From contig NZ_BCRP01000003.1 of assembly GCF_001552655.1 (NCBI RefSeq), positions 124,001-188,000 of the forward strand: a stretch of DNA of 64,000 bases, given 5' to 3'. Each line of letters begins with the position of its first letter. Positions within the stretch are counted from its first letter, which is position 1. Positions 1 through 64,000 of the stretch are shown piece after piece. Both the position numbers and the translations under genes were made by a program. The notes below the pieces were generated by a model. The model was not told the origin of the DNA and did no database searches. It saw only the letters and a list, made by a program, of their open reading frames with translations. The DNA comes from Alicyclobacillus kakegawensis NBRC 103104 (lineage in GTDB: Bacteria; Bacillota; Bacilli; Alicyclobacillales; Alicyclobacillaceae).

Positions 1-27
1 TCTTGCTCCTCGGGAACGACTGGGCAT
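1..27 (-). CDS. Possible 5' end of a gene running off the window
   Basis: An ATG at 27-25 on the minus strand sits behind a GGGGGTG ribosome-site-like run and stays open for nine codons to the window edge. A possible promoter lies upstream (TACACT at 76-71, with TCGTCA 17 bases before it). In B. subtilis rnhB follows rbgA, but nine codons are too few to recognise a product. The stretch between this and the rbgA stop holds only a T-rich run (CTCTCTCTTTTTT on the minus strand) that could end the rbgA transcript. Confidence 0.2.
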
Positions 28-152
28 GCAGCCACCCCCAACCCGTTTTGAACCCGTTGCTTGTATCTCTAGTGTAGCGAGAATCCAGGGTTGTGACGAG
101 ATACAATTTGAAAAAAGAGAGAGCCGATAGAATCCGCGTCCTGAAGTGCCCG

Positions 153-1040
153 TCAGACCTCGCTCGGCCACTCGAGACTGATGCGCCCCAGCTTGCCTGT
201 CTGCAACTCCCGCACTACCAGTTCGCTCACCCGCTCTGTGTCGGGCACCCCCCCGCGCCCCAGAAGCCCGCGCCGCATAGCGATTTGCTCCATCAGCGGC
301 TGGGCCAGGGTGTAGGCCTCAAGTGGATTCGCCGCGCGCAGATCATCCGGCAGGCTGTCCAACCCGTACCGCTCACACAGACAGTCTGGATAGTGGACGG
401 CCGCCCAGGTCAAGAAATACGCGCAGAGCTCCTGGATATCCAAAACCGACGACTTGAGGGCCCCGCTCAACGCCAGCCGAGCAGCGGCGTGCGGGTCTTC
501 CAACTTCGGCCACAGTACGCCAGGGGTGTCCAGCAGCTCCAATCCTGCAACACGAATCCACTGCTGAACCTTGGTGATGCCCGGACGGTCCCCGATGGAG
601 GTGGCAGCTTTTCCCGCCAAGCGGTTGATCAGCGACGATTTGCCCACGTTGGGGATGCCGACCACCATCGCCTTCACCGCTCGCGGCCGAATGCCTTTAC
701 GCAAATCGCGTTCCCGCTTGGCTGCGGTTGCTCGCTGCAGCGCCTTGGGTATCTCATCCACCCCGCGCCCGCTGCGGGCATCGACACCGAGCGTCTCCCG
801 GCCCAACGCCCGGAAGTGGCGGTGCCACTGTTCGGTCACCGAACCATCCGCCAAATCGATGCGCGTCATCACGGTCACACGGGGTTTGCTCCCCATCATC
901 TGATCCAGCATCGGATTGGCGCTGGCCATCGGCAGACGCGCGTCCACCAACTCAATGACCGCGTCCACTCGCCGCAGGCTTTCCGCCATCTCCCGGCGCG
1001 CCTTTGCCATATGACCTGGAAACCAGTTTATCGAGCGCAT
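153..1040 (-). CDS. rbgA: Ribosome biogenesis GTPase RbgA (YlqF)
   Basis: This 295-residue protein is a circularly permuted GTPase that acts late in 50S ribosomal subunit assembly. The permuted motif order is visible: the G4-like TRID (59-62) comes before the P-loop GIPNVGKSS (128-136) and the G3 motif DTPG (171-174). The N-terminal WFPGHM and the DAR motif (33-35) are typical of the RbgA/YlqF family, and the length is normal. The start ATG follows AGGGGGAAAAC. It lies directly downstream of rplS, as in B. subtilis, and may share its transcript, although a hairpin lies in between. RbgA in B. subtilis is essential and promotes loading of late 50S proteins. The lepB and rnhB genes often found next to it are not visible here. 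Confidence 0.95.
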   Translation of the reverse strand: MRSINWFPGHMAKARREMAESLRRVDAVIELVDARLPMASANPMLDQMMGSKPRVTVMTRIDLADGSVTEQWHRHFRALGRETLGVDARSGRGVDEIPKALQRATAAKRERDLRKGIRPRAVKAMVVGIPNVGKSSLINRLAGKAATSIGDRPGITKVQQWIRVAGLELLDTPGVLWPKLEDPHAAARLALSGALKSSVLDIQELCAYFLTWAAVHYPDCLCERYGLDSLPDDLRAANPLEAYTLAQPLMEQIAMRRGLLGRGGVPDTERVSELVVRELQTGKLGRISLEWPSEV

Positions 1041-1076
1041 GTTTTCCCCCTGTCCGCTCCGTCAACCCGGGCGTAC

Positions 1077-1111
1077 ACGAAAAGCGGGAGACACTGGTCC
1101 CCCGCTTTCGT
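1077..1111 (-). terminator. Hairpin between rplS and rbgA, weak terminator or attenuator
   Basis: The arms at 1077-1088 and 1101-1111 pair as ACGAAAGCGGG with CCCGCTTTTCGT around a 12-base loop, and a short TTTT forms part of the 3' arm on the minus strand. The T-run is short, so partial read-through into rbgA is likely. Confidence 0.4.
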
Positions 1112-1149
1112 AGGTTGCCCCCGATTCCACCTGCAGTTTTGACCAACGC

Positions 1150-1500
1150 TTAGGCGTTGTTGCGAATCTCTTTGATTCGCGCAGCCTTGCCGGAACGCCC
1201 ACGCAGATAATACAGCTTCGCGCGGCGCACGCGGCCACGGCGCACAACCTCAATCTTTTCGATGTTCGGCGAATGCAGAGGAAACGTCCGTTCCACGCCG
1301 ACTCCGTACGAAATCTTACGGACCGTGTACGTCTCACTGATACCGCCGCCCCGACGCCGGATGACCACACCTTCGAACACCTGCACGCGTTCACGCTGAC
1401 CTTCACGCACCCGCACATGCACGCGCAAGGTATCGCCCGGGCGAAACTCCGGAATATCGGAACGCAGTTGTTCCTGCGTAATCTCACGCACCAAATCCAT
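1150..1500 (-). CDS. rplS: 50S ribosomal protein L19
   Basis: This encodes ribosomal protein L19, found at the 30S-50S interface. The 116-residue product begins [19 protein letters not shown] and contains the family blocks [27 protein letters not shown] and [20 protein letters not shown], ending in the basic [15 protein letters not shown] tail. The ATG at 1500 is preceded by GGGAAGGAGG at good spacing. A longer in-frame extension upstream has no such support and no family counterpart. In B. subtilis trmD lies immediately upstream of rplS; here trmD is about 8.5 kb away. A candidate promoter at 1570-1599 would make rplS-rbgA its own unit. Confidence 0.97.
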
Positions 1501-1569
1501 AGACACGGCCTCCTTCCCGTTCGTGTTCGTACCAGAATGCTGGCAGAGGACCACGTAGTCACGCGCAAC

Positions 1570-1599
1570 AGTGTACCATAAGTCCACAAGCCCCTGCAA
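1570..1599 (-). promoter_or_regulatory. Candidate sigma-A promoter for rplS
   Basis: On the minus strand a TACACT -10 box (1575-1570) lies 18 bases after TTGCAG (1599-1594), placing a start site about 70 bases before the rplS ATG. The -35 box is poor. Confidence 0.35.
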
Positions 1600-1704
1600 T
1601 CACTGGTTGTCCGCGCGTCTGAATCGAGTGGGCCAGGTCGGCGACGGCCCCCCATAGCGGACCCTCACCGCCTAGTCATCTCCCATGCCTGGCCATCACA
1701 CACA

Positions 1705-1728
1705 AACGGCGCCGCAAGCGGCGCCGTT
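1705..1728 (-). terminator. GC-rich perfect hairpin after the 49-codon ORF
   Basis: AACGGCGCCGC (1705-1715) pairs perfectly with GCGGCGCCGTT (1718-1728). It lies 31 bases beyond the stop of the small riboswitch-linked ORF and before the rplS promoter. There is no T-run on either strand, so it is either a weak or factor-assisted terminator or an mRNA 3'-end stabiliser. Confidence 0.45.
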
Positions 1729-1759
1729 CGAGTACCTAAGGACTATTGAGATGCATGCA

Positions 1760-1909
1760 TCAGGACAAGAGCACGGGCCCCTCCTGATCCAGCGAACTGC
1801 CCGATTCTGTCTCCATTTCCGCATCATCCTTGGTAAAGGGTAGGCGATTGAGCGATCGGACAATCTCCATGTCACGAATCAAGTCTGGCAGCTCCGGCTG
1901 CTTCATCAT
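1760..1909 (-). CDS. Small hypothetical protein downstream of a c-di-AMP riboswitch
   Basis: This 49-codon ORF starts ATGATG (1909-1904), ends TGA (1762-1760), and has a clear GGGAGGG ribosome site seven to eight bases upstream. The product begins MMKQPELPDLIRDMEIVRSL and has an acidic C-terminal half (KDDAEMETESGSSLDQEG). I see no signal peptide, membrane segment or known motif, and I do not recognise the family. It is the first and only ORF after the ydaO-type riboswitch at 1939-2108 and is followed by a perfect hairpin, so the three look like one monocistronic unit. The alternative is that the peptide is only a leader. The strong ribosome site argues that it is translated. Confidence 0.6.
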   Translation of the reverse strand: MMKQPELPDLIRDMEIVRSLNRLPFTKDDAEMETESGSSLDQEGPVLLS

Positions 1910-1923
1910 GTTTAGGTCCCTCC

Positions 1924-2108
1924 CGATTTCATAGAATGAAATCGCGAGTTCCGCTCATATGGAAGTTCTGCCCATTCGGCTGAGCCGAAGTGGCACTCCT
2001 ACACGCTTACGGAGTTAGCTGACGGGTTAGGGCGTAGGATTCCCCTCGCGTACGCGATTCACCCCAAAAGACCGGGTCCTCCGCTTCCGATATGGAACTC
2101 AGCGATTT
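1924..2108 (-). ncRNA. c-di-AMP riboswitch (ydaO-yuaA class) with expression platform
   Basis: Read on the minus strand, the RNA has the hallmark blocks of the ydaO-yuaA family. These are GGACCC (2079-2074), GGGGTGAATC (2065-2056), the pseudo-symmetric GGGGAATCC (2045-2037) and the ACCCGTCAGCTAACTCCGTA-AGCGT type 3' block (2026-2003). A closing stem P1 pairs AAATCGC-(bulged T)-GAGTTCC (2108-2094) with GGAACTC-GCGATTT (1952-1939). The 3' strand of P1 is reused in a second hairpin, CGATTTCA/TGAAATCG (1944-1924), that abuts the GGGAGGG ribosome site of the 49-codon ORF. The two pairings exclude each other, which is what a riboswitch platform needs. Members of this family bind cyclic di-AMP and usually control cell-wall hydrolases or potassium/osmolyte transport. 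The class assignment is from remembered consensus, not a covariance search. Confidence 0.85.
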
Positions 2109-2125
2109 GAAGTTGACGTAACACT

Positions 2126-2154
2126 ATTATACGCGACATGGCCCGCATGAGCAA
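2126..2154 (-). promoter_or_regulatory. Sigma-A promoter of the riboswitch transcript
   Basis: A perfect TATAAT (2131-2126) lies exactly 17 bases after TTGCTC (2154-2149) on the minus strand, giving a predicted start near 2119, about ten bases before the riboswitch P1 stem. Confidence 0.75.
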
Positions 2155-2236
2155 CGCTGCCCTTGGGCTGCACAGGTCATCCCCTTCCTGGCCGACACTG
2201 GATGAACCGGTCCCGCAGGCCGAGCAGGGCCCCTCG

Positions 2237-3001
2237 TCACTTTGCGGCGGGCAGACCGCTCGGTGCCGCCACCTGGGGCACATCGTTGAAATTGGAAAAG
2301 ATGACATCGGTGGTCAGGGTAGTCGCCCCGCCAGTCGATGCTACCGATTGGGTCGTGGTCACCTGGTGCAGGAGGTGATCTGGGATACCGACAGCGAACG
2401 TGAACAGGGTATCGCCCTCGGCACGGCGCGCGTTTCCGGCGTTGCCCCAGAAGCTGTCCGTGCGCCGCCACGCCGTCGCCGGCAGCGATACCTCGTACAC
2501 ACGGCAAAATTGGCCGCCGACAAACTTTTGCGGACGCTCCGACAACCGCCGGTCATGGGCCCGCGCCCAGTTCAGCACGTTTCGATACTCTGCGAACCAA
2601 TTGAGGTCCAGGGGGTGGTCCAATTTGTGCCACGTATCCTGGTAGGCGTAATAACCGCCAGTCCCGTCCCGGTACACCTCGTACGACTCGCGCCCTGCCT
2701 GGACCTGAAAATCGGCCGCTCCATCGGCCCCGATACTGCCATGCACGCTTAAATTCCCTGATGTCGCGCCGTGCCGGGCGTGCACGTACACCTTCACCTG
2801 GTATGAGGATGCCTCCGCCGCCCGGGCCGTGGCAGTGTCCAGAGCCGTCCATACCGATGGCGCCGAGGAGACGGGCGAAGCCTGAAGTGGTTGGGTAGCG
2901 TTCGGATCGACGGCCGGCGTACAGCCGGCCAGGGACAGGCTGATCACCGCAACCATCCCTATCCAGGCGCGCCTCCCCCTGTTCACCCCTGTTACCGCCA
3001 C
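2237..3001 (-). CDS. Predicted lipoprotein of unknown function
   Basis: This 254-residue secreted lipoprotein has a signal peptide NRGRR-AWIGMVAVISLSLAGC, ending in a lipobox (LAGC) with the lipidated Cys near residue 28. The GTG start at 3001 was chosen because GAGGAGG lies eight bases upstream. It overlaps the end of the upstream membrane-protein gene by ten bases, suggesting coupling. The mature part (SYQVKVYVHARHG ... GQFCRVYEVSLPATAW) alternates beta-strand-like stretches, as in LolA/LppX-type lipid-binding lipoproteins. That fold is a guess; no catalytic motif is visible. It is the last gene of an apparent operon with a membrane protein and an O-antigen-ligase-like polymerase. Confidence 0.8.
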   Translation of the reverse strand: MAVTGVNRGRRAWIGMVAVISLSLAGCTPAVDPNATQPLQASPVSSAPSVWTALDTATARAAEASSYQVKVYVHARHGATSGNLSVHGSIGADGAADFQVQAGRESYEVYRDGTGGYYAYQDTWHKLDHPLDLNWFAEYRNVLNWARAHDRRLSERPQKFVGGQFCRVYEVSLPATAWRRTDSFWGNAGNARRAEGDTLFTFAVGIPDHLLHQVTTTQSVASTGGATTLTTDVIFSNFNDVPQVAAPSGLPAAK

Positions 3002-4674
3002 CGTAGACGCCTCCTCTGCTGCCATCCTGCCACCATAAAACCCGCCAGCACCAAAAGCCACGCCACCACCAAAGCTGGCTGCAGGGGCCAAAAATGTCTC
3101 GCCAACACAACGTACGCGCCACTGCCAGCCACCGCCGCCACCAGGCACGGTGGTTGTCCGGGGAAGAACTGCACCTGGCGGACGTTCTCAATCCCGCTTT
3201 CGAACACGCGCCAGTTCCGGTACAGCTGCCCGTCACGGTATGTGTAGGACGTCAGATAGGTCGTGCTGGACGAGCGAACGGCGCTCCGGTCGTCGGCCAA
3301 AATCTCGGGTGCCGCCCCGGGTGCGGTGCGGATGCTGGCAAGAAACTGCAGGTCGTCGTTGGGCGCCGTATAGATGCGGCGCGCGTGTCCGTCACCCGTA
3401 AAACTCAAGATATATGCGGGCGAGGCGTTGACGAAGACGGCATCTTTATCCGCCGTCCCAATGGGGCCGACCTGCATCCCCTCGCCAATCGGATTCGCCG
3501 GGGACCCGTGCAGACTCGCCACAACGTGCGGGCGGTTTCCTGCGAGCGACACCACCTCCAGGAGATTGCTGCCACCCAACAGCAGTTCGTGGGCGCCCGG
3601 CTTGGTGAACGAGCCGCTGCCGATGACAAACTGGGCATCGACGCGCACATGCACGGTGCGTCCCCGCCACTTCCCTGAGAGGACGCCGTTGTCGATGCGC
3701 CACGGCGCTACCGGCGCCACGCCAGCCTTGCGGAGTGCCTGCGACCAATCCTTCCACTCATCCTGGTGCGCCTGCACAATCAGCTCGGCCAACTCGGGTG
3801 CGTACTGGACGGGCTGTAATGCCGCGTCTACCGCGCCGGCGGACGATTGCGTCCGGACCGTGTACTGCAGCACTCGTCCCCCCACGACCGCCCACGTGCT
3901 CCGATCAAAAGGAGCCAAGGCGCCGCTCAACTCGGTCGGCTGAACCTCCGCCAGCTCCTGCGCCGTGGCCGGCCGCGCGCCGATCCGCCCGTTCTCCGGC
4001 GCCAGCTGCATGTACTGATAAACCAGGTGGTCGGCGGGCAGTTTCCCGCTCTTCACCGCTTGCAGGTAATCGTCGGTGTTGCTCCCGAACCGGGTGTCCG
4101 GCCAACGCGTCACCGTGAGCACCACCTCCCCGTGCTGGGTCCTGACCACGTCCAGCGGAAGCACCGGGTAATTCCCGTTATCCACGGTGAAGGTCCCGAC
4201 CGCCAAAACGCGAAAGTGGGTAAGCAGGGGCCACAGGTTTTCCGGCAGCCACGCGTTGGCTGCCGCCAGCACCAGCATGGAGCCGAGCAGCGCAGAGAGG
4301 GCCACCCTACCAATCCAACGGGCCGCAGCCGCCAAGATGGCCATGCTGATGGCCGCCGTCAGCACGCGCTGGCCCAACGGCAGGGAAGCGAACGACGCCA
4401 GGGCCTGGCACGCGCAGAGCGAAAAAAGGCTGAACACCACCCACCAGCGCCGGTGCGGCCGGGGAATGGCGAACACCCAAAGCCACGCCATGAGCAACAC
4501 GAGGAGAACACCGATGACAGCCAAGTCCTGCACGAGCGGCCGCACCAGCCATTCATCCACCAGATTTACAAACAACGACCAGGCCACACAGGCGAGGATG
4601 CGCGCCAGATGGCCCCAGTTACCCGTGAACAGGCGCCTCGCGCTGGATCTCGTTTGTATCCCGAGATGCTGCAT
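2992..4674 (-). CDS. Multi-pass membrane protein with large extracytoplasmic domain, unknown
   Basis: This 560-residue protein has about four or five N-terminal membrane helices (for example LAVIGVLLVLLMAWLWVFAI and ALSALLGSMLVLAAANAW). A hydrophilic region of roughly 350 residues follows, then one C-terminal helix (ALVVAWLLVLAGFMVAGW) and a basic tail. The hydrophilic region holds repeated beta-rich stretches that could form a propeller or sandwich, but I do not recognise a family. Its start lies inside the 3' end of the O-antigen-ligase-like gene (56-base overlap) and its stop overlaps the lipoprotein start, so the three genes are probably translationally coupled. A role in surface polysaccharide assembly is suggested only by this context. 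Confidence 0.75.
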   Translation of the reverse strand: MQHLGIQTRSSARRLFTGNWGHLARILACVAWSLFVNLVDEWLVRPLVQDLAVIGVLLVLLMAWLWVFAIPRPHRRWWVVFSLFSLCACQALASFASLPLGQRVLTAAISMAILAAAARWIGRVALSALLGSMLVLAAANAWLPENLWPLLTHFRVLAVGTFTVDNGNYPVLPLDVVRTQHGEVVLTVTRWPDTRFGSNTDDYLQAVKSGKLPADHLVYQYMQLAPENGRIGARPATAQELAEVQPTELSGALAPFDRSTWAVVGGRVLQYTVRTQSSAGAVDAALQPVQYAPELAELIVQAHQDEWKDWSQALRKAGVAPVAPWRIDNGVLSGKWRGRTVHVRVDAQFVIGSGSFTKPGAHELLLGGSNLLEVVSLAGNRPHVVASLHGSPANPIGEGMQVGPIGTADKDAVFVNASPAYILSFTGDGHARRIYTAPNDDLQFLASIRTAPGAAPEILADDRSAVRSSSTTYLTSYTYRDGQLYRNWRVFESGIENVRQVQFFPGQPPCLVAAVAGSGAYVVLARHFWPLQPALVVAWLLVLAGFMVAGWQQRRRLRWR

Positions 4675-5920
4675 GTTCTCCCCCCTTTGCCGCAGAGCCC
4701 GCGGTCAACGCCAGCGTCGCCACCGTGTAGTACGAAAGCGCCATGGGCGCGTACTCAAACACGTTCTCCATGGCATTGTGGATGAGTACGGCCAGCACCC
4801 CGGTGATGGCCCCCAGATACAGGTAGCGATGCACGTCGCGAGCGCGGCGCAGGGTTCGAAACAAGTCCAACACTAGACGCACATGCATGCCGAAGAACAG
4901 GACGAGCCCTATCAACCCCGCCTCGCCCAGCGTCTTGGCGTAGAAGCTGTCCGAATAAGTGGACAGGTGGTGAACCGTCGCCACGGCCCCTCCGTAGCGC
5001 CCAATCCCCGCTCCCAGCAGAGGGTTGGTGGACATGTGATCAAACGCCGACAGCCACTTGGCAATCCGCCCACTGTCGGCAGACTTAATCCAGTAGACCT
5101 GCGTGAACAAAGAGCCGATACGCGTCCGCACACCGGGCTCCAAGAACGCGCCGCAGATCAAAATCGCCAGCGGGACCAGGGCTCGGCGCTCAAAGGCAAT
5201 GGCGCTGATTACCAGGGCTCCGGCCAACCCCAGCCAAGCGCCGCGGGTAAAGGTCAGAATCATCGCCACTGCGCACACCACAGCCCCCAGGCCGTAGAAG
5301 ACTCGTCTGCGGCCCTGGGCCACGATGGCCAGACCGGCCAGCAACGGCGTCATCAGCGCCATATAGGACCCGAGTTCATTGGGGCTCTTGAGGACAGAAA
5401 ACACCCGCGTACGGACGTGTTCGTCCGGATCGACCCAGTCGGACGGAATCGGCACCCCGATGATGTACTGGTAGATGGCGTGCAAGGCGATGAGAACCGC
5501 CGCGCCGACCAGCAGATGGAGCAGCAGCCTGGCCTCATGCTTGCTCACCGCATACGGCAGGACAAAAGCAAACATCAGATAATAAATGTAAAATCCTGCA
5601 CCGGCGGCAGCATACTGGGGATCAGCCGCTCCCACAGCCGACAAGGCGACAATCCAAACCACAAACCAAAGGGCCGGCTTCTGCCAAGTCTGACGGGGCG
5701 GGCGCACGCCCCGCCGGTGGCGGCGAACCGCGACCCAGACCAGCGAGGCAAACGCCAGCTTGTCCCAGACCTCGCCGAGAGGGGTCAGCGGCGAAAGACG
5801 AAGAGCGTAGTCAATGATGGGAAAGAACATGAGCAGCCGCGGCACCCAGGTCGCCAGCCACACTTCCAGGGCATCCAGGTGCGTCGACGCTCGCCTAGGT
5901 GGCCTTGTTCTCAACGTCAT
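4619..5920 (-). CDS. O-antigen ligase / polysaccharide polymerase family membrane protein
   Basis: This 433-residue polytopic membrane protein has ten or more helices. It fits the Wzy/WaaL (O-antigen ligase) superfamily by its late motif FTRGAWLGLAGALVISAIA, a large loop after it, and the conserved tail region (STNPLLGAGIGRYGG, HLSTYSDSFYAKTLGEAGLIG, HNAMENVFEYAP). Gram-positive members polymerise or transfer exopolysaccharide or secondary wall polymers at the outer face of the membrane. The start at ATG 5920 is preceded by GGAG. A GTG 33 codons upstream has no spaced ribosome site and would add a non-hydrophobic Gly/Pro/Arg-rich leader. The gene lies 82 bases after the thioesterase gene and overlaps the next gene. 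No glycosyltransferases are adjacent, so the substrate is unknown. Confidence 0.8.
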   Translation of the reverse strand: MTLRTRPPRRASTHLDALEVWLATWVPRLLMFFPIIDYALRLSPLTPLGEVWDKLAFASLVWVAVRRHRRGVRPPRQTWQKPALWFVVWIVALSAVGAADPQYAAAGAGFYIYYLMFAFVLPYAVSKHEARLLLHLLVGAAVLIALHAIYQYIIGVPIPSDWVDPDEHVRTRVFSVLKSPNELGSYMALMTPLLAGLAIVAQGRRRVFYGLGAVVCAVAMILTFTRGAWLGLAGALVISAIAFERRALVPLAILICGAFLEPGVRTRIGSLFTQVYWIKSADSGRIAKWLSAFDHMSTNPLLGAGIGRYGGAVATVHHLSTYSDSFYAKTLGEAGLIGLVLFFGMHVRLVLDLFRTLRRARDVHRYLYLGAITGVLAVLIHNAMENVFEYAPMALSYYTVATLALTAGSAAKGGEHAASRDTNEIQREAPVHG

Positions 5921-6002
5921 ACGTGCATGAACTCCAGACGAAAATTGGACACCACCTGGCCAACCACCAGGGGGCCGCGCCACACCTCTGCCACCGCTTG
6001 GC

Positions 6003-6503
6003 TCATATCGTTGATTCACCTTTCATAAGCTGCGTCCGATGCTGTTTGCGCCGCTTGCGCGCTTCATAACGTTCGGGAGCCGTCTCGTACAACCATTTCT
6101 CCTCTTCCGTCTCGGGGATGACGGGCGGCACTGGAGTCGGCCGCCCGTCTGGCCCCAGCGCCACAAAGGTTAAAAAGGAGGTGGCCGTGAGTTTGATCTC
6201 CCCTGTCACCAGGTCTTCGGACTCCACCTTGACGTGAACTTCCATAGAGGTGCGATGCGTCCAAGTCACAAACGCTTCAATCAGAATCGCCTGCCCCACC
6301 CGGATGGGTTCGAGAAAATCGAGACTGTCACTGGAGGCCGTCACTACCGGGCGGCGCGAATGGCGCATGGCCGCCACGCTGCCTACCTTGTCCACGTACG
6401 CCATCACTCGACCGCCGAACATCGTCCCAAGATTATTGGTGTCTGGCGGCAGAATCAAATCTGTCAGGGTGGTGCGCGATGCACCCGCGGGTTTCGGTTC
6501 CAT
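6003..6503 (-). CDS. Acyl-CoA thioesterase, hotdog fold (YkhA/BACH type)
   Basis: This 166-residue protein matches the hexameric acyl-CoA hydrolase family that releases free fatty acid from acyl-CoA in the cytoplasm. The diagnostic block PPDTNNLGTMFGGR (19-32) with D38 nearby carries the catalytic Asn/Asp region. It is followed by VTASSDSLDFLEPIRVGQ and the strand LTATSFLTFVAL. The ATG at 6503 follows AAGGGGCGTTGGT. It is the first gene of a possible operon with the downstream polymerase-like gene, separated by 82 bases. The true substrate chain length cannot be read from sequence. Confidence 0.88.
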   Translation of the reverse strand: MEPKPAGASRTTLTDLILPPDTNNLGTMFGGRVMAYVDKVGSVAAMRHSRRPVVTASSDSLDFLEPIRVGQAILIEAFVTWTHRTSMEVHVKVESEDLVTGEIKLTATSFLTFVALGPDGRPTPVPPVIPETEEEKWLYETAPERYEARKRRKQHRTQLMKGESTI

Positions 6504-6626
6504 ACCAACGCCCCTTCAAAGATCATGCCGACCGCGTGACAAAGCGGCCCAGTGTTGGCTGTGGAGCAATATCCACGCACAGAAGGTCAACCGTTGGGAC
6601 ACAGGCGGCAGCCCGTGTTGTCAAAA

Positions 6627-6644
6627 AAGTCCCTGGCTCGACTT
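6627..6644 (-). terminator. Weak hairpin with T-run after lytH
   Basis: On the minus strand AAGTC and GACTT flank an eight-base loop and continue into a run of six T. The stem is only five base pairs, so termination is likely partial. Nothing else was recognised between 6504 and 6744. Confidence 0.35.
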
Positions 6645-6744
6645 GCCTAAGCCGTTCATGTTGTTCCCATTTTACGTTGTCGAAGACACTCGGTTCAAGG
6701 GTGGGGAGACATCCACGCTCCTGCGTCTTTGCGCGTCGCGGGAG

Positions 6745-7779
6745 TCAGTGTTGCGGCGGCAGGATTCGCTGCGGTTGGCGCTGCCAGAGGGCCAACCACC
6801 CGGACGGGCTGAACGCCCATTCGCCGTGGCCTGTGTCGCGGTAAATGCCAAAGTGCAAGTGGGCGGGAAACTTTCCACTCGTGCCGGGAGGTCCGTAGCC
6901 ACTGCTGCCCACATAGCCGATGACCTGCCCAGGCTGCACGAGATCGCCGCGTTTCAAACCTTTGGCAAAGCTTGAGAGGTGAGCATAGTAATAGTACATA
7001 TTATTGGCGTCGCGGATGCCCATGCGCCAGCCGCCAAAGCGATTCCATCCCATCAATTCGATGTAGCCATAGCTGCACGCCAAGACCGGCGTTCCATAGC
7101 CAGCGAAAATGTCCACTCCTTCGTGGACGCGGCGCCCGCCGTAGCTGCGCCCGGAGCCAAAAGTGTGTTCAACCGTGTAATTATACCGCTTGTCCACCGG
7201 GAAACAGTGGCCGCGTGGGTACAGGCCGAAGCGTTCAAACAGCTTTTGGAACTCGAAAATCCGGTCCATCGCCACCGGATCCTGAAACAGATTCCACACA
7301 GACTCCTCCACGTCCTCTTCCCCGCTTTGCTCATCCAGCCAGCGGGCAAGGGCAAAGATGCGGTCCTTGTCCTCCCACTGCAACGCCAGACGGTCGCCAT
7401 TGGCATCGACCCCAATGCCACGGAACAGCGCAATGGTGACCGGGTTTACGTCCGTGCCGTCCGGGTTGTCGATGCCCACCCACGCGGAGGGGGCAAAGGC
7501 GAACCCGTACCATGGCGCCTGCTGCCGATCCGCCCGGCTCTTCATGAGGTCGGCATACCGATCAATCGCTGCCAGCAGCGCCCACGGCGTTTCGTACCGC
7601 CTAGCCGCTTCCTCATAGAGGGAACGCAAGGGCTGCTGACGATGGATGGGCCGAGTAGCTGGAGCGCTCGCCGACAAAGCTGGCTCCGACGGCTGCAAAG
7701 CCGCAGCGGAACACGGTCCAGCTGCCGTCCATAGAGCGAGCAGGCACGCCGCGCCCCCGTACAACCGTCCCAGTCGCAT
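6745..7779 (-). CDS. lytH: Sporulation peptidoglycan endopeptidase LytH-like (M23)
   Basis: This 344-residue exported protein closely resembles B. subtilis LytH, the mother-cell L-Ala-D-Glu endopeptidase that trims peptide side chains in the spore cortex. After a signal peptide (MRLGRLYGGAACLLALWTAA) comes an all-helical domain resembling a lytic transglycosylase (TPWALLAAIDRY near 64-75, GIGVDANGD near 122-130). It lacks the expected catalytic Glu after the AAI motif. The C-terminal LytM/M23 domain has zinc ligands in HEGVD (H219, D223) and HLHFG (H309), with H267 and H307 as further active-site histidines. The ATG at 7779 was chosen because GGGAAGGTGG lies just upstream and the signal peptide then begins properly. 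Sigma-K control is expected from B. subtilis, but I did not find a convincing promoter. Confidence 0.85.
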   Translation of the reverse strand: MRLGRLYGGAACLLALWTAAGPCSAAALQPSEPALSASAPATRPIHRQQPLRSLYEEAARRYETPWALLAAIDRYADLMKSRADRQQAPWYGFAFAPSAWVGIDNPDGTDVNPVTIALFRGIGVDANGDRLALQWEDKDRIFALARWLDEQSGEEDVEESVWNLFQDPVAMDRIFEFQKLFERFGLYPRGHCFPVDKRYNYTVEHTFGSGRSYGGRRVHEGVDIFAGYGTPVLACSYGYIELMGWNRFGGWRMGIRDANNMYYYYAHLSSFAKGLKRGDLVQPGQVIGYVGSSGYGPPGTSGKFPAHLHFGIYRDTGHGEWAFSPSGWLALWQRQPQRILPPQH

Positions 7780-7919
7780 CGTCCTTCCCACCTTCCCGCA
7801 CACCCGTTGCTTCTGCTGCGCCACACTTGTCTGCCCTATACCGTACCCGTGTCAGCCCAAACTATGCGGCTGTGGTATGCTGGCTGTGTGGGGAGATGCT
7901 TGGGAGGAGGAGCGCGCCG

Positions 7920-8324
7920 ATGACATGGCAGAACGAGATTGGCATTACGGTCCGGTCTACAGAAATCGATGTGAACGGGCACGTGAACAATGCCAAGTTC
8001 CTTGAATACCTTGAATGGGGAAGGGAAGATTGGTACGAGCAACTGGGATTGGACTACGCGACCCTGCGAGACGTTGGTGTCATTACCGTGGTCGTGAACG
8101 TGAACGCAAACTACCGGCGGGAAGCGCGCCAGAACGATAACCTGCGCGTGCGGACCAACCTGCTCCGCGCCGGTCGTACCAGTTTCGTCATGGCGCAAGA
8201 GATTGTCAATCAACGCGGGGAACGAATTGTCGACGCGCAAATCACCTTGGTGACCGTCGATCCGGTCGCGCGCACCAAGGTTCCCGTCCCAGACTGCATC
8301 CGCCAGCACGCCCTGGAACGGTGA
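7920..8324 (+). CDS. Acyl-CoA thioesterase, 4HBT/YbgC type
   Basis: This 134-residue hotdog-fold protein has the 4-hydroxybenzoyl-CoA thioesterase signature EIDVNGHVNNAKFLEYLEWG, in which the Asp of the D-x-x-G-H-V-N block is the usual catalytic residue. It probably hydrolyses an acyl-CoA or acyl-ACP in the cytoplasm; the substrate is not evident. The ATG at 7920 is preceded by GGAGG at nine bases. An upstream in-frame ATG would add a 31-residue extension without family support. It is divergent from lytH and converges on the RluA-type gene, ending 14 bases from it. An extended -10 motif (TGGTATGCT, 7873-7881) may be its promoter. Confidence 0.88.
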   Translation: MTWQNEIGITVRSTEIDVNGHVNNAKFLEYLEWGREDWYEQLGLDYATLRDVGVITVVVNVNANYRREARQNDNLRVRTNLLRAGRTSFVMAQEIVNQRGERIVDAQITLVTVDPVARTKVPVPDCIRQHALER

Positions 8325-8338
8325 CGACCAGCCTACCG

Positions 8339-9295
8339 TCACGACAGCGCGCGTCTGATCTCATCCGGGGCGTAACCGAGTTCCAACAGTCGCTGCCGGA
8401 ACGGCTCAGGAAAGGAAGCGGTCACACGACGCCCGTCCGGGAATTCGAGAGCGCCCGCGTGCAACCACTGGTGCGCGTCCTGCTTGGAGCGCGGCGCGCC
8501 ATACTTCACATCGCCCACGAGCGGATGCCCGATGGACGCGAAATGAGCCCGAATCTGGTGCGTGCGCCCGCTCACCAACTCAATCTGCACCAGGCTGGTG
8601 CCGGTTCTTGACGCCACCCGCACAAATCGCGTTTCCGCGGGCTTTCCGGTCTCTGCGGTCGACGTGACGTTTTGCACCGGATTTCGCTCCACCCGGGCCC
8701 GAATCACGCCTTGGTCCTGGGTCTCCCCGACGACGATGGCAACGTACCATTTGCGCACGCGATGGTCCGCTATGTCCTCAGACAACCGGCGTGCGGCCTC
8801 GGCCGTCTTGGCAAACGCCACCAAACCGCTCGTGTTTCGATCCAATCGATGGACGGGTGCAGGGGAAAATACCCGTGATGGGGAGTCGATTGCCACCCTA
8901 TCGGACGCCGATTGCGTGTGATACAAGTAGGCGGCCACCCGATTCACCAGCGTATCCTTATGCTCCGTACCGGCCCCATGGACCAACAGGCCCGCCGGCT
9001 TGGCCACGACCAGAATGTCATCGTCCTCGTAGCGGACATCCACCCGCGCGTCAATCCCGGCAAACTTCCGTGCCGATTTGCGCACGCGTGCGAAGTCCGC
9101 GTCAGCCATGTACAGATGCAGGATGTCCCCGGCCGCCAACACATCGTCGGCCTGGACTCTTCGTCCCCCGCGCTTTACGCGCCCGGTACGCAACATCTTG
9201 TAAATTCCCGACAAAGGCATCCCCGGCAACAATTGGCGCAAGTAACGGTGCGCTTTTTTTCCCGCGTCCTGTTGGTCGATGCGAAGTTCAATCAC
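8339..9295 (-). CDS. RluA-family pseudouridine synthase
   Basis: This 318-residue enzyme converts uridines to pseudouridine in RNA, most likely 23S rRNA. An N-terminal S4-like RNA-binding region (roughly 10-70) precedes the catalytic domain, which has the RluA motif HRLDRNTSG with the catalytic Asp near residue 152, and later LVSGRTHQIRAHFASIGHPLVGD. The HRLDRNTSG version resembles RluC-type members, but the exact target cannot be assigned. The GTG start at 9295 was chosen because GGTGGAGG lies eight bases upstream and the protein then begins MIELRIDQQDAG; the longer TTG-initiated frame has no ribosome site. The gene is divergent from the 89-residue ORF. Confidence 0.9.
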   Translation of the reverse strand: MIELRIDQQDAGKKAHRYLRQLLPGMPLSGIYKMLRTGRVKRGGRRVQADDVLAAGDILHLYMADADFARVRKSARKFAGIDARVDVRYEDDDILVVAKPAGLLVHGAGTEHKDTLVNRVAAYLYHTQSASDRVAIDSPSRVFSPAPVHRLDRNTSGLVAFAKTAEAARRLSEDIADHRVRKWYVAIVVGETQDQGVIRARVERNPVQNVTSTAETGKPAETRFVRVASRTGTSLVQIELVSGRTHQIRAHFASIGHPLVGDVKYGAPRSKQDAHQWLHAGALEFPDGRRVTASFPEPFRQRLLELGYAPDEIRRALS

Positions 9296-9376
9296 GTTAT
9301 CTGCCTCCACCGCCCTGGATGTGTAGAAGTTCAAAATCACACCGACTTGCAACTGCCATCATCCGGGGAGGAACAC

Positions 9377-9646
9377 ATGCGGTCACAACTTTCACTAGAA
9401 GGGAGTTTCACGGCGCGAACCTGGCAGCAAGCGATGATTACGGCGCGCTCCCGGCACATGGAATGGGAATCGAAACCCTCCTGGGATGCCGCCAGCGTGC
9501 TTGACGCTTGGGCGGAGAAGAACGTAAGAGCCGGCTTAGACCCCAAGCAAATTTCTGACAAGCCGAACTTATGGGCCAAGAAGGCTGATAAATACATCCA
9601 TGCCATGCACAGCGTGGGTACCCTAACAGCGGAGTTGTCCACATGA
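9377..9646 (+). CDS. Small hypothetical protein, 89 residues
   Basis: This ORF starts at ATG 9377 behind GGGGAGG with five-base spacing and is the only plus-strand ORF here that fits its own intergenic space between the RluA-type gene and tRNA-Arg. The product is soluble-looking, rich in Trp and Lys (HMEWESKPSWDAASVLDAWAE and NLWAKKADKYIHAMHS), with no signal peptide and no motif that I recognise. Its GC content looks lower than that of its neighbours, which may hint at recent acquisition next to a tRNA gene. A hairpin follows at 9701-9729. Confidence 0.6.
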   Translation: MRSQLSLEGSFTARTWQQAMITARSRHMEWESKPSWDAASVLDAWAEKNVRAGLDPKQISDKPNLWAKKADKYIHAMHSVGTLTAELST

Positions 9647-9700
9647 GCCTACTGGCCTACGAAGACCCGATTCAAGGGAATGTCGTGTGATACTACACAT

Positions 9701-9729
9701 CGCCCGTCTGCTTGTTCCGCAGACGGGCG
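9701..9729. terminator. Strong hairpin between the 89-residue ORF and tRNA-Arg
   Basis: CGCCCGTCTGC (9701-9711) pairs perfectly with GCAGACGGGCG (9719-9729) around a seven-base loop. It lies between two converging units (the ORF on plus, the tRNA on minus) and may serve both. No T-run follows on either side, so the terminator call is tentative. Confidence 0.5.
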
Positions 9730-9736
9730 GTCTGAA

Positions 9737-9813
9737 TGGCGTGCCCGGAGAGATTCGAACTCCCGACCTCTTGATTCGTAGTCAAGCGCTCTATCCGGCT
9801 GAGCTACGGGCAC
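9737..9813 (-). tRNA. tRNA-Arg (anticodon ACG)
   Basis: The minus strand folds as a complete tRNA. The acceptor stem is GTGCCCG/CGGGCAC and the D arm is GCTC...GAGC. The anticodon stem CTTGA/TCAAG carries the loop CTACGAA (anticodon ACG, A34 presumably edited to inosine by TadA). The T arm GGGAG-TTCGAAT-CTCTC follows, and the discriminator G and CCA are encoded. It decodes CGU, CGC and CGA. It stands alone, with no other tRNA nearby. Confidence 0.97.
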
Positions 9814-9986
9814 ATAGTCTCATCTCCCATTATGAATAAGGGCGCCGCGTTGATCAAGCCTTGGGCCTTTCTCCCGTTAACTCAAGCTGTCTACAACTGC
9901 TGGCACGGTTCACCGTTGTGGACCATACGATGGTGTAGGCCTCCGGTTGCGAACCAACGGGATACAGCCACTGATTTCGCGCCGGG

Positions 9987-10009
9987 GGCCTCCCATATTC
10001 ATGGGGGCC
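9987..10009 (-). terminator. Hairpin downstream of trmD
   Basis: GGCC-CCCAT (10009-10001) and ATGGG-A-GGCC (9996-9987) pair around GAAT on the minus strand, shortly after the trmD stop. No T-run follows. The remaining spacer to the tRNA shows nothing else that I recognise. Confidence 0.35.
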
Positions 10010-10019
10010 AGGCTTCGTT

Positions 10020-10787
10020 TCATTCGTCCAGAAGCGCGGAAAAATCTCCCTTCCGAAAGGCCTCCACCAGTTCCATGTCCGCGTCTGAGAGTTCCGCCTG
10101 CGCCAGTAAATCAGGGCGTCTGCGCCACGTCCGATACAACGCCTGCCCACGCCGCCACTGCGCAATACGGGCGTGATGACCCGACAACAGCACATCTGGC
10201 ACCTTCAAGCCACGAAACTCCGCTGGCCGGGTGTATTGCGGATACTCCAGAAGTCCGGTGACAAAGGATTCCTCTTCAGCCGACGCCTCGTTTCCCAAAA
10301 CCCCCGGCAAAAGCCGAACTGTGGCGTCCACCATGGCCATGGCGGCGATTTCCCCGCCCGTCATCACGAAATCCCCCAGCGAGACTTCATCCGTCGCCAG
10401 GTGCTGCGCAATGCGCTCATCAAATCCTTCGTAGTGGCCGCAAATGAAGATCAGCCGCCCATCGGTCTCCGATAACTCTTGCGCGAGGCGCTGCGTAAAC
10501 GGGCGGCCGGTCGGGGTCATCAGCAACACCCGTTCCATCGCGACCGCCCCACCCTGTTTCCGCACGTGATCGACCGCGTCAAAGATCGGCTGCGGTTTCA
10601 GCACCATGCCCACGCCACCGCCGAAAGGATAATCATCGACCGTGCGATGTCGATCCGTGGCAAACTCCCGGAAGTTCACAAGCTCAATCTGCACCCGCCC
10701 GCGTTCGACAGCCCTCTTTAAGATACTTTCGGAGAGCACGCCGTGAAACATGTCCGGAAACAGAGTCAGGATATAAATTTGCAGCAT
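10020..10787 (-). CDS. trmD: tRNA (guanine-N1)-methyltransferase TrmD
   Basis: This 255-residue SPOUT methyltransferase makes m1G37 in tRNAs with G36, preventing frameshifts. The knot-forming SAM site is visible: YPFGGGVGM (53-61), GHYEGFDER (117-125) and [11 protein letters not shown] (136-146), plus LEYPQYTRP. Length and order match the family. The ATG at 10787 has AGGAG seven bases upstream, and the rimM stop is inside that ribosome site, so the two are coupled. An upstream in-frame extension would run into rimM and is not supported. The usual next gene, rplS, is displaced by about 8.5 kb. Confidence 0.97.
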
Positions 10788-10791
10788 CCTA

Positions 10792-11358
10792 TCACTCCTG
10801 CTTGCCTCGACTATCCGCAGCGCCATCCGGTCTTTCATCCAACAGGCCGGGCAGCAAATGCACCACCATCCTGCCGGATGCGAGATTGACCTCGCGAATG
10901 CAATCACGAATGGCGGGCAACAGCACATCCTTTCGCTGCAAGGGCCCTCGCACCACATACACGTCGTTCGCCCCGGGCGTCAGGACATCGACCAATTGGC
11001 CCACGTACACGCCGTCGTCGCTGTAAACCTGCAATCCAATCAACTGGTCAATATAATAGCTGCCCTCCGGGAGAGACATGCGCTCCGATACCGGGACGCA
11101 CAGTTCCATCCCCTTCCAGGCCTCGACATCTCCGATGGATGACACACCTTCAAAGAGCACCAACCAGAACTGCTTATGGGGCCGGGCGGACCGGACCACC
11201 AGCTGTTTGATCGGTGTCTGGCCAGCGGGTCGCAGCCACACCGACGCTCCCTCCGCGAACCGCTGCTCAGGAAAGTCGGTTCGCGGCAGGACACGAAGTT
11301 CCCCCCTCAATCCGTGCGTATTGGCAATCACACCCACCGTCAAGTACTCCAACTCCAT
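10792..11358 (-). CDS. rimM: 16S rRNA processing protein RimM
   Basis: This 188-residue assembly factor of the 30S head domain binds ribosomal protein S19. The N-terminal domain begins with the family hallmark [18 protein letters not shown]. The PRC-barrel C-terminal domain includes [31 protein letters not shown] and the end motif [23 protein letters not shown]. The ATG at 11358 follows GGAAGGTG at seven bases. It is four bases from trmD, in the order rpsP-khpA-ylqD-rimM-trmD known from Bacillus. Confidence 0.96.
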
Positions 11359-11478
11359 CCGCACGCACCTTCCATCCGCCCATCCTAGGCATCTTAGGCA
11401 CACCCGACGGTACACCCGACTCCAGCGAACGCACAAAAGGGGCGCAACGCGCCCCCAAGGGGTGATTCTGTCCCGCCG

Positions 11479-11904
11479 TCAGTCGTTCAATGACACGCCT
11501 CGCTGGCGAATCTCTTGAACAATCCCGTCTTTCACAATGATCTCCGCGCCGCGCAGGATTTCCGACCAATCATCACCGACATGCACATCGACGGTGGTCT
11601 CCACCGTCATGTTCTGGACCTCGGTCCCAAGGGGCATCTGTTGCACCTGCTGAATCTGCTGAATCAGCTCTTCACGCTGCTGCACCCGCTTGTTCCGCTC
11701 TTCCTCTACCTGCTCGCGAACCCGCTGGGCGACTTCGCCCCCCTGGGCCATAGCCTGTTCGATGGCCTGCCGTCCCTGCTGCTCAATCTGGTCCAACTCC
11801 ATGGTCAACTGCTCGATTTGGCGCCGATACTCAGCTATGATCTGTTGCTTTGTCGTCTCCGTCATGACGATCTTCACAGCGACAGGTTGACGAATGGTCA
11901 GCAA
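11479..11904 (-). CDS. ylqD: YlqD family protein
   Basis: This 141-residue protein is homologous to B. subtilis YlqD by position and by its N-terminal strand IRQPVAVKIVMTE, followed by a long Gln/Glu-rich coiled-coil segment (about residues 20-85, with many QQ and QEE repeats). A C-terminal beta-like region (VETTVDVHVGDDW, AEIIVKDGIVQEI) follows. The biochemical role is unknown. The TTG start at 11904 was chosen because GAGGAGG lies seven bases upstream; the longer frame overlaps khpA without support. Confidence 0.88.
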   Translation of the reverse strand: MLTIRQPVAVKIVMTETTKQQIIAEYRRQIEQLTMELDQIEQQGRQAIEQAMAQGGEVAQRVREQVEEERNKRVQQREELIQQIQQVQQMPLGTEVQNMTVETTVDVHVGDDWSEILRGAEIIVKDGIVQEIRQRGVSLND

Positions 11905-11938
11905 AGGAATGTCCTCCTCGCCTGGACCCGAATCACGG

Positions 11939-12169
11939 TCAGGAATCGATGTCAACCAGCACTCGTTTTCCCTGCAGATACGCAGACGCGCCGACGACGT
12001 TGCGGATGGCCGTGGCCATCCGCCCCCGCCGCCCAATGACCCTGCCAACGTCGCTGGCTGCCACGGAAACCCGCAACACAATCACTTCGCCACGCTGCTC
12101 TTCAGCGACAACCACCTGATCCGGAAATTCAACCAGGGATTTTACCAGGTATTCGACGAGTTCTCTCAT
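11939..12169 (-). CDS. khpA: KH-domain RNA-binding protein KhpA (YlqC)
   Basis: This 76-residue protein is a single KH domain with the GxxG loop in GRVIGRRGRMA. It binds RNA, usually with KhpB, and in Streptococcus it affects cell elongation and FtsA levels. The ATG at 12169 follows GGGAGG at five bases. It lies between rpsP and ylqD, its standard place in Bacillota. Confidence 0.95.
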   Translation of the reverse strand: MRELVEYLVKSLVEFPDQVVVAEEQRGEVIVLRVSVAASDVGRVIGRRGRMATAIRNVVGASAYLQGKRVLVDIDS

Positions 12170-12258
12170 GCACGCCTCCCGCCGCCCCGTTGGCCGTTCC
12201 ATGAAGATGGTTCCGCGGGCGCTCCCACAGTTATCCTGAAGCCGTGTCCGTCTGTCCG

Positions 12259-12531
12259 TTATTTTTGCAGCTTCAATTCATGAAACTTCTTCATGACTCC
12301 CGCTTGACTGAACAGATAGCGCACCCGGTCGGACGGCTGCGCCCCATTTCCCAGCCACTTGAGCGCCTTCTCCTCATCAATCTTGACCTCGGCAGGATTG
12401 GTCAAAGGGTTGTAATATCCAATCTCCTCGATGAACCGGCCATCCCGAGGGGAACGAGAGTCTGCCACGACCACGCGGTAAAACGGAGCCTTCTTCGCAC
12501 CCATACGCTTCAAACGAATCTTCACTGCCAT
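12259..12531 (-). CDS. rpsP: 30S ribosomal protein S16
   Basis: This 90-residue protein is ribosomal protein S16: [40 protein letters not shown] and the [13 protein letters not shown] block are family-diagnostic. The start at 12531 follows AGGAGGGATTATGAC. An 11-residue longer frame has no support. It lies 48 bases after ffh. Confidence 0.98.
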
Positions 12532-12579
12532 GTCATAATCCCTCCTGAGTACAGTTCGACACAATCCACGACTGACGCA

Positions 12580-14040
12580 TCACTTTTTCTTTTTCTTGGA
12601 CCTGTGCCGTCGAGGCGGTCTGGACTCCAGAGACGGAACCTCCCGGCCCGCCTCCGGAGCCAGTTCGGACAGGGCGGACATGTCCGGCAAGCTTCCCCCG
12701 CCCAGCGACCTCATCGCGCGGAGCGCCTGCCTGCGGCCGAACTTGCCTCCGCCGGCGAAACGCTTCATCATCTGTTGCATCTGATCAAACTGGTTGAGCA
12801 CCTGATTGACTTCCCGCACAGTGACGCCGCTGCCGTTGGCCACGCGACGGCGCCGACTGGCATTCATAATCGCCGGATTGGTCCGCTCCTCCTTCGTCAT
12901 CGAAGAAATAATCGCTTCTATCCGGCGAAAACGGCTGTCATCCAGGTTGACGTTTTCGAGCCCCTTCAATCGATTGGCCCCCGGCAGCATTTTCAGCACT
13001 TGGTCGAGCGGACCCAGTTTGCGGACCTGCTGCAGCTGCTCGCGAAAATCGTCGAGAGTGAACTGCGCTTTGCGCAGCTTCTCCTCCATCTCCCTGGCCT
13101 TATCCAAGTCGACCGTCTGCTCGGCCCTTTCAATCAGGCTGAGCACATCGCCCATGCCCAGGATGCGTGAGGCCAGGCGATCAGGGTGGAAAGCCTCAAG
13201 CGGCTCAATCTTCTCGCCCACACCCACAAACTTGATGGGGCAACCGGTGACGGCCCGTACCGCCAAGGCCGCGCCCCCGCGCGTATCGCTGTCCAGTTTG
13301 GTCAGCACGACCCCGGTCAGGGACAGTTGCTGGTGAAACGCTTCGGCCACCCGCACCGCGTCCTGACCGGTCATTGCATCCAAGACCAGCAGGATTTCAT
13401 TCGGCTGCAAGCGTTCCTTCATGCGTGCCAGTTCCGTCATCAAGGCTTCGTCGATGTGCAGCCGTCCAGCCGTGTCCACAATGACGACGTCCGCCCCCTG
13501 GCGGCGGGCCTCGTCCACGCCGCGTTCCGCAATGTCAACCGGATCGACATCGGTGCCCAGATCGAATACCGGCACGTCGATTTGCGCTCCCAGCACCTGC
13601 AGCTGCTTGACAGCCGCCGGGCGATACACGTCGGCCGCCACCAACAAGGGCCGATGCTGATGCCGGCGGAAAGACAAGGCGAGTTTCGCCGCGGCGGTGG
13701 TCTTGCCCGCCCCCTGCAATCCCGCCAACATGACCACAGTCGGTGGACGAGAGGCCATGTTCAGACGAGCCTGCTCGCCTCCCATCAACTGCGTCAGCTC
13801 GTCGTGGACGATTTTGACCACCTGCTGGCCGGGGGTCAAGCTCCTTTGCACTTCCTGCCCGACCGCTCGTTCCCGCACGCGATCCACGAACTGACGGACA
13901 ACCTGCACATTGACGTCGGCCGCTAACAGGGCGAGCCGCACCTCGCGCATGGCCGCCTGGACATCCTGTTCCGTGAGCTTGCCTTTGCCCTTTAACCGGC
14001 CAAGTGCTTTTTGCAAACTGTTGGACAACCCGTCGAGCAA
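12580..14040 (-). CDS. ffh: Signal recognition particle protein Ffh
   Basis: This 486-residue SRP GTPase binds 4.5S/scRNA and signal peptides to target membrane proteins. The N domain starts MLDGLSNSLQKALGRL. The G domain has GLQGAGKTT (107-115), DTAGR (189-193) and TKLD (247-250). A Met-rich M domain (FDQMQQMMKRF) is followed by an unusually long Pro/Arg/Lys tail ending in a run of Lys. The TTG start at 14040 has a GAGGGGGGTG ribosome site. Upstream ylxM and ftsY complete the SRP module. Confidence 0.97.
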   Translation of the reverse strand: MLDGLSNSLQKALGRLKGKGKLTEQDVQAAMREVRLALLAADVNVQVVRQFVDRVRERAVGQEVQRSLTPGQQVVKIVHDELTQLMGGEQARLNMASRPPTVVMLAGLQGAGKTTAAAKLALSFRRHQHRPLLVAADVYRPAAVKQLQVLGAQIDVPVFDLGTDVDPVDIAERGVDEARRQGADVVIVDTAGRLHIDEALMTELARMKERLQPNEILLVLDAMTGQDAVRVAEAFHQQLSLTGVVLTKLDSDTRGGAALAVRAVTGCPIKFVGVGEKIEPLEAFHPDRLASRILGMGDVLSLIERAEQTVDLDKAREMEEKLRKAQFTLDDFREQLQQVRKLGPLDQVLKMLPGANRLKGLENVNLDDSRFRRIEAIISSMTKEERTNPAIMNASRRRRVANGSGVTVREVNQVLNQFDQMQQMMKRFAGGGKFGRRQALRAMRSLGGGSLPDMSALSELAPEAGREVPSLESRPPRRHRSKKKKK

Positions 14041-14075
14041 TCAGACACCCCCCTCGTGCCTGCCCGGGTGGGACA

Positions 14076-14441
14076 CTACTCCGGGCTTGTTCGTGAGACC
14101 GCCTGCGTCAACGCGTCCAAGGCGGACTGCCAGCGCGCCGTCACAGCGTCCGGAAGGAGTGGGTACGCCGTCTGACCAACCGCCGCCGCGTTGTCCACCA
14201 GCACCTGCAGCCGCTGCCGCCACGCAAAGAATCCGACTTGCGCCTCATAATGCTCCAACTGCTCTTCGGCCCGGTGCAGGTTGTCATGCACCGCCTGCCG
14301 GCTTACACCGAGGTGCTCCGCGATTTCCGCCAGTGACCAGTCGTCAAAATACGTCAGCTCAAACACTTGCCGCTGCCGCGGTGTCAAGAGCTTGCCGTAC
14401 AAATCATACAAAGCGGCCATCCGCGTGACCTTGTCGATCAT
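14076..14441 (-). CDS. ylxM: YlxM, putative SRP-associated helix-turn-helix protein
   Basis: This 121-residue protein has an N-terminal sigma-70-region-4-like helix-turn-helix (LTPRQRQVFELTYFDDWSLA, then EIAEHLGVSRQAVHDN). In streptococci and Bacillus, YlxM modulates the SRP pathway and is encoded before ffh, as here. The start ATG at 14441 follows a GGGGG run at eight bases; an 11-residue longer frame is possible. It lies 56 bases after ftsY. Confidence 0.92.
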   Translation of the reverse strand: MIDKVTRMAALYDLYGKLLTPRQRQVFELTYFDDWSLAEIAEHLGVSRQAVHDNLHRAEEQLEHYEAQVGFFAWRQRLQVLVDNAAAVGQTAYPLLPDAVTARWQSALDALTQAVSRTSPE

Positions 14442-14497
14442 ACACGGAACCCCCACCCCTGTCAAGCTGTTCACCTTTACACGCCCCGATCATCCGC

Positions 14498-15409
14498 TCA
14501 CGGGCGGGCGATAGCCGAGACGAACGCCTCCGCGGAAAAGGGTTCCAAATCGTCGGCCCCTTCACCTAGACCCACCCACTTCACCGGGACGCCGTGTTCC
14601 CGGACGATAGGCAGGATGACCCCGCCTTTCGCCGTTCCGTCCAGCTTGGTCAAGACGATTCCCGTCACGTGAGCCGCCTCCCGGAACGCCTGGGTCTGGC
14701 TGAGCGCGTTTTGCCCGGTGGTGGCGTCCACGACCAAGAGCACCTCGTGCGGACTTCCCGGAAGCTCGCGGGCCGCGACCTTGGCGATCTTCGACAGCTC
14801 CGCCATTAAATGCCCTTTGTTGTGCAGCCGGCCGGCGGTATCGCAGAGAATCACATCCGCCGCGCGCGCACGCCCCGCCACAATCGCATCGTACACGACG
14901 GCGGCCGGATCGGCCCCTTGGGCGTGTCGCACAACATCGCAGCCGACCCGCTCCCCCCAAACGAGCAGCTGCTCAATTGCGGCGGCGCGGAACGTGTCTC
15001 CCGCGGCCAGGATCACCTTTTGCCCCTCTTGCCGCAAACGGTGCGCCAGTTTCCCGATAGAGGTGGTCTTGCCAACCCCGTTGACGCCCACGAACAGGTA
15101 GAGAGTCGGGCCTTCCGTCGCCCGCCGCATCGAAGGATCTGCCCCCGCCAACGCTTCCAGCATGGCCTCCTCCAGCAAACGGGGCAGCTCCTGTGCGTCG
15201 CTTACCCGCTGCCGGCGCGCCAGGTTGCGCACCCGGTCCACCAGCCAGAGGGACGTGTCCACCCCCACGTCCGCGGCAATCAGCAATTCCTCCATCTCGT
15301 CGTACAAGCTGTCGTCCAGCCTGCGCCCCGACAGCAGCTCGCCGATCCGCCCGAACACCGCTTCTCGGCTCTTGCCCAGTCCCCGGCGAAACTTATCGAA
15401 CAGTCCCAC
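14498..15409 (-). CDS. ftsY: SRP receptor FtsY
   Basis: This 303-residue GTPase docks ribosome-SRP complexes on the membrane. It carries the NG domains only: GVNGVGKTT (108-116), GDTFRAAAIEQL, DTAGR (190-194) and TKLDGTAKGG. It lacks the long acidic A domain of enterobacterial FtsY, as is usual in Gram-positives; the N-terminus MGLFDKFRRGLGKSREAVFG is a short amphipathic helix. The GTG start at 15409 is four bases from the smc stop. Confidence 0.97.
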   Translation of the reverse strand: MGLFDKFRRGLGKSREAVFGRIGELLSGRRLDDSLYDEMEELLIAADVGVDTSLWLVDRVRNLARRQRVSDAQELPRLLEEAMLEALAGADPSMRRATEGPTLYLFVGVNGVGKTTSIGKLAHRLRQEGQKVILAAGDTFRAAAIEQLLVWGERVGCDVVRHAQGADPAAVVYDAIVAGRARAADVILCDTAGRLHNKGHLMAELSKIAKVAARELPGSPHEVLLVVDATTGQNALSQTQAFREAAHVTGIVLTKLDGTAKGGVILPIVREHGVPVKWVGLGEGADDLEPFSAEAFVSAIARP

Positions 15410-15413
15410 GACA

Positions 15414-18400
15414 TCACCCCGCAGTTTCCATATCTCCGTCCCCTCCCAGGCGGACGCTGATTAGACTCGATACACCGGACTCCTGCATCGTCACCCCGTA
15501 CAGGACGTCCGCCTCCTCCATCGTGCCGCGCCGGTGCGTGATCACGATGAACTGGGTGTCATCGGCAAAGCGGCGAAGTTCCCGGGCGAACCGGCTGACG
15601 TTCGCCTCGTCCAGCGCCGCCTCCACTTCGTCCAGCACGCAGAAGGGCACCGGGCGCACGCGCAGGATGGCGAACAACAGCGCCATCGCTGTCAGCGCCC
15701 GCTCTCCGCCCGACATGAGGTTCAAATTCTGCAGCTTTTTGCCCGGCGGTTGCGCCATCACCTCGATGCCGCTGTGCAGCACGTCCTCGCTGTCGGTCAG
15801 CTCCAGGTCCGCCCGACCGCCGCCGAACAATTGGCGAAAGGCCGTCTGGAATTCCTGGCGGATCTGCGCAAAGGTATTGGCAAACCTCTCCGCCATCTCG
15901 CGGTCAATGTCCTCGATCAGGTCCACCAATTGCTCCCGCGCCGACTCCAAGTCGTCCCGCTCCTGGTTGAGGAACTGCAGCCGCTGGGACAACCGTTCCC
16001 ACTCCTCAATCGCGCCCAGCCGCACGTCGCCCAAGGCGCGCATGCGCCGCTCTTGTTCATCGGCCCGGCGCCGCAGTTCATCCACCGGCTCCGACAACGG
16101 ATACTGCGCCTCCGCCCACTCGTACGTCATGTGGTGCGTCTCGCCTAACCGGACCAGCGCGTGTTGGAGTTCTGCGTCGGCCCGCTCGGCGGCCAGTTCC
16201 GCCCGCCGCAGTTGCTCATCGACCGCCCCTAGACCCTGTTGCGCGGAGCGCAAACGCTGCTCAGCCAGACTCACCTCTTGCTCGGCTGCCAGTTGCGCCT
16301 GGTGAAGCGACTGCAGGTCCGCCTCCACCTCGGCCAAGGCGGCGCGAACGTCGGCCAGGCGCTCGCGGACTTCGGCCTCCTCCTGGCGCGTGCGCTGTAT
16401 CGAATCCTGCAGTCGCGCCATCTCGCTCGTCAGTTCCCGCGCCCGCTCGTGGCCGCGCTCGATGCGTCGGGTCAACTCCTCCACACGCTGCGCCAGGGAT
16501 CGCTGTTCCTGACTCAACGCAGCCGTCTCGATTCGCAGGCCCGTCACCCGCTCCTGGGCCGCGGCCATCTCAAGCGTGCGCTGCTCCAACTCCTGACGGC
16601 GCGACAGGAGAGTTTTCTCCACCTGCTCCACCTGCGCCTCGGCGTCCGCAAGTTCCGCCTGCGCCGCGGCCTCTCGCTCGCGCAGGCTGGTTTCACTCTC
16701 CAACGCCTGCTCCGCTTCCCAGCGCGCGGCCTCCCGGCGATCCGCCGCGCTTTGCCGCCGCGCCTGCCACTCGCGCAGGTCCGCCTCCAGGGCGGCTGAT
16801 TCCGAGCGCAGGCGGGTCATCTCCTCACCCACCTGCCGCTGCCGCTCCTGAGCGGCCACCGCCTGCTTTCGCAGCGCACGCTGCCGCTCCTGCAGCGCCT
16901 CTATCTGCTTTAGACTGGCCGCAAGCTCCGCCTCCACACTCTCACGCTCGCGCGTCCGGCCGAGCAATCCCGGTCCGCGGCGGGCATGGCTGCCTCCCGA
17001 CATCAGTCCACCGGGGCTGACCACGTCCCCCTCCAGGGTGACCAGCCGCACCCGGTAGGCCAGGGCACGCGCCATCTCATTGGCCGCCTGCAGGGTTTCG
17101 GCTATCACCACGTTGCCGAGCAGGTGTTCGACGACGCGCCGATAGGGTTCCGCACACTCCACCAGGTCGCTGGCAATCCCCAGCCAACCGCTGTGGCCCG
17201 CGACTTTTTGACGATCTTGCTCGCTCAGACGCCGCCCCCGAATCACGTCCAGGGGCATGAAAGTGGCGCGACCGGCCTGCCGCCTCTTCAACCAGCCAAT
17301 CGCCTCCCGGGCGCTCGCCTCGTCATCCACGACGATGTTCTGCAATCCGCCGCCCAGCGCCGTCTCAATGGCCACTTCTAGCCGCTTGTCGACCCGGATC
17401 AAACCCGCCACGGCGCCGTGGATGCCCCCGAGCCGCCCTTTGTCCGCGGCCTGGAGCACCGTGCGCACGCCGGCAGCGTACCCGTCATAGCCCATTTCCA
17501 AGTCCCGCAGCAGTTCCAAACGTGACCGCAACGAGGAAACCTTGGACTCCACCTGATGCAGGTGCTGCACCACGGCGACCTCTTGTTCGGCTGCCTGTTT
17601 CACCTCTTGGTTCGCCACAGCCAGCAGTTGTTTTCCCTCTTCCAGGCGCCGGGCCCTATCCGCTCGCTCCGCTGCAACCTTGGCCAACTGGGCGTCAATC
17701 CTGGCTATTTCCTCCTCCCAACGCACCCGTTCGGCCACCAGTCGCTCCCGCCGGCGCGCTTCCCCGGTCTTGGCCTCCTGTGCGGCCCGCACCTCGTTGC
17801 GGAGTCCCGCCGCCCGGTTGTGCGCCTCTAGCAAGCGGCTGCTCAGGTCCTCAATCTCCGCTTCCAACTGGGCCCGCCGGTCGGGGTGCACCGCTTCGGC
17901 CGCCGCCTCCAATTCCGCATTCTTGGCTTCCAACTGAGCGGTCAGCAGCGCCAGGCGGTCCGCCTGCCCCTCTCGCTCCGCCTCCAGTTCTGCCGTTTCC
18001 GCCTGCTGCTGGGCCAGTTGCTGTCTTCGGTCCTCCACGGTCTGCAGCAGGTTCTGGACGCGCTCGGCCATCAACTCAGCCCGCCCCTCCAGGCGTTGGC
18101 GCTCCTCCACGGCCTGTACCTCTTGCCGCTGCCGCTCCCCCGCTGCAGCCGCCACCGCGTCAAACTGCTGCCGGGCCGACTGCAACGCGGCCTCGTCAAG
18201 CTGCACCTGGGCGAGCGCTTGCCCCCGTCGCTCGGAAAGCTCCTGCACCGTCTGCGAACTGGCCTGCCAGCGCCGCTGCAGCTCTTGAATCTCCGCCACC
18301 AAAAGCGTGATTTCCAGCCGCTTCAGTTCTTCCGCCAACGCGTTGTACTGTCGCGCCTTCTCGGCCTCGGCTTCGAGAGGGCCCGCCTGCGCGCGCAATT

Positions 18401-18989
18401 CAGCCAGAATGTCGTCAATCCGCACAAGATTGGCGGCGGTTTCCTCCAGCCGACGCTCCGCCTCCTTGCGCCGGTACTTGAATTTGACGATGCCTGCCGC
18501 ATCCTCAAACGGACCGCGTCGGTCCTCCGGGCGTGTCGACAGCATCTCCTCAATCCGCCCCTGCCCAATGATGGAATACGCCTCGCGTCCCAATCCTGTA
18601 TCCATGAACAGTTCGGTGATGTCTCGCAGCCGGCAGGGCTTGCGGTTGATCAAGTACTCGCTCTCGCCGGTGCGGTAGACACGGCGCGTCACCGTCACCT
18701 CGTCAAAAACCACCGGGAGACGGTTGTCGCTGTTGTCCAGAGTGAGCGACACCTCGCAGAAATTGACCGGCCGGCGCGAATCGCTGCCGGCGAAGATCAC
18801 ATCTTCCATTTTCGCCCCGCGCAGGCTGCGGGCGCTTTGTTCGCCAAGCACCCAGCGTATGGCATCCGAAATGTTGCTCTTGCCGCTTCCGTTTGGGCCG
18901 ACCACGGCGGTGATGCCAGCCGAGAAATCGACCACGGTCTTGTTGGCAAACGATTTGAAGCCTAGGATTTCAAGGCGTTTCAGGAACAC
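15414..18989 (-). CDS. smc: Chromosome segregation SMC ATPase
   Basis: This 1,191-residue protein forms the condensin dimer with ScpA/ScpB. The head begins [20 protein letters not shown] with the Walker [10 protein letters not shown] (31-39). Two very long coiled coils of Gln/Glu/Ala/Arg flank a hinge around residues 500-640 ([20 protein letters not shown] ... [12 protein letters not shown]). The C-terminal head has the ABC signature [17 protein letters not shown] and Walker [16 protein letters not shown]. The GTG at 18989 was chosen because it gives the exact family N-terminus; it overlaps the 3' end of rnc by 20 bases. Confidence 0.97.
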
Positions 18990-19704
18990 CTTCAGGCCCC
19001 CCCGCGGCCTCCTCCTGCAGCATGTGGAGAGCAGCCTGCGCCGCTTTTTGTTCCGCTTCCTTTTTTGACCTGCCGACACCGCTGCCCATCACGCGCCCGC
19101 CGATGATAACCTCCACGCTGAACTGCTTCGCGTGCGCGGGACCGCGTTCATCGACCACCCGATAGGCCAACTGAGTCCCCACGTGCTGCTGCACCCACTC
19201 CTGCAGAGCGGTCTTGTAATCTGGAGCGATGCCTTGGCCAATATAAGGAAATACGTACTTCTCCACAAACGCCTTCACCGCATCCAATCCTTGGTCCAAA
19301 TAAAGAGCCCCAATGAACGCTTCGAATACGTCGGCGAGCAAGGCTGGACGTTCCCGCCCTCCCGAACGCTCCTCACCTTTGCCGAGCCGCACAAACTGCT
19401 CAAAGTGCACTCGCTTGGCAAAACTGACCAGCGAGGGCTCGCACACAATGGCCGCTCGCAACCGCGTCATTTCGCCCTCGGACACGTTAGGCATGGTGCG
19501 ATACAGGTACTCGCTCACGACCAGCTCCAATACCGCGTCGCCAAGGAATTCCAAACGTTCATTGTCCTGCAGTGAAGACCTGCGGTGTTCATTTCGATAG
19601 GATGCATGGGTAAAGGCCTGCTTCAGAAGAGGTTCCGATTGAAAATGAATCTGCAATCGCTCTTGTAATTCAACCCACTTATTGGACACATCGGGCACTC
19701 CCAT
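18970..19704 (-). CDS. rnc: Ribonuclease III
   Basis: This 244-residue double-strand-specific RNase processes rRNA and scRNA precursors. The catalytic signature [13 protein letters not shown] is at 48-60, a second acidic cluster lies in [19 protein letters not shown], and a C-terminal dsRBD runs from about 165 to 235 ([13 protein letters not shown] ... [16 protein letters not shown]). The ATG at 19704 follows GCGAGGA closely; a GTG two codons downstream is an equally good start. The gene is followed by the overlapping smc. Confidence 0.96.
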
Positions 19705-19738
19705 TCCTCGCCTGGCAATCTCATATGCATGGTGGAAA

Positions 19739-19784
19739 CCGCTCGCCGCACGCCCGCCACGGCGGACGCGGCGTGCGCGAGCGG
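19739..19784 (-). terminator. Hairpin terminator between fabF and rnc
   Basis: On the minus strand CCGCTCG (19784-19778) pairs with CGAGCGG (19745-19739), reinforced by inner CGCACGCC/GGGCGTGCG pairing. It is followed by TTTCC. It lies just after the fabF stop, so it may limit read-through of fab transcripts into rnc-smc-ftsY. Confidence 0.5.
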
Positions 19785-19788
19785 AGAT

Positions 19789-21027
19789 TCAGGAATAGCG
19801 CTTCAGAATGATGGCTGCATTGTGGCCGCCGAACCCAAAGGAATTCGACATCGCCACCTGTGGCTGCGCTTTGCGCGCCTGGTTTGGGACATAATCGAGG
19901 TCGCACTCTGGATCGGGAGTCTCGTAATTGATCGTCGGGGGCAAAGTCCCCTCCACCAGCGTCTTGACGGTGGCAATGGCCTCGACACCGCCTGCAGCCC
20001 CCAGCATATGGCCAATCATCGATTTATTCGAGCTGATGGCCAGGCGATACGCGTGCTCGCCAAACAGTTCCTTGATGGCCAGCGTCTCTGACTTGTCGTT
20101 CAATTCCGTGGAAGTTCCATGCGCATTGATGTAGTCCACGTCTTCGGGACGGAGGTTTGCATCCTCCAGAGCCTGTCGCATGGCACGGTACGCGCCCGAT
20201 CCGTCCGGCGGCGTGGCCGTGATGTGGTACGCGTCCCCGGACATGCCGTAGCCGATGATTTCGGCGTAAATCCGGGCGCCGCGCGCCAGCGCATGGTCGA
20301 GCGATTCCAGCACCATCACGCCCGCGCCTTCCGACATCACAAAGCCGTCGCGGTCCTTGTCAAACGGACGGCTCGCCCGCGTGGGCTCGTCATTGCGCGT
20401 GGACAGAGCCTTCATGTTGGCAAAACCGGCAATCGCCAGGTCGACAATGGCCGCCTCAGAACCGCCGGCAAGCATCGCGTCCGCGGCGCCCCGTTCGATG
20501 ATTTTGAAGGCGTCCCCGATGGCATTGGTGCTCGTCGCACAGGCCGACACCGAAGCGCTGTTGGGTCCGCGCGCCCCGGTGAGGATGGAAACATGACCGG
20601 AGGCCATGTTGGCAATCATCATCGGGATCATGAACGGGCTGACGCGCCGCGGCCCGCGTTCCCGCAGCACATTATGGTTCTCAAGCAGGGTGTGAATCCC
20701 GCCAATGCCGGAACCAATATACACACCGACCCGGTCTGCATTCTCTTCACGGATATCCAATCCCGAATCCTCGACGGCCTGCGTCGCCGCCGCTATCGCG
20801 AATTGCGCGAAGCGGTCGATGCGCCGAGCTTCCTTCGGATCCAGGTATTTTTCGACTTCAAATTCTTTGACCTGCCCTGCAATTTGTACGGGCAAACTGG
20901 AGACGTCGAACGATTCGATTCGGGAAATCCCGGACCGTCCGGCGACAAGATTGTCCCAAAAGGTCGATACGTCGTTCCCGAGTGGCGTGACGACTCCAAG
21001 CCCGGTGATAACGACTCGTCGCTTCAC
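19789..21027 (-). CDS. fabF: 3-oxoacyl-ACP synthase II (FabF)
   Basis: This 412-residue condensing enzyme elongates acyl-ACP with malonyl-ACP. The Cys-His-His triad falls at C163 (VSACATST), H303 ([11 protein letters not shown]) and H340 ([11 protein letters not shown]), the same numbering as E. coli FabF. That supports the chosen GTG start at 21027 ([17 protein letters not shown]) over a longer frame. GGGGTGA precedes it. It is the last gene of the fab cluster, 92 bases after acpP. Confidence 0.97.
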
Positions 21028-21119
21028 GTTGTCACCCCGCCTAGATGGACAGAAAGCCCCGGCAAACGCACGGGACTTCAAGCATGGCTGTTGCCTCTAC
21101 GTTCATCCGGTTTTCCAAG

Positions 21120-21353
21120 TCATTGGTGCTGTTCGATGTATGTAACGACATCCCCCACCGTGCTGATCTTTTCCGCCTCTTCGTCGGAAATCTCCAGGTC
21201 GAACTCATCCTCGAGCTCCATGATGAGTTCGACGACATCGAGCGAATCGGCCTGCAAATCGTCCTTGAACGTCGCATCCAGTGTCACCTTGTCTTCATCC
21301 ACACCAAGGCGGTCGACAATGATGCTCTTCACGCGCGTAAACGTGTCGGCCAT
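21120..21353 (-). CDS. acpP: Acyl carrier protein
   Basis: This 77-residue acidic carrier protein carries growing acyl chains on a phosphopantetheine attached to Ser37 in ADSLDVVEL. The ATG at 21353 follows AGGAGGTGAAAGG. A longer frame upstream is unsupported. The 124-base spacer before it contains duplicated TATACT motifs and may hold a separate acpP promoter, as ACP needs much higher expression than the other fab genes. Confidence 0.98.
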
Positions 21354-21451
21354 CCTTTCACCTCCTGATCTCTGTGGCACCCTTGTCCAACTTGGGACCA
21401 TGGACTGCCAGCGCGGGCCCGCAACTATCCTCTGTCGCGTCCTCTGCGCAA

Positions 21452-21483
21452 AGTATACTACATGAAATCAGAGTATACTACAT
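21452..21483. repeat. Direct repeat of AGTATACTACAT at the fabG/acpP junction
   Basis: Two identical 12-base copies (21452-21463 and 21472-21483) lie 20 bases apart, the second overlapping the fabG stop codon. Each contains the palindrome AGTATACT, and on the minus strand each offers a TATACT -10-like box. They could be part of an acpP promoter or a binding site for a regulator such as FapR; the known FapR site also uses TAGTA/TACTA halves. Function is inferred only. Confidence 0.6.
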
Positions 21484-22212
21484 CGCCATGCCGCCGTCGA
21501 CCGCAATCACTTGGCCGGTGATATAAGCGGCTGCGTCAGAAGCCAGAAAAGCCACAGCCGCCGCCACATCCTCCGGGCGCCCGATGCGGCCGAGCGGGAT
21601 TTGTTGGAGCATATGCTCCTTCGCTTGCGCGGGCAGCGCGGCGGTCATATCCGTTTCCACCAGCCCCGGCGCCACCGCGTTCACGGTGATGCCGCGCCCC
21701 GCCAGTTCGCGGGCCGCGCTCTTCGTCAAGCCGATGAGCCCCGCCTTTGCAGATGCGTAGTTGGCCTGGCCCGCGTTGCCCATCATGCCCACCACCGAAG
21801 TCACGTTGATGATGCGCCCGGAGCGTTGTTTCATCATCGGCCGTGCGACCGCACGCAGCATGTGGAAGGCACCGGTCAGGTTGGTGTTGAGCACCGCCTG
21901 CCAGTCCTCCTCCTTCATGCGCATCAACAACGTGTCCCGGGTGATGCCGGCGTTGTTGACCAAAACATCGACGCGGCCGAACGCGGCCAACGCGGACTCC
22001 ACCAAACGGTCGGCCTGCTCGGGCTGGCTAACGTCCCCCTGCTCCACGAGCGCCTGGCCACCGGCCTCCTGCACCAGGCGCGCCGTTTCCCGCGCATCCA
22101 TCTCACGCCCGGCAAAGTTGATGACCACCTGGCCGCCGTTGCTCGCCAGCGCTACCGCGATGGCGCGACCGATGCCGCGCGAGGCGCCCGTCACAATCGA
22201 CACGACCCCCAT
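21478..22212 (-). CDS. fabG: 3-oxoacyl-ACP reductase FabG
   Basis: This 244-residue NADPH-dependent SDR performs the first reduction in each fatty-acid cycle. It shows the nucleotide motif TGASRGIGR (8-16), NNAG (86-89), and the catalytic S139, Y152 and K156 in NYASAK. The C-terminal YITGQVIAVDGGMAM is typical. The ATG at 22212 follows GGGGGTGTGAGTG; a GTG directly before it (22215) is an alternative. It abuts the fabD stop. Confidence 0.97.
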   Translation of the reverse strand: MGVVSIVTGASRGIGRAIAVALASNGGQVVINFAGREMDARETARLVQEAGGQALVEQGDVSQPEQADRLVESALAAFGRVDVLVNNAGITRDTLLMRMKEEDWQAVLNTNLTGAFHMLRAVARPMMKQRSGRIINVTSVVGMMGNAGQANYASAKAGLIGLTKSAARELAGRGITVNAVAPGLVETDMTAALPAQAKEHMLQQIPLGRIGRPEDVAAAVAFLASDAAAYITGQVIAVDGGMAM

Positions 22213-22215
22213 CAC

Positions 22216-23157
22216 TCACACCCCCTTCACTGCCGCGAGGCTGGCGCATAGCGACGCCTCGTCCTCCACGTGGTGCGTGACCGCTGTCCGCTGCACCTTG
22301 CGGATGAGCCCGGAGAGGACCGTTCCCGGGCCGAACTCGATGAATCCCTCCACGCCCATCTCCAGCATGCGGCGCACGTCCGCTTCAAAGCGGACCGGGG
22401 AATACAGTTGCCGTTCCAAGGCGTCGCGCAGCCCCTCCTCGTTTGTCACGGGCTGGGCGTCCACATTGGTCACCACCGGCACCTGGGCGTCCTGAATCGG
22501 CGTCTTCGCCAGTTCTGCGGACAATTTCGACGCGGCGGGCCGCATCAGGCTGCAGTGGAAGGGCCCGCTCACCTCCAGCGGCAACACCCGCCGCGCGCCC
22601 CGTTCCTTGGCCAGACGGCCGGCCGCATCCACCCCGGCCCTCGTGCCCGAGATCACAATCTGACCAGGGCAGTTGAGGTTGGCCAACTCCACCACCTCTC
22701 CAGAGTGGGACACCTCCTGGCAGACAGCGCCCAATTCAGGCTCTGAAAGCCCCAAGACCGCCGCCATGGCCCCATGACCCGCGGGAACCGCCTCGTCCAT
22801 CCAGCGCCCGCGCAAGTGCACCAGGCGCACCGCGTCAGCAAACGAGAGCGCACCGGCCGCCACGAGAGCCGTATACTCGCCCAGGCTGTGTCCGGCCACC
22901 GCCACCGGCCGCAGGGGACACTCTGCGGCAAACACCCGATAAGCCGCCACGCCCATGGTCAGCAACGCGGGCTGCGTGTAATAGGTCAAACGCAGCTCCT
23001 CCGCTGGCCCTTTGCGGCACAAATCCGTCAACGAAAACCCCAGCGCCTCGTCCGCTTCCTGAAACGTCTGTGCGGCGATTGGGTACCGCTCCATCAATTC
23101 CTGACCCATGCCGACATACTGAGCGCCTTGGCCCGGGAAGACAAAAGCCCACTCCAC
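22216..23157 (-). CDS. fabD: Malonyl-CoA:ACP transacylase FabD
   Basis: This 313-residue enzyme loads malonyl groups onto ACP. The N-terminus MEWAFVFPGQGAQYVGMGQE, the nucleophile S91 in GHSLGEY and H201 in SGPFHCSLM are the family hallmarks. The GTG start at 23157 has GAGGGGG seven bases before it. The gene lies 40 bases after fabH and directly before fabG. Confidence 0.97.
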   Translation of the reverse strand: MEWAFVFPGQGAQYVGMGQELMERYPIAAQTFQEADEALGFSLTDLCRKGPAEELRLTYYTQPALLTMGVAAYRVFAAECPLRPVAVAGHSLGEYTALVAAGALSFADAVRLVHLRGRWMDEAVPAGHGAMAAVLGLSEPELGAVCQEVSHSGEVVELANLNCPGQIVISGTRAGVDAAGRLAKERGARRVLPLEVSGPFHCSLMRPAASKLSAELAKTPIQDAQVPVVTNVDAQPVTNEEGLRDALERQLYSPVRFEADVRRMLEMGVEGFIEFGPGTVLSGLIRKVQRTAVTHHVEDEASLCASLAAVKGV

Positions 23158-23197
23158 GAACACTCCCCCTCCCAACAGATACCTTCGGCAGACGCTG

Positions 23198-24181
23198 TTA
23201 TAGCCGCAGCGCAGCCGCTCCCCATGTCAGACCGGCGCCAAAACCCACCAGCACCACCAGGTCTCCCGTTTTCGCCCTGCCCTCCCGAAGCGCCTCATCC
23301 AGGGCAACCGGAATAGAGGCGGCCGATGTGTTGCCGTATTTCTGAATGGTCATGACGACCTTCTCGACCGGTATGCCAAACCGCTCCCGCGCCGCTTCAA
23401 TGATGCGGATATTGGCCTGGTGCGGTACCAAGAGGTCAATGTCGTCACGAGTCAGCCCGGCCTCGGCGAGCACCTGCTCGGTCGACGCCGCCATCGCCTT
23501 GACGGCGAACTTGAACGTCTCTCGCCCCTCCATCTTCAGGTAGTGCATACGCCCTTCGATGGACTCGGCCGTGGCCGGCATTTTCGATCCGCCCGCCGGC
23601 AGATACAGGTGTTTCCCACCCCCGCCGTCGCTGCCGAGGTTGAATGACAAAAATCCGCGCTCGCCGTCGACCGGACCCACCACCGCCGCTCCCGCGCCGT
23701 CACCGAACAGCACGCAAGTGGTGCGGTCCTGATAATCCACAACACGGGAGAGGAGGTCGGCGCCAATCACAAGCACGCGCCGAAAGCGCCCCGACTCCAC
23801 CATCGCCGCGGCTGTGGCGACCCCGTACAAAAATCCGGTGCAGGCAGCCGACAGGTCCATCGCTCCGGCATGAGTGGCCCCGATGCGGTCTTGCACCAAG
23901 CAGGCGGTTGCCGGGAACATCATATCCGGCGTCACCGTGGCGCAAATGATGAAATCCAGTTCCGACGCCGCCATCCCTGCGTCCGCCAAGGCGCGCTCCG
24001 CCGCCAGCGTGGCGTAATCGGAGGTCGTCGTCCCCTCTGGGGCAATCCTGCGCTCCTTGATGCCCGTCCGCGAGGTGATCCATTCATCATCAGTTTCTAC
24101 CATTTTCTCCAAATCCGCGTTGGTTAGAACCTGATCCGGCAGCGCGGACCCCGTGCCCAGAATGCCTGCCCGTATCGTCAC
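23198..24181 (-). CDS. fabH: 3-oxoacyl-ACP synthase III FabH
   Basis: This 327-residue enzyme starts fatty-acid synthesis from acyl-CoA and malonyl-ACP, and in Gram-positives it prefers branched or short primers. The triad is C114 (LSAACTGFLYG), H254 (VPHQANIR) and N284 (KYGNTSAAS). The GTG start at 24181 follows GAGGAGG at eight bases. Alicyclobacillus makes omega-alicyclic fatty acids, whose cyclic primers would have to pass this enzyme; whether this FabH is so adapted cannot be seen. The gene sits between plsX and fabD. Confidence 0.97.
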   Translation of the reverse strand: MTIRAGILGTGSALPDQVLTNADLEKMVETDDEWITSRTGIKERRIAPEGTTTSDYATLAAERALADAGMAASELDFIICATVTPDMMFPATACLVQDRIGATHAGAMDLSAACTGFLYGVATAAAMVESGRFRRVLVIGADLLSRVVDYQDRTTCVLFGDGAGAAVVGPVDGERGFLSFNLGSDGGGGKHLYLPAGGSKMPATAESIEGRMHYLKMEGRETFKFAVKAMAASTEQVLAEAGLTRDDIDLLVPHQANIRIIEAARERFGIPVEKVVMTIQKYGNTSAASIPVALDEALREGRAKTGDLVVLVGFGAGLTWGAAALRL

Positions 24182-24194
24182 CCCATCATCCTCC

Positions 24195-25202
24195 TCAAGC
24201 GTGGTGCAAGTCCTGCTTTTGCAGCGACGAGATCAGCTTGCTATTGACCTCCTGTCGGCAAAACCGAATCGCCTGCATGAGCGCCGTGTACCATGCACGT
24301 TGATTGCTGCTGCCGTGTGCCTTGATGCAGCCGCCGGCCACCCCCAAAAAGGGCGCCCCGCCGTATTCGGCGTAATCGAATTCCGCCGCAAACGCGCGCA
24401 GCTTTGGGGCCAACAGGGTGGCGCCCAACTTGGCCCTCACTCCGGCTTGTGCAATCTCCGTCTTGAGCGCCTGGAACAACCCCAGGCCGATGCCCTCCGT
24501 CAGCTTCAGGACCACGTTGCCGACAAACCCGTCGCAGACGACCACGTCGCAGGCGCCCTCCAGCAAGTTGCGCGCCTCCACGTTGCCGATAAAATTCAGC
24601 CCGCATGCCTCCAGTTGCTCGTACGCGGCTTTGGTCAGGTTGTTGCCCTTCAGCGCCTCGGTACCCACATTGAGCAGGCCGATTCGCGGCTTGGCTACAC
24701 CAAGGACATGCTGAGAGTAAGCCGCCCCCATGTGGGCATACTGCACGAGGTTGAAGGGCGATGCGTCCATCGTGGCCCCCGCGTCCAGAAGCAGCACCCC
24801 GTGGCCTTGGAAAGTCGGCAACACCGGCGCCAGCGCCGGTCTCTCTATGCCCGCCAAACGTCCGATGGTCAAGAGTCCCGCCGCCACCAGGGCCCCCGTG
24901 TTGCCCGCCGAGACCATCGCGTCGGCCTCCCCCTCGCGCACCATCCGCGCCGCCATGACGAGCGACGAATCTGGCTTGCGACGGACGGCCCGCACCGGCT
25001 CCTCGTCCGGCTGAATCACGGACTGGCTCGGAACCATCTGGACATTGGCCGGCAGTGTGAAGTTCTTCGCCTGGGTCACAGCCGCTTCGGTGCCGACGAG
25101 ACAAAACTCCACGTCTGGATGGGAGCGGGCCAACTCACCCACAGCGGCGAGCGGTGCCGAGGCTCCCAAATCGCCACCCATGACATCTACCGCTAGTTTC
25201 AA
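24195..25202 (-). CDS. plsX: Phosphate acyltransferase PlsX
   Basis: This 335-residue enzyme converts acyl-ACP to acyl-phosphate, the first step of phospholipid synthesis with PlsY. It begins MKLAVDVMGGDLGASAPLAAV and has the conserved SAGNTGALVAAGL, ALAPVLPTF and CDGFVGNVVLKLTEG blocks. The TTG start at 25202 has GGAGG seven bases before it, gives the family N-terminus, and overlaps the fapR stop (TTGA). This fapR-plsX coupling is the standard arrangement. Confidence 0.97.
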   Translation of the reverse strand: MKLAVDVMGGDLGASAPLAAVGELARSHPDVEFCLVGTEAAVTQAKNFTLPANVQMVPSQSVIQPDEEPVRAVRRKPDSSLVMAARMVREGEADAMVSAGNTGALVAAGLLTIGRLAGIERPALAPVLPTFQGHGVLLLDAGATMDASPFNLVQYAHMGAAYSQHVLGVAKPRIGLLNVGTEALKGNNLTKAAYEQLEACGLNFIGNVEARNLLEGACDVVVCDGFVGNVVLKLTEGIGLGLFQALKTEIAQAGVRAKLGATLLAPKLRAFAAEFDYAEYGGAPFLGVAGGCIKAHGSSNQRAWYTALMQAIRFCRQEVNSKLISSLQKQDLHHA

Positions 25203-25741
25203 TCCTGTCCCTCCCACGTCCTGGCAGACGCCCTGGCGACCCAAATCCAGCCGTCCAGAACGGTCTCTCCATCCACTTCGGTGTGTGCCCGACACTTTAA
25301 GATCCCGGCGTGACGAGCCATTACGTCCACGCGCGCCCGCAGCGTCTCGCCAAGCCGGACAGGGCGGTAGAACCGTAACTCCGTCTTGGCGGTCACCGCC
25401 GAGTCCTCATCCATGACAGCCATCGCCAGAGAATTGACCTGGGCGAACAACACATGGCCGCGCACAATGCCGTTGCGGGCAAACACATGCAACGACGTGA
25501 TGGGGAGTTCAGATATCCCCAGGCGGTTGAGTTCCAGCCGCACAATCCTGCCGACCACATCGTGCGCGTCCAGTGCGCGCACCTCGTCCTGCCGGTCCGC
25601 AGCTACGCGCCGAATCCGTTCTCGCACTTCTGGAATGTTGAGCGCCTGACGGTCCAAGCGGATGGTCGCCACACTGACGCCAAATGTCTCGGCCAACTTC
25701 TCGTCCGTGGCAAACGGGTTTTCCGTCAGCATCCGAACCAA
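25199..25741 (-). CDS. fapR: Transcriptional repressor FapR of fatty acid synthesis
   Basis: This roughly 180-residue repressor of lipid genes releases DNA when it binds malonyl-CoA or malonyl-ACP. The DNA-binding part shows FATDEKLAETFGVSVATIRL; the hotdog effector domain has GIVRGHVLFAQVNSLAMAVM, followed by the strand block ELRFYRPVRLGE. The TTG at 25741 has a GGAG seven to eight bases upstream. The frame stays open further up, with residues ALRKSERRLA that match the N-terminal helix of other FapR proteins. A CTG behind GAGGG could be the true start. FapR should control this fab cluster and itself. Confidence 0.92.
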   Translation of the reverse strand: MVRMLTENPFATDEKLAETFGVSVATIRLDRQALNIPEVRERIRRVAADRQDEVRALDAHDVVGRIVRLELNRLGISELPITSLHVFARNGIVRGHVLFAQVNSLAMAVMDEDSAVTAKTELRFYRPVRLGETLRARVDVMARHAGILKCRAHTEVDGETVLDGWIWVARASARTWEGQD

Positions 25742-25813
25742 GGCTAATCTCCGTTCCGATTTGCGCAGCGCCCATCCCTCACTTCCGCAGGCAAGAAGGT
25801 TGCCACCGAGACG

Positions 25814-25844
25814 ATTATCACCTACTCATAAAAGGTAGTTCTAA
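25814..25844 (-). promoter_or_regulatory. Candidate promoter and operator region of fapR
   Basis: On the minus strand TTAGAA (25844-25839) and GATAAT (25819-25814) are spaced by 19 bases, and between them ACCT...AGGT forms a weak dyad (CTACCT ... AGTAGGT). The known FapR box (TTAGTACCT-type dyad) is similar but not identical. Confidence 0.35.
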
Positions 25845-25883
25845 AATACCGGATCCGCCGTCGGATGGCAAGATGCCGTCAAA

Positions 25884-25923
25884 CGCAGCAAGGAGCCGAC
25901 ACCACGGCCGGCTCCTTGCTGCG
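25884..25923 (-). terminator. Rho-independent-like terminator after rpmF
   Basis: A perfect 15-base-pair stem (25884-25898 with 25909-25923) with a ten-base loop lies 18 bases beyond the rpmF stop and is followed by TTT on the minus strand. It separates yceD-rpmF from fapR. Confidence 0.7.
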
Positions 25924-25940
25924 TGCCCACGGGCTGCTCC

Positions 25941-26117
25941 TCAATTCGTGGACGCCACTTGGCGCCCTTTATAAGAACCGCAATTCTTACAGACACGATG
26001 CGACAGTTTGTATTCGCCGCACTCAGGACAACGAACCATGCCAGGGAGTTCCAGTTTAAAGTGAGTCCTGCGCATGCGTTTCCTCGTCTTCGAGATTCTA
26101 TGTTGAGGTACCGCCAT
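25941..26117 (-). CDS. rpmF: 50S ribosomal protein L32
   Basis: This 58-residue protein begins [20 protein letters not shown] and has a complete zinc ribbon with C30, C33, C43 and C46 (RCPECG, VCKNCG), so it is the zinc-binding form. The ATG at 26117 follows GGGAGGTG at seven bases. It pairs with upstream yceD, as in most bacteria. The terminator at 25884-25923 ends the unit. Confidence 0.98.
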
Positions 26118-26197
26118 CTTTCTACACCTCCCTTGCAGGCTGTCCATACCACACGTGCTGTCGGCAACGTTGCGCCGAGAATCCGCCACGCATGATA

Positions 26198-26704
26198 TTA
26201 CTCCGAATCGTCCTTGGAAAGCAAGTCTTGCAGCACGGCCAGGCGGGGATCTACACGCTTGGTCTCGCACGAGCATTGCCGCTCGTTCAGGTTGCAGCCG
26301 CACTCGACGCACAAGCCGCGGCAGCCCTCGCGGCACAACGGCCGGTACTCAAGGGCCAGGTTGAGCGCCTGCTCCACATACGGATCGAGCAAAACGGTAG
26401 GTGAATCCACCGTTAAGATGTCCTCATCCGCCGCTGCCTCGGTCCCCAAGACACGCAGGCGTTCCGTAAACTCCGTCTGCAAGGGCGCCGTAAAAGACTC
26501 CAAGCAGCGCGAGCAGACGTACTCCACTTCCGTCGCCAGCGCCGCCCGCAAACGGTACACGCTCTTTGTAAAATCCACGTCCACCCGCACAGCCACCGGT
26601 TGTATCCGCGCGACCTGCGGGTTCTCCTGGGCAATCCGGGGAAGCTCGACCACACCTTCCACATGCATAGGACGACGCTTCGCTTGTTCCAGTTCCAATT
26701 GCAC
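26198..26704 (-). CDS. yceD: YceD / DUF177 family protein
   Basis: This 168-residue protein is of the family encoded before rpmF and linked to 23S rRNA accumulation. It has a Cys pair in VCSRCLESF and a Cys-rich C-terminal block ([20 protein letters not shown], then CSC) that could bind zinc. The start at 26704 was kept because [12 protein letters not shown] fits the family, although the ribosome site is modest. It lies 80 bases from rpmF. Confidence 0.92.
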
Positions 26705-26753
26705 GGCTGTTCACCTCGTTGTCAGGTGCGACCAAGCTGACCCGTTTCCTTGT

Positions 26754-27563
26754 TCAGCGTTGAGGCGGACGGTCCACCGAGGTTGGATACGCCTCCGTCC
26801 GAGACCCGAGCAGATCCAGAATGTCCGGCATCTTCGCCTGTGCAGCTTCGTAGCCGAGACGAATGGCCTCCTTCGCTTTATGAAAGTGAGACGTCCCGAT
26901 GCTTGACAAATCAGGCGCTATCAGGAGATCGGCCGGGTGGTGGACCAACAGCTGCTCTTGCATGATGTCCAGCGACTGCATGATGACGTCGAGCATGGTT
27001 TCCGGTACAGACGGTCGCGTGCCGGTGGACACGTCCACGCCGATGACCAGGTCCGCCCCCAAGGCGCGCGCCGCCGCGACCGGGACGCGTTCGATGACAC
27101 CCCCGTCGACGAGCACCTGGCCACCCTTGCGCAAAGGCACAAACACGCCCGGGATGGCGATGCTGGCGCGCACCGCGTCAGCCAAGAGGCCGCTTCGCAG
27201 GATTACGGCACGCCGCGCGACCAGGTCCGTGGCCACGGCCGCGAACGGGCGATCCAGCTCTTCGATAGCCAAGCCCCGCGTCAGTAGTTTGACCATTTCC
27301 CACACTTTGTCGCCGCCAATCAACCCCAGCTTGGGCACCCTCAGGTCTATCCAGTGCCGCCAACGCAAGCTGGAGGCCAATCGCTCCATGAAATCGGGCC
27401 TCATGCCGGTGACGTAGAAGGCTCCCACCAGGCTGCCCATGCTCGATCCGGTGACCACATCGACCTGGATCTGGTGTTCCTCGAACGCCTTGAGCACACC
27501 GACATGGGCAAATCCCTTGGCTCCGCCGGATCCCAACGCCAAAGCGACGCGCCGCTTGCGCAT
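26754..27563 (-). CDS. Patatin-like phospholipase family protein
   Basis: This 269-residue serine hydrolase has the patatin fold: oxyanion GSGGAKGF near the N-terminus, nucleophile S41 in GSSMG and catalytic D153 in VDGGV. Similar to RssA/YlbK of the B. subtilis ylb cluster. The natural lipid substrate is unknown. It lies 11 bases before coaD on the minus strand, in a run coaD-patatin-yceD-rpmF like that of Bacillus (minus the ylbL/ylbM genes). Confidence 0.9.
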   Translation of the reverse strand: MRKRRVALALGSGGAKGFAHVGVLKAFEEHQIQVDVVTGSSMGSLVGAFYVTGMRPDFMERLASSLRWRHWIDLRVPKLGLIGGDKVWEMVKLLTRGLAIEELDRPFAAVATDLVARRAVILRSGLLADAVRASIAIPGVFVPLRKGGQVLVDGGVIERVPVAAARALGADLVIGVDVSTGTRPSVPETMLDVIMQSLDIMQEQLLVHHPADLLIAPDLSSIGTSHFHKAKEAIRLGYEAAQAKMPDILDLLGSRTEAYPTSVDRPPQR

Positions 27564-27574
27564 CCCGAATCACC

Positions 27575-28123
27575 TCACCCTGCGCCAGAAGGACCCCGCG
27601 GCTTCGATTCACTCCCCTCCGCCGGTTGCCGCTGGGCAAACCGAGCATACAGGGCCTCCGCCACTTCGCCTGGAACCAGTCCCCGCACGTCGCCTCCCAG
27701 CGAAGCCACCTCCTTGACCAAGGATGAACTGATGTACGCGTATTGGCTGTGGGTAGGCAGAAACACCGTAACCAGCGTGGGATGCAGGTGGCGGTTCATC
27801 TGAGCCATCCTGCGCTCGGCTTCAAAATCGGCCACTTCCCGCACCCCGCGCACAATCACGTCAGCGCCCCGCAGTCGCGCGTAGTCTACCAACAAACCTT
27901 GAAACTGATCCACCTCCACATTGGCAAACCGGCGCACAGCGTGGCGCAGCCAGTGCATCCGCTCCTCCACTGTGAACAATGGGCTCTTCGCCGGATTCTG
28001 CAAGACCGCGACGATCACGCGATCAAACACGGCGGCCGACTGCTCCACCAGGTCCAGGTGGCCGTTGGTCACCGGATCAAACGAGCCCGGGTATATCGCA
28101 AGAGTCACGGCGCTCATCTCCAT
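27575..28123 (-). CDS. coaD: Phosphopantetheine adenylyltransferase CoaD
   Basis: This 182-residue nucleotidyltransferase performs the penultimate step of coenzyme A synthesis. It shows AIYPGSFDPVTNGHLD with the TxGH motif, IVRGVREVADFEAERRMAQM, and YISSSLVKEVASLGG. The C-terminal 20 residues (PAEGSESKPRGPSGAG) exceed the usual length. The ATG at 28123 lacks a clear ribosome site; the ATG two codons later is an alternative. It follows rsmD by 24 bases, the classic rsmD-coaD pair. Confidence 0.96.
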   Translation of the reverse strand: MEMSAVTLAIYPGSFDPVTNGHLDLVEQSAAVFDRVIVAVLQNPAKSPLFTVEERMHWLRHAVRRFANVEVDQFQGLLVDYARLRGADVIVRGVREVADFEAERRMAQMNRHLHPTLVTVFLPTHSQYAYISSSLVKEVASLGGDVRGLVPGEVAEALYARFAQRQPAEGSESKPRGPSGAG

Positions 28124-28147
28124 CCGCTGGGCATGGCGCGACCGCCA

Positions 28148-28687
28148 TCACCCGCGGCAAACATAAATGGTAACTTGAATGTCCCCGTAGCGGCGCGCCT
28201 TCCATATGGAGAACGGTCCGCTGGCGTCAGGAAGGATCTCCTCGCGCGGGTGTTCGCAGACCACCCCGCCAACCCCCGGCGCGTGCGCTGCCGCCGCTTC
28301 CAGCACAGGCAGCCACAGACGTTCGCGGTACGGCGGGTCCACAAACACCCAGTCGACGGGCTCCGTCAACCGGGACCACACCGCCCGCCAATCCATCCTC
28401 CACACCTGCGCCGCTCCACCCGCGCCCAAGGCCGCGACGTTCCGGCGAATGGCCGCGATGCTCTGCGGGTGCCGGTCCACAAACACCGCCTGCTCCGCCC
28501 CTCGGCTCAATGCTTCCAGTCCGAGCGCGCCCGAACCGGCAAACAGGTCTAGAACGTGTTCGTCGCCGGAAAACGGCCCCAGCAGATTGAACATGGATTC
28601 CTTCACGCGGTCGGTCGTCGGCCGTGCCACCAACCCAGGCGGACTGAACAAGCGCCTGCCGCGCCATCGTCCAGCAATGATGCGCAC
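28148..28687 (-). CDS. rsmD: 16S rRNA (guanine966-N2)-methyltransferase RsmD (YlbH)
   Basis: This 179-residue methyltransferase begins MRIIAGRWRGRRLFSPPG and has ARPTTDRVKESMFNLL, the SAM motif VLDLFAGSGALGLEALSRGA and the catalytic DPPY in WVFVDPPY. The GTG start at 28687 has GGAGG seven bases before it. Upstream (28688-29055) is a long spacer that holds a structured-RNA candidate; B. subtilis ylbH also has a described leader element. Confidence 0.95.
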   Translation of the reverse strand: MRIIAGRWRGRRLFSPPGLVARPTTDRVKESMFNLLGPFSGDEHVLDLFAGSGALGLEALSRGAEQAVFVDRHPQSIAAIRRNVAALGAGGAAQVWRMDWRAVWSRLTEPVDWVFVDPPYRERLWLPVLEAAAAHAPGVGGVVCEHPREEILPDASGPFSIWKARRYGDIQVTIYVCRG

Positions 28688-28802
28688 GCTGAATCCTCCG
28701 TCGGTTCTTTCCTTCATTATGCCACAACGCCCAATGTCCCGCCCAACCGACGGGTGTTGCAACAGTGGACGATTTATATTCCAGCAGATGTATAATTCAA
28801 GA

Positions 28803-28995
28803 CATTACCGGAAATGCTGGTAATAACAACGGCGGGAGCTGTTGTTGGCAACCGTGGGAGAAGACTTAGTCCCCATAAGCTCTTCCTCCGGTTTCTCCTC
28901 TCCCAGAATAAACGCCATTGCCCAAACGAGACGGTGCAAGCAGTCTCCGCGGAGCAAAGCGGCAAAAACCCACGCGTACCCGGGCGTGGGTTTTT
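28803..28995 (+). ncRNA. Candidate structured RNA in the spacer upstream of rsmD
   Basis: This 368-base spacer contains no convincing ORF but has ordered secondary structure on the plus strand. The hairpins are ATTACC/GGTAAT, AACAAC/GTTGTT, and a longer arm TGGGAG ... CTCCCA enclosing AAGACTTA/TAAGCTCTT. They are followed by the strong terminator at 28964-28995. A perfect TATAAT at 28791-28796 would start the RNA near 28803, though I see no good -35. Read on the minus strand the same helices would form a leader of rsmD; B. subtilis ylbH (rsmD) has an Rfam-listed leader in this place. Orientation and identity are open. Confidence 0.45.
28964..28995. terminator. Bidirectional intrinsic terminator
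   Basis: AAAAACCCACGC (28964-28975) and GCGTGGGTTTTT (28984-28995) form a 12-pair stem with T-runs on either strand. It ends the minus-strand sqdX transcript, whose stop is at 29056, and any plus-strand RNA from the spacer. Confidence 0.85.
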
Positions 28996-29055
28996 GTTTT
29001 GGGGAGGCTGGTTGCAGCCAGCGGGGAGACGGTCCTCAGCGGACGCCGGCAGCCT

Positions 29056-30210
29056 TTAGAGACGGGAACCGCTGACCGGGGTCGAGCGCACCGCCGGTTG
29101 CTCCGCAAACAGCCGCCGGTAGTGGGCGAGCAGCTGCTCGGTCGGGCCGCTCCAGTCGAGGTTTTCCACAATCGCCTGGGTCCGCTGCAACACCGCCTTG
29201 CGGCGTGGCTCATTCCACAACAATTCGCGAACACCATGAATTAAATCGTCGACACTCGCGGCATCGAAGATGAACCCGGCTTGTCCATTTTCCAGCACCT
29301 CTCGGGTCGGCGGACTGTCCGCAGCCAACACGGGCAACCCGCTGGCCATGGCCTCAAACAGCACCAGCCCCAAGGTCTCCGTAGTGGATGGAAACACGAA
29401 GCCGTCCGCTGAAGCGTACGCCTCGGCCAGTTCCTTGCCGTGCATGTAGCCCGTGAATACGGTGTTCGTCCCGGCAAACACCCGCTCCAGTTCAGGCCTG
29501 TGCGGTCCGTCTCCGACAATAGCCAGGTGCACCCGCGAATCCGCGTCCAACACCGGGCGCAGGCGTTCGATGGCCTTTTCACTGGCCAGCCGCCCGACAT
29601 ACAGAAGAATTTTGTCGCCTTCCGCCATGTCCCGGGCCAATCGGCGGCGCATCGCTGCGGAGGGACGGGCCGATTGATACAAGGCGACGTCCACTCCACG
29701 TTCCCATAGTCCTAGATTGCGAAACCGGTGCTTTTCCAGGAGCGTCCAGGTGGCCTTGGACGTGCACAGATTGATCTGGGCCTGGTTGTGCAGCAGGCGA
29801 AAATACCACCACAGGACAGGCTCGAGAAAGTCGAGGTGATAATGACGCGCATATGTCGGCACATTGGTATGATAAGACGCGATGAGCGGGAGACGCATGC
29901 GCTTGGCGTACCATATCCCTGCCAGCCCGACAAACGCCGGATTGACCACATGGATGAAGTCCGGTTGGAACTGGGCCAACGCCCGCCCCACCGGCCATGG
30001 CATGGGAAACTTTTTTTCCGGGTAGAGAAAAAAGCGAAACGAAGGTACGCTCACCACCCGCGCGGCCGCGTATTCAGCGGGAGAACCTGCCGGCGCGAAC
30101 AGCAGAACATCGTGCCCTGCTTTCTCCAAATGCTGCAATGTAGCACATAGCCGGGTGACAATGCCGTCCGTGTTCGGCAGGAACGTCTCCGTGAACATGG
30201 CGATCCGCAT
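29056..30210 (-). CDS. sqdX: Glycosyltransferase family 4, probable sulfoquinovosyl/glycolipid transferase
   Basis: This 384-residue GT-B enzyme has the N-terminal TETFLPNTDGIVTRL of the SqdX/MgtA-like GT4 group, the middle motif LYVGRLASEKAIE, and the C-terminal nucleotide-sugar E-x7-E in FPSTTETLGLVLFEAMASG. It starts at ATG 30210 behind GGAGGTAACGGC, four bases after the sqdB stop. The neighbour makes UDP-sulfoquinovose, so this enzyme most likely transfers sulfoquinovose to diacylglycerol to give SQDG at the cytoplasmic face of the membrane. Mannosyl- or glucosyl-transferase activity cannot be excluded from sequence alone. Confidence 0.82.
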   Translation of the reverse strand: MRIAMFTETFLPNTDGIVTRLCATLQHLEKAGHDVLLFAPAGSPAEYAAARVVSVPSFRFFLYPEKKFPMPWPVGRALAQFQPDFIHVVNPAFVGLAGIWYAKRMRLPLIASYHTNVPTYARHYHLDFLEPVLWWYFRLLHNQAQINLCTSKATWTLLEKHRFRNLGLWERGVDVALYQSARPSAAMRRRLARDMAEGDKILLYVGRLASEKAIERLRPVLDADSRVHLAIVGDGPHRPELERVFAGTNTVFTGYMHGKELAEAYASADGFVFPSTTETLGLVLFEAMASGLPVLAADSPPTREVLENGQAGFIFDAASVDDLIHGVRELLWNEPRRKAVLQRTQAIVENLDWSGPTEQLLAHYRRLFAEQPAVRSTPVSGSRL

Positions 30211-30214
30211 GCCG

Positions 30215-31741
<1,527 letters not shown>

Positions 31742-32590
31742 TCAGGGGAGCGGATTCATTTGGGCGACCTGCTCTCCCATCCTCACGCTCGATCCGGGGC
31801 TCACGGTGAAATTTTTTACCATCCCGGGCGGACACAGCAAAATCACGGTGGACCCCAACTCAAACCGCCCCAATTCCCCCCCTCTCTCCAGCCAGAGGCC
31901 CGCCGCGCCCTCGCTGATGCGGCGCCGCTGCCGATTCCATGCTCCGCTGAACCGAGGCCCATAAGGCGTGCGGATGCTCCCGACCACGGTCGCTCCCACT
32001 TTTACCATCGCCAGGCGTCCATACCCCGTCTCCAACCAACTGACCAGCCGTTCATTCTTGCTAAACAGCCCTGGCACCGCTGCCACCCCCAACGCATTGA
32101 CCGGATACAGGCGCCCAGGGATGTAGCGCCAAAACACCACCTTGCCGGATATGGGCATGTGGATCCGGTGGTAGTCGCGGGGACTCAGATAGAGCGTGAT
32201 GTAGTGCCCACCCTCAAACGCCTCTGCATCCTTGTCGCTGCCCAGGAGCGCCGACACGGTGTACAGGTACCCTTTGGCTTGCAGCAGCGTGCCCTCCAAA
32301 ATCCGCCCCAGTGCGCTGACCGTGCCGTCCACCGGCGAAATCAGGCCCCCTGCGGCCAGGGGACGGGCGCCGGGGAGCAGGCCGCGGGTGAAAAATTCGC
32401 AGAGACTGCTGTAAGCGTCCAAGGGATGCTCGGCCTCGTCCGCGTCAATCTGATACCAACGGACATAGTGAGGGATGAGAAGGCGGCTCAGCCGCATCCG
32501 CGCAAACCGCCCGATGACCGCGGTCAGCGTCCGTTTGGGCAACAGCCGTACGCCCCACTGTTTCCACATGTGTGATCGCACAAGGGTCAT
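31742..32590 (-). CDS. psd: Phosphatidylserine decarboxylase
   Basis: This 282-residue membrane-associated enzyme makes phosphatidylethanolamine from phosphatidylserine. Family blocks include SPVDGTVSALG, HYITLYLSPRDYHRIHMPISG, LYPVNALG, and the self-cleavage motif LGST (in RFELGSTVILL) where Ser becomes the pyruvoyl group. The ATG at 32590 was chosen because it lies beyond the SASP terminator; its ribosome site (CAGG) is weak and ATG codons further upstream are possible. No pssA is in the window. It lies between the SASP gene and the sqd pair. Confidence 0.9.
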   Translation of the reverse strand: MTLVRSHMWKQWGVRLLPKRTLTAVIGRFARMRLSRLLIPHYVRWYQIDADEAEHPLDAYSSLCEFFTRGLLPGARPLAAGGLISPVDGTVSALGRILEGTLLQAKGYLYTVSALLGSDKDAEAFEGGHYITLYLSPRDYHRIHMPISGKVVFWRYIPGRLYPVNALGVAAVPGLFSKNERLVSWLETGYGRLAMVKVGATVVGSIRTPYGPRFSGAWNRQRRRISEGAAGLWLERGGELGRFELGSTVILLCPPGMVKNFTVSPGSSVRMGEQVAQMNPLP

Positions 32591-32674
32591 CTGCAAACCT
32601 GGCTCCAGACCAATCCTCTTCTTTCTCCACCACGCGTGGGAACCCCGCGCATCTTTGCTATCTACCATCATACC

Positions 32675-32706
32675 AAAAGAGCCGGACCTGACGGTTCGGC
32701 TCTTTT
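32675..32706 (-). terminator. Intrinsic terminator after the SASP gene
   Basis: AAAAGAGCCG (32706-32697) pairs with CGGCTCTTTT (32684-32675) on the minus strand, ending in TTTT, 28 bases after the SASP stop. Confidence 0.8.
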
Positions 32707-32734
32707 GTTCCAACAAGGGTGATCCTAAGGCGTT

Positions 32735-32962
32735 TTAGAAGTTCCCCCCGCTGCGCCCTGCCAGTTGCTGCTCCGCGAGCGCCACGAGTTTGCGGGTCAT
32801 GTTGCCCCCGATGGCACCAGTGTCGCGGGTGGTCATCGTCCCCCAATAGCCGTCCTGCGGCGGTGTGATGCCCAATTCCGAAGCCACCTCGTACTTGAAC
32901 TGCTCAAGGGCCTTCACTGCGCCTGGGACGACGGGAGTGTTGCGTTTCTGACCCAAAGCCAT
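32735..32962 (-). CDS. Small acid-soluble spore protein, alpha/beta type
   Basis: This 75-residue DNA-binding spore protein coats and protects forespore DNA. It shows ALEQFKYEVASELGI with the GPR protease site (cleavage expected within EVA-SELG) and the second conserved block GYWGTMTTRDTGAIGGNMTRKLV. The ATG at 32962 follows GGGGGTGAGACAG. A sigma-G type promoter lies upstream and a terminator downstream, so it is a monocistronic forespore gene, placed between recG and psd. Confidence 0.97.
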   Translation of the reverse strand: MALGQKRNTPVVPGAVKALEQFKYEVASELGITPPQDGYWGTMTTRDTGAIGGNMTRKLVALAEQQLAGRSGGNF

Positions 32963-32986
32963 CTGTCTCACCCCCTTATGTAGGCC

Positions 32987-33017
32987 TAGTATGTCTGCTG
33001 GCGAGCGTATATATGAT
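32987..33017 (-). promoter_or_regulatory. Sigma-G type promoter of the SASP gene
   Basis: The -10 box CATACTA (32993-32987) matches the forespore sigma-G consensus CATWHTA exactly, with ATCATA (33017-33012) 18 bases upstream as a -35 matching four of six positions of TGHATA. It lies just before the SASP ribosome site. Confidence 0.65.
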
Positions 33018-33046
33018 TCCATTTTGTTCCCTTGCCCCGAATCGCC

Positions 33047-35086
33047 TCAGCCGGCGCGGAAACTGTGCTGTTGCAGAACCTCCCGCCGCAGCCTTTCATA
33101 TTTGGGCAGGAGCCAGAAGTCGGTTTTGTCCATCAATGCCGTCGCCTCCTGCCGAGCGACATCCATGATGCGCAAGTCCTTCGTGAGATCGCCGACGCTG
33201 AACTCGGGCAGCCCGCTTTGTCGTACGCCTAAAAACTCTCCCGGACCGCGCAGCTGCAAGTCTCGCTCCGCAATCTCAAAGCCGTCTTCGGTCTGCGTCA
33301 TCGTTTGCAGCCGCTCCTGCGCCAACTCAGATGTGGCGTCCGACAACAATATGCACATACTGGGCGCCTCGCCGCGCCCCACACGGCCGCGGAGTTGGTG
33401 CAGCTGGGCGAGACCAAACCGCTCGGCGTGATAGATGAGCATCACTGTCGCGTTGGGCACATCAATGCCCACTTCAATCACCGTCGTGCTGACCAGGATG
33501 TGAATCTCCCGCGCCAGGAAGGCGCGCATCACCCGCTCCTTCTCCTTGGCCGTAAGGCGCCCGTGCAGGAGTCCTACCTGGTATCCGGCGAACAACTCGG
33601 CAAACTCCTCCGCCAAGGCGGTTGCCGAAGCCGCGTCCGTTTGTGGGTCTTCCTCCACCAGGGGCGCCACCACGTACGCCTGCCGCCCGGCTTCCAACTC
33701 TCTGCGGATGCAGCGCACAGCCTTATCGCGATCGGCCGTGCGCAACCAGACGGTCCGCACCGGCTTGCGGCCAGCGGGCCGGCCCTGCAGGCGGGTCATA
33801 TCCAAATCCCCGTACACAGCCAACGCCAACGTGCGCGGAATCGGTGTCGCCGACAGGTACAAAACGTCCGCGTTGCGCCCTTTTTCCTGCAGAGCCGCCC
33901 GTTGCGTCACGCCAAAACGGTGTTGTTCGTCAATCACCACGACACCCAGATTGGCAAACTGCACCCTGTCCGTCAAAAGCGCGTGCGTACCCACCAGCAG
34001 GTGCACGTCGCCAGCGGCGACCGCGGGCAGCAAAGCCAGCCTGTCTCGCTCGCTGGTGCTGCCTGTCAACAGCTCCACCCGCATCCCGAGCGGCTCCAGG
34101 CGCCGCTTTGCCTCCATGGCGTGCTGCTCGGCGAGAATCTCTGTGGGAGCCATGAGGACCGCCTGCGCCTGGCTCAGGAACCCACAATACGCCGCCCACA
34201 GAGCAACCCAGGTCTTGCCGGATCCCACATCGCCTTCCAGCAGGCGGTGCATGGGCCGTTCCTTCCGCAGATCCGTCAACACATCCCGGCACGCCTGCAG
34301 CTGGCCAGGGGTCAGCGGGCTGGGCAGGCTTTTCTGAAACCGTTCCAACGCATCCTCGGGCACGGCGCGGGGAACACCGCGCTCCGCCTCCAACCGCGCT
34401 CGGCGAAACCATTGCAATTGCAGCTGAAACAAAAAAAACTCTTCGAACGCTAGCCGCCGGTGAGCCTGCCGCAGCGCCTCCTCGCCGTCCGGCGCGTGCA
34501 TGGCGGCCACCGCCTGGCGGTGGGAGATCAACCTGTATTTTTGCATCAAGTCATGCGGCAGCAATTCGTCCAGTTCATCCAGGTATTGATCCATGGCCTT
34601 GTGCATGAGGGATTGAATCTGGCTCGATGGGAGGGCTTTGCTCGCCCTGTAGACAGGCGTAAAGGCCGAGGCGAAAGCCGCAGCCTTGGCCCCCGACAGA
34701 TCGCTGCGGCTGACGGTGAGGGTACGGTAACGGGCGTTGTAACGGCCGCTGAGCGTAAGCACCCGCCCGTCTACCAACTTCGACTTGACATACGGTTGAT
34801 TGAACCACACGGCGGTGATGGGATGCCGGCCGTCCACGCGCATGCGCACCCGCACCATGCAGCGTTTGCCCTGCCAACGCACCTCTGCTCTCCCGTCAAC
34901 AACCCCGCGGGCAGTGACATGGGCTCCATCGACAAACGCTTCAAAGGGCCGGACGCGAAAGTCTTCGTAGCGCACCGGAAAGTAGTGCAACAGGTCATGC
35001 ACCGTCTCAATCCCCAACTCCTGCAGGGCTTTCTGCTTAGCGCTCCCTACACCCGCGACATGCGTGACCGGAATCGCCTGCAACAT
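33047..35086 (-). CDS. recG: ATP-dependent DNA helicase RecG
   Basis: This 679-residue helicase remodels stalled forks and branched recombination intermediates. An N-terminal wedge/OB region (about 1-200) is followed by helicase motifs: Walker A GDVGSGKT (285-292), DEQH (386-389), SATPIPRTLAL, and QLRGRVGRG near the end. The start ATG at 35086 follows AAGGAAGG. It is 12 bases after fakA, in the standard asp23-fakA-recG order; sdaAB/sdaAA, which lie here in B. subtilis, are absent. Confidence 0.97.
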   Translation of the reverse strand: MLQAIPVTHVAGVGSAKQKALQELGIETVHDLLHYFPVRYEDFRVRPFEAFVDGAHVTARGVVDGRAEVRWQGKRCMVRVRMRVDGRHPITAVWFNQPYVKSKLVDGRVLTLSGRYNARYRTLTVSRSDLSGAKAAAFASAFTPVYRASKALPSSQIQSLMHKAMDQYLDELDELLPHDLMQKYRLISHRQAVAAMHAPDGEEALRQAHRRLAFEEFFLFQLQLQWFRRARLEAERGVPRAVPEDALERFQKSLPSPLTPGQLQACRDVLTDLRKERPMHRLLEGDVGSGKTWVALWAAYCGFLSQAQAVLMAPTEILAEQHAMEAKRRLEPLGMRVELLTGSTSERDRLALLPAVAAGDVHLLVGTHALLTDRVQFANLGVVVIDEQHRFGVTQRAALQEKGRNADVLYLSATPIPRTLALAVYGDLDMTRLQGRPAGRKPVRTVWLRTADRDKAVRCIRRELEAGRQAYVVAPLVEEDPQTDAASATALAEEFAELFAGYQVGLLHGRLTAKEKERVMRAFLAREIHILVSTTVIEVGIDVPNATVMLIYHAERFGLAQLHQLRGRVGRGEAPSMCILLSDATSELAQERLQTMTQTEDGFEIAERDLQLRGPGEFLGVRQSGLPEFSVGDLTKDLRIMDVARQEATALMDKTDFWLLPKYERLRREVLQQHSFRAG

Positions 35087-35098
35087 TTTGCGCCTTCC

Positions 35099-36817
35099 TT
35101 ACTCCAACGAGAAGATGTAATCGTAAACCGGCTGCCCCCCATAGCGCATCTCGATCTCAAAGTCATACAGGTGCGCCAAGGTGCGGCGCAGCTCCTCCCG
35201 CTCCGTTTCATCGACCTGGTCAGAATAAAATACCGTCAACAGCTCCGCGTCCACGCCGTTGGCCCGCGCCGCCGCCGCCATCGCCCGCACGGCGGCCACC
35301 GCCGCCGCCGCCCGGTCGCCATGCACCTCAACCACGTCCGTCTCCGCTATGGCCATGTATTGCCCGGCCGCAATCTCGTGTCCTTGGTACTGACTGTCAC
35401 GCGCCGCGCGCGCCACACATCCAGACTGAACCGAGCGCAGCGACGCCTCCATGCGGGCGCGATTGGCCTCTGCGGACTCGCGCGCGTCAAACACGGCGGC
35501 AGCGGCAATGCCTTGGGGAATGGAGGTGCAGGGCACTACCTCCAACCCTCCCTCCATGACCTCTCGAGCCTGTTCGGCGGCGAGCACGATGTTCTTGTTG
35601 TTCGGCAGAAACACCACCTGACGCCCGCCTGCGTTCTGCGCCGCCGCCACGATTTCCTCCGTGCTCGGGTTCATGCTTTGGCCGCCGTCAATGACCGTCG
35701 CCCCCAGGCTCTCGAACACGTCGCGGATGCCATCCCCGGAGGCGGCCACCACCAACGCCGTCGCAGTTCCCTGGCCCCGGTCTCCTTGCAAGACTCCATC
35801 CTGGTCCGGAGCGGCCGCAACCGATGCGGATGAATCCGTCTGCGCGGCCGTCTCCAGGTCGCTGATGCGGTCGTGCTGTTCCGTCATGTTTTCCACCTTA
35901 ATCTGTACCAGCGGACCCCAGGCCAGCGCGTCCTCCAGCACCTTTCCCGGGTGCAGAGTGTGCACATGCACCCTCACCAGGTCTTCCGCCGCCACTACCA
36001 ATAAGGAGTCCCCGTATTGCCCTAACCGCTCCCGCAGCTGTCCCTCCACCGACGGTGCCCGAGCGCCTGCCCGCACCAAAACTTCCGTGCAATACCCGTG
36101 CTCACCCGTGCGCGCGATATGCCTTCCCGCGTACTCCAAGACGGGCCGCGCCAGCACAGAGGGCGGCTCATCCCCCGTCGACGCCGCTGAACTTTCGTGC
36201 CCACGCAGGTACTCTAAAAAACCTTCGTAGATAAAGACCAGTCCTTGGCCGCCCGAATCCACGACTCCAGCCTGCTTTAGAACCGGCAACTGGCTCGGCG
36301 TCCGCTGCAAAGCCGCCTGGGCCGCTTCGTAGACCTGTTCCATCAGGACCGTCCAGGTCGGATTCTGGCGCGCCGCTCGGACCGCCGCTGACGCCGCCTC
36401 CCGCGCCACGGTGAGGATGGTCCCCTCCACCGGTTTGGACACGGCCTTGTAGGCAATGTCGACCCCTTCCTGCAGCGCCTGCGCGAAAATCCGCACGTCC
36501 ATACGCGTCGCGCCCTGCACGGCTTTCGAAAAGCCTCGAAACAACTGAGACAGGATAACGCCCGAGTTTCCCCGCGCCCCCATCAGCAACCCAGTTGCCA
36601 GCGCCTGGGCGGCCTCCTGCACAGACCATTCGCTTCTCTGATTGAGCGCCGCCACGCCGGCAGCCAAGGACAAATCCATGTTCGTTCCCGTATCCCCATC
36701 GGGCACCGGAAAGATGTTCAAAGCGTTCACGATTTCCGCCTGCTCGTGCAAGCGTTGATGCCCTCGCCGCATCAGGGCTGCGAACGCCGTTCCGGTCAAA
36801 ACTTGTTGGCCCGTCAT
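35099..36817 (-). CDS. fakA: Fatty acid kinase catalytic subunit FakA (YloV, DAK2 domain)
   Basis: This 572-residue protein is of the FakA family, which phosphorylates fatty acids bound to FakB for use by PlsX/PlsY. The N-terminal DhaL-like domain has FPVPDGDTGTNMDLSL (36-51) with the metal-binding Asp residues, then LLMGARGNSGVILSQLFRGF. A middle FakA domain follows, and a C-terminal DegV-like domain. The ATG at 36817 follows AGGAGG at six bases. FakB is not in the window. Its closeness to fapR/plsX fits lipid metabolism. Confidence 0.93.
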   Translation of the reverse strand: MTGQQVLTGTAFAALMRRGHQRLHEQAEIVNALNIFPVPDGDTGTNMDLSLAAGVAALNQRSEWSVQEAAQALATGLLMGARGNSGVILSQLFRGFSKAVQGATRMDVRIFAQALQEGVDIAYKAVSKPVEGTILTVAREAASAAVRAARQNPTWTVLMEQVYEAAQAALQRTPSQLPVLKQAGVVDSGGQGLVFIYEGFLEYLRGHESSAASTGDEPPSVLARPVLEYAGRHIARTGEHGYCTEVLVRAGARAPSVEGQLRERLGQYGDSLLVVAAEDLVRVHVHTLHPGKVLEDALAWGPLVQIKVENMTEQHDRISDLETAAQTDSSASVAAAPDQDGVLQGDRGQGTATALVVAASGDGIRDVFESLGATVIDGGQSMNPSTEEIVAAAQNAGGRQVVFLPNNKNIVLAAEQAREVMEGGLEVVPCTSIPQGIAAAAVFDARESAEANRARMEASLRSVQSGCVARAARDSQYQGHEIAAGQYMAIAETDVVEVHGDRAAAAVAAVRAMAAAARANGVDAELLTVFYSDQVDETEREELRRTLAHLYDFEIEMRYGGQPVYDYIFSLE

Positions 36818-36827
36818 GCAAAGCCTC

Positions 36828-37193
36828 CTACGCCTCCGTCGCTACGCGCACACCCTGAACATAGATGTTCACCCGCGACACGTCGATGCCCACCGATTCA
36901 TTCAGCACGTAACGCACTTTGTCCCGCACGTTTTGGGCGACCTCATATATGTTCGTACCATAGCTGACGATGATGTACAGATTGACCTCCACTTCATCGT
37001 CGACAATCCGTACTTCCACGCCGCGGCCGGGGTTGTCCCGCCCCAGCAACTCTGTCAGACTATCCTTGACCTGTTGGCGGGAAGCCATACCTACCAGGCC
37101 GTAGCAGTCCATCGCCGCGAGGCCGGCAGTCGTCGCGATGACGTCTTCGACGATGGAGATGGTTCCCAAAGGCGTCTCGACCGTCTTCGGCAA
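36828..37193 (-). CDS. yloU: Asp23/Gls24 family envelope stress protein (YloU)
   Basis: This 121-residue Asp23-domain protein starts MPKTVETPLGTISIVEDVIA and has VEVNLYIIVSYGTNIYEVAQ and a C-terminal VNIYVQGVRV. Family members localise at the membrane and are linked to cell-wall homeostasis or to FakA. The TTG at 37193 was chosen because AGGAGG precedes it by eight bases. It is ten bases from fakA and divergent from rpmB, as in B. subtilis. Confidence 0.93.
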   Translation of the reverse strand: MPKTVETPLGTISIVEDVIATTAGLAAMDCYGLVGMASRQQVKDSLTELLGRDNPGRGVEVRIVDDEVEVNLYIIVSYGTNIYEVAQNVRDKVRYVLNESVGIDVSRVNIYVQGVRVATEA

Positions 37194-37223
37194 TCCGGGC
37201 ACCTCCTGCCTGTGCTTTGTGCC

Positions 37224-37251
37224 ATTGTACTATATTACAAGCAGGTAATAA
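37224..37251 (-). promoter_or_regulatory. Candidate promoter for yloU-fakA-recG
   Basis: On the minus strand TTATTA (37251-37246) and TACAAT (37229-37224) are separated by 16 bases, with a start expected about 20 bases before the yloU TTG. Confidence 0.45.
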
Positions 37252-37276
37252 AAGCGACGAACACTTTCGATTCCCC

Positions 37277-37305
37277 TTGCCGAGTGTCAACCCTTGCGCT
37301 ATAAT
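37277..37305 (+). promoter_or_regulatory. Sigma-A promoter of rpmB
   Basis: TTGCCG (37277-37282) and a perfect TATAAT (37300-37305) are spaced by 17 bases, with the rpmB ribosome site starting about 20 bases further on. Confidence 0.8.
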
Positions 37306-37340
37306 ATGCCTGTTATGTGTCGGCGAAGGAGGTGCGGAAA

Positions 37341-37532
37341 ATGGCAAGGCGATGCGAAATCTGTGGGAAGCAACCGCAAACCGGTCACTCCATCAGCCAC
37401 TCGCACATCCTGAACAAGCGCCGTTGGATTCCCAACATTCAGGTCGTGCGGGCCAACGTCAATGGCACGGTGAAACGTATTCGGGTCTGCACCCGCTGCC
37501 TGAAGGCAGGAAAAGTCAATCGAGCCATTTGA
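37341..37532 (+). CDS. rpmB: 50S ribosomal protein L28
   Basis: This 63-residue protein, MARRCEICGKQPQTGHSISH followed by KRRWIPNIQ and VCTRCLKAGKV, is L28 with two CxxC pairs, so it is the zinc-binding form. The ATG at 37341 follows AAGGAGGTG at six bases. It is one of few plus-strand genes in the left half, divergent from yloU, with its own promoter and terminator. Confidence 0.98.
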   Translation: MARRCEICGKQPQTGHSISHSHILNKRRWIPNIQVVRANVNGTVKRIRVCTRCLKAGKVNRAI

Positions 37533-37598
37533 GGCGATTCCCCGGCAGGGGACCCGGAGTTGAAGGTTTCCATCGGATCGCATGGGCTGTCGGAATGC

Positions 37599-37628
37599 AA
37601 AAGGAGCACCTGGTCGGTGCCCTTTTTT
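37599..37628 (+). terminator. Intrinsic terminator of rpmB
   Basis: AAAAGG-(A)-GCACC (37599-37610) pairs with GGTGCCCTTTT (37616-37626) around TGGTC, with one bulged A, ending in six T. Confidence 0.85.
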
Positions 37629-37662
37629 GATCCGCGCGTCAACCTGCCCCCGGTGGAATCCG

Positions 37663-37683
37663 CGCCGCCGCAGCGCGGCGGCG
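37663..37683 (-). terminator. GC hairpin after spoVM
   Basis: CGCCGCCGC and GCGGCGGCG pair around a three-base loop 17 bases beyond the spoVM stop. No T-run follows. Confidence 0.45.
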
Positions 37684-37699
37684 TGGCACCTCATGCCCG

Positions 37700-37780
37700 T
37701 CAATCTTTGGAGAAGGCCCCCAGGCAGGCCTTGACGATGCCGCCTAAAAACTTCGGGAGCTTGATGGTGTAAAACTTCAA
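37700..37780 (-). CDS. spoVM: Stage V sporulation protein SpoVM
   Basis: This 26-codon gene starts with TTG (37780-37778) behind GAGGGGGGG at seven bases and ends TGA (37702-37700). The product begins MKFYTIKLPKFLGGIVKA and ends CLGAFSKD, nearly the same as B. subtilis SpoVM (MKFYTIKLPKFLGGIVRA-), including the key Pro9. SpoVM is an amphipathic peptide that recognises the curved forespore membrane and anchors SpoIVA to start coat assembly. Its place between rpe and rpmB is also as in Bacillus, though thiN (yloS) is missing here. It is easily missed because of its size and TTG start. I see no convincing sigma-E promoter. Confidence 0.96.
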   Translation of the reverse strand: MKFYTIKLPKFLGGIVKACLGAFSKD

Positions 37781-37907
37781 CCCAATTCCCCCCCTCGTCA
37801 TCGGTTGCCCGCATCCGTGCTCGGGTCGAGACGTCGCCGTCTGTTCGCGCAGTGGGCCAACGCCATGTTGTTACATGTATATTCCCGCCCGGTGAAAATG
37901 TGCGGAA

Positions 37908-38573
37908 TCACGAACTGGCGAGCGCACCCCGCAGCCGCGAGATCGCCTGCGCCCGGTCGCGCTCCCCGAACACGGCCGATCCGGCGACAAACACACTGGC
38001 TCCGGCCTCGGCGACCTCCCCAATCGTGCCGGCGTGGATGCCCCCGTCCACCTCCACATCGACCTCGGAACGGCCCAAATCCTGCAACCTCCGCCGCACC
38101 CGCCGCACCTTCTCGGTCATGGCCGGGATGTACGTCTGACCGCCAAATCCGGGATTGACCGTCATCACGAGTACCAGGTCGAGGTCCTCTGCCAGGTAAT
38201 CCAACACCTCGATGCCCGTGGCCGGATTCAGCGCCAGGCCGCACGGCAGATGGTGCTGGCGAATCCTCTGCAAGGCCCGGTGCACATGCGCCGTGGCCTC
38301 TGCGTGCACCGTGATGCGGCTGGCGCCGGCCGCCGCAAACGCGTCGATATGCCGCTCCGGCTCCACGACCATCAAGTGCACATCCAACTCGCAATCGAAC
38401 CGTCGGCGCAACGCCTCGACCACGAGCGGGCCCATCGTGATGTTGGGTACAAACCGCCCGTCCATGACATCCACATGAATCCAATCCGCGCCGGCTCGGA
38501 GGACCTCCTCCACCTCCTCGGCCAGGCGGCCAAAATCAGCCGAAAGAATTGAGGGGGCGATGCGGTGGTTCAA
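37908..38573 (-). CDS. rpe: Ribulose-phosphate 3-epimerase
   Basis: This 221-residue TIM-barrel enzyme interconverts ribulose-5-phosphate and xylulose-5-phosphate. It shows IAPSILSADFGRL, WIHVDVMDGRFVPNIT, DVHLMVVEPE, VMTVNPGFGGQ and EVDGGI, with the metal-binding His/Asp set. The TTG start at 38573 overlaps the rsgA stop (TTGA) and uses the AAGGAGG inside the 3' end of rsgA. The neighbour order prkC-rsgA-rpe is conserved. Confidence 0.96.
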   Translation of the reverse strand: MNHRIAPSILSADFGRLAEEVEEVLRAGADWIHVDVMDGRFVPNITMGPLVVEALRRRFDCELDVHLMVVEPERHIDAFAAAGASRITVHAEATAHVHRALQRIRQHHLPCGLALNPATGIEVLDYLAEDLDLVLVMTVNPGFGGQTYIPAMTEKVRRVRRRLQDLGRSEVDVEVDGGIHAGTIGEVAEAGASVFVAGSAVFGERDRAQAISRLRGALASS

Positions 38574-39445
38574 TAACGTCGCGCCTCCTTATGTTTCAAT
38601 TCTTGATACAGATGGCAATAACTCTCGTATCGTGTCGAAGCCAGAAGGCCGGCTGCGACAGCTTGTTTGACCGCGCAATCTTCTTCGTCCACGTGCAGGC
38701 AGCCGCGATAGGCGCAATCACCAGCCGCAGCCTGAAACTCCGGAAAGTAAAGGCGCAGTTCAGCCGCCGCCACGTCCAGATCCAGCTGGCTGAAGCCGGG
38801 CGCGTCGGCGATGTACGTGGCTTCGGAAATCCGGAACAACTCCACGTGCCGGGTTGTGTGCCGTCCACGCCGCAGTTTCTCGCTGATGTCCCCCATCTGC
38901 AACCCCAGCTGGGGATCAATGGCGTTGGCCAGCGAGGATTTGCCTGCCCCCGATGGACCTGCGAATACGGTGATACGCCCCCTCAACTCGGACCAGACCT
39001 GGTCCAGGCCCTGTCCGGTGCGGGATGACACCGGATGAACCGGGTACCCCGCCTGCCGGTATGGCGCAGCCAGCGCAGCCACCGCCTCGCTATCCAGCAG
39101 GTCCGCCTTGGATAGGACCACAACCGGCCGCAGCCCCCGAGCCGCAACGGCAATCAGTGTCCGATCCAGGAGTCCGCCCTGAAAGTCCGGGGACCGCACC
39201 GAAAACACCAGCAGCGCCTGGTCCGCGTTGGCGATGGGAGGGCGCACCAGTTCCGTCTGGCGCGGCAACACCTCGGTGATTACCCCTTCGCCGGCACCGG
39301 TTTCGTTCAGGAGTACCCGGTCGCCCACCAGGAGACTCACGCCACGCTTGCGGAAGACGCCTCGCGCCCGGCAACGCCAGCTCCCGCCTTCCCCCACGAC
39401 GTCAAAAAAACCCCCCCGGCCCCTGACCACTATCCCGTCCGGCAT
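38570..39445 (-). CDS. rsgA: Ribosome small subunit GTPase RsgA (CpgA, YloQ)
   Basis: This 291-residue protein is a circularly permuted GTPase for 30S maturation. An OB domain comes first, then G4 SKAD, then the P-loop GPSGAGKSS and DAPGFSQL, and a C-terminal zinc motif in CAYRGCLHVDEEDCAVK. The ATG at 39445 follows AGGAGGGGAAGG; a ten-residue longer frame is unsupported. In B. subtilis it is a PrkC substrate, in line with the adjacent prkC. Confidence 0.96.
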   Translation of the reverse strand: MPDGIVVRGRGGFFDVVGEGGSWRCRARGVFRKRGVSLLVGDRVLLNETGAGEGVITEVLPRQTELVRPPIANADQALLVFSVRSPDFQGGLLDRTLIAVAARGLRPVVVLSKADLLDSEAVAALAAPYRQAGYPVHPVSSRTGQGLDQVWSELRGRITVFAGPSGAGKSSLANAIDPQLGLQMGDISEKLRRGRHTTRHVELFRISEATYIADAPGFSQLDLDVAAAELRLYFPEFQAAAGDCAYRGCLHVDEEDCAVKQAVAAGLLASTRYESYCHLYQELKHKEARRY

Positions 39446-39485
39446 CCTTCCCCTCCTTTCGCTTGCCATCTTCACAGCCCATACC

Positions 39486-41531
39486 TCAATCGTTGTATTT
39501 GACCCGCTGCTTTTTCACCAGTTTGCCGTCCACGTACACGTCTATTTCGCCGTCCTTGTGGGGAGCGAGGTATAAAACCACAGGGTAATTCTTGCTCCCC
39601 TGGACGGTTTCATCCACCACCTGCTGATCCGTGCCGGTGGCGTCGGACTTGACAATCACCACATGGGTGCCGCTCTTCGCCCCGTCGACCGAGACGGTCA
39701 CGTCGTGTTCCTGTGTGCCAGGCGGAATGTTGGCCGCCGCTCCCGCTGCGTCATTCCCGGCGGAGGGAGTCGAATCAGCTTGCCCTCCCGTCCCGCCGGT
39801 GGCGTTGTCCGATCCGTTGTCGGCGATGTACAAATCGATCGCCGTCCCTGGCTTCACCGTGTCGCCCGGGCGGTTGGGCGCCGTGTTGACGACCGTCCCG
39901 TCAGCCACTCCTGGTTGCGGCTGGGGAATGATCTGGCCCACCACCAGCCTCGCGTCGACCAACATCTTGCTGGCCTCATCGAGCGATTTTCCAATCACGC
40001 TCGGCACCGTCGTCTCCGTCTGGCCGCGGCTCACGGCGAGCACCACCTGGTGGTCCGTGGACACCAGGTGGTTGGCAGGTGGATTGGTGGACACCACCTC
40101 TCCGGCCGGCACCTCATCGCTCGCCACCTGCTTGGTCTTGAGATGGCTCCGGGAAAAGCCGAGATTCACCAGTTGCTGCAGCGCCTGATCGACCGTTACG
40201 CCGGACAGGTCCGGCATGTTCACCTTCGGCGCTCCGGCGGAGATATACAAGGTCACTGCCCGATCCTGCTTTACCTCCGTGTCGCCGGCTGGGTTCTGTT
40301 CCACCACCGTCCCTTTCGGCGACTTTGACGAGGTCTGCTTCTGCTCATGAATCTGCCCCCGCTGAAATCCAGCTTGCTCCAACATCTGGATGGCCTCTGC
40401 TTCCGGCTTGCCGACCACGTTCGGCAACTTGACGTTCGGCACCTCCAACAGGCGCATCACGATGAAATAGGCCGCCACCACACCCGCAGCCACGAGGACA
40501 GTGGCCAGTGACACCCACAGACTGACGCGCAACCAGCGGCGGCCTCCGCGCCGCTGCTCGTCCTCTCCCGCAGCCTGCAAAGCAGAGGCTTCCGTCCGCC
40601 CCCGCTTCATTCCCGCCGGTCGAACCAGCCCGCCGGCGTCATCAGTAATGGCCGGGATGGCAATCGTCGCTTCGGGCACCGCTTGGGGAGGGTGAAACTT
40701 GGGCGCATCCGGGTTACGCAGCGCCTGCTCCAAGTCTTCCTTCAGAGCCCACATGTCCGGATAACGCTCGTCCGCCGACTTCACCATGCAACGAAGGACG
40801 ATGTTTTCCAGGCTTTGCGGAATTTCAGGGTTGATCTGACGCGGTTCGACAAATTGATCGCGCAAGTGCTTGAGCGCCACACTGACCGCCGAGTCCCCCT
40901 GAAATGGCAGGCGACCGGTCAACATCTCGTACATCACGACACCGAGCGAATAGATGTCGCTCTTGATATCCGCCAAACCGCCGCGCGCTTGCTCCGGTGA
41001 AAGGTAATGGACGGAGCCCAGCACCGGCGCCGAGTGGTCATAGGTTAGCGTGTTGCCCCCCAAGGCGCGGGCAATCCCGAAATCAGTCACCTTGACCTGG
41101 CCCGCCTTGGTCAGCAGGATATTGTGAGGCTTGATGTCGCGGTGTACGATATGATGACTGTGAGCGTGCTGCAACGCATCGCAGATCTGCCGGGTGATGG
41201 ACACCGTCTGTTCCGGCGAGAGCGCCCCCCGCTCCCGAATCAGGTCCTTGAGCGTGGGGCCGTTGACGTATTCCATGACGATGTAATACTCACCATCGGT
41301 CATCCCCACGTCGTATATATTTACAATATTAGGATGGGACAATCGAGCCGCCGATTGGGCTTCTTGCCGAAAACGGCTGATGAACTCCTCGTCCTCCATG
41401 TACTGGGGGCGAAGCATCTTGATGGCAACCGTACGCCCAAGCAACGTATCCAGCGCCCGATAGACCACGGCCATACCGCCGCCGCCGACTTGTTCCTGCA
41501 GTTCATAACGGCCTCCCAGCCGACGGCTCAT
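39486..41531 (-). CDS. prkC: Ser/Thr protein kinase PrkC with PASTA repeats
   Basis: This 681-residue membrane kinase senses muropeptides or lipid II. The N-terminal kinase domain has K38 (VAIKML), HRDIKPHN (D132) and DFG (D150). A basic juxtamembrane part leads to one membrane helix (about 337-359), then three PASTA repeats (about 366-433, 437-502 and 507-578). A C-terminal beta-rich domain (about 600-681, EHDVTVSVDGAKSGTHVVIV) resembles the extra Ig-like end of B. subtilis PrkC. The start overlaps prpC (ATGA). Confidence 0.96.
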   Translation of the reverse strand: MSRRLGGRYELQEQVGGGGMAVVYRALDTLLGRTVAIKMLRPQYMEDEEFISRFRQEAQSAARLSHPNIVNIYDVGMTDGEYYIVMEYVNGPTLKDLIRERGALSPEQTVSITRQICDALQHAHSHHIVHRDIKPHNILLTKAGQVKVTDFGIARALGGNTLTYDHSAPVLGSVHYLSPEQARGGLADIKSDIYSLGVVMYEMLTGRLPFQGDSAVSVALKHLRDQFVEPRQINPEIPQSLENIVLRCMVKSADERYPDMWALKEDLEQALRNPDAPKFHPPQAVPEATIAIPAITDDAGGLVRPAGMKRGRTEASALQAAGEDEQRRGGRRWLRVSLWVSLATVLVAAGVVAAYFIVMRLLEVPNVKLPNVVGKPEAEAIQMLEQAGFQRGQIHEQKQTSSKSPKGTVVEQNPAGDTEVKQDRAVTLYISAGAPKVNMPDLSGVTVDQALQQLVNLGFSRSHLKTKQVASDEVPAGEVVSTNPPANHLVSTDHQVVLAVSRGQTETTVPSVIGKSLDEASKMLVDARLVVGQIIPQPQPGVADGTVVNTAPNRPGDTVKPGTAIDLYIADNGSDNATGGTGGQADSTPSAGNDAAGAAANIPPGTQEHDVTVSVDGAKSGTHVVIVKSDATGTDQQVVDETVQGSKNYPVVLYLAPHKDGEIDVYVDGKLVKKQRVKYND

Positions 41532-42289
41532 TGTCCGCCCTCCTCTCGGTTGACCACGATGACAACGGAGACGTTGTCGGGTGCGCCGGCGACGAGCGCC
41601 CGCTCAATGAGCGCGTCCGCCACCAGTTCCACCTCGCGGTTGGAGTGCGCGTCCGCCAAGCGGGTCAGATATTCGGTCAGTTCCTCTTCAGCCACAAGGT
41701 TGGACAGGCCATCCGAGCACAACAGGAACAGGTCGCCCTGCTGCCACTGGGCGACGTTGATGTCCGGCAGGCTGATGCTGGCCGTGCCGAGCGATTTGGT
41801 GACCACATTCTTCTGGGGATGATGCACCGCTTCCTCAGGGGTGATTTGTCCCCGCCTCACCAGTTCCGCGACCAACGAATGGTCACGCGTCACCTGGCGT
41901 AACCCGTCGGCCTGGAGCAGATAAGCCCGGCTGTCGCCCACGTGGGCAAAAAACACTCGCGTGTTGTCGTACAGGGCGGCCACAAAGGTTGTGCCCATGC
42001 CGTGATATTCGGCACGGCTTTGCGACGCCTCCCACACTTTCTGATTGGCTTCGGCCACCGCCTCTTGCAACAGGTCAATCGGATCCACGTCCTCGTCGCC
42101 CAGTCCGCTGCGAATGTACTGGGCAGCCGTGTCCACCGCCAACCGGCTGGCCACCTCGCCGGCCGAGGCGCCGCCCATGCCGTCGGCGACGACGACCAAC
42201 TGCATCGGTTGCCAATCGGTGAACCCTGCGCACACATCTTCATTCGTCTGGCGAACAAGACCTACATGCGTCCTGACTGCATACAGCAC
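41528..42289 (-). CDS. prpC: PP2C-family phosphatase PrpC
   Basis: This 253-residue metal-dependent Ser/Thr phosphatase is the partner of PrkC. It begins MLYAVRTHVGLVRQTNED and has VVVADGMGGASAGEVAS, VGDSRAYLL, VTRDHSLV and the end motif GAPDNVSVVIV. The GTG at 42289 was preferred over the ATG two codons upstream because GGAGG is then seven bases away and the N-terminus matches the family. Its stop overlaps the prkC start. Confidence 0.96.
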   Translation of the reverse strand: MLYAVRTHVGLVRQTNEDVCAGFTDWQPMQLVVVADGMGGASAGEVASRLAVDTAAQYIRSGLGDEDVDPIDLLQEAVAEANQKVWEASQSRAEYHGMGTTFVAALYDNTRVFFAHVGDSRAYLLQADGLRQVTRDHSLVAELVRRGQITPEEAVHHPQKNVVTKSLGTASISLPDINVAQWQQGDLFLLCSDGLSNLVAEEELTEYLTRLADAHSNREVELVADALIERALVAGAPDNVSVVIVVNREEGGQ

Positions 42290-42323
42290 CTGCATTCCTC
42301 CACTTCCGGCGGTGGCCCCACGA

Positions 42324-43361
42324 CTAACGGCGAGCGTACTGGGCTCGCAGCTGGCCGCAGGCGGCGGCGATATCGTGCCCCATCTCCCTGCGGACGGTGG
42401 CATTGACGCCAAGCCGGCGCAACTCCCGTAAAAACGCCTCGATTTGCCGCGGCGGCGTTCGCGTATAGTTTCTCTCCGGCACGTAGTTCACCGGGATCAG
42501 GTTCACATGACAGGGAAGTTCCGACACCAAGGCCGCCAGGTTGCGCGCGTCCGTCAGGGAATCGTTCTCACCGCCGACCAGTGCGTATTCGAAGCTGATA
42601 CGGCGGCCCGTCTTGTTGCAGTAATAGCGGCAAGCCTCCATCAGTTTGGCGATTGGGTACGCTTTGTTGACGGGCATCATCCGCGAGCGCTGCTCATCGG
42701 TGGCCGCGTGCAAGGATACCGCCAGCGTGACCGGCCGACCGTCGTCCGCTAACCGAATGATACCCGGAACCAGCCCGACCGTCGAGATGGTGATGTGGCG
42801 CATCCCGATATTCAGCCCCTGTGGGTCGTGAATGATGTCCATGAACTTCAGCGCGGCCGAGAGGTTGTCCATCGGTTCTCCGGATCCCATCAGCACGACG
42901 GACGAGACGCGCTGGCCCGCTTGCGCCAGGAGGCGCACGCTGTGCATGAGCTGCTCAACCATCTCGCCCGCGCTCATCTGACGGATCATCCCGCCGAGGG
43001 TAGAGGCGCAAAACGTACAGCCCATCTTGCACCCCACCTGCGTGGACACGCATACGCTGTTGCCATAATCGTGTCGCATTAACACCGTTTCTACCGTGAC
43101 CCCATCGGGCCAGCCGAGCAGGAACTTCACGGTGCCGTCACGCGACACCTGGCGGGTGACTTCATGCGAGGTTTGAATCACACTCTCCGCTGCCAGGCGC
43201 TCACGCAAGGTCTGCGGCAGATTGGTCATCGCCGCGAACTCCGACACCTGGCTCTGATACAACCAGCGGTAAATCTGTGCCGCTCGATAGGCGGGCTGCC
43301 CCATTTCCTGCAGCCAGGAGGTCCACTCCTCCATACGCAAGTCATATGCGTGTCTTGCCAT
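42324..43361 (-). CDS. rlmN: 23S rRNA (adenine2503-C2)-methyltransferase RlmN
   Basis: This 345-residue radical-SAM methyltransferase has the iron-sulfur motif C111-x3-C115-x2-C118 (CKMGCTFC), GSGEPMDN, and the C-terminal catalytic Cys in GHDIAAACGQL. The ATG at 43361 follows AAGGGG at eight bases. It is 34 bases before prpC. Confidence 0.97.
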   Translation of the reverse strand: MARHAYDLRMEEWTSWLQEMGQPAYRAAQIYRWLYQSQVSEFAAMTNLPQTLRERLAAESVIQTSHEVTRQVSRDGTVKFLLGWPDGVTVETVLMRHDYGNSVCVSTQVGCKMGCTFCASTLGGMIRQMSAGEMVEQLMHSVRLLAQAGQRVSSVVLMGSGEPMDNLSAALKFMDIIHDPQGLNIGMRHITISTVGLVPGIIRLADDGRPVTLAVSLHAATDEQRSRMMPVNKAYPIAKLMEACRYYCNKTGRRISFEYALVGGENDSLTDARNLAALVSELPCHVNLIPVNYVPERNYTRTPPRQIEAFLRELRRLGVNATVRREMGHDIAAACGQLRAQYARR

Positions 43362-43408
43362 CGCCCGTTCCCCTTTGCACGGTTTCAGGCGCCCGCCGAC
43401 ACTCCGCC

Positions 43409-44770
43409 CTATTGGAAGCGGTGCAGGCGCGCCATGTAAAACCCATCGGTGCCAAACTCGTCCGGCGTCAACAGCAACCCCTTGTCCACACTGCGCGACC
43501 GCAGCAGAGAGGGCAAATCCGGAGCCACGTCATCCCAGCGGAGCCGCAATCTAACGTCGTCCACCACGCTCTGGACAACGTCCGTATTCTCTTCCGCCAA
43601 CACGGTGCAGGTGCTGTAGACAATGAAGCCACCAGGCCGCACCAGCTTGGCCGCCGCCTCCAACAGTTGGCGCTGCAAGCGGACGAGTTCGGCCACATCC
43701 CCGGGTGAGCGGCGCCAGCGGATGTCCGGTCGGTGGCGTAGGACGCCCAGGCCGCTGCATGGCGCATCCACAAGCACCGCATCGTACCGATCCGCATGCC
43801 CGGGGACACCGGGCAGCAATCTCCCGTCCACCGTCAAGGTTCGAATGGAAGTCAGCCCCAGCCGCGCGGCCGCCTGTTCAATAAGCTGCCGCTTGTGGGC
43901 ATGCAGGTCACAAGCGTCCACCTGCCCCCTGTCCTGCAACAGCTCGGCGATGTGCGTCGTCTTCGCGCCAGGCGCCGCGCACAGATCCAACACCCGCGCC
44001 CCCGGTCGGACCGGGAGCAGAGGGGCAACCAGCATAGCCGCCTCATCCTGGATAGTGATCTTTCCGGCTCTGTACAAATCCCACGCTTCCACCGCCACGC
44101 CTTGGGCCAAGCGGAGGCCTTGAGGGGACAGGGGCGAGCGGCTCACGGGGATACCCGCGCGACGACGGATCTCCTCCATCACCTCGTCGACGTCGGCACG
44201 CAGCGGATTGACCCGCACCGAAAGGGTGCCCGCCTGGTTGCCGGCCGCCAGCACCCGCTCGGCCTTGGCGGGTCCAAACTGGCGCAAAAACGATTCGACT
44301 ATCCAATCGGGATAGGAATACTGAATGCCCAAGCGCTGGACATCACTCTCTGCCTCCAGCCTGGCGAGGCGCGCCGCGGCGGATTCCTCCTGGCGCAGGT
44401 ACGCGCGCAGGACCCCGTTGACAAAACCGGCCGCCTTGGGCTTGACCCGTTTGCACAATTCCACCGCCTCGGCCACCGCCGCATACACCGGGATGCGATC
44501 CAGAAACGCGAGCTGATACGCCGTCAACCGCAGCACCGTACGCACCTCGGCGTCCAGGTCGGCCACGGGGCGCCGGAGAAACGGGTGGAGCAGCCAGTCG
44601 AGGGTGCGCTGGCGCTGCACCGTGCCGTAGACCAGCTCGGTCAGCAGCCGCCGGTCCGCTCCCTCCAGCCGCGCCTCCCGCAAGCACTGCTGCAGGGCCA
44701 GATTGACGTAGGCCTGATCGCGCTCGACGCGCAAGAGCGTCTGCCAGGCCCAGAAGCGGACCCCTCTCAT
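43409..44770 (-). CDS. rsmB: 16S rRNA (cytosine967-C5)-methyltransferase RsmB
   Basis: This 453-residue protein has an N-terminal NusB-like RNA-binding domain (about 1-140: AWQTLLRVERDQAYVNLAL) and a C-terminal methyltransferase with VLDLCAAPGAKTTHIAELL, the catalytic Cys in PCSGLG and the second Cys in YSTCTV. The ATG overlaps the fmt stop (ATGA), implying coupling. Confidence 0.96.
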   Translation of the reverse strand: MRGVRFWAWQTLLRVERDQAYVNLALQQCLREARLEGADRRLLTELVYGTVQRQRTLDWLLHPFLRRPVADLDAEVRTVLRLTAYQLAFLDRIPVYAAVAEAVELCKRVKPKAAGFVNGVLRAYLRQEESAAARLARLEAESDVQRLGIQYSYPDWIVESFLRQFGPAKAERVLAAGNQAGTLSVRVNPLRADVDEVMEEIRRRAGIPVSRSPLSPQGLRLAQGVAVEAWDLYRAGKITIQDEAAMLVAPLLPVRPGARVLDLCAAPGAKTTHIAELLQDRGQVDACDLHAHKRQLIEQAAARLGLTSIRTLTVDGRLLPGVPGHADRYDAVLVDAPCSGLGVLRHRPDIRWRRSPGDVAELVRLQRQLLEAAAKLVRPGGFIVYSTCTVLAEENTDVVQSVVDDVRLRLRWDDVAPDLPSLLRSRSVDKGLLLTPDEFGTDGFYMARLHRFQ

Positions 44771-45714
44771 CGGCTACCCGCGGCCAAATGAGCCGCACGG
44801 CTGGTCACGCCGCGCAGCCAAGCGGCCGCCTCCATCGCCCGCTTGCCCGCAGGCTGCACCTTCGTCACCGGCAGCCAACCATCGCCGGTGCGCACGCACA
44901 CCTCACCACCCAGGAAGCGGACGTCCCCCGGCACCCCGTCCACGGGCGAACAGGGGCGCATGGGCCAATGGCTCTCCCAGACCTTGAACGGCTGCCCTTG
45001 CCAGCTGCAGGATGCCCCCGGGGCAGGAGAAAGGGCCCGGATGTGGTTGTGCACCTGCCACCCCGGCTGCGCCCAGTCGATCGCCTCATCCTTCCTTGTA
45101 ATCCGCTCCGCATACGTAACTCCCTCTGGCGGCTGGGGCACGGGCGTCACCTGGCCCGCGAGGTAGCGCGGCAGCACCTCCACCAACAGCTCGGCGCCCA
45201 TTTGGGCCACGCGCGCTTCCAACTCGCCCAGGTTGTCGTTGCTGCCAATCCGGGTCTCGGCCCTGGCGAGCATCGGCCCCGCGTCCAACTGTTTCACCAT
45301 TTCCATCAGGGTGACCCCGGTCTGCTCATCCCCTGCCATCAAGGCCCGCTGCAACGGCGCCGCGCCGCGCCAGCGCGGCAAGAGAGAAGCGTGCACATTG
45401 AGGCAGCCGGCCCCCGCTGTTTGCAGCAAACGCTCGGGCAGGATCTGACCATAGGCCGCCGTAATCAAGACATCCGGAGCCAGCGTTCGCACCCGCTCGA
45501 TGATCTCGTCTGTGCGCACCCGCTCCGGCTGGGCAACCTCCAGCCCGAGCGCCAACGCCGCCTGCTTCACCGCCGGCGCCGTCAGCATCCGCTTCCGCCC
45601 CACGGGCCTGTCTGGTTGAGTGACCACGAGACAGACCTCGTGCCCGACCCGCACCAACGCCTCCAGGCTTGGCACCGCGAATGGGGGCGTACCCAAAAAG
45701 ACAATGCGAGCCAC
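44767..45714 (-). CDS. fmt: Methionyl-tRNA formyltransferase
   Basis: This 315-residue enzyme formylates initiator Met-tRNA. It shows MARIVFLGTPPFAVPSLEAL, VVTQPDRPVGRK, and the folate/catalytic block NVHASLLPRWRGAAPLQRAL, then TGVTLMEMVKQLDAGPML. The GTG at 45714 has AGGGG seven bases before it; a GTG three codons earlier is possible. It follows def, whose stop lies within the ribosome site. Confidence 0.97.
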   Translation of the reverse strand: MARIVFLGTPPFAVPSLEALVRVGHEVCLVVTQPDRPVGRKRMLTAPAVKQAALALGLEVAQPERVRTDEIIERVRTLAPDVLITAAYGQILPERLLQTAGAGCLNVHASLLPRWRGAAPLQRALMAGDEQTGVTLMEMVKQLDAGPMLARAETRIGSNDNLGELEARVAQMGAELLVEVLPRYLAGQVTPVPQPPEGVTYAERITRKDEAIDWAQPGWQVHNHIRALSPAPGASCSWQGQPFKVWESHWPMRPCSPVDGVPGDVRFLGGEVCVRTGDGWLPVTKVQPAGKRAMEAAAWLRGVTSRAAHLAAGSR

Positions 45715-45719
45715 CGGAA

Positions 45720-46202
45720 TCACCCCTGTTTGGACCCGAGTTCGTGTTCGCGCACGATTTCCGACGGCTTGAGGTAGTCGATGAACAGGATTCCGTTGAG
45801 GTGATCGACCTCATGTTGGATGCAGCGAGCGAACAGGTCGCTCGCTTCAATGACAATCTCTTCCCCCTGACGGTTGAGCGCCCGCACTTTCACATGCCGG
45901 GCCCGCGTGACTTCCCCGCTCAACCCTGGCAGGGACAGACAGCCCTCCGCCGCCCGCTGGCTGCCTGAGCGCTCCAAGATCTCCGGATTGATGAGTTCCA
46001 CCAGTCCTTCTCCGACATCGATGACGACCAGCCGCTTGGCGATGCCAATCTGATTCGCGGCCAGGCCGATGCCCTTTGCGTCGTACATGGTTTCCGCCAT
46101 ATCATCGAGCAGTTTTTCCACAGCCTTCGTGATGGCAGGCACTGGTTTGGCAATTTGGCGAAGAATGGGGTCGTTTCCCTTGCGAATGATACGAATGGCC
46201 AT
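45720..46202 (-). CDS. def: Peptide deformylase
   Basis: This 160-residue metallohydrolase removes N-terminal formyl groups. The motifs are GIGLAANQIG (44-53), EGCLSLPG with metal ligand C88, and HEVDH (H130, catalytic E131, H134). The ATG at 46202 follows GGAGGAG. It is paired with fmt as usual. Confidence 0.97.
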   Translation of the reverse strand: MAIRIIRKGNDPILRQIAKPVPAITKAVEKLLDDMAETMYDAKGIGLAANQIGIAKRLVVIDVGEGLVELINPEILERSGSQRAAEGCLSLPGLSGEVTRARHVKVRALNRQGEEIVIEASDLFARCIQHEVDHLNGILFIDYLKPSEIVREHELGSKQG

Positions 46203-46270
46203 GTCAACTCCTCCTCCACGGGCGAGGTGTGGGCTGCTGTCGCCGTCCGTACCCGCTCCGGCGTCCTCGT

Positions 46271-48742
46271 TCAGGCAATCTTCCCAGCGCCCACGTCCAG
46301 CACGCAGACCCCGCCCAGGCGGCGCATTTTTTCCCGCACCAGCAGGAATGCGCTGGACACCGGATCGGCGACGTCTTGCCAATGCGTATACTTTACCACA
46401 ACCTGATAGCGAAACTGATCTTCCATCCTCAGGATGCCGGCCGGATGAGCGGGCAACACCGTTCCCCGCTCCGTCGGCAGCCGGCGACGCAACTCCCGTT
46501 CAAATCGGCTGGCCGCGGCACGGGCCCAACGTTCCTCAGAGTGGCTCGCGACAAAAACAGCCAACTCAGAGAACGGCGGATAGAAGAACTGTTCCCGGAT
46601 GGCCCGCTCGGCTCGATAGAAGCCCCCGTAGTCGTGACTCGCCGCCGCCGCGATGGCAAAGTGCTCGGGGCGGAAGGTCTGGATGACGGTGCGTCCTGGC
46701 ACGTCCCCGCGACCGGCCCGCCCAGCCACTTGGGTGAGCAAATCGAATGTGCGCTCAGCTGCCCGATAATCGGGGACGGCCAGCATCGTGTCAGCCGCCA
46801 ACACTCCGACAAACGCGACGTTGGGAAAGTCCAAGCCTTTCGCAATCATCTGCGTGCCGACCAGCACGTCCGCCTCTCCCGAGAGAAACTGGGTCATGGC
46901 TTCCTGGTGCGCCCCTTGCCTGCGGGTGGTGTCCACATCCATGCGCAGGATTCGCCAGCCGGGCCACTGCTCGGCCAGCAGCGCCTCGACCTGCTGCGTG
47001 CCGATACCAAACGGGCGCAGGGCCGTTTCCCCACAGGCCGGGCATGCCCCGGGCCAAGGCGCCCGGTGCCCACAGTAGTGACAGCGCAGACTCCAGTCAT
47101 CCCCCGCTTTGTGAACGGTGAGGGAAATGTCGCAGTGTGGACACTGCAGGGATTCACCGCAGCTCCGACAGAGCACGAATTGGGCAAAGCCACGGCGGTT
47201 GAGAAACAAAATCGCCTGATGCCCGGCATCCACCGCCTCGCGCATGCCGGCCGCCAGTGCCCGGCTGAACAACGAGCGGTTGCCAGCCTTCATCTCCGCC
47301 CGCATGTCGACCACTTCCACCGCCGGCAGTGAGCGCTGGCCGACCCGACGAGGCAGTGTGACGAGCGACGCCAGGCCGGTCTCCACCCGGTGCATCGACG
47401 TTAACGACGGCGTCGCTGAAGCCAGGACCACCACCCGACCAGCTCGGCGCACTCGTTGCCGCGCTACCTCCCGTGCGTCGTAATGGGGAGTGTCATCCTG
47501 TTTATATGAAGGTTCATGCTCCTCATCCACCACAATCAAGCGTAAATCCACAACCGGGGCGAACACGGCGGAGCGCGCTCCCACCACGATGCGCGCCTCA
47601 CCGCGCCGGATACGCAGCCATTCGTCGCGCCGCTGTCCGACCGACAGCCCCGAATGCAATACCGCCACCTGGGAGCCGAAGCGGGCCACAAAACGGCCGA
47701 CCATCTGGGGCGTCAAACTGATTTCTGGAACCAGCACAATCGCGCCGCCGCCCTCCGCCAACACCTGCTCCATGGCGCGCAGGAACACCTCGGTCTTGCC
47801 ACTGCCGGTCACACCGAACAACAACAGCTCCTGGGTCGGCAGGGCCCCCCGGAGCGCTTCCTCAATTCGAGTCAATGCGCGTCGTTGAGCGGCAGTCAGC
47901 GGATAGGCATGCGAGTCCGCAACCGGATAGGACACCGGGACGTCCCTGGCCACCTCGACCTGCACCAAGCGCGCCAGGCCCTGCTCGAGCAGCGCCCGGA
48001 CGGGCGCGTCGGTAGGGCGCATCCCCAATTCCTTGAGCCGCACCCGCCCCTCTGTGGCCAGGGCGGCCAACAACTGGGCCTGTCGTTTGGCCCTTGTCCG
48101 CCGCTCCTCCGCCAAGGCCGCCAACTCCTCGCTTGTCCTCGCGGCCTCCAGGCAGGCAAGGGTGCGCGCCCTCGCCTTGTCCACCCATTCCATATCCAAC
48201 TCCGCCAGCCCCAGGGACATCAGCTGCCGTACGGCGAGCCACGCCTCCGCGCCAAACCGCCGCTCCAGCCGTTCAAGGCGGGCAGGGCGACTTTGCAACG
48301 CTGCCCAAACCGCGGCGGCATAGGGCGGCAGCGAGGCTGCGGCCCCATCCGCATGCGTCTCCGCTGACACGGCCCGCACGCGGTGCACGACCTGCGCCCG
48401 ATAGGCCGAAGGAAGCATCGCGTGCACCGCCTCAATCCAGGAACACACGTAGCGCCAGCGCAGCCACCCGCAAAGCTCAATCATCTCTTCTGTCAACAGC
48501 GGCTCCGCATCGACCAGGAACGCAATCTCCCGCAGCTTTGCCTCCGCCGGCTCCTTTTCCCGCAGACGCATGACAAAACCCTGCTGGCTGCGGCGGCCAA
48601 ACGGGACGATGACACGCTGCCCGACAGCAAGGTGCGGCTTGAGCGACGCCGGCACGCGGTAGCTGAACCACCGATCCACCCCGCGCCCGCGCATGTCTAT
48701 CAGCACGTCGGCAACCACATCGCTGCCCGCCGCGTCCGTCAC
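46271..48742 (-). CDS. priA: Primosomal replication restart helicase PriA
   Basis: This 823-residue helicase has an N-terminal 3'-OH-binding domain (ADVLIDMRGRGVDRWFSYRV). The helicase core has GVTGSGKT (310-317), DEEH (406-409), and a zinc module with eight Cys (CRSCGESLQCPHC ... CHYCGHR ... CPACG) inserted before TQMIAKGLDFPNV and QVAGRAGRG. The GTG start overlaps the coaBC stop (GTGA). Confidence 0.97.
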   Translation of the reverse strand: MTDAAGSDVVADVLIDMRGRGVDRWFSYRVPASLKPHLAVGQRVIVPFGRRSQQGFVMRLREKEPAEAKLREIAFLVDAEPLLTEEMIELCGWLRWRYVCSWIEAVHAMLPSAYRAQVVHRVRAVSAETHADGAAASLPPYAAAVWAALQSRPARLERLERRFGAEAWLAVRQLMSLGLAELDMEWVDKARARTLACLEAARTSEELAALAEERRTRAKRQAQLLAALATEGRVRLKELGMRPTDAPVRALLEQGLARLVQVEVARDVPVSYPVADSHAYPLTAAQRRALTRIEEALRGALPTQELLLFGVTGSGKTEVFLRAMEQVLAEGGGAIVLVPEISLTPQMVGRFVARFGSQVAVLHSGLSVGQRRDEWLRIRRGEARIVVGARSAVFAPVVDLRLIVVDEEHEPSYKQDDTPHYDAREVARQRVRRAGRVVVLASATPSLTSMHRVETGLASLVTLPRRVGQRSLPAVEVVDMRAEMKAGNRSLFSRALAAGMREAVDAGHQAILFLNRRGFAQFVLCRSCGESLQCPHCDISLTVHKAGDDWSLRCHYCGHRAPWPGACPACGETALRPFGIGTQQVEALLAEQWPGWRILRMDVDTTRRQGAHQEAMTQFLSGEADVLVGTQMIAKGLDFPNVAFVGVLAADTMLAVPDYRAAERTFDLLTQVAGRAGRGDVPGRTVIQTFRPEHFAIAAAASHDYGGFYRAERAIREQFFYPPFSELAVFVASHSEERWARAAASRFERELRRRLPTERGTVLPAHPAGILRMEDQFRYQVVVKYTHWQDVADPVSSAFLLVREKMRRLGGVCVLDVGAGKIA

Positions 48743-49944
48743 TCGCCTCTCACCTCGGCCAAGCGTTCCACCACCGCGTCCAGAATCCTCTCGGCCACTT
48801 CCCGCTTGCTCAGGAGCGGCAGGTGCTCTTGTGCGCCAGATGCGCGCAGGAGGCTGACACGATTGGTGTCCACTCCGAATCCGGCGTCTGGCTCCGCGAC
48901 ATTGTTGACCACAATCAGGTCCAGTTGCTTGCGCTCCAGCTTTTCCCTAGCATAGACTAAAGCGTCCCGGGTCTCCGCGGCAAAGCCGACAATGACTTGG
49001 TCCTGCCTGCGCATCTCTCTGACTTTCGACAGAATGTCGGGCGTCGGCTCCAGTTCCAAGACCGGCACGCCTTGTGCCTTCTTCCACTTATGCTCGTGCC
49101 GCTGGACAGGCCGAAAGTCGACGGGCGCGGCGGCGCTGATGAACACGTCCGCTGCGGGCACCTCGTCGAGCACTGCCCGCAGCATGTCCTCCGTGGACCG
49201 AACGTGGCGCATCCGCGCCCCGGGCACGGGCGACAGGTGAGTCGGACCGCTGACCAACACCACCTCCGCGCCCCGCGCCAAGGCCGCCTCGGCCAAAGCG
49301 TACCCCATCTTGCCCGACGAAGCGTTGCTCAGGTAACGGACCGGATCGATATCCTCGACCGTGGGGCCCGCGCTGACGAGCACGCGCAGGCCGCCGAGTT
49401 GTCGGCGGCCGGCAAAGTGGGCATCAATGATGTCAGCGATGTCTTCCGGCTCGGCCAACCGTCCCTTGCCCGTGTACCCACAGGCCAACGGTCCCTCGCC
49501 CGGATTGACGACGAGCACCCCGCGCTGCCGCAGCAGGGACAGGTTGCGCTGAACCGTCGGGTGCTCGTACATGTGCACGTTCATGGCCGGCGCCACCAAC
49601 AGGGGCGCGGTCACCGCCAAGGCGGTTGTCGTCACCATATCGTCGGCGATGCCCAACGCCAACTTCGCCAGCAGGTTGGCGGTGGCCGGAGCGATGACGT
49701 ACATATCCGCCCGGTCAGCGATGGCGACATGCGCGATCTCGGCCGCGTCCGGCTCGGCGAACGTGTCGACGACCACCGGCCGATGGGTCAGCGCCTGGAA
49801 CGTCAGAGGCTGGACAAAACGAGTGGCGTGTTCGGTCATCAGCACTTGCACCTGATAACCTCGTTTGACCAACTGACTGCACAGAGTCGCCGTCTTGTAA
49901 GCAGCGATGCCACCGCCCACGCCCACGAGGACAAAGTGTGCCAA
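48739..49944 (-). CDS. coaBC: Bifunctional phosphopantothenoylcysteine decarboxylase / synthetase CoaBC
   Basis: This 401-residue fusion carries out two steps of coenzyme A synthesis. The CoaC flavoprotein half (1 to about 180) has GVGGGIAAYKTATL, APAMNVHMYEHP and the Cys of ACGYTGKGRL. The CoaB half has VLVSAGPTVEDIDPVRYLSN, SSGKMGYALAEAAL and VGFAAET. The TTG start at 49944 follows AAAGGA. With coaD it gives two CoA genes in the window. Confidence 0.97.
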   Translation of the reverse strand: MAHFVLVGVGGGIAAYKTATLCSQLVKRGYQVQVLMTEHATRFVQPLTFQALTHRPVVVDTFAEPDAAEIAHVAIADRADMYVIAPATANLLAKLALGIADDMVTTTALAVTAPLLVAPAMNVHMYEHPTVQRNLSLLRQRGVLVVNPGEGPLACGYTGKGRLAEPEDIADIIDAHFAGRRQLGGLRVLVSAGPTVEDIDPVRYLSNASSGKMGYALAEAALARGAEVVLVSGPTHLSPVPGARMRHVRSTEDMLRAVLDEVPAADVFISAAAPVDFRPVQRHEHKWKKAQGVPVLELEPTPDILSKVREMRRQDQVIVGFAAETRDALVYAREKLERKQLDLIVVNNVAEPDAGFGVDTNRVSLLRASGAQEHLPLLSKREVAERILDAVVERLAEVRGE

Positions 49945-49980
49945 GCCTATCCGTCCTTTCTTGATCTAACCGTTCGTGAG

Positions 49981-50014
49981 AAAAAGGCAGAACATCCCTG
50001 GTGGGTGCTCTGCC
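49981..50014 (-). terminator. Intrinsic terminator between rpoZ and coaBC
   Basis: On the minus strand GGCAGA (50014-50009) pairs with TCTGCC (49991-49986), extended by inner pairs, followed by TTTTT and CTC. It likely attenuates read-through from gmk-rpoZ into coaBC. Confidence 0.75.
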
Positions 50015-50037
50015 CTCGCGCGCCTATTCTCGCCCGC

Positions 50038-50241
50038 TCACCGCGCTCCATCCGGGCGCACGTATCGTACCTTGCCGTCGTGAATTTCCCACAGGGCACG
50101 ACTGACGTTTTTGGTCGTTGACGATCCCGGTTGGTTCATCGTTCGCTGTTGCAGCTGGCGAGCCCGTTTCGATGTGGCGACGACCAGCGCATACTTGCTG
50201 TCGACCGAAGCGACCAATTCATCAATCGACGGATAGAGCAA
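50038..50241 (-). CDS. rpoZ: RNA polymerase omega subunit
   Basis: This 67-residue protein, MLYPSIDELVASVDSKYALV then ATSKRARQLQ, is the omega subunit that helps RNA polymerase assembly. The TTG at 50241 was chosen because it gives the family N-terminus MLYPSID and lies six bases after GAGGG; the ATG six codons upstream has no ribosome site. It follows gmk as usual. Confidence 0.95.
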   Translation of the reverse strand: MLYPSIDELVASVDSKYALVVATSKRARQLQQRTMNQPGSSTTKNVSRALWEIHDGKVRYVRPDGAR

Positions 50242-50277
50242 GACAATCCCTCTTTTCATCGAGATTCCCGATTTGCA

Positions 50278-50913
50278 TCATAATATTGTACTGCTTTTTT
50301 CCCACTCAGACAATAGATTCAGGTTGCGGGATACGCGGCCGTGTTCCGCCGCGACAATCGCTTCAATCCGTCGACAAGCCAACTCCACCTCGTCGTTGAC
50401 CACCACGTAGTCGTATTCCCGCATCATCTGCAATTCCTTCCACGCGGCGCCAAACCGTCGCTGGAACGACTCCTCCGTCTCCGTGCCCCGCCCTAGGATG
50501 CGCGCCCGCAACTCAGCCGCGGAGGGCGGAATCAAAAAGATGAACACGCCGGCCGGGTAACGGCGTTTGACCTGCATGGCGCCCTGGATGTCAATTTCCA
50601 ACAGGACGTCTTGTCCCAGAGCCAGCGTATCCTCCACGAACGACCTGGGCGTGCCGTAATAGTTTCCATAGACCTCCGCCCACTCGAGCAACTGCCCGTC
50701 GGCCATCATCTGCTCGAACTCCATGCGGGTCTTGAAAAAGTAGTTGACCCCGTCCTTCTCCCCAGGCCTGGGCTGGCGCGTGGTGGCGGATATCGAGACC
50801 TTCATGGGCACGCCGCGCCGCATCAATTCCGCGCACACCGTTCCCTTTCCGGCTCCGGAAGGGCCGCTGAGGACAAACAAGATTCCCGGTTTCGCGGTCG
50901 CCATGGCCGTCAT
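50278..50913 (-). CDS. gmk: Guanylate kinase
   Basis: This 211-residue kinase converts GMP to GDP. It has the P-loop GPSGAGKGT (17-25), the GMP-binding [20 protein letters not shown] and [11 protein letters not shown]. The start overlaps the remA stop (ATGA); an ATG three codons later is possible. The gmk-rpoZ pairing is widespread. Confidence 0.97.
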
Positions 50914-51176
50914 TCCTCATCTTCCAACAATTGTTCCTTGGCAGTCAAACGATGAGCCACAGTTTCCGGCTGCACGGCAGACAGAATGATGTGGTCACTG
51001 TCCGTGATGATCACCGCCCGGGTCCGGCGCCCGTACGTCGCATCAATCAACCGCCCACGCTCCCGGGCCTCCTGAACGATGCGTTTGATGGGGGCCGATT
51101 CGGGGCTGACGATGGTTACAATCCGATTGGCCGACACGATGTTGCCAAACCCGATATTGATTAACCTGATGGACAT
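50910..51176 (-). CDS. remA: Extracellular matrix regulator RemA (YlzA, DUF370)
   Basis: This 88-residue protein is of the RemA family. It starts [20 protein letters not shown] and has [18 protein letters not shown] and [20 protein letters not shown]. In B. subtilis RemA is a DNA-binding activator of matrix and osmoprotection genes. The position between yicC and gmk is conserved. Confidence 0.96.
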
Positions 51177-51193
51177 GACCGCGCCTCCTGCAC

Positions 51194-52084
51194 TTATTCG
51201 ATGTTCTGCACCTGTTCGCGCAGTTGTTCGATGAGCGTCTTCGCATCGACCACGGACCTGGAAATCTCCGTATCGGCCGCCTTCGCCCCGATGGTGTTCA
51301 CCTCACGGTGCAGTTCCTGGACGATGAAGTCCAACCGCCTGCCGACTGGACTGCCCGCAGCCAGCGACGCGGAAAACTCCCGCAGGTGGCTGGCCAAACG
51401 GGTGAGTTCCTCGTCAATCGAAACCTTGTCCGCATACAAGACCAACTCCGCCGCCAACCGGTCCGCATCAACCCGGCCCGCCCATTCTTGCAGGCGGCCG
51501 GCCAACCGTTCCCGCTCCGCCCGCAGCCGCTCTGGCGCCCGCGCCCGCATACCGTTCACGATTGTCTCCAACGCTCGCACCTTCGCGAGCAAATCGACGC
51601 TCACCCGTTCGCCTTCGCGGCGGCGCATGGCAACCAGAGCCAGGCAGGCGTCTTCCACCGCCTGCACCGCCGGCGACCGTAACGCCCGCGCGTCAGCCGC
51701 AGCCTCCGGCGGCAGGACGACCCCCGGAAAGGTCAACCACTGATACGGCTGCGCCGGTTGCACATCTGCCCGTCCGGCGGCCCGCATCCGCTCGGCCAGG
51801 TCTGACTCCAACCGCTGCAGGTGCTCCAGCAGCGGCCAATTGAGCGTCAGTGCGGCGGATTCACTGGGAGCAGCATGGAAACTGAGCGTGACCTCCACCC
51901 GTCCTCGCTGCACGTGCCGCGCAACAACGCGGCGCAATTCGTCTTCCAGCGGCCGCAGCGTCTTGGGTACATTGACCACCACGTCGAGAAAGCGGTGATT
52001 GACGCTGCGCACTTCTGCGTTCAGATGGAACTCCCCCGCCTGTACAGCGGCCTGTCCAAACCCGGTCATACTTCGACAATCCAC
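51194..52084 (-). CDS. yloC: YicC/YloC family endoribonuclease
   Basis: This 296-residue protein has the family N-terminus [23 protein letters not shown], and the C-terminal DUF1732 block [21 protein letters not shown] with DTEIS. E. coli YicC is reported as an RNA endonuclease acting on small RNA. The GTG at 52084 has GGAGG seven bases before it. It is the first gene of the yicC-remA-gmk-rpoZ run. Confidence 0.94.
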
Positions 52085-52108
52085 GACAAATCCTCCAAGC
52101 GTATCTAT

Positions 52109-52138
52109 ATTCTACAGTAGTTATCCGGGTCGAGACAA
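52109..52138 (-). promoter_or_regulatory. Candidate sigma-A promoter of yicC operon
   Basis: TTGTCT (52138-52133) and TAGAAT (52114-52109) on the minus strand are spaced by 18 bases, just ahead of the yicC ribosome site. Confidence 0.55.
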
Positions 52139-52230
52139 GGTTATCACAGGTTATCTTGGATTTCCTCACACAATCCTTGACTTGCGCAAGAATTCGACGC
52201 CAATCATCTGTGCAAACTCTGCCTGTAGAA

Positions 52231-52259
52231 TTGACAATCCGGGCCCTGCGAGATAAACT
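52231..52259 (+). promoter_or_regulatory. Sigma-A promoter of the efflux gene pair
   Basis: A perfect TTGACA (52231-52236) lies 17 bases before TAAACT (52254-52259). A second TATACT-like box lies about 35 bases further on. No regulator gene is adjacent. Confidence 0.65.
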
Positions 52260-52351
52260 GATGCGCGTGAAAATTTTATTTTAGCCTCTATACTATTTTG
52301 GACTGGAAACACCAGTCGCGAGGGAAAACAGACCAAAGGGAGGACACATAC

Positions 52352-53011
52352 GTGAAAACACGTCGGCTGCTCATTTTCAACATTATCGCGTTGATAGTCA
52401 TCATCGCCATCCTGTTCGGCGGCTATTACTGGCTGGACCAACGCAACAAGTACATCAAGACCGACAACGCCCAGGTGACCGGCCAGGAGGTGGTGTTGAG
52501 CGCCCCGGCCACCGGCAAGCTGGTCAATTGGAAGGGCGACCTGGGTTACACCTTCAAGAGCGGAGACACGTTGGGAACCGTCGAAGTCCCGCCCAGCGCG
52601 GGCCAACACGAGCCTGTCGATGTGGACGTGAAGGCCCCGACCGATGGCACTGTGGTCCAGGACATCGCCGTGAAAAACCAATTTGTAGCGGCCGGATCCC
52701 CATTGGCGTACTCCTACGACCTCAAGCACTTGTGGGTCACCGCCAACATTAAGGAGACGCAGATAAACGACGTCAAGGTCGGTCAGACGGTGGACGTGTA
52801 CGTGGACGCGTTCCCCGGTTCGTCCCTAACCGGCACGGTGAGCCAGATTGGCTACGCGACCGCCAGCACCTTCTCACTCTTGCCGCAATCGAACGACACG
52901 GCCAACTACACGAAGGTCACGCAGGTGATTCCAGTCAAGATTACCTTGAGCGGCTATCAAGGCATGCGTCTGGTGCCCGGCATGAACGTGAGCGTGCGCA
53001 TTCACAAGTGA
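52352..53011 (+). CDS. HlyD/EmrA-like membrane fusion protein, short
   Basis: This 219-residue protein has one N-terminal membrane anchor (LLIFNIIALIVIIAILFGGY) and a periplasmic-type adaptor body: the lipoyl half-motifs around TDNAQVTGQEVVLSAPATGK and VKAPTDGTVVQDIAVKNQFV, and beta-barrel LKHLWVTANIKETQINDVKV. The long coiled-coil hairpin normally between the lipoyl halves is reduced to about 30 residues, as expected without an outer-membrane channel. The GTG at 52352 has GGAGG eight bases upstream. It pairs with the adjacent DHA2 exporter. Confidence 0.9.
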   Translation: MKTRRLLIFNIIALIVIIAILFGGYYWLDQRNKYIKTDNAQVTGQEVVLSAPATGKLVNWKGDLGYTFKSGDTLGTVEVPPSAGQHEPVDVDVKAPTDGTVVQDIAVKNQFVAAGSPLAYSYDLKHLWVTANIKETQINDVKVGQTVDVYVDAFPGSSLTGTVSQIGYATASTFSLLPQSNDTANYTKVTQVIPVKITLSGYQGMRLVPGMNVSVRIHK

Positions 53012-53028
53012 CAAGGAGCTGAAGTGAC

Positions 53029-54660
53029 GTGTCCGTAGATACTGCCCAGGAGGCATCCCGGCCCGCGGCTCCAGCAGGCAGCGCACACGTCGGGCCGATT
53101 CTAATCACCCTGATTCTTGGTGCCTTCGTGGCCATCTTGAATCAGACCCTGCTGAACGTGGCGCTGCCGCAGTTGATGAACGATTTCAGCGTCACCGCCA
53201 ACACCGTGCAATGGCTGTCCACCGCCTACCTGATGACCAACGGCGTGCTGATACCCATTACCGCTTACTTGATTGGCACGTTCACCACGCGGCAGTTGTT
53301 CATCGGGGCCATGGCCGCGTTCACCATCGGATCGTTCATTTGTTCCATTGCGCCTTCCTTCGCGGTCATCCTCATCGGGCGCGTGATTCAGGCTGTAGGT
53401 GCGGGCGTCATCATGCCCTTGTTGATGACCGTCGTCCTCAACCTGTTCCCGCCCGAGGGGCGCGGCAAGGCGATGGGCGTGATTGGCATCGCGATGATCT
53501 TCGCGCCGGCTGTCGGGCCGACGCTGTCGGGGTGGGTCGTTGAGACCTGGACGTGGCGCATACTGTTCTGGATTGTCATCCCGATTGCGGTGATCGATAT
53601 CCTGCTTGCGGTATTCTTACTGCGCAACGCGACCGAACGCACCAACCCCCGCTTCGACTGGCCGGGTTTCGTCACCTCCACCATCGGCTTTGGAGCCCTG
53701 TTGTACGGATTCAGCGAAGCCGGCAACAGTGGCTGGTCCGACGCAAAGGTGACCGGCTCCATCATCATCGGAGTGCTCGCACTCATCCTGTTCGTTTGGC
53801 GGGAGTTGACGGCGCGCGAACCGATGTTGAAGCTGCAGGTCTTCCGCTATGACATGTTCTCGCTGACGACTGTGGTCAGTTGCGTGGTCAACATGGCCAT
53901 GTTTGCCGCGATGATTTTGCTGCCGATTTACATTCAGAACATCCGTGGCTTCACGCCACTCAAATCCGGCCTGTTGCTGATGCCGGGAGCCGTTCTGATG
54001 GGCATCATGTCGCCGATAGCTGGCGCCCTGTTCGACCGGGTGGGGGCGCGCCCGTTGGTCATCTTCGGGCTGATTGTGACGCTCATCACTACCTGGGACT
54101 TCAGCCACCTGACCCTGCAGACCAGCTACGCGCACATCATGTGGCTGTACACGGCGCGGATGTTCGGCATGTCATTCATCATGATGACCGTCATGACTGC
54201 CGGTCTCAATCAATTGCCGAGGCACCTCAACGCGCATGGCACAGCGGCCGCCAACACCGCCCGCACGGCGGCTGGGTCCCTGGGCACGGCCGTCATGGTG
54301 ACACTGATGACGACGCGCTCGCAGGTGCATATGGGGCAATACGTCAATTCGGTTAACGTGACCAATCCGACCATTCAACAGTTCATCCAACACGTCGGGG
54401 CGGCCCTCGGCGCAACCGGCGACCAGGCGCAAGCGCTGGCGGCCGAGCTGTTGTACGGTATGGCCAGCAAACAGTCGACGATGGACGGCATCAACGACGC
54501 GTTCTTGGTCGCCGCACTCATCGTGGCTGTGGCGTTGGTGCTCTCGTTCTTCATCCGCCGGGTGACGCCGCCCAAGGCGTCCCAGCCCGCGGACACACAG
54601 GCGCTGGTGCCCAAGGAGCGCGATGCGTCCGAAATGCCCGATCCGGTACCCGTGGATTGA
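53029..54660 (+). CDS. DHA2-family (EmrB/QacA) multidrug MFS transporter
   Basis: This 543-residue exporter has about 14 membrane helices. Family signs are LNQTLLNVALPQLMNDF (motif D1), GRVIQAVGAGVIMPLLMTVV, motif C-like GPTLSGWVVETWTWRILFWI, and the later LNQLPRHLNAHGTAAANTAR. Proton-driven drug or metabolite efflux is expected; the substrate is unknown. The GTG start at 53029 follows AAGGAG at ten bases. The pair sits between yicC and the P-type ATPase, which are adjacent (yloB-yloC) in B. subtilis. Confidence 0.93.
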   Translation: MSVDTAQEASRPAAPAGSAHVGPILITLILGAFVAILNQTLLNVALPQLMNDFSVTANTVQWLSTAYLMTNGVLIPITAYLIGTFTTRQLFIGAMAAFTIGSFICSIAPSFAVILIGRVIQAVGAGVIMPLLMTVVLNLFPPEGRGKAMGVIGIAMIFAPAVGPTLSGWVVETWTWRILFWIVIPIAVIDILLAVFLLRNATERTNPRFDWPGFVTSTIGFGALLYGFSEAGNSGWSDAKVTGSIIIGVLALILFVWRELTAREPMLKLQVFRYDMFSLTTVVSCVVNMAMFAAMILLPIYIQNIRGFTPLKSGLLLMPGAVLMGIMSPIAGALFDRVGARPLVIFGLIVTLITTWDFSHLTLQTSYAHIMWLYTARMFGMSFIMMTVMTAGLNQLPRHLNAHGTAAANTARTAAGSLGTAVMVTLMTTRSQVHMGQYVNSVNVTNPTIQQFIQHVGAALGATGDQAQALAAELLYGMASKQSTMDGINDAFLVAALIVAVALVLSFFIRRVTPPKASQPADTQALVPKERDASEMPDPVPVD

Positions 54661-54670
54661 ACGCGCGCGA

Positions 54671-54706
54671 AAGGCCGTGTCGCTCCCGTGGGGAGCGCGC
54701 GGCCTT
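54671..54706. terminator. Terminator between the efflux pair and the P-type ATPase
   Basis: AAGGCCG/CGGCCTT (54671-54677 and 54700-54706) plus inner GCTCCC/GGGAGC form a two-part stem between converging genes. Plus-strand sequence continues CGCTTTGTTTG. Confidence 0.6.
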
Positions 54707-54736
54707 CGCTTTGTTTGCAATAGGGATTGGGCGCTG

Positions 54737-57445
54737 TCACACGTCGCGCACCGGCACCTTGGGACGGATGGCTTTGCGGCCGGCGCGGCGCAACGACAAG
54801 GTGAACGTGGGCACGGCGGCGGCGACGAGCACCATCCCCCACTCCAACGGACCCAGCGGCACCGTGTTGAACGCTTCGGCCACAGGCGGGATGTACAGTG
54901 TGATGAGGAACAACGCCACCGAAGACGCCACCGCGAGCAGGAGCCAGCCGTTCTCCCACAGGCTGCGCCTGAAGATACCACCCTGCAGGCTGCGGCAGTC
55001 GAACACCAGAATCAGCTGCGCCATCGTCAACGTGGCGTACGCCATCGTCTGGGCGTGGGAGAGGTTTTGCGGGTTCTGGCGCAAGGACCAGAAAAAGACC
55101 GCCAAGGTCACCAGGCCGATGAGCGTGCCGCGGCTGACAATCTTGAGCCCCAGTCCACCTGCGAATATGCCTTCGCGCACGTCGCGCGGCGGCCTGTCCA
55201 TGATGTCCTTTTCCACCGAATCCACGCCCAGGGCAATCGCCGGCAGCCCATCGGTGACCAGGTTGACCCACAGAATTTGAATCGGCAAGAGCGGCAGCGG
55301 CAGCCCGGCCAGCATGGCCAAAAACATGGTGATGATTTCACCCACGTTGCTGGCCAAGAGGTAACGGATGAACTTCTTGATGTTGTCGTAGATGCCGCGC
55401 CCTTCCTCAATCGCGGCGACGACGGTGGCAAAATTGTCGTCAGCCAGCACCAGGGAGGCGGCCTCCTTGGCCACATCGGTGCCAGCCATGCCCATGGCGA
55501 CGCCAATATCCGCCTGCTTGATGGCCGGAGCGTCGTTGACGCCGTCCCCGGTCATGGCCACGACTTCGCCGTTGCTCTGCAACGCGCGCACGATGCGCAG
55601 CTTGTGCTCAGGGGTAACGCGCGCGTACACATAGATGTCGCGCGCCTGCTGGGCCAACTCCTCGTCCGACATCGCATCCAAGGCCGCGCCCGTGACCACC
55701 CGGCCACTCTCAGGCAGAATCTCCAGTTGACGCGCGATGGCGGTCGCCGTCTCCTGATGGTCCCCCGTGATCATCACCGTCCGCACCCCGGCCCGGTGAC
55801 AGGTGCGGATGGCTTCGTACACCCGATCGCGCGGGGGGTCCATCATGCCCGTCATGCCGGTGAACACCAGCTCGGTCTCCGGATCGCGCGTTGCCTTGGC
55901 CGCCTCGACGCTGGGAAAGCGCCGATACGCGAACGCCAGGTTGCGCAAGGCCTGAGCGGCCATCTGTTGGTTGGCCGCGAGAATCTGCCGGCGCAGCCCC
56001 TGCGACAGAGGTTCCTCGCGCCCTCCAGTCAGCACCTTGCTGGAACGCTCCAGCAGCACGTCGGGCGCGCCTTTGGTCAACAGCAGGGTCTCCTCACCTT
56101 GGCGCACCAAGACGGACATCAGCTTGCGCTCCGATTCAAATGGGATTTCATCGATCCGCTCGAACCCCGCCTCCTCCGGTTTCAGCCCGGCCTTCATGGC
56201 CATCACCAAGAGCGCGCCCTCGGTCGGATCGCCGTCGAGCAGCCAGTCGTCCTCCTCGGATTGGGGTTTGAGCACAGCGTTGTTGCACACGGCCGCCACC
56301 TCGACCAGCCGCTTAACGGCCGGCCTGCGCAGCGGTTGAACGGGCCGATCCTCATAGATAAAGTTGCCGACGAGATTGTAACCGGAGCCGGTGACGCCGA
56401 ACCACTCGCCATCCGCCCACACCCGCTGCACCGTCATGCGGTTCTGTGTCAGGGTGCCGGTCTTGTCGGAGCAAACCACCGTCGCACAGCCGAGTGTCTC
56501 CACCGACGGCAGCTTGCGGACAATGGCATGCCGCTTGATCATGCGCTGGACGCCCAGCGCCAAGGCAATCGTCACTATCGCCGGGAGCCCCTCGGGAATC
56601 GCCGCCACGGCCAGGCTGACGCCGGCGAGGAACATGTCGTACAGGTTGTGCCCGTGCAAGACGCCGGCCGCCACGACAAGCAGGGTGATGCCGAGCGCCA
56701 GCCACACCAGCACCTTGCCCAACTGGTCCAGCCGCCGCTGCAGCGGTGTCATCGTCTCCTCCGACTGCTGCATCAGGTCGGCAATCTTTCCCATTTCCGT
56801 CGCCATGCCGATTTCTGTGACCACAAACTCCGCCCTGCCCCGGGTCACCATGGTGCCCATATAGACCATGTTCTTGCGATCGCCCAGGCTCGACACCGGG
56901 TCGACAAAGACGCCCGCTTGCTTGCTGACGGGTACGGACTCACCGGTCAGCGACGACTCCTCCACCGTCAGCGCCTGGGCGACCAACAGGCGGCCGTCCG
57001 CAGGCACCCGGTCCCCACCCTCCAGGAGCACGATGTCGCCGGGAACCAGGTCCCGCGCCGGCACCCAAACCACCTCGCCGCCGCGGCGCACGCGGGCGTT
57101 TGGGGCGGTCAAAGCCTTGAGCGCAGCCAGGGACCTTTCCGCCCGCACCTCCTGCACAAACCCCAACACCCCATTGAGGATGATGATGGCGATGATGGTG
57201 ATTGCGTCCGTGTACTCGCCGAGCAGCCCGGAGATGAGTGTGGCGGCAATCAGGACCAGAATCATGAAGTCTCTAAATTGATTGAAAAACACCGTCAAGA
57301 GCGACACCTTTGCGCCCTCCGCCAGCTGATTGACGCCATACTTGGTGCGCCGCGCCTCGACTTCGGCCGGGGCCAAACCGGAAGGCGTCGCCTCGAGAAT
57401 GGACAGACAATCGCCGGCCGACAGGGCATGCCAGTTCTTCTCCAC
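54737..57445 (-). CDS. yloB: Ca2+-transporting P-type ATPase (YloB type)
   Basis: This 902-residue P2A-type pump exports or sequesters calcium. It has TGES (167-170), the ion-site AAIPEGLP (about 281-288), phosphorylation D327 in DKTGTLT, the nucleotide-domain KGAPDVLLERS, the hinge TGDGVNDAPA, and about ten membrane helices. It is collinear with B. subtilis YloB, a low-affinity calcium ATPase linked to spores. The GTG at 57445 follows AAAGGGG at eight bases and gives the usual N-terminal length; longer frames have no ribosome site. It is divergent from rqcH. Confidence 0.94.
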   Translation of the reverse strand: MEKNWHALSAGDCLSILEATPSGLAPAEVEARRTKYGVNQLAEGAKVSLLTVFFNQFRDFMILVLIAATLISGLLGEYTDAITIIAIIILNGVLGFVQEVRAERSLAALKALTAPNARVRRGGEVVWVPARDLVPGDIVLLEGGDRVPADGRLLVAQALTVEESSLTGESVPVSKQAGVFVDPVSSLGDRKNMVYMGTMVTRGRAEFVVTEIGMATEMGKIADLMQQSEETMTPLQRRLDQLGKVLVWLALGITLLVVAAGVLHGHNLYDMFLAGVSLAVAAIPEGLPAIVTIALALGVQRMIKRHAIVRKLPSVETLGCATVVCSDKTGTLTQNRMTVQRVWADGEWFGVTGSGYNLVGNFIYEDRPVQPLRRPAVKRLVEVAAVCNNAVLKPQSEEDDWLLDGDPTEGALLVMAMKAGLKPEEAGFERIDEIPFESERKLMSVLVRQGEETLLLTKGAPDVLLERSSKVLTGGREEPLSQGLRRQILAANQQMAAQALRNLAFAYRRFPSVEAAKATRDPETELVFTGMTGMMDPPRDRVYEAIRTCHRAGVRTVMITGDHQETATAIARQLEILPESGRVVTGAALDAMSDEELAQQARDIYVYARVTPEHKLRIVRALQSNGEVVAMTGDGVNDAPAIKQADIGVAMGMAGTDVAKEAASLVLADDNFATVVAAIEEGRGIYDNIKKFIRYLLASNVGEIITMFLAMLAGLPLPLLPIQILWVNLVTDGLPAIALGVDSVEKDIMDRPPRDVREGIFAGGLGLKIVSRGTLIGLVTLAVFFWSLRQNPQNLSHAQTMAYATLTMAQLILVFDCRSLQGGIFRRSLWENGWLLLAVASSVALFLITLYIPPVAEAFNTVPLGPLEWGMVLVAAAVPTFTLSLRRAGRKAIRPKVPVRDV

Positions 57446-57591
57446 CGGAGCCACCCCTTTGAATCTCTGGCGCCTACGGGCGGTGCGCGCTTGCCGCCCC
57501 AGGGCCTCTTTACCCAGTGTCCTGTAATGCATATGCTTGTACGGTAAGAAACATGTCCGAGCCCCTACGGCTGACGGCGGAGGGATATAAC

Positions 57592-59385
57592 ATGGATAGC
57601 TTGGCACTTAAAGCCCTGGTGCGAGAATGGAAAGAAAAATACGCCGGAGCCCGCGTGGACCGGATTCATCAACCAGGCGACAGGACCCTGGTGCTCACCG
57701 TGCGGCAGGTGGGCACCCACCGCCTAGTCCTGTCTGCCGAACGGGGCCGCGAGCGCGCCCACACCCTGTTCTTTGCGCGCCCCGACAATCCTGTCGATCC
57801 CCCTATGTTCTGCATGCTCGCCCGCAAGCACTTGGTGGGCGGGCGCATCCGGGACATCCGGCAATACGGGTGGGACCGCGTGCTGGATATCGTCGTGGAT
57901 ACCGTCGACGAACTGGGCGATACGGCCGTGTTCACACTCACCCTGGAGCTGATGGGCAAGCACAGCAACCTGATTCTGTGCCGCGCCGACGCGGAGGGGA
58001 ACCCGGACCGTATTGTCGATGCCATTGTCCGGGTTCCCTCCGACCTCAGTCGGGTGCGTCAGGTTTTGCCCGGCCTCGCGTACGTCCGCCCGCCCGCCCA
58101 GGAACGGCCGGCCATTGACCGCGTCACCCGAAACGACCTCGAGCGCCTGGCTGGCTTGCCGGCGGACGATGCAAAGGAATGGACGCGCGCCTTGATGCGG
58201 GCGGTGGCCGGCGTGGGCCCGGTGACAGCGCGTGAGGTCTGGGCGCGGGTGAGTGCTGAGACGGGCGCCGGGACGGCAGACCCGGAGCAGGTGGTGAGCA
58301 CGCTCGAAATACTCGCGCGCGCCTCGGCGCTGGGATTAGAGTCGGCCTGTGTGGGACTGGATGAACTGGGGCGGGTGACCGCCTGCGCCCCCTTTCGCCT
58401 CAGCGCTTACGAGCGGCATCAGGGAGTTTCTTCCTTTGACGAGGCGTTGGCCCGGTTTGCTCAGGAACACGACGCCAAACAGGCCCTGACGGGACAAAAG
58501 GCAAACCTGGTGCGCGCCCTCACGGATCAACTGGACAGGCTGCGCGGCAAGCGGACGAAATTGGAAGCCGAACTGGAGCACGCGGAGGATCACGAATCCT
58601 TGCGCATTATGGGCGAACTGTTGACCGCCTACGCCCACCAGGTGGACAAGGGAGCGAGCCAGGTCACACTGGAAAATTTTTATGACGACAACCGCCCCAT
58701 GACCATCCCGCTCGATCCGTCCAAGTCGGCGACACAGAACGCGCAGGCGTATTTTAAGCGGGCGAGCAAGCGAAAACGCGCGCTGACCCTGGCCGCGGAT
58801 GAACTGGCACTGACCCTGGCCGACATAGCCTACCTGGAGTCGTGCCTACTGCAGGCGGAAGACGCGGACGCCGAGCAGTTGCCTCTGCTACGTGAAGAAT
58901 TGGTGGAACAAGGGTTCCTCAAGCCCAGCCCGCGGCGCGGCGGCAACAAAGCCCAGCGCGCCAAACACCGCAGTGGCCGGCCGCAGTTTGCCCCGTACAC
59001 GTTCCGGAGCAGCGATGGTTGGAGCATCCTGGTCGGCCGCAGCAACCAACAAAACGACCGACTCACCCTGCGCCAGAGCCGGCCGCAGGACATCTGGATG
59101 CACGTCAGAGACCAGCCCGGGTCACACGTGGTCATCCGTCGCCAAAGTGAAACGGTGCCGGAGCGAACGTTGCGGGAGGCAGCCATGCTGGCGGCCTACT
59201 ACAGCAAGGCCCGCGATTCCTCCAACGTCGCGGTCGATTACACGGACATCCGCCACGTCTGGAAACCCAACGGCGCCCGTCCCGGGCATGTGTTGTACAA
59301 TCAACAGCGAACCCTGTTTGTGACACCGGATCGCTCGCAAGTGGGGCTGCTGCTGGAGCAGATTGGCCAACCGTCGAACAAGTGA
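57592..59385 (+). CDS. rqcH: Ribosome quality control protein RqcH (NFACT, YloA)
   Basis: This 597-residue protein adds C-terminal Ala tails to stalled nascent chains on 50S subunits. The NFACT-N domain begins MDSLALKALVREWKEKYAGA with DRIHQPGDRTLVLTV. A helix-hairpin-helix part, a coiled coil (about 300-440) and the NFACT-R domain (RPQFAPYTFRSSDGWSILVG, then DIWMHVRDQPGSHVVI) follow. The ATG at 57592 has GGAGGG seven bases before it. The 3' end overlaps the convergent membrane-protein gene by 85 bases. Confidence 0.95.
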   Translation: MDSLALKALVREWKEKYAGARVDRIHQPGDRTLVLTVRQVGTHRLVLSAERGRERAHTLFFARPDNPVDPPMFCMLARKHLVGGRIRDIRQYGWDRVLDIVVDTVDELGDTAVFTLTLELMGKHSNLILCRADAEGNPDRIVDAIVRVPSDLSRVRQVLPGLAYVRPPAQERPAIDRVTRNDLERLAGLPADDAKEWTRALMRAVAGVGPVTAREVWARVSAETGAGTADPEQVVSTLEILARASALGLESACVGLDELGRVTACAPFRLSAYERHQGVSSFDEALARFAQEHDAKQALTGQKANLVRALTDQLDRLRGKRTKLEAELEHAEDHESLRIMGELLTAYAHQVDKGASQVTLENFYDDNRPMTIPLDPSKSATQNAQAYFKRASKRKRALTLAADELALTLADIAYLESCLLQAEDADAEQLPLLREELVEQGFLKPSPRRGGNKAQRAKHRSGRPQFAPYTFRSSDGWSILVGRSNQQNDRLTLRQSRPQDIWMHVRDQPGSHVVIRRQSETVPERTLREAAMLAAYYSKARDSSNVAVDYTDIRHVWKPNGARPGHVLYNQQRTLFVTPDRSQVGLLLEQIGQPSNK

Positions 59386-60782
59386 AGGGCTTCGTCCGCC
59401 AGCGATTCGGGCAGGCTGGGCGACGTCTGCGGCGGCCATCCCCACACATAGCAGAGGGTCTGGGCCAGGTCCTCGCGGTTTACGTGTGCGGCCAACAGCA
59501 GGGCGAGGTGCTGGCCGTGGAGGACCCATGTCTCACCCTGCACCTGTTCACGCCACCAGCGGGCCCAACGAGCGGTCTCGCGGCGGGAGGCAGCCACGGC
59601 GAAAGACTTCCAAAGCTCAAAATAAGTGACCATCGCCTGCAGCCGCCCCTCTTCTCCGAGCCCGGCGAAGGTAGGCGGGATCTGTTGGGCGAGCAAAAAC
59701 CCGTCCACCAACGTCGATCCGATGACCGGTTGACTGGTGAACACCGGTTCGGCGATGGTCTCGATGACGCGCCACGTGCGTAGACAGAAGTCTTGCCCGC
59801 GCCGCCCGCAGGGCACGGCGTCCAGAGCCAATTGGTACAGCCGGCCCGCCACTTGCTCAATGTCGAACACCTGCCCTTCGGCCAGCAGGTGGTTGAACAC
59901 CACGTGCCGGTAGGCCTTGATGACGACCACGGCGCCAGGCCAGAAGCGGCCTTCGATATACAATCGCCCCTGCCCTTGCAGGGCGTCCAAGACCGCGTAG
60001 ACCAAGCCGGTCTCCTTCTCCTTGATGGACACCCCGACCACCTCCACCCATTGTTCCACCAGGTTTTCATGCACCTTGACGACGGCATCGTGCTCTCCTC
60101 CTGGGAGAGGCAACTGCACGCCGATCTCGCGCATCACCTCGATGCAGTGCATACCGGTGACCGAATCGCTGGCCGAAGCCGCGCGTTTGGCGATGTCGCA
60201 GATCTGTTCGATGTTGTCCAAGGCGGCATGCCAGTCCCGTTTCCGGCATGCGCGCTGATAGTCCCGGATGACCAGGTGCACGATGCGCTCCGGTTTGAGC
60301 AGTTGAACCACCGCGTACATGTAGATCAGCATGCTGACAAAGCAAATGACGACCAACACCAGGTCCGCGCTCATCTCCGGGACCAGGGCGCGCGGCAGCG
60401 GATCGCGGAGCGGATCGCGGATTTTGGCCATCAAGACAAAGCTGTGCATGATAGTCACCAAGTACAGCAAAAATAACGACGCGTTATAGGGCAGCCGCAT
60501 GTAGAAATCGAGGACGCGATGGGTGTAGTTGCTGGCGGCGAGTTGAATCGCGACGAGTATAATGGAAATGGCCAGTGCGAGAATGGTGGAGAGCGAAGAC
60601 ACGATGGTGTTCAGATAGTTGCGGGCCGTATCCGTATCCCCGGTGAAGATCTCGGGCGGATACAGGAACACGATGGTAATCAGGAGCGCCGCCAGCAGCA
60701 GGTGGAACGCCCAGGACGAGGAGGCGCTGCGCAGGTGGCCAAAAACGGTTGCCATTCGTACGCTCTCGGGCCGCTGTCGCAC
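59301..60782 (-). CDS. DUF2254-like predicted membrane protein
   Basis: This 493-residue protein has four membrane helices in its first half (LLLAALLITIVFLYPPEIFT, SLSTILALAISIILVAIQLA, a helix near SLFLLYLVTIMHSFVLMA, and LVLVVICFVSMLIYMYAVVQ), followed by a soluble helical region of about 300 residues. The early layout resembles DUF2254 proteins, but I cannot be certain. The GTG at 60782 was chosen (GGAG about 11 bases upstream); an ATG nine codons later is possible. The longest frame would overlap the divergent gdh start. The function is unknown. Confidence 0.75.
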   Translation of the reverse strand: MRQRPESVRMATVFGHLRSASSSWAFHLLLAALLITIVFLYPPEIFTGDTDTARNYLNTIVSSLSTILALAISIILVAIQLAASNYTHRVLDFYMRLPYNASLFLLYLVTIMHSFVLMAKIRDPLRDPLPRALVPEMSADLVLVVICFVSMLIYMYAVVQLLKPERIVHLVIRDYQRACRKRDWHAALDNIEQICDIAKRAASASDSVTGMHCIEVMREIGVQLPLPGGEHDAVVKVHENLVEQWVEVVGVSIKEKETGLVYAVLDALQGQGRLYIEGRFWPGAVVVIKAYRHVVFNHLLAEGQVFDIEQVAGRLYQLALDAVPCGRRGQDFCLRTWRVIETIAEPVFTSQPVIGSTLVDGFLLAQQIPPTFAGLGEEGRLQAMVTYFELWKSFAVAASRRETARWARWWREQVQGETWVLHGQHLALLLAAHVNREDLAQTLCYVWGWPPQTSPSLPESLADEALHLFDGWPICSSSSPTCERSGVTNRVRC

Positions 60783-60812
60783 GTTGTCGCTCTCTCCTTT
60801 GCCAGACTGGAC

Positions 60813-60841
60813 TTTCCAAGTGGACTCGACTGATTTATTAT
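60813..60841 (+). promoter_or_regulatory. Candidate promoter of the glutamate dehydrogenase gene
   Basis: TTTCCA (60813-60818) and TATTAT (60836-60841) are spaced by 17 bases, about 54 bases before the ATG. The -35 match is moderate. Confidence 0.4.
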
Positions 60842-60894
60842 GTATCAGGGTTTGAGAAATCATCAGGTTGCGATGTGAGAGGAGCGTCCTTGGC

Positions 60895-62184
60895 ATGAGT
60901 ACTCAGGTCAGCAAACGACTGGCGGCGGGCGCCAATCGTCCAGCCGCTGCGGAGAACGTGCTGACGTCGACACAGGCTGCCGTACACGCGGCGCTGACCC
61001 GCCTGGGTTATTCAGAAACGGTTTACGAACTGTTGAAGGAACCCGTGCGCACCCTCACCGTGAGGATTCCGGTGCGCATGGACAACGGGGATGTGCAGGT
61101 GTTTACCGGATACCGCGCACAGCACAACGATGCGATTGGCCCGACCAAGGGCGGCATCCGTTTTCATCCGGCGGTCACGGTTGACGAGGTGAAGGCTCTC
61201 TCCATTTGGATGAGCATAAAGTGCGGCATCTTCAATCTCCCCTACGGCGGCGCCAAAGGCGGCATCGTTTGCGACCCTCGGACCATGTCGATTCAGGAAC
61301 AGGAACGGTTGGCGCGCGGATACGTGCGCGCCATCAGCCAGATTGTCGGACCCACGAAAGACATCCCCGCTCCCGACGTATACACCAATCCCCAGATCAT
61401 GGCCTGGATGTACGATGAATACAGCCGCATTCGCGAATACGACTCCCCCAGCTTCATCACCGGCAAGCCGCTGGTGCTGGGCGGATCGGCCGGGCGGGAG
61501 AGGGCGACGGCGCTCGGGGTGTGCATCGCCATTCGCGAAGCCGCGGCCAAGCGGGATCGGAAACTGCAGGACCTGCGCGTGCTCATTCAAGGGTTTGGAA
61601 ACGTGGGCAGCAACGTCGCCGCCATCCTGCATGAATGGGGGGTCAAAGTGGTCGGCATCAGCGATGCCGGCGGCGGCCTGTATGACAAGAACGGTTTGGA
61701 CGTCCCTGCGCTGCTGGACCAACGCGACTCCTTCGGCATGGTGACGACGAATTACTCGGACGTCCTTAAGGGCGACGAGTTTCTGGTGCAGGACTGCGAT
61801 GTCCTGGTGCCCGCCGCCTTGGAAAACCAAATCACCATCGACAATGCCGACAAAATCCGGGCCTCCATCATCGTCGAGGCGGCAAACGGCCCGACCACGC
61901 CGGCGGCGGAACAGGTGCTCCAGGAGCGCGGCGTGCTGCTCATCCCGGACGTGCTGGCCAATGCGGGCGGTGTCACCGTGTCGTATTTCGAATGGGTACA
62001 AAACAACCAAGGCTGGTACTGGACCGAAGAGGAGGTCAATCAACGCCTGGAACGGATGATGGTGGCTTCCGTGCACAGCATCCTACAGATGAGCGAGCGG
62101 TACCAAGTATCGCCGCGGCTGGCGGCCTATATGGCCGGTGTTCGTCCGCTGGCTGAGGCGATGCGCTGGCGCGGTTGGGTATAA
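60895..62184 (+). CDS. gudB: NAD(P)-dependent glutamate dehydrogenase
   Basis: This 429-residue enzyme catalyses glutamate/2-oxoglutarate interconversion. It shows [12 protein letters not shown] (81-92), substrate and catalytic Lys in [17 protein letters not shown] (K109, K121), [10 protein letters not shown] with the catalytic Asp, the Rossmann motif QGFGNVGSN and the tail [16 protein letters not shown]. It is like B. subtilis RocG/GudB. The ATG at 60895 follows AGGAG at ten bases. Cofactor preference cannot be told with certainty. Confidence 0.93.
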
Positions 62185-62213
62185 GGACACACAAATGCAC
62201 ACATCACTAGCAG

Positions 62214-62241
62214 GCAGGCGCTGCTTATGGGCGGCGCCTGC
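62214..62241 (+). terminator. Intrinsic terminator of the glutamate dehydrogenase gene
   Basis: GCAGGCGC (62214-62221) pairs with GCGCCTGC (62234-62241), followed by TTGTTTTG. Confidence 0.75.
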
Positions 62242-62409
62242 TTGTTTTGTCTGTACACATCGAATATTCCACCAGGCGCACCGAAGTGATATACTTACTA
62301 TGTTCAGAACTGTCCGTAGGATATCTCCAGGGACTCGGACCGAGCGGCGCCGGGCCTGGCGCCAGGACCCGAGTTCGCCGTATAGACAGGGCGCGAGGAG
62401 GAATGTGCA

Positions 62410-63057
62410 GTGTCTGACAAATCGCCAAACCAGCCCAAGCCTCCGGTGGGACCGACGGCGGACCACAGCCCGATTGCAGGTAAGCGCGTACAAACGGAAG
62501 GGCTCACGCGCCGCCAGTTCCTTACATACGTCCTTGGCGGAACCGGTGCGTTCATGGGCACCATCATGGGCGCCCCGCTCATCATCAGCGCCTTTGATCC
62601 ACTTCACCGCGGGGCGGGTGGCAGTTACGCCCGCACGTCCTGGAAACCGTCCGACTTTAATGACAAGCTCCCAACCCACGTGACGTACAACATCCACATT
62701 GATGACGCGTGGGACTCGCAGGACAAAGCGAATGATGTCTTTGTCATCAAGTACCAAAGGAAATTGATGATTATGTCCCATACCTGCACGCACTTGGGGT
62801 GCCATGTCAACGGTTCGGAGGAGAACGGAAAATCGGTGGCGCCCAAGTACGGGAACGGCAAAGAATGGTTCATGTGCCCTTGCCACGGCAGCCAATACAA
62901 CATCTACGGTGTGCCGACGCCCGGCTCGCCTGCCCCACGCCCGCTGGATCTCTACCAGTATCGCGTGGAAGCGGACGGCACCATATCCGTCGGGCCGTCG
63001 TTCCAGCGGACGAATGAGACCTGGGACGAAAACCCCAATCCGGTGGTCGAGTCGTGA
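62410..63057 (+). CDS. qcrA: Rieske iron-sulfur protein, QcrA-like, without cytochrome b partner
   Basis: This 215-residue protein resembles the Rieske subunit of menaquinol:cytochrome c reductase. A twin-Arg-like motif TRRQFLTYVLGGTGAFMG (33-50) leads a membrane helix. The 2Fe-2S ligands are C126 and H128 (CTHLGC, with disulfide C131) and C156 and H159 (CPCHGS, disulfide C158), followed by GVPTPGSPAPRPLD. The GTG start follows GAGGAGG at eight bases. In B. subtilis qcrA-qcrB-qcrC are one operon; here the next gene is pyrE on the opposite strand, so qcrB/qcrC must lie elsewhere or the protein serves another complex. Confidence 0.9.
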   Translation: MSDKSPNQPKPPVGPTADHSPIAGKRVQTEGLTRRQFLTYVLGGTGAFMGTIMGAPLIISAFDPLHRGAGGSYARTSWKPSDFNDKLPTHVTYNIHIDDAWDSQDKANDVFVIKYQRKLMIMSHTCTHLGCHVNGSEENGKSVAPKYGNGKEWFMCPCHGSQYNIYGVPTPGSPAPRPLDLYQYRVEADGTISVGPSFQRTNETWDENPNPVVES

Positions 63058-63087
63058 CGCCCTGACGACCGCCGGACGGGTACAGAT

Positions 63088-63126
63088 GCCCTGGCCGGCG
63101 CGGGCATCACGCCCCCCAGCCAGGGC
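63088..63126. terminator. Hairpin between the converging Rieske and pyrE genes
   Basis: GCCCTGGC (63088-63095) pairs with GCCAGGGC (63119-63126); an inner GGCG...CGCC part may add to it. There is no T-run, so it is uncertain as a terminator. Confidence 0.4.
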
Positions 63127-63141
63127 CGGACCGTCCCATCG

Positions 63142-63798
63142 CTACTCCTGCCCGAACGTCTCCGGGTTGCGCCGCCAGTCCCGCAAGACCTCCATGTCCC
63201 CGGAGTCAATGTACCCTTCCGAGCGTGCGACCTGGAGCAACGTGTCGTAATCCAACAGGGCGTGCGCGGGCACCCCGCTCTCCCGGGCACGCTCATCCGT
63301 CTGCGGAAATCCGTAAGAGAAGATGGCCAACACCGCCAACACCTGCGCCCCCTGCTGGCGCAGCGCGTCGACCACTTGATAGGCGGAACGACCGGTGGAC
63401 AGGGTGTCCTCAATGACCAACGTCCGCGCGTCGCTCGGCAGGCGTCCTTCCACCTGGCGCCCGCGGCCGTGGCCTTTGGCGCTGGACCGGACGTACACCA
63501 TCGGCAGCTGCAGCCGCTCCGACAGCCAAGCGGCGTGCGCAATGCCGCCAGTCGCCGCTCCGGCCACCACCTCGGCTCCCGGCGCGTTGTTCTTCACCCA
63601 GGCCTCAAACCCGTCTGCCACCTGGCGCCGCAGCAGCGGATAGCTCAGAATCAAGCGGTTGTCGCAGTAAATGGGAGACTTCCAACCGGAGGACCATGTA
63701 AACAGGTTGCGCGTGTCCAACTGCACCGCCCGAATCTGCAACAGCCCCCGCGCCAGGACGCGGGACGGACATGCTTCATGCGATTGTGGCGTTGTCAC
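63142..63798 (-). CDS. pyrE: Orotate phosphoribosyltransferase
   Basis: This 218-residue enzyme makes OMP from orotate and PRPP. It shows FTWSSGWKSPIYCDNRLILS, GAATGGIAHAAWLSERL, and the PRPP loop TLVIEDTLSTGRSA. The GTG start at 63798 has GGAGG nine bases before it and overlaps the pyrF stop (GTGA). It is the last gene of the pyrimidine operon in the usual order. Confidence 0.96.
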   Translation of the reverse strand: MTTPQSHEACPSRVLARGLLQIRAVQLDTRNLFTWSSGWKSPIYCDNRLILSYPLLRRQVADGFEAWVKNNAPGAEVVAGAATGGIAHAAWLSERLQLPMVYVRSSAKGHGRGRQVEGRLPSDARTLVIEDTLSTGRSAYQVVDALRQQGAQVLAVLAIFSYGFPQTDERARESGVPAHALLDYDTLLQVARSEGYIDSGDMEVLRDWRRNPETFGQE

Positions 63799-64000
63799 CG
63801 TTCACCACCTCCGTTTCGTGCCGGGCCCAGCGCCTGCCTCATTTCCTCCCAAATGTCAAACAGCGCCAGTTCTGGTTCATCGGCCCTGGTCACTGCCCGG
63901 CCCACCACCAGCCGCGACGCGCCCAGCCTCAGGGCCTCTCCCGGCGGCAGCGTCCGCCGTTGATCCGCGCGGTCTGCGAAGGCCGGGCGGGTGCCCGGAA
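63795..64000 (-). CDS. pyrF: Orotidine-5'-phosphate decarboxylase, 3' end only
   Basis: The C-terminal 68 codons are in the window; the 5' part lies beyond position 64000. The visible segment GTRPAFADRADQRRTLPPGE, then ASRLVVGRAVTRADEPELA, matches the end of PyrF, including the phosphate-binding GR in VVGRAVTRA. Its stop overlaps the pyrE start, so the two are coupled. Confidence 0.93.
   Translation of the reverse strand, partial: PGTRPAFADRADQRRTLPPGEALRLGASRLVVGRAVTRADEPELALFDIWEEMRQALGPARNGGGER

Follow-up and report, generated by a model that had tools for sequence, protein, structure and literature searches.

A candidate c-di-AMP-controlled transcription unit for a conserved small protein in Alicyclobacillaceae

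The window, a 64,000-nucleotide stretch of the genome of Alicyclobacillus kakegawensis NBRC 103104, carries on its minus strand what is probably a transcription unit of a single gene under its own promoter, in which a c-di-AMP riboswitch would act on the translation of a conserved Alicyclobacillaceae protein of 43–54 residues, OFF with ligand, the product probably being a soluble partner-binding regulator. Judged by sequence searches, the RNA is of a known class and the protein is without a convincing library match. c-di-AMP is essential in many Firmicutes, and its riboswitches serve as pointers to the c-di-AMP regulon; a riboswitch kept in most members of a bacterial family before a lone small protein gene would point to a regulon member missed by the libraries searched.

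Parts of the unit in the window

The covariance search proposed in the first-pass annotation, which had named a ydaO-yuaA aptamer here, returned a full-length RF00379 match (model positions 1–134) well over the gathering score (92.7 versus 38 bits). The cmscan alignment contains the model's conserved core and its paired elements, with two non-standard-pairing marks. The first-pass coordinates are correct, and the promoter, the GGGAGGG site, the 49-codon ORF and the hairpin behind it can all be read from the sequence (Table 1). For the promoter, the hexamers and their spacing stand and the −10 is perfect, but the −35 shares only 3 of 6 positions with TTGACA; for the hairpin, the ten perfect pairs stand, but the tail that follows, TTTGTGTGTG, is T-poor. 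Neither element was listed in a mechanical promoter and terminator scan of window positions 1–5000.

Table 1. Elements of the unit (window coordinates).
Element	Positions	Strand	Basis and remarks
Promoter TTGCTC-17 nt-TATAAT	2126–2154	−	TTGCTC 2154–2149, TATAAT 2131–2126; read from sequence
c-di-AMP riboswitch aptamer (RF00379)	1989–2114	−	cmscan, 92.7 bits, E 1.7e-20
Aptamer 5′ strand AAAUCGC-U-GAGUUCC, which would form one half of the ON-state (antisequestor) helix	2094–2108	−	Duplex energies
Linker GGAACUCGCGAUUU, partner of either the aptamer 5′ strand or the ribosome-site region	1939–1952	−	Duplex and fold calculations, sequence
Sequestor hairpin over part of the ribosome site	1920–1948	−	Fold of leader end; minimum-energy leader fold
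Ribosome-binding site GGGAGGG	1918–1924	−	Sequence
Small ORF of 49 aa with a conserved motif at the N-terminus and a tail that varies	1760–1909	−	ORF listing, homologues, pS/pN
GC hairpin 3′ of the ORF, ten perfect pairs, probable weak terminator	1705–1728	−	Sequence; T-poor tail

At the 34 loci of the family where the ORF was found, a hexamer resembling the −10 (at least 4 of 6) ends between −11 and +1 of the aptamer start in 33, in a count made without a shuffled control, the exception being genome G015. Terminator-like hairpins, some of them weak, lie 3′ of the ORF in 29 of the 34 under a lax rule (4 of 8 T; no control). Elsewhere in the window, an ordinary tRNA gene was found at 9740–9813 (−) with 68.3 bits.

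Conservation of the gene, its riboswitch and its chromosomal place

Searched alone, the window protein found relatives in 15 of 41 family genomes (E ≤ 0.01, own genome counted). The profile of these 15 gave matches in 34 of the 59 genomes of the order, of which 33 are real members, all within the family; the remaining one, in G039 (E 0.006), was a weak stretch inside a 1182-aa frame and was dropped. A further diverged member (MKRPELPNFHVNLEIEQYLGEM..., TTG start), with the R-D pair of the motif replaced by V-N, was found in G029 by reading behind its riboswitch. An ORF with the N-terminal motif PELPxxxRDLEIxxSLxR is therefore present in 34 of the 41 family genomes (33 by profile and G029 by eye), its length being 43–54 codons from starts assigned in the analysis. 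The carriers include Alicyclobacillus pomorum, A. contaminans, A. herbarius and A. shizuokensis, the last two belonging to the window's own genus group. None of the 18 genomes searched in the sister family matched the profile. Of 398 genomes sampled from the class, 27 matched, all in the family, and none of the 368 non-family genomes did, among the matches listed. A second motif-bearing protein was sought in 10 genomes, where further matches were at chance level only (best E 0.82). The supposed orphan gene has relatives in 33 family genomes besides its own.

The core of the ORF is under purifying selection. Over 20 codons, mean pS was 0.77 and mean pN 0.29 (528 pairs, not independent of each other, from 33 genomes; G029 left out), and the close pairs G010–G012, G000–G022 and G031–G032 differ by 7/0, 3/2 and 0/1 synonymous/non-synonymous changes, respectively. 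Six positions, E6, L7, D13, E15, I16 and L20, show no variation among 27 aligned members, and P5 and R12 hardly any. The tail is variable in length, and net charge ranges from −9 to +7 across the family, so that the description of a small acidic protein holds for the window's genus and not for the family as a whole.

These data bear on the suggestion that a lost larger gene has left the ORF behind the riboswitch as a decaying remnant, for which the short product, its lack of a known domain and the highly variable tail can be cited. The same N-terminal motif in an open frame of conserved length in 34 genomes, stop-to-stop frames of 92 codons at most in the first 15 members, selection on the core and the persistence of the ORF in two genomes without an aptamer core speak against it, and we give a remnant hardly any probability.

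The riboswitch and the ORF occur together. In 32 of the 34 ORF loci (14 of the first 15), an above-cut-off RF00379 match precedes the ORF on the same strand, its end 56–114 nt from the ORF start. The two others, G024 and G025, belong to one genus and have no RF00379 match upstream of the ORF even at E ≤ 5; their leaders keep TATAAT, the start of the aptamer 5′ strand, the linker and the ribosome-site hairpin. As read from these leaders, the aptamer core has been lost in both genomes and the ORF retained. In G023, G028, G033, G037, G038 and G039, the order of the flanking genes is unchanged, the motif and the aptamer core are both missing between them, and no RF00379 match was listed at that place. 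The locus of G034 ends at a contig edge and was left out; among the 40 genomes judged, none has a riboswitch at the conserved place without the ORF. The joint conservation under purifying selection for which the first-pass annotation had proposed to look was found (32 of 34 loci, core pS > pN), and a disrupted ORF behind a retained RNA, named there as evidence against the unit, occurs in none of the 40 judged genomes, the opposite being seen in G024 and G025. Two natural leaders without the aptamer core set against 32 with it offer a ready test of the role of the switch, and they also bear on whether the small protein needs c-di-AMP control.

The place of the unit, next to rplS, had been called unusual; it is the inherited position in the family. 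In 33 of the 34 loci rplS lies downstream of the small ORF, the exception being G012 (G012:C17), where none is found in the 1404 bases to the contig end, owing to a local rearrangement or an assembly break. Further on, rbgA follows in 32 of 34 loci and an rnhB-like gene in 31 of 34, the downstream sequence of G031 and G029 being too short for the remaining neighbours. Upstream, 33 of 34 loci have a gene for a large membrane protein, which is missing in G040. Nine of the 34 carriers have a HlyD/EmrA-like gene between the unit and rplS. It should be noted that the names rplS, rbgA, rnhB and EmrA come from reading translations and not from a family search. The HlyD/EmrA-like gene precedes rplS in some genera only, with or without the small gene, and is present in four of the six non-carriers. 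Matches to the L19 leader (RF00556) were seen downstream of the small gene at L064 501–544 (−) and L018 440–482 (−), one scoring just below the cut-off (34.2 of 36 bits) and one weak (22.2).

The constancy of rplS, together with the terminator-like hairpins of most loci, at which read-through could be controlled, might make the unit an RNA or leader peptide (attenuator) for rplS or the EmrA-like gene. Conservation is, however, at the amino acid and not the nucleotide level, the next gene varies by genus, the downstream bases of G012 are without rplS, and in six genomes the unit is absent with the flanking genes unchanged. The sub-cut-off L19-leader matches suggest, on sequence, that rplS has leader control of its own in those two genomes. 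We consider the attenuator very improbable.

Alternative pairings of the leader and the direction of the switch

The first-pass annotation had described a 14-pair P1 stem. The only 14 pairs that match this description, with one bulge, join the aptamer 5′ strand to the linker: they form an alternative helix and not P1. Since its first strand is the 5′ side of P1/P2, this helix excludes the folded aptamer, and the linker is also the 5′ side of the hairpin that covers part of the ribosome site. In the folding model the 14-pair helix can coexist with neither the aptamer fold nor the hairpin over the ribosome site.

Both of the mutually exclusive pairings can form. The duplex of the 5′ strand with the linker has −18.0 to −29.0 kcal/mol in all 32 loci and the hiding-hairpin region −11.5 to −22.9 kcal/mol across the 32 leaders (−17.4 kcal/mol for the window sequestor, taken as the last 46 nt plus the start codon); the two share the linker in 32 of 32 loci. 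In the shuffle control, 0 to 10 of 1000 base-shuffled linkers were as good as the natural one in nine of ten genus representatives, and 54 of 1000 in the tenth, G040.

The linkers fall into few types, chiefly GGAACYCGCGA-like and GGAACUUGGC-like, which pair differently with the same 5′ strand, and the strand near the ribosome site changes with the type. In genus g6 the aptamer strand GAAUUCC stands with the linker GGAAU, as against GAGUUCC with GGAAC elsewhere, so that G to A in the strand goes with C to U in the linker, probably in one event. The 5′ strand of the g6 representative gave −20.8 with its own linker and −10.3 to −16.0 with foreign ones. The linker swap (own mean −22.3, swapped −19.9) showed a clear difference only for g6; outside it, foreign linkers often pair equally well or better.

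The 5′-strand segment reads TCGCTGAGTTCC in 30 of the 32 unit leaders, and among the 21 other c-di-AMP riboswitches examined in the family only 3 have CGCTGAGTTC. These 21 are what is left of 22 of the 32 riboswitch loci besides the window's own once the copy of the unit in G005 is set aside; the other ten of the 32 were also copies of the unit. The invariance of the 5′ strand may reflect shared ancestry. Among other c-di-AMP riboswitches, pairs a few hundred bases apart on one strand occur in some family genomes (G008:C1:1060800–1061281, G014:C118:39532–40014, G007:C1:631004–631633), possibly for tandem control. The number of matches per genome is 20 in G029, 18 in G017, 16 in G006 and 3 in the window genome.

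We infer ligand binding, an OFF direction and a kinetic order of the pairings as follows. With c-di-AMP bound, the aptamer would keep its own 5′ strand in P1/P2, and the linker, left free, would pair with the ribosome-site region and turn the gene off. Without c-di-AMP, the 5′ strand would capture the linker while the ribosome site is still to be transcribed, leaving the gene on. The protein would be made at low c-di-AMP, for example at low K+. On the modelled pairings, we regard a translational OFF switch as quite likely. Two diadenylate cyclase domain matches were found in the window genome.

The calculated folds did not reproduce the switching. The minimum-energy fold of the unliganded window leader contains the hiding hairpin, with a folding energy that is not unusual (z −0.91). 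When the 5′ strand was supplied, the accessibility of the ribosome site rose by at least 0.1 in 9 of 32 loci, fell by at least 0.1 in 7 (G004, G005, G010–G014) and changed by less than 0.1 in 16, the window's locus included (0.21 to 0.23). The hiding hairpin dominates in the aptamer-less leaders of G024 and G025 too, and these may therefore not be constitutively on. Consensus folding of the linkers yielded no structure, perhaps because MAFFT left the hairpins of the linker types out of register; the reading of the expression platform therefore rests on single folds and duplexes.

The hiding hairpin of the unliganded leader, and the low accessibility of many leaders with or without the 5′ strand, would also suit a gene that is off by default and turned on by c-di-AMP. 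However, the strand that competes with the hiding hairpin is the one the bound aptamer needs for P1/P2, and to our knowledge the known members of this riboswitch class are off-switches; we consider activation by the ligand unlikely and keep the OFF direction.

Role of the small protein and comparison with known systems

The small protein has no significant match to a described family in Pfam, NCBIfam, PHROGs or PDB sequences. Scans of 27 members gave nothing convincing in Pfam (best E 0.045, in one member) or PHROGs (best E 0.035) and no match in NCBIfam. The best matches of a profile search against PDB sequences (E 0.006 and 0.01), in which no single stretch passes alone, are repeats in proteins taken to be designed. 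No name for the small gene was found in the literature searched, a scope that did not extend to the full published target surveys. AlphaFold2 models of five sequences show one helix at residues 10–20 with a mean pLDDT of 64.7, the rest of the chain being uncertain.

The function we infer for the protein is a guess, since the models give one short helix with modest confidence. The chance seems to us about even that it acts as a soluble regulator that binds a partner and is produced at low c-di-AMP, because it is tiny and without an evident membrane stretch and combines a helix motif that stays constant, its invariants being charged and apolar, with a free tail, and because the gene has its own promoter and mostly a terminator-like hairpin and persists without the aptamer core in two genomes. 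The constant motif would form a short helix, leaving the tail free to vary in sequence and charge. More tentatively, and with a probability slightly short of even, an undescribed protein family with a docking helix of about 20 residues and a free tail, under a riboswitch at one conserved place in most of the Alicyclobacillaceae examined, may relay the low-c-di-AMP signal to a partner. If so, c-di-AMP signalling would have a second step in the form of a riboswitch-made small protein.

More specifically, the protein could serve a potassium transporter, of the Trk/Ktr or Kdp kind, as a dedicated accessory subunit, K+ transporters being among the c-di-AMP riboswitch targets in PMC7266159. TrkH was found in 20 and KdpA in 23 of the 41 genomes, and no co-occurrence of either with the small protein was evident among them: many carriers are without TrkH or without KdpA, and some non-carriers (G028, G037, G038, G039) have KdpA. 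The window genome has the protein but matches to neither TrkH nor KdpA, which speaks against a dedicated partnership, and we rate such a subunit as slightly less probable still than the attenuator. As a separate observation, the window genome (G000, 99.75% complete) has no TrkH/KtrB and no KdpA match, and its K+ uptake probably rests on another system.

Above-gathering matches in the window and at the 32 riboswitch-bearing loci place the RNA in the ydaO/yuaA class (RF00379). PMC7266159 gives K+ and amino acid transporters, wall proteins and osmotic-shock proteins as targets of this class. The unit differs in that a stand-alone gene for a soluble protein of 43–54 aa, outside the classes listed there, follows the riboswitch. 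The product, without a Pfam or NCBIfam match, does not show the usual target class (transport, wall, osmotic response), which is a common trait of RF00379 and not a defining one. Of the target proposed in the first-pass annotation, the riboswitch before a stand-alone small ORF outside the usual classes is retained, and the orphan and the remnant are not. Two other riboswitches of the window genome, L002 and L003, have the same aptamer class but precede ordinary targets: judged by eye from the translations, L002 and L003 stand before genes for an ABC transporter of the osmoprotectant type and a wall protein of the LysM/3D type. A further parallel is MntS, the MntR-controlled small protein of Escherichia coli. 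The likeness would be that, in both, a very small protein is expressed in response to an ion or messenger signal.
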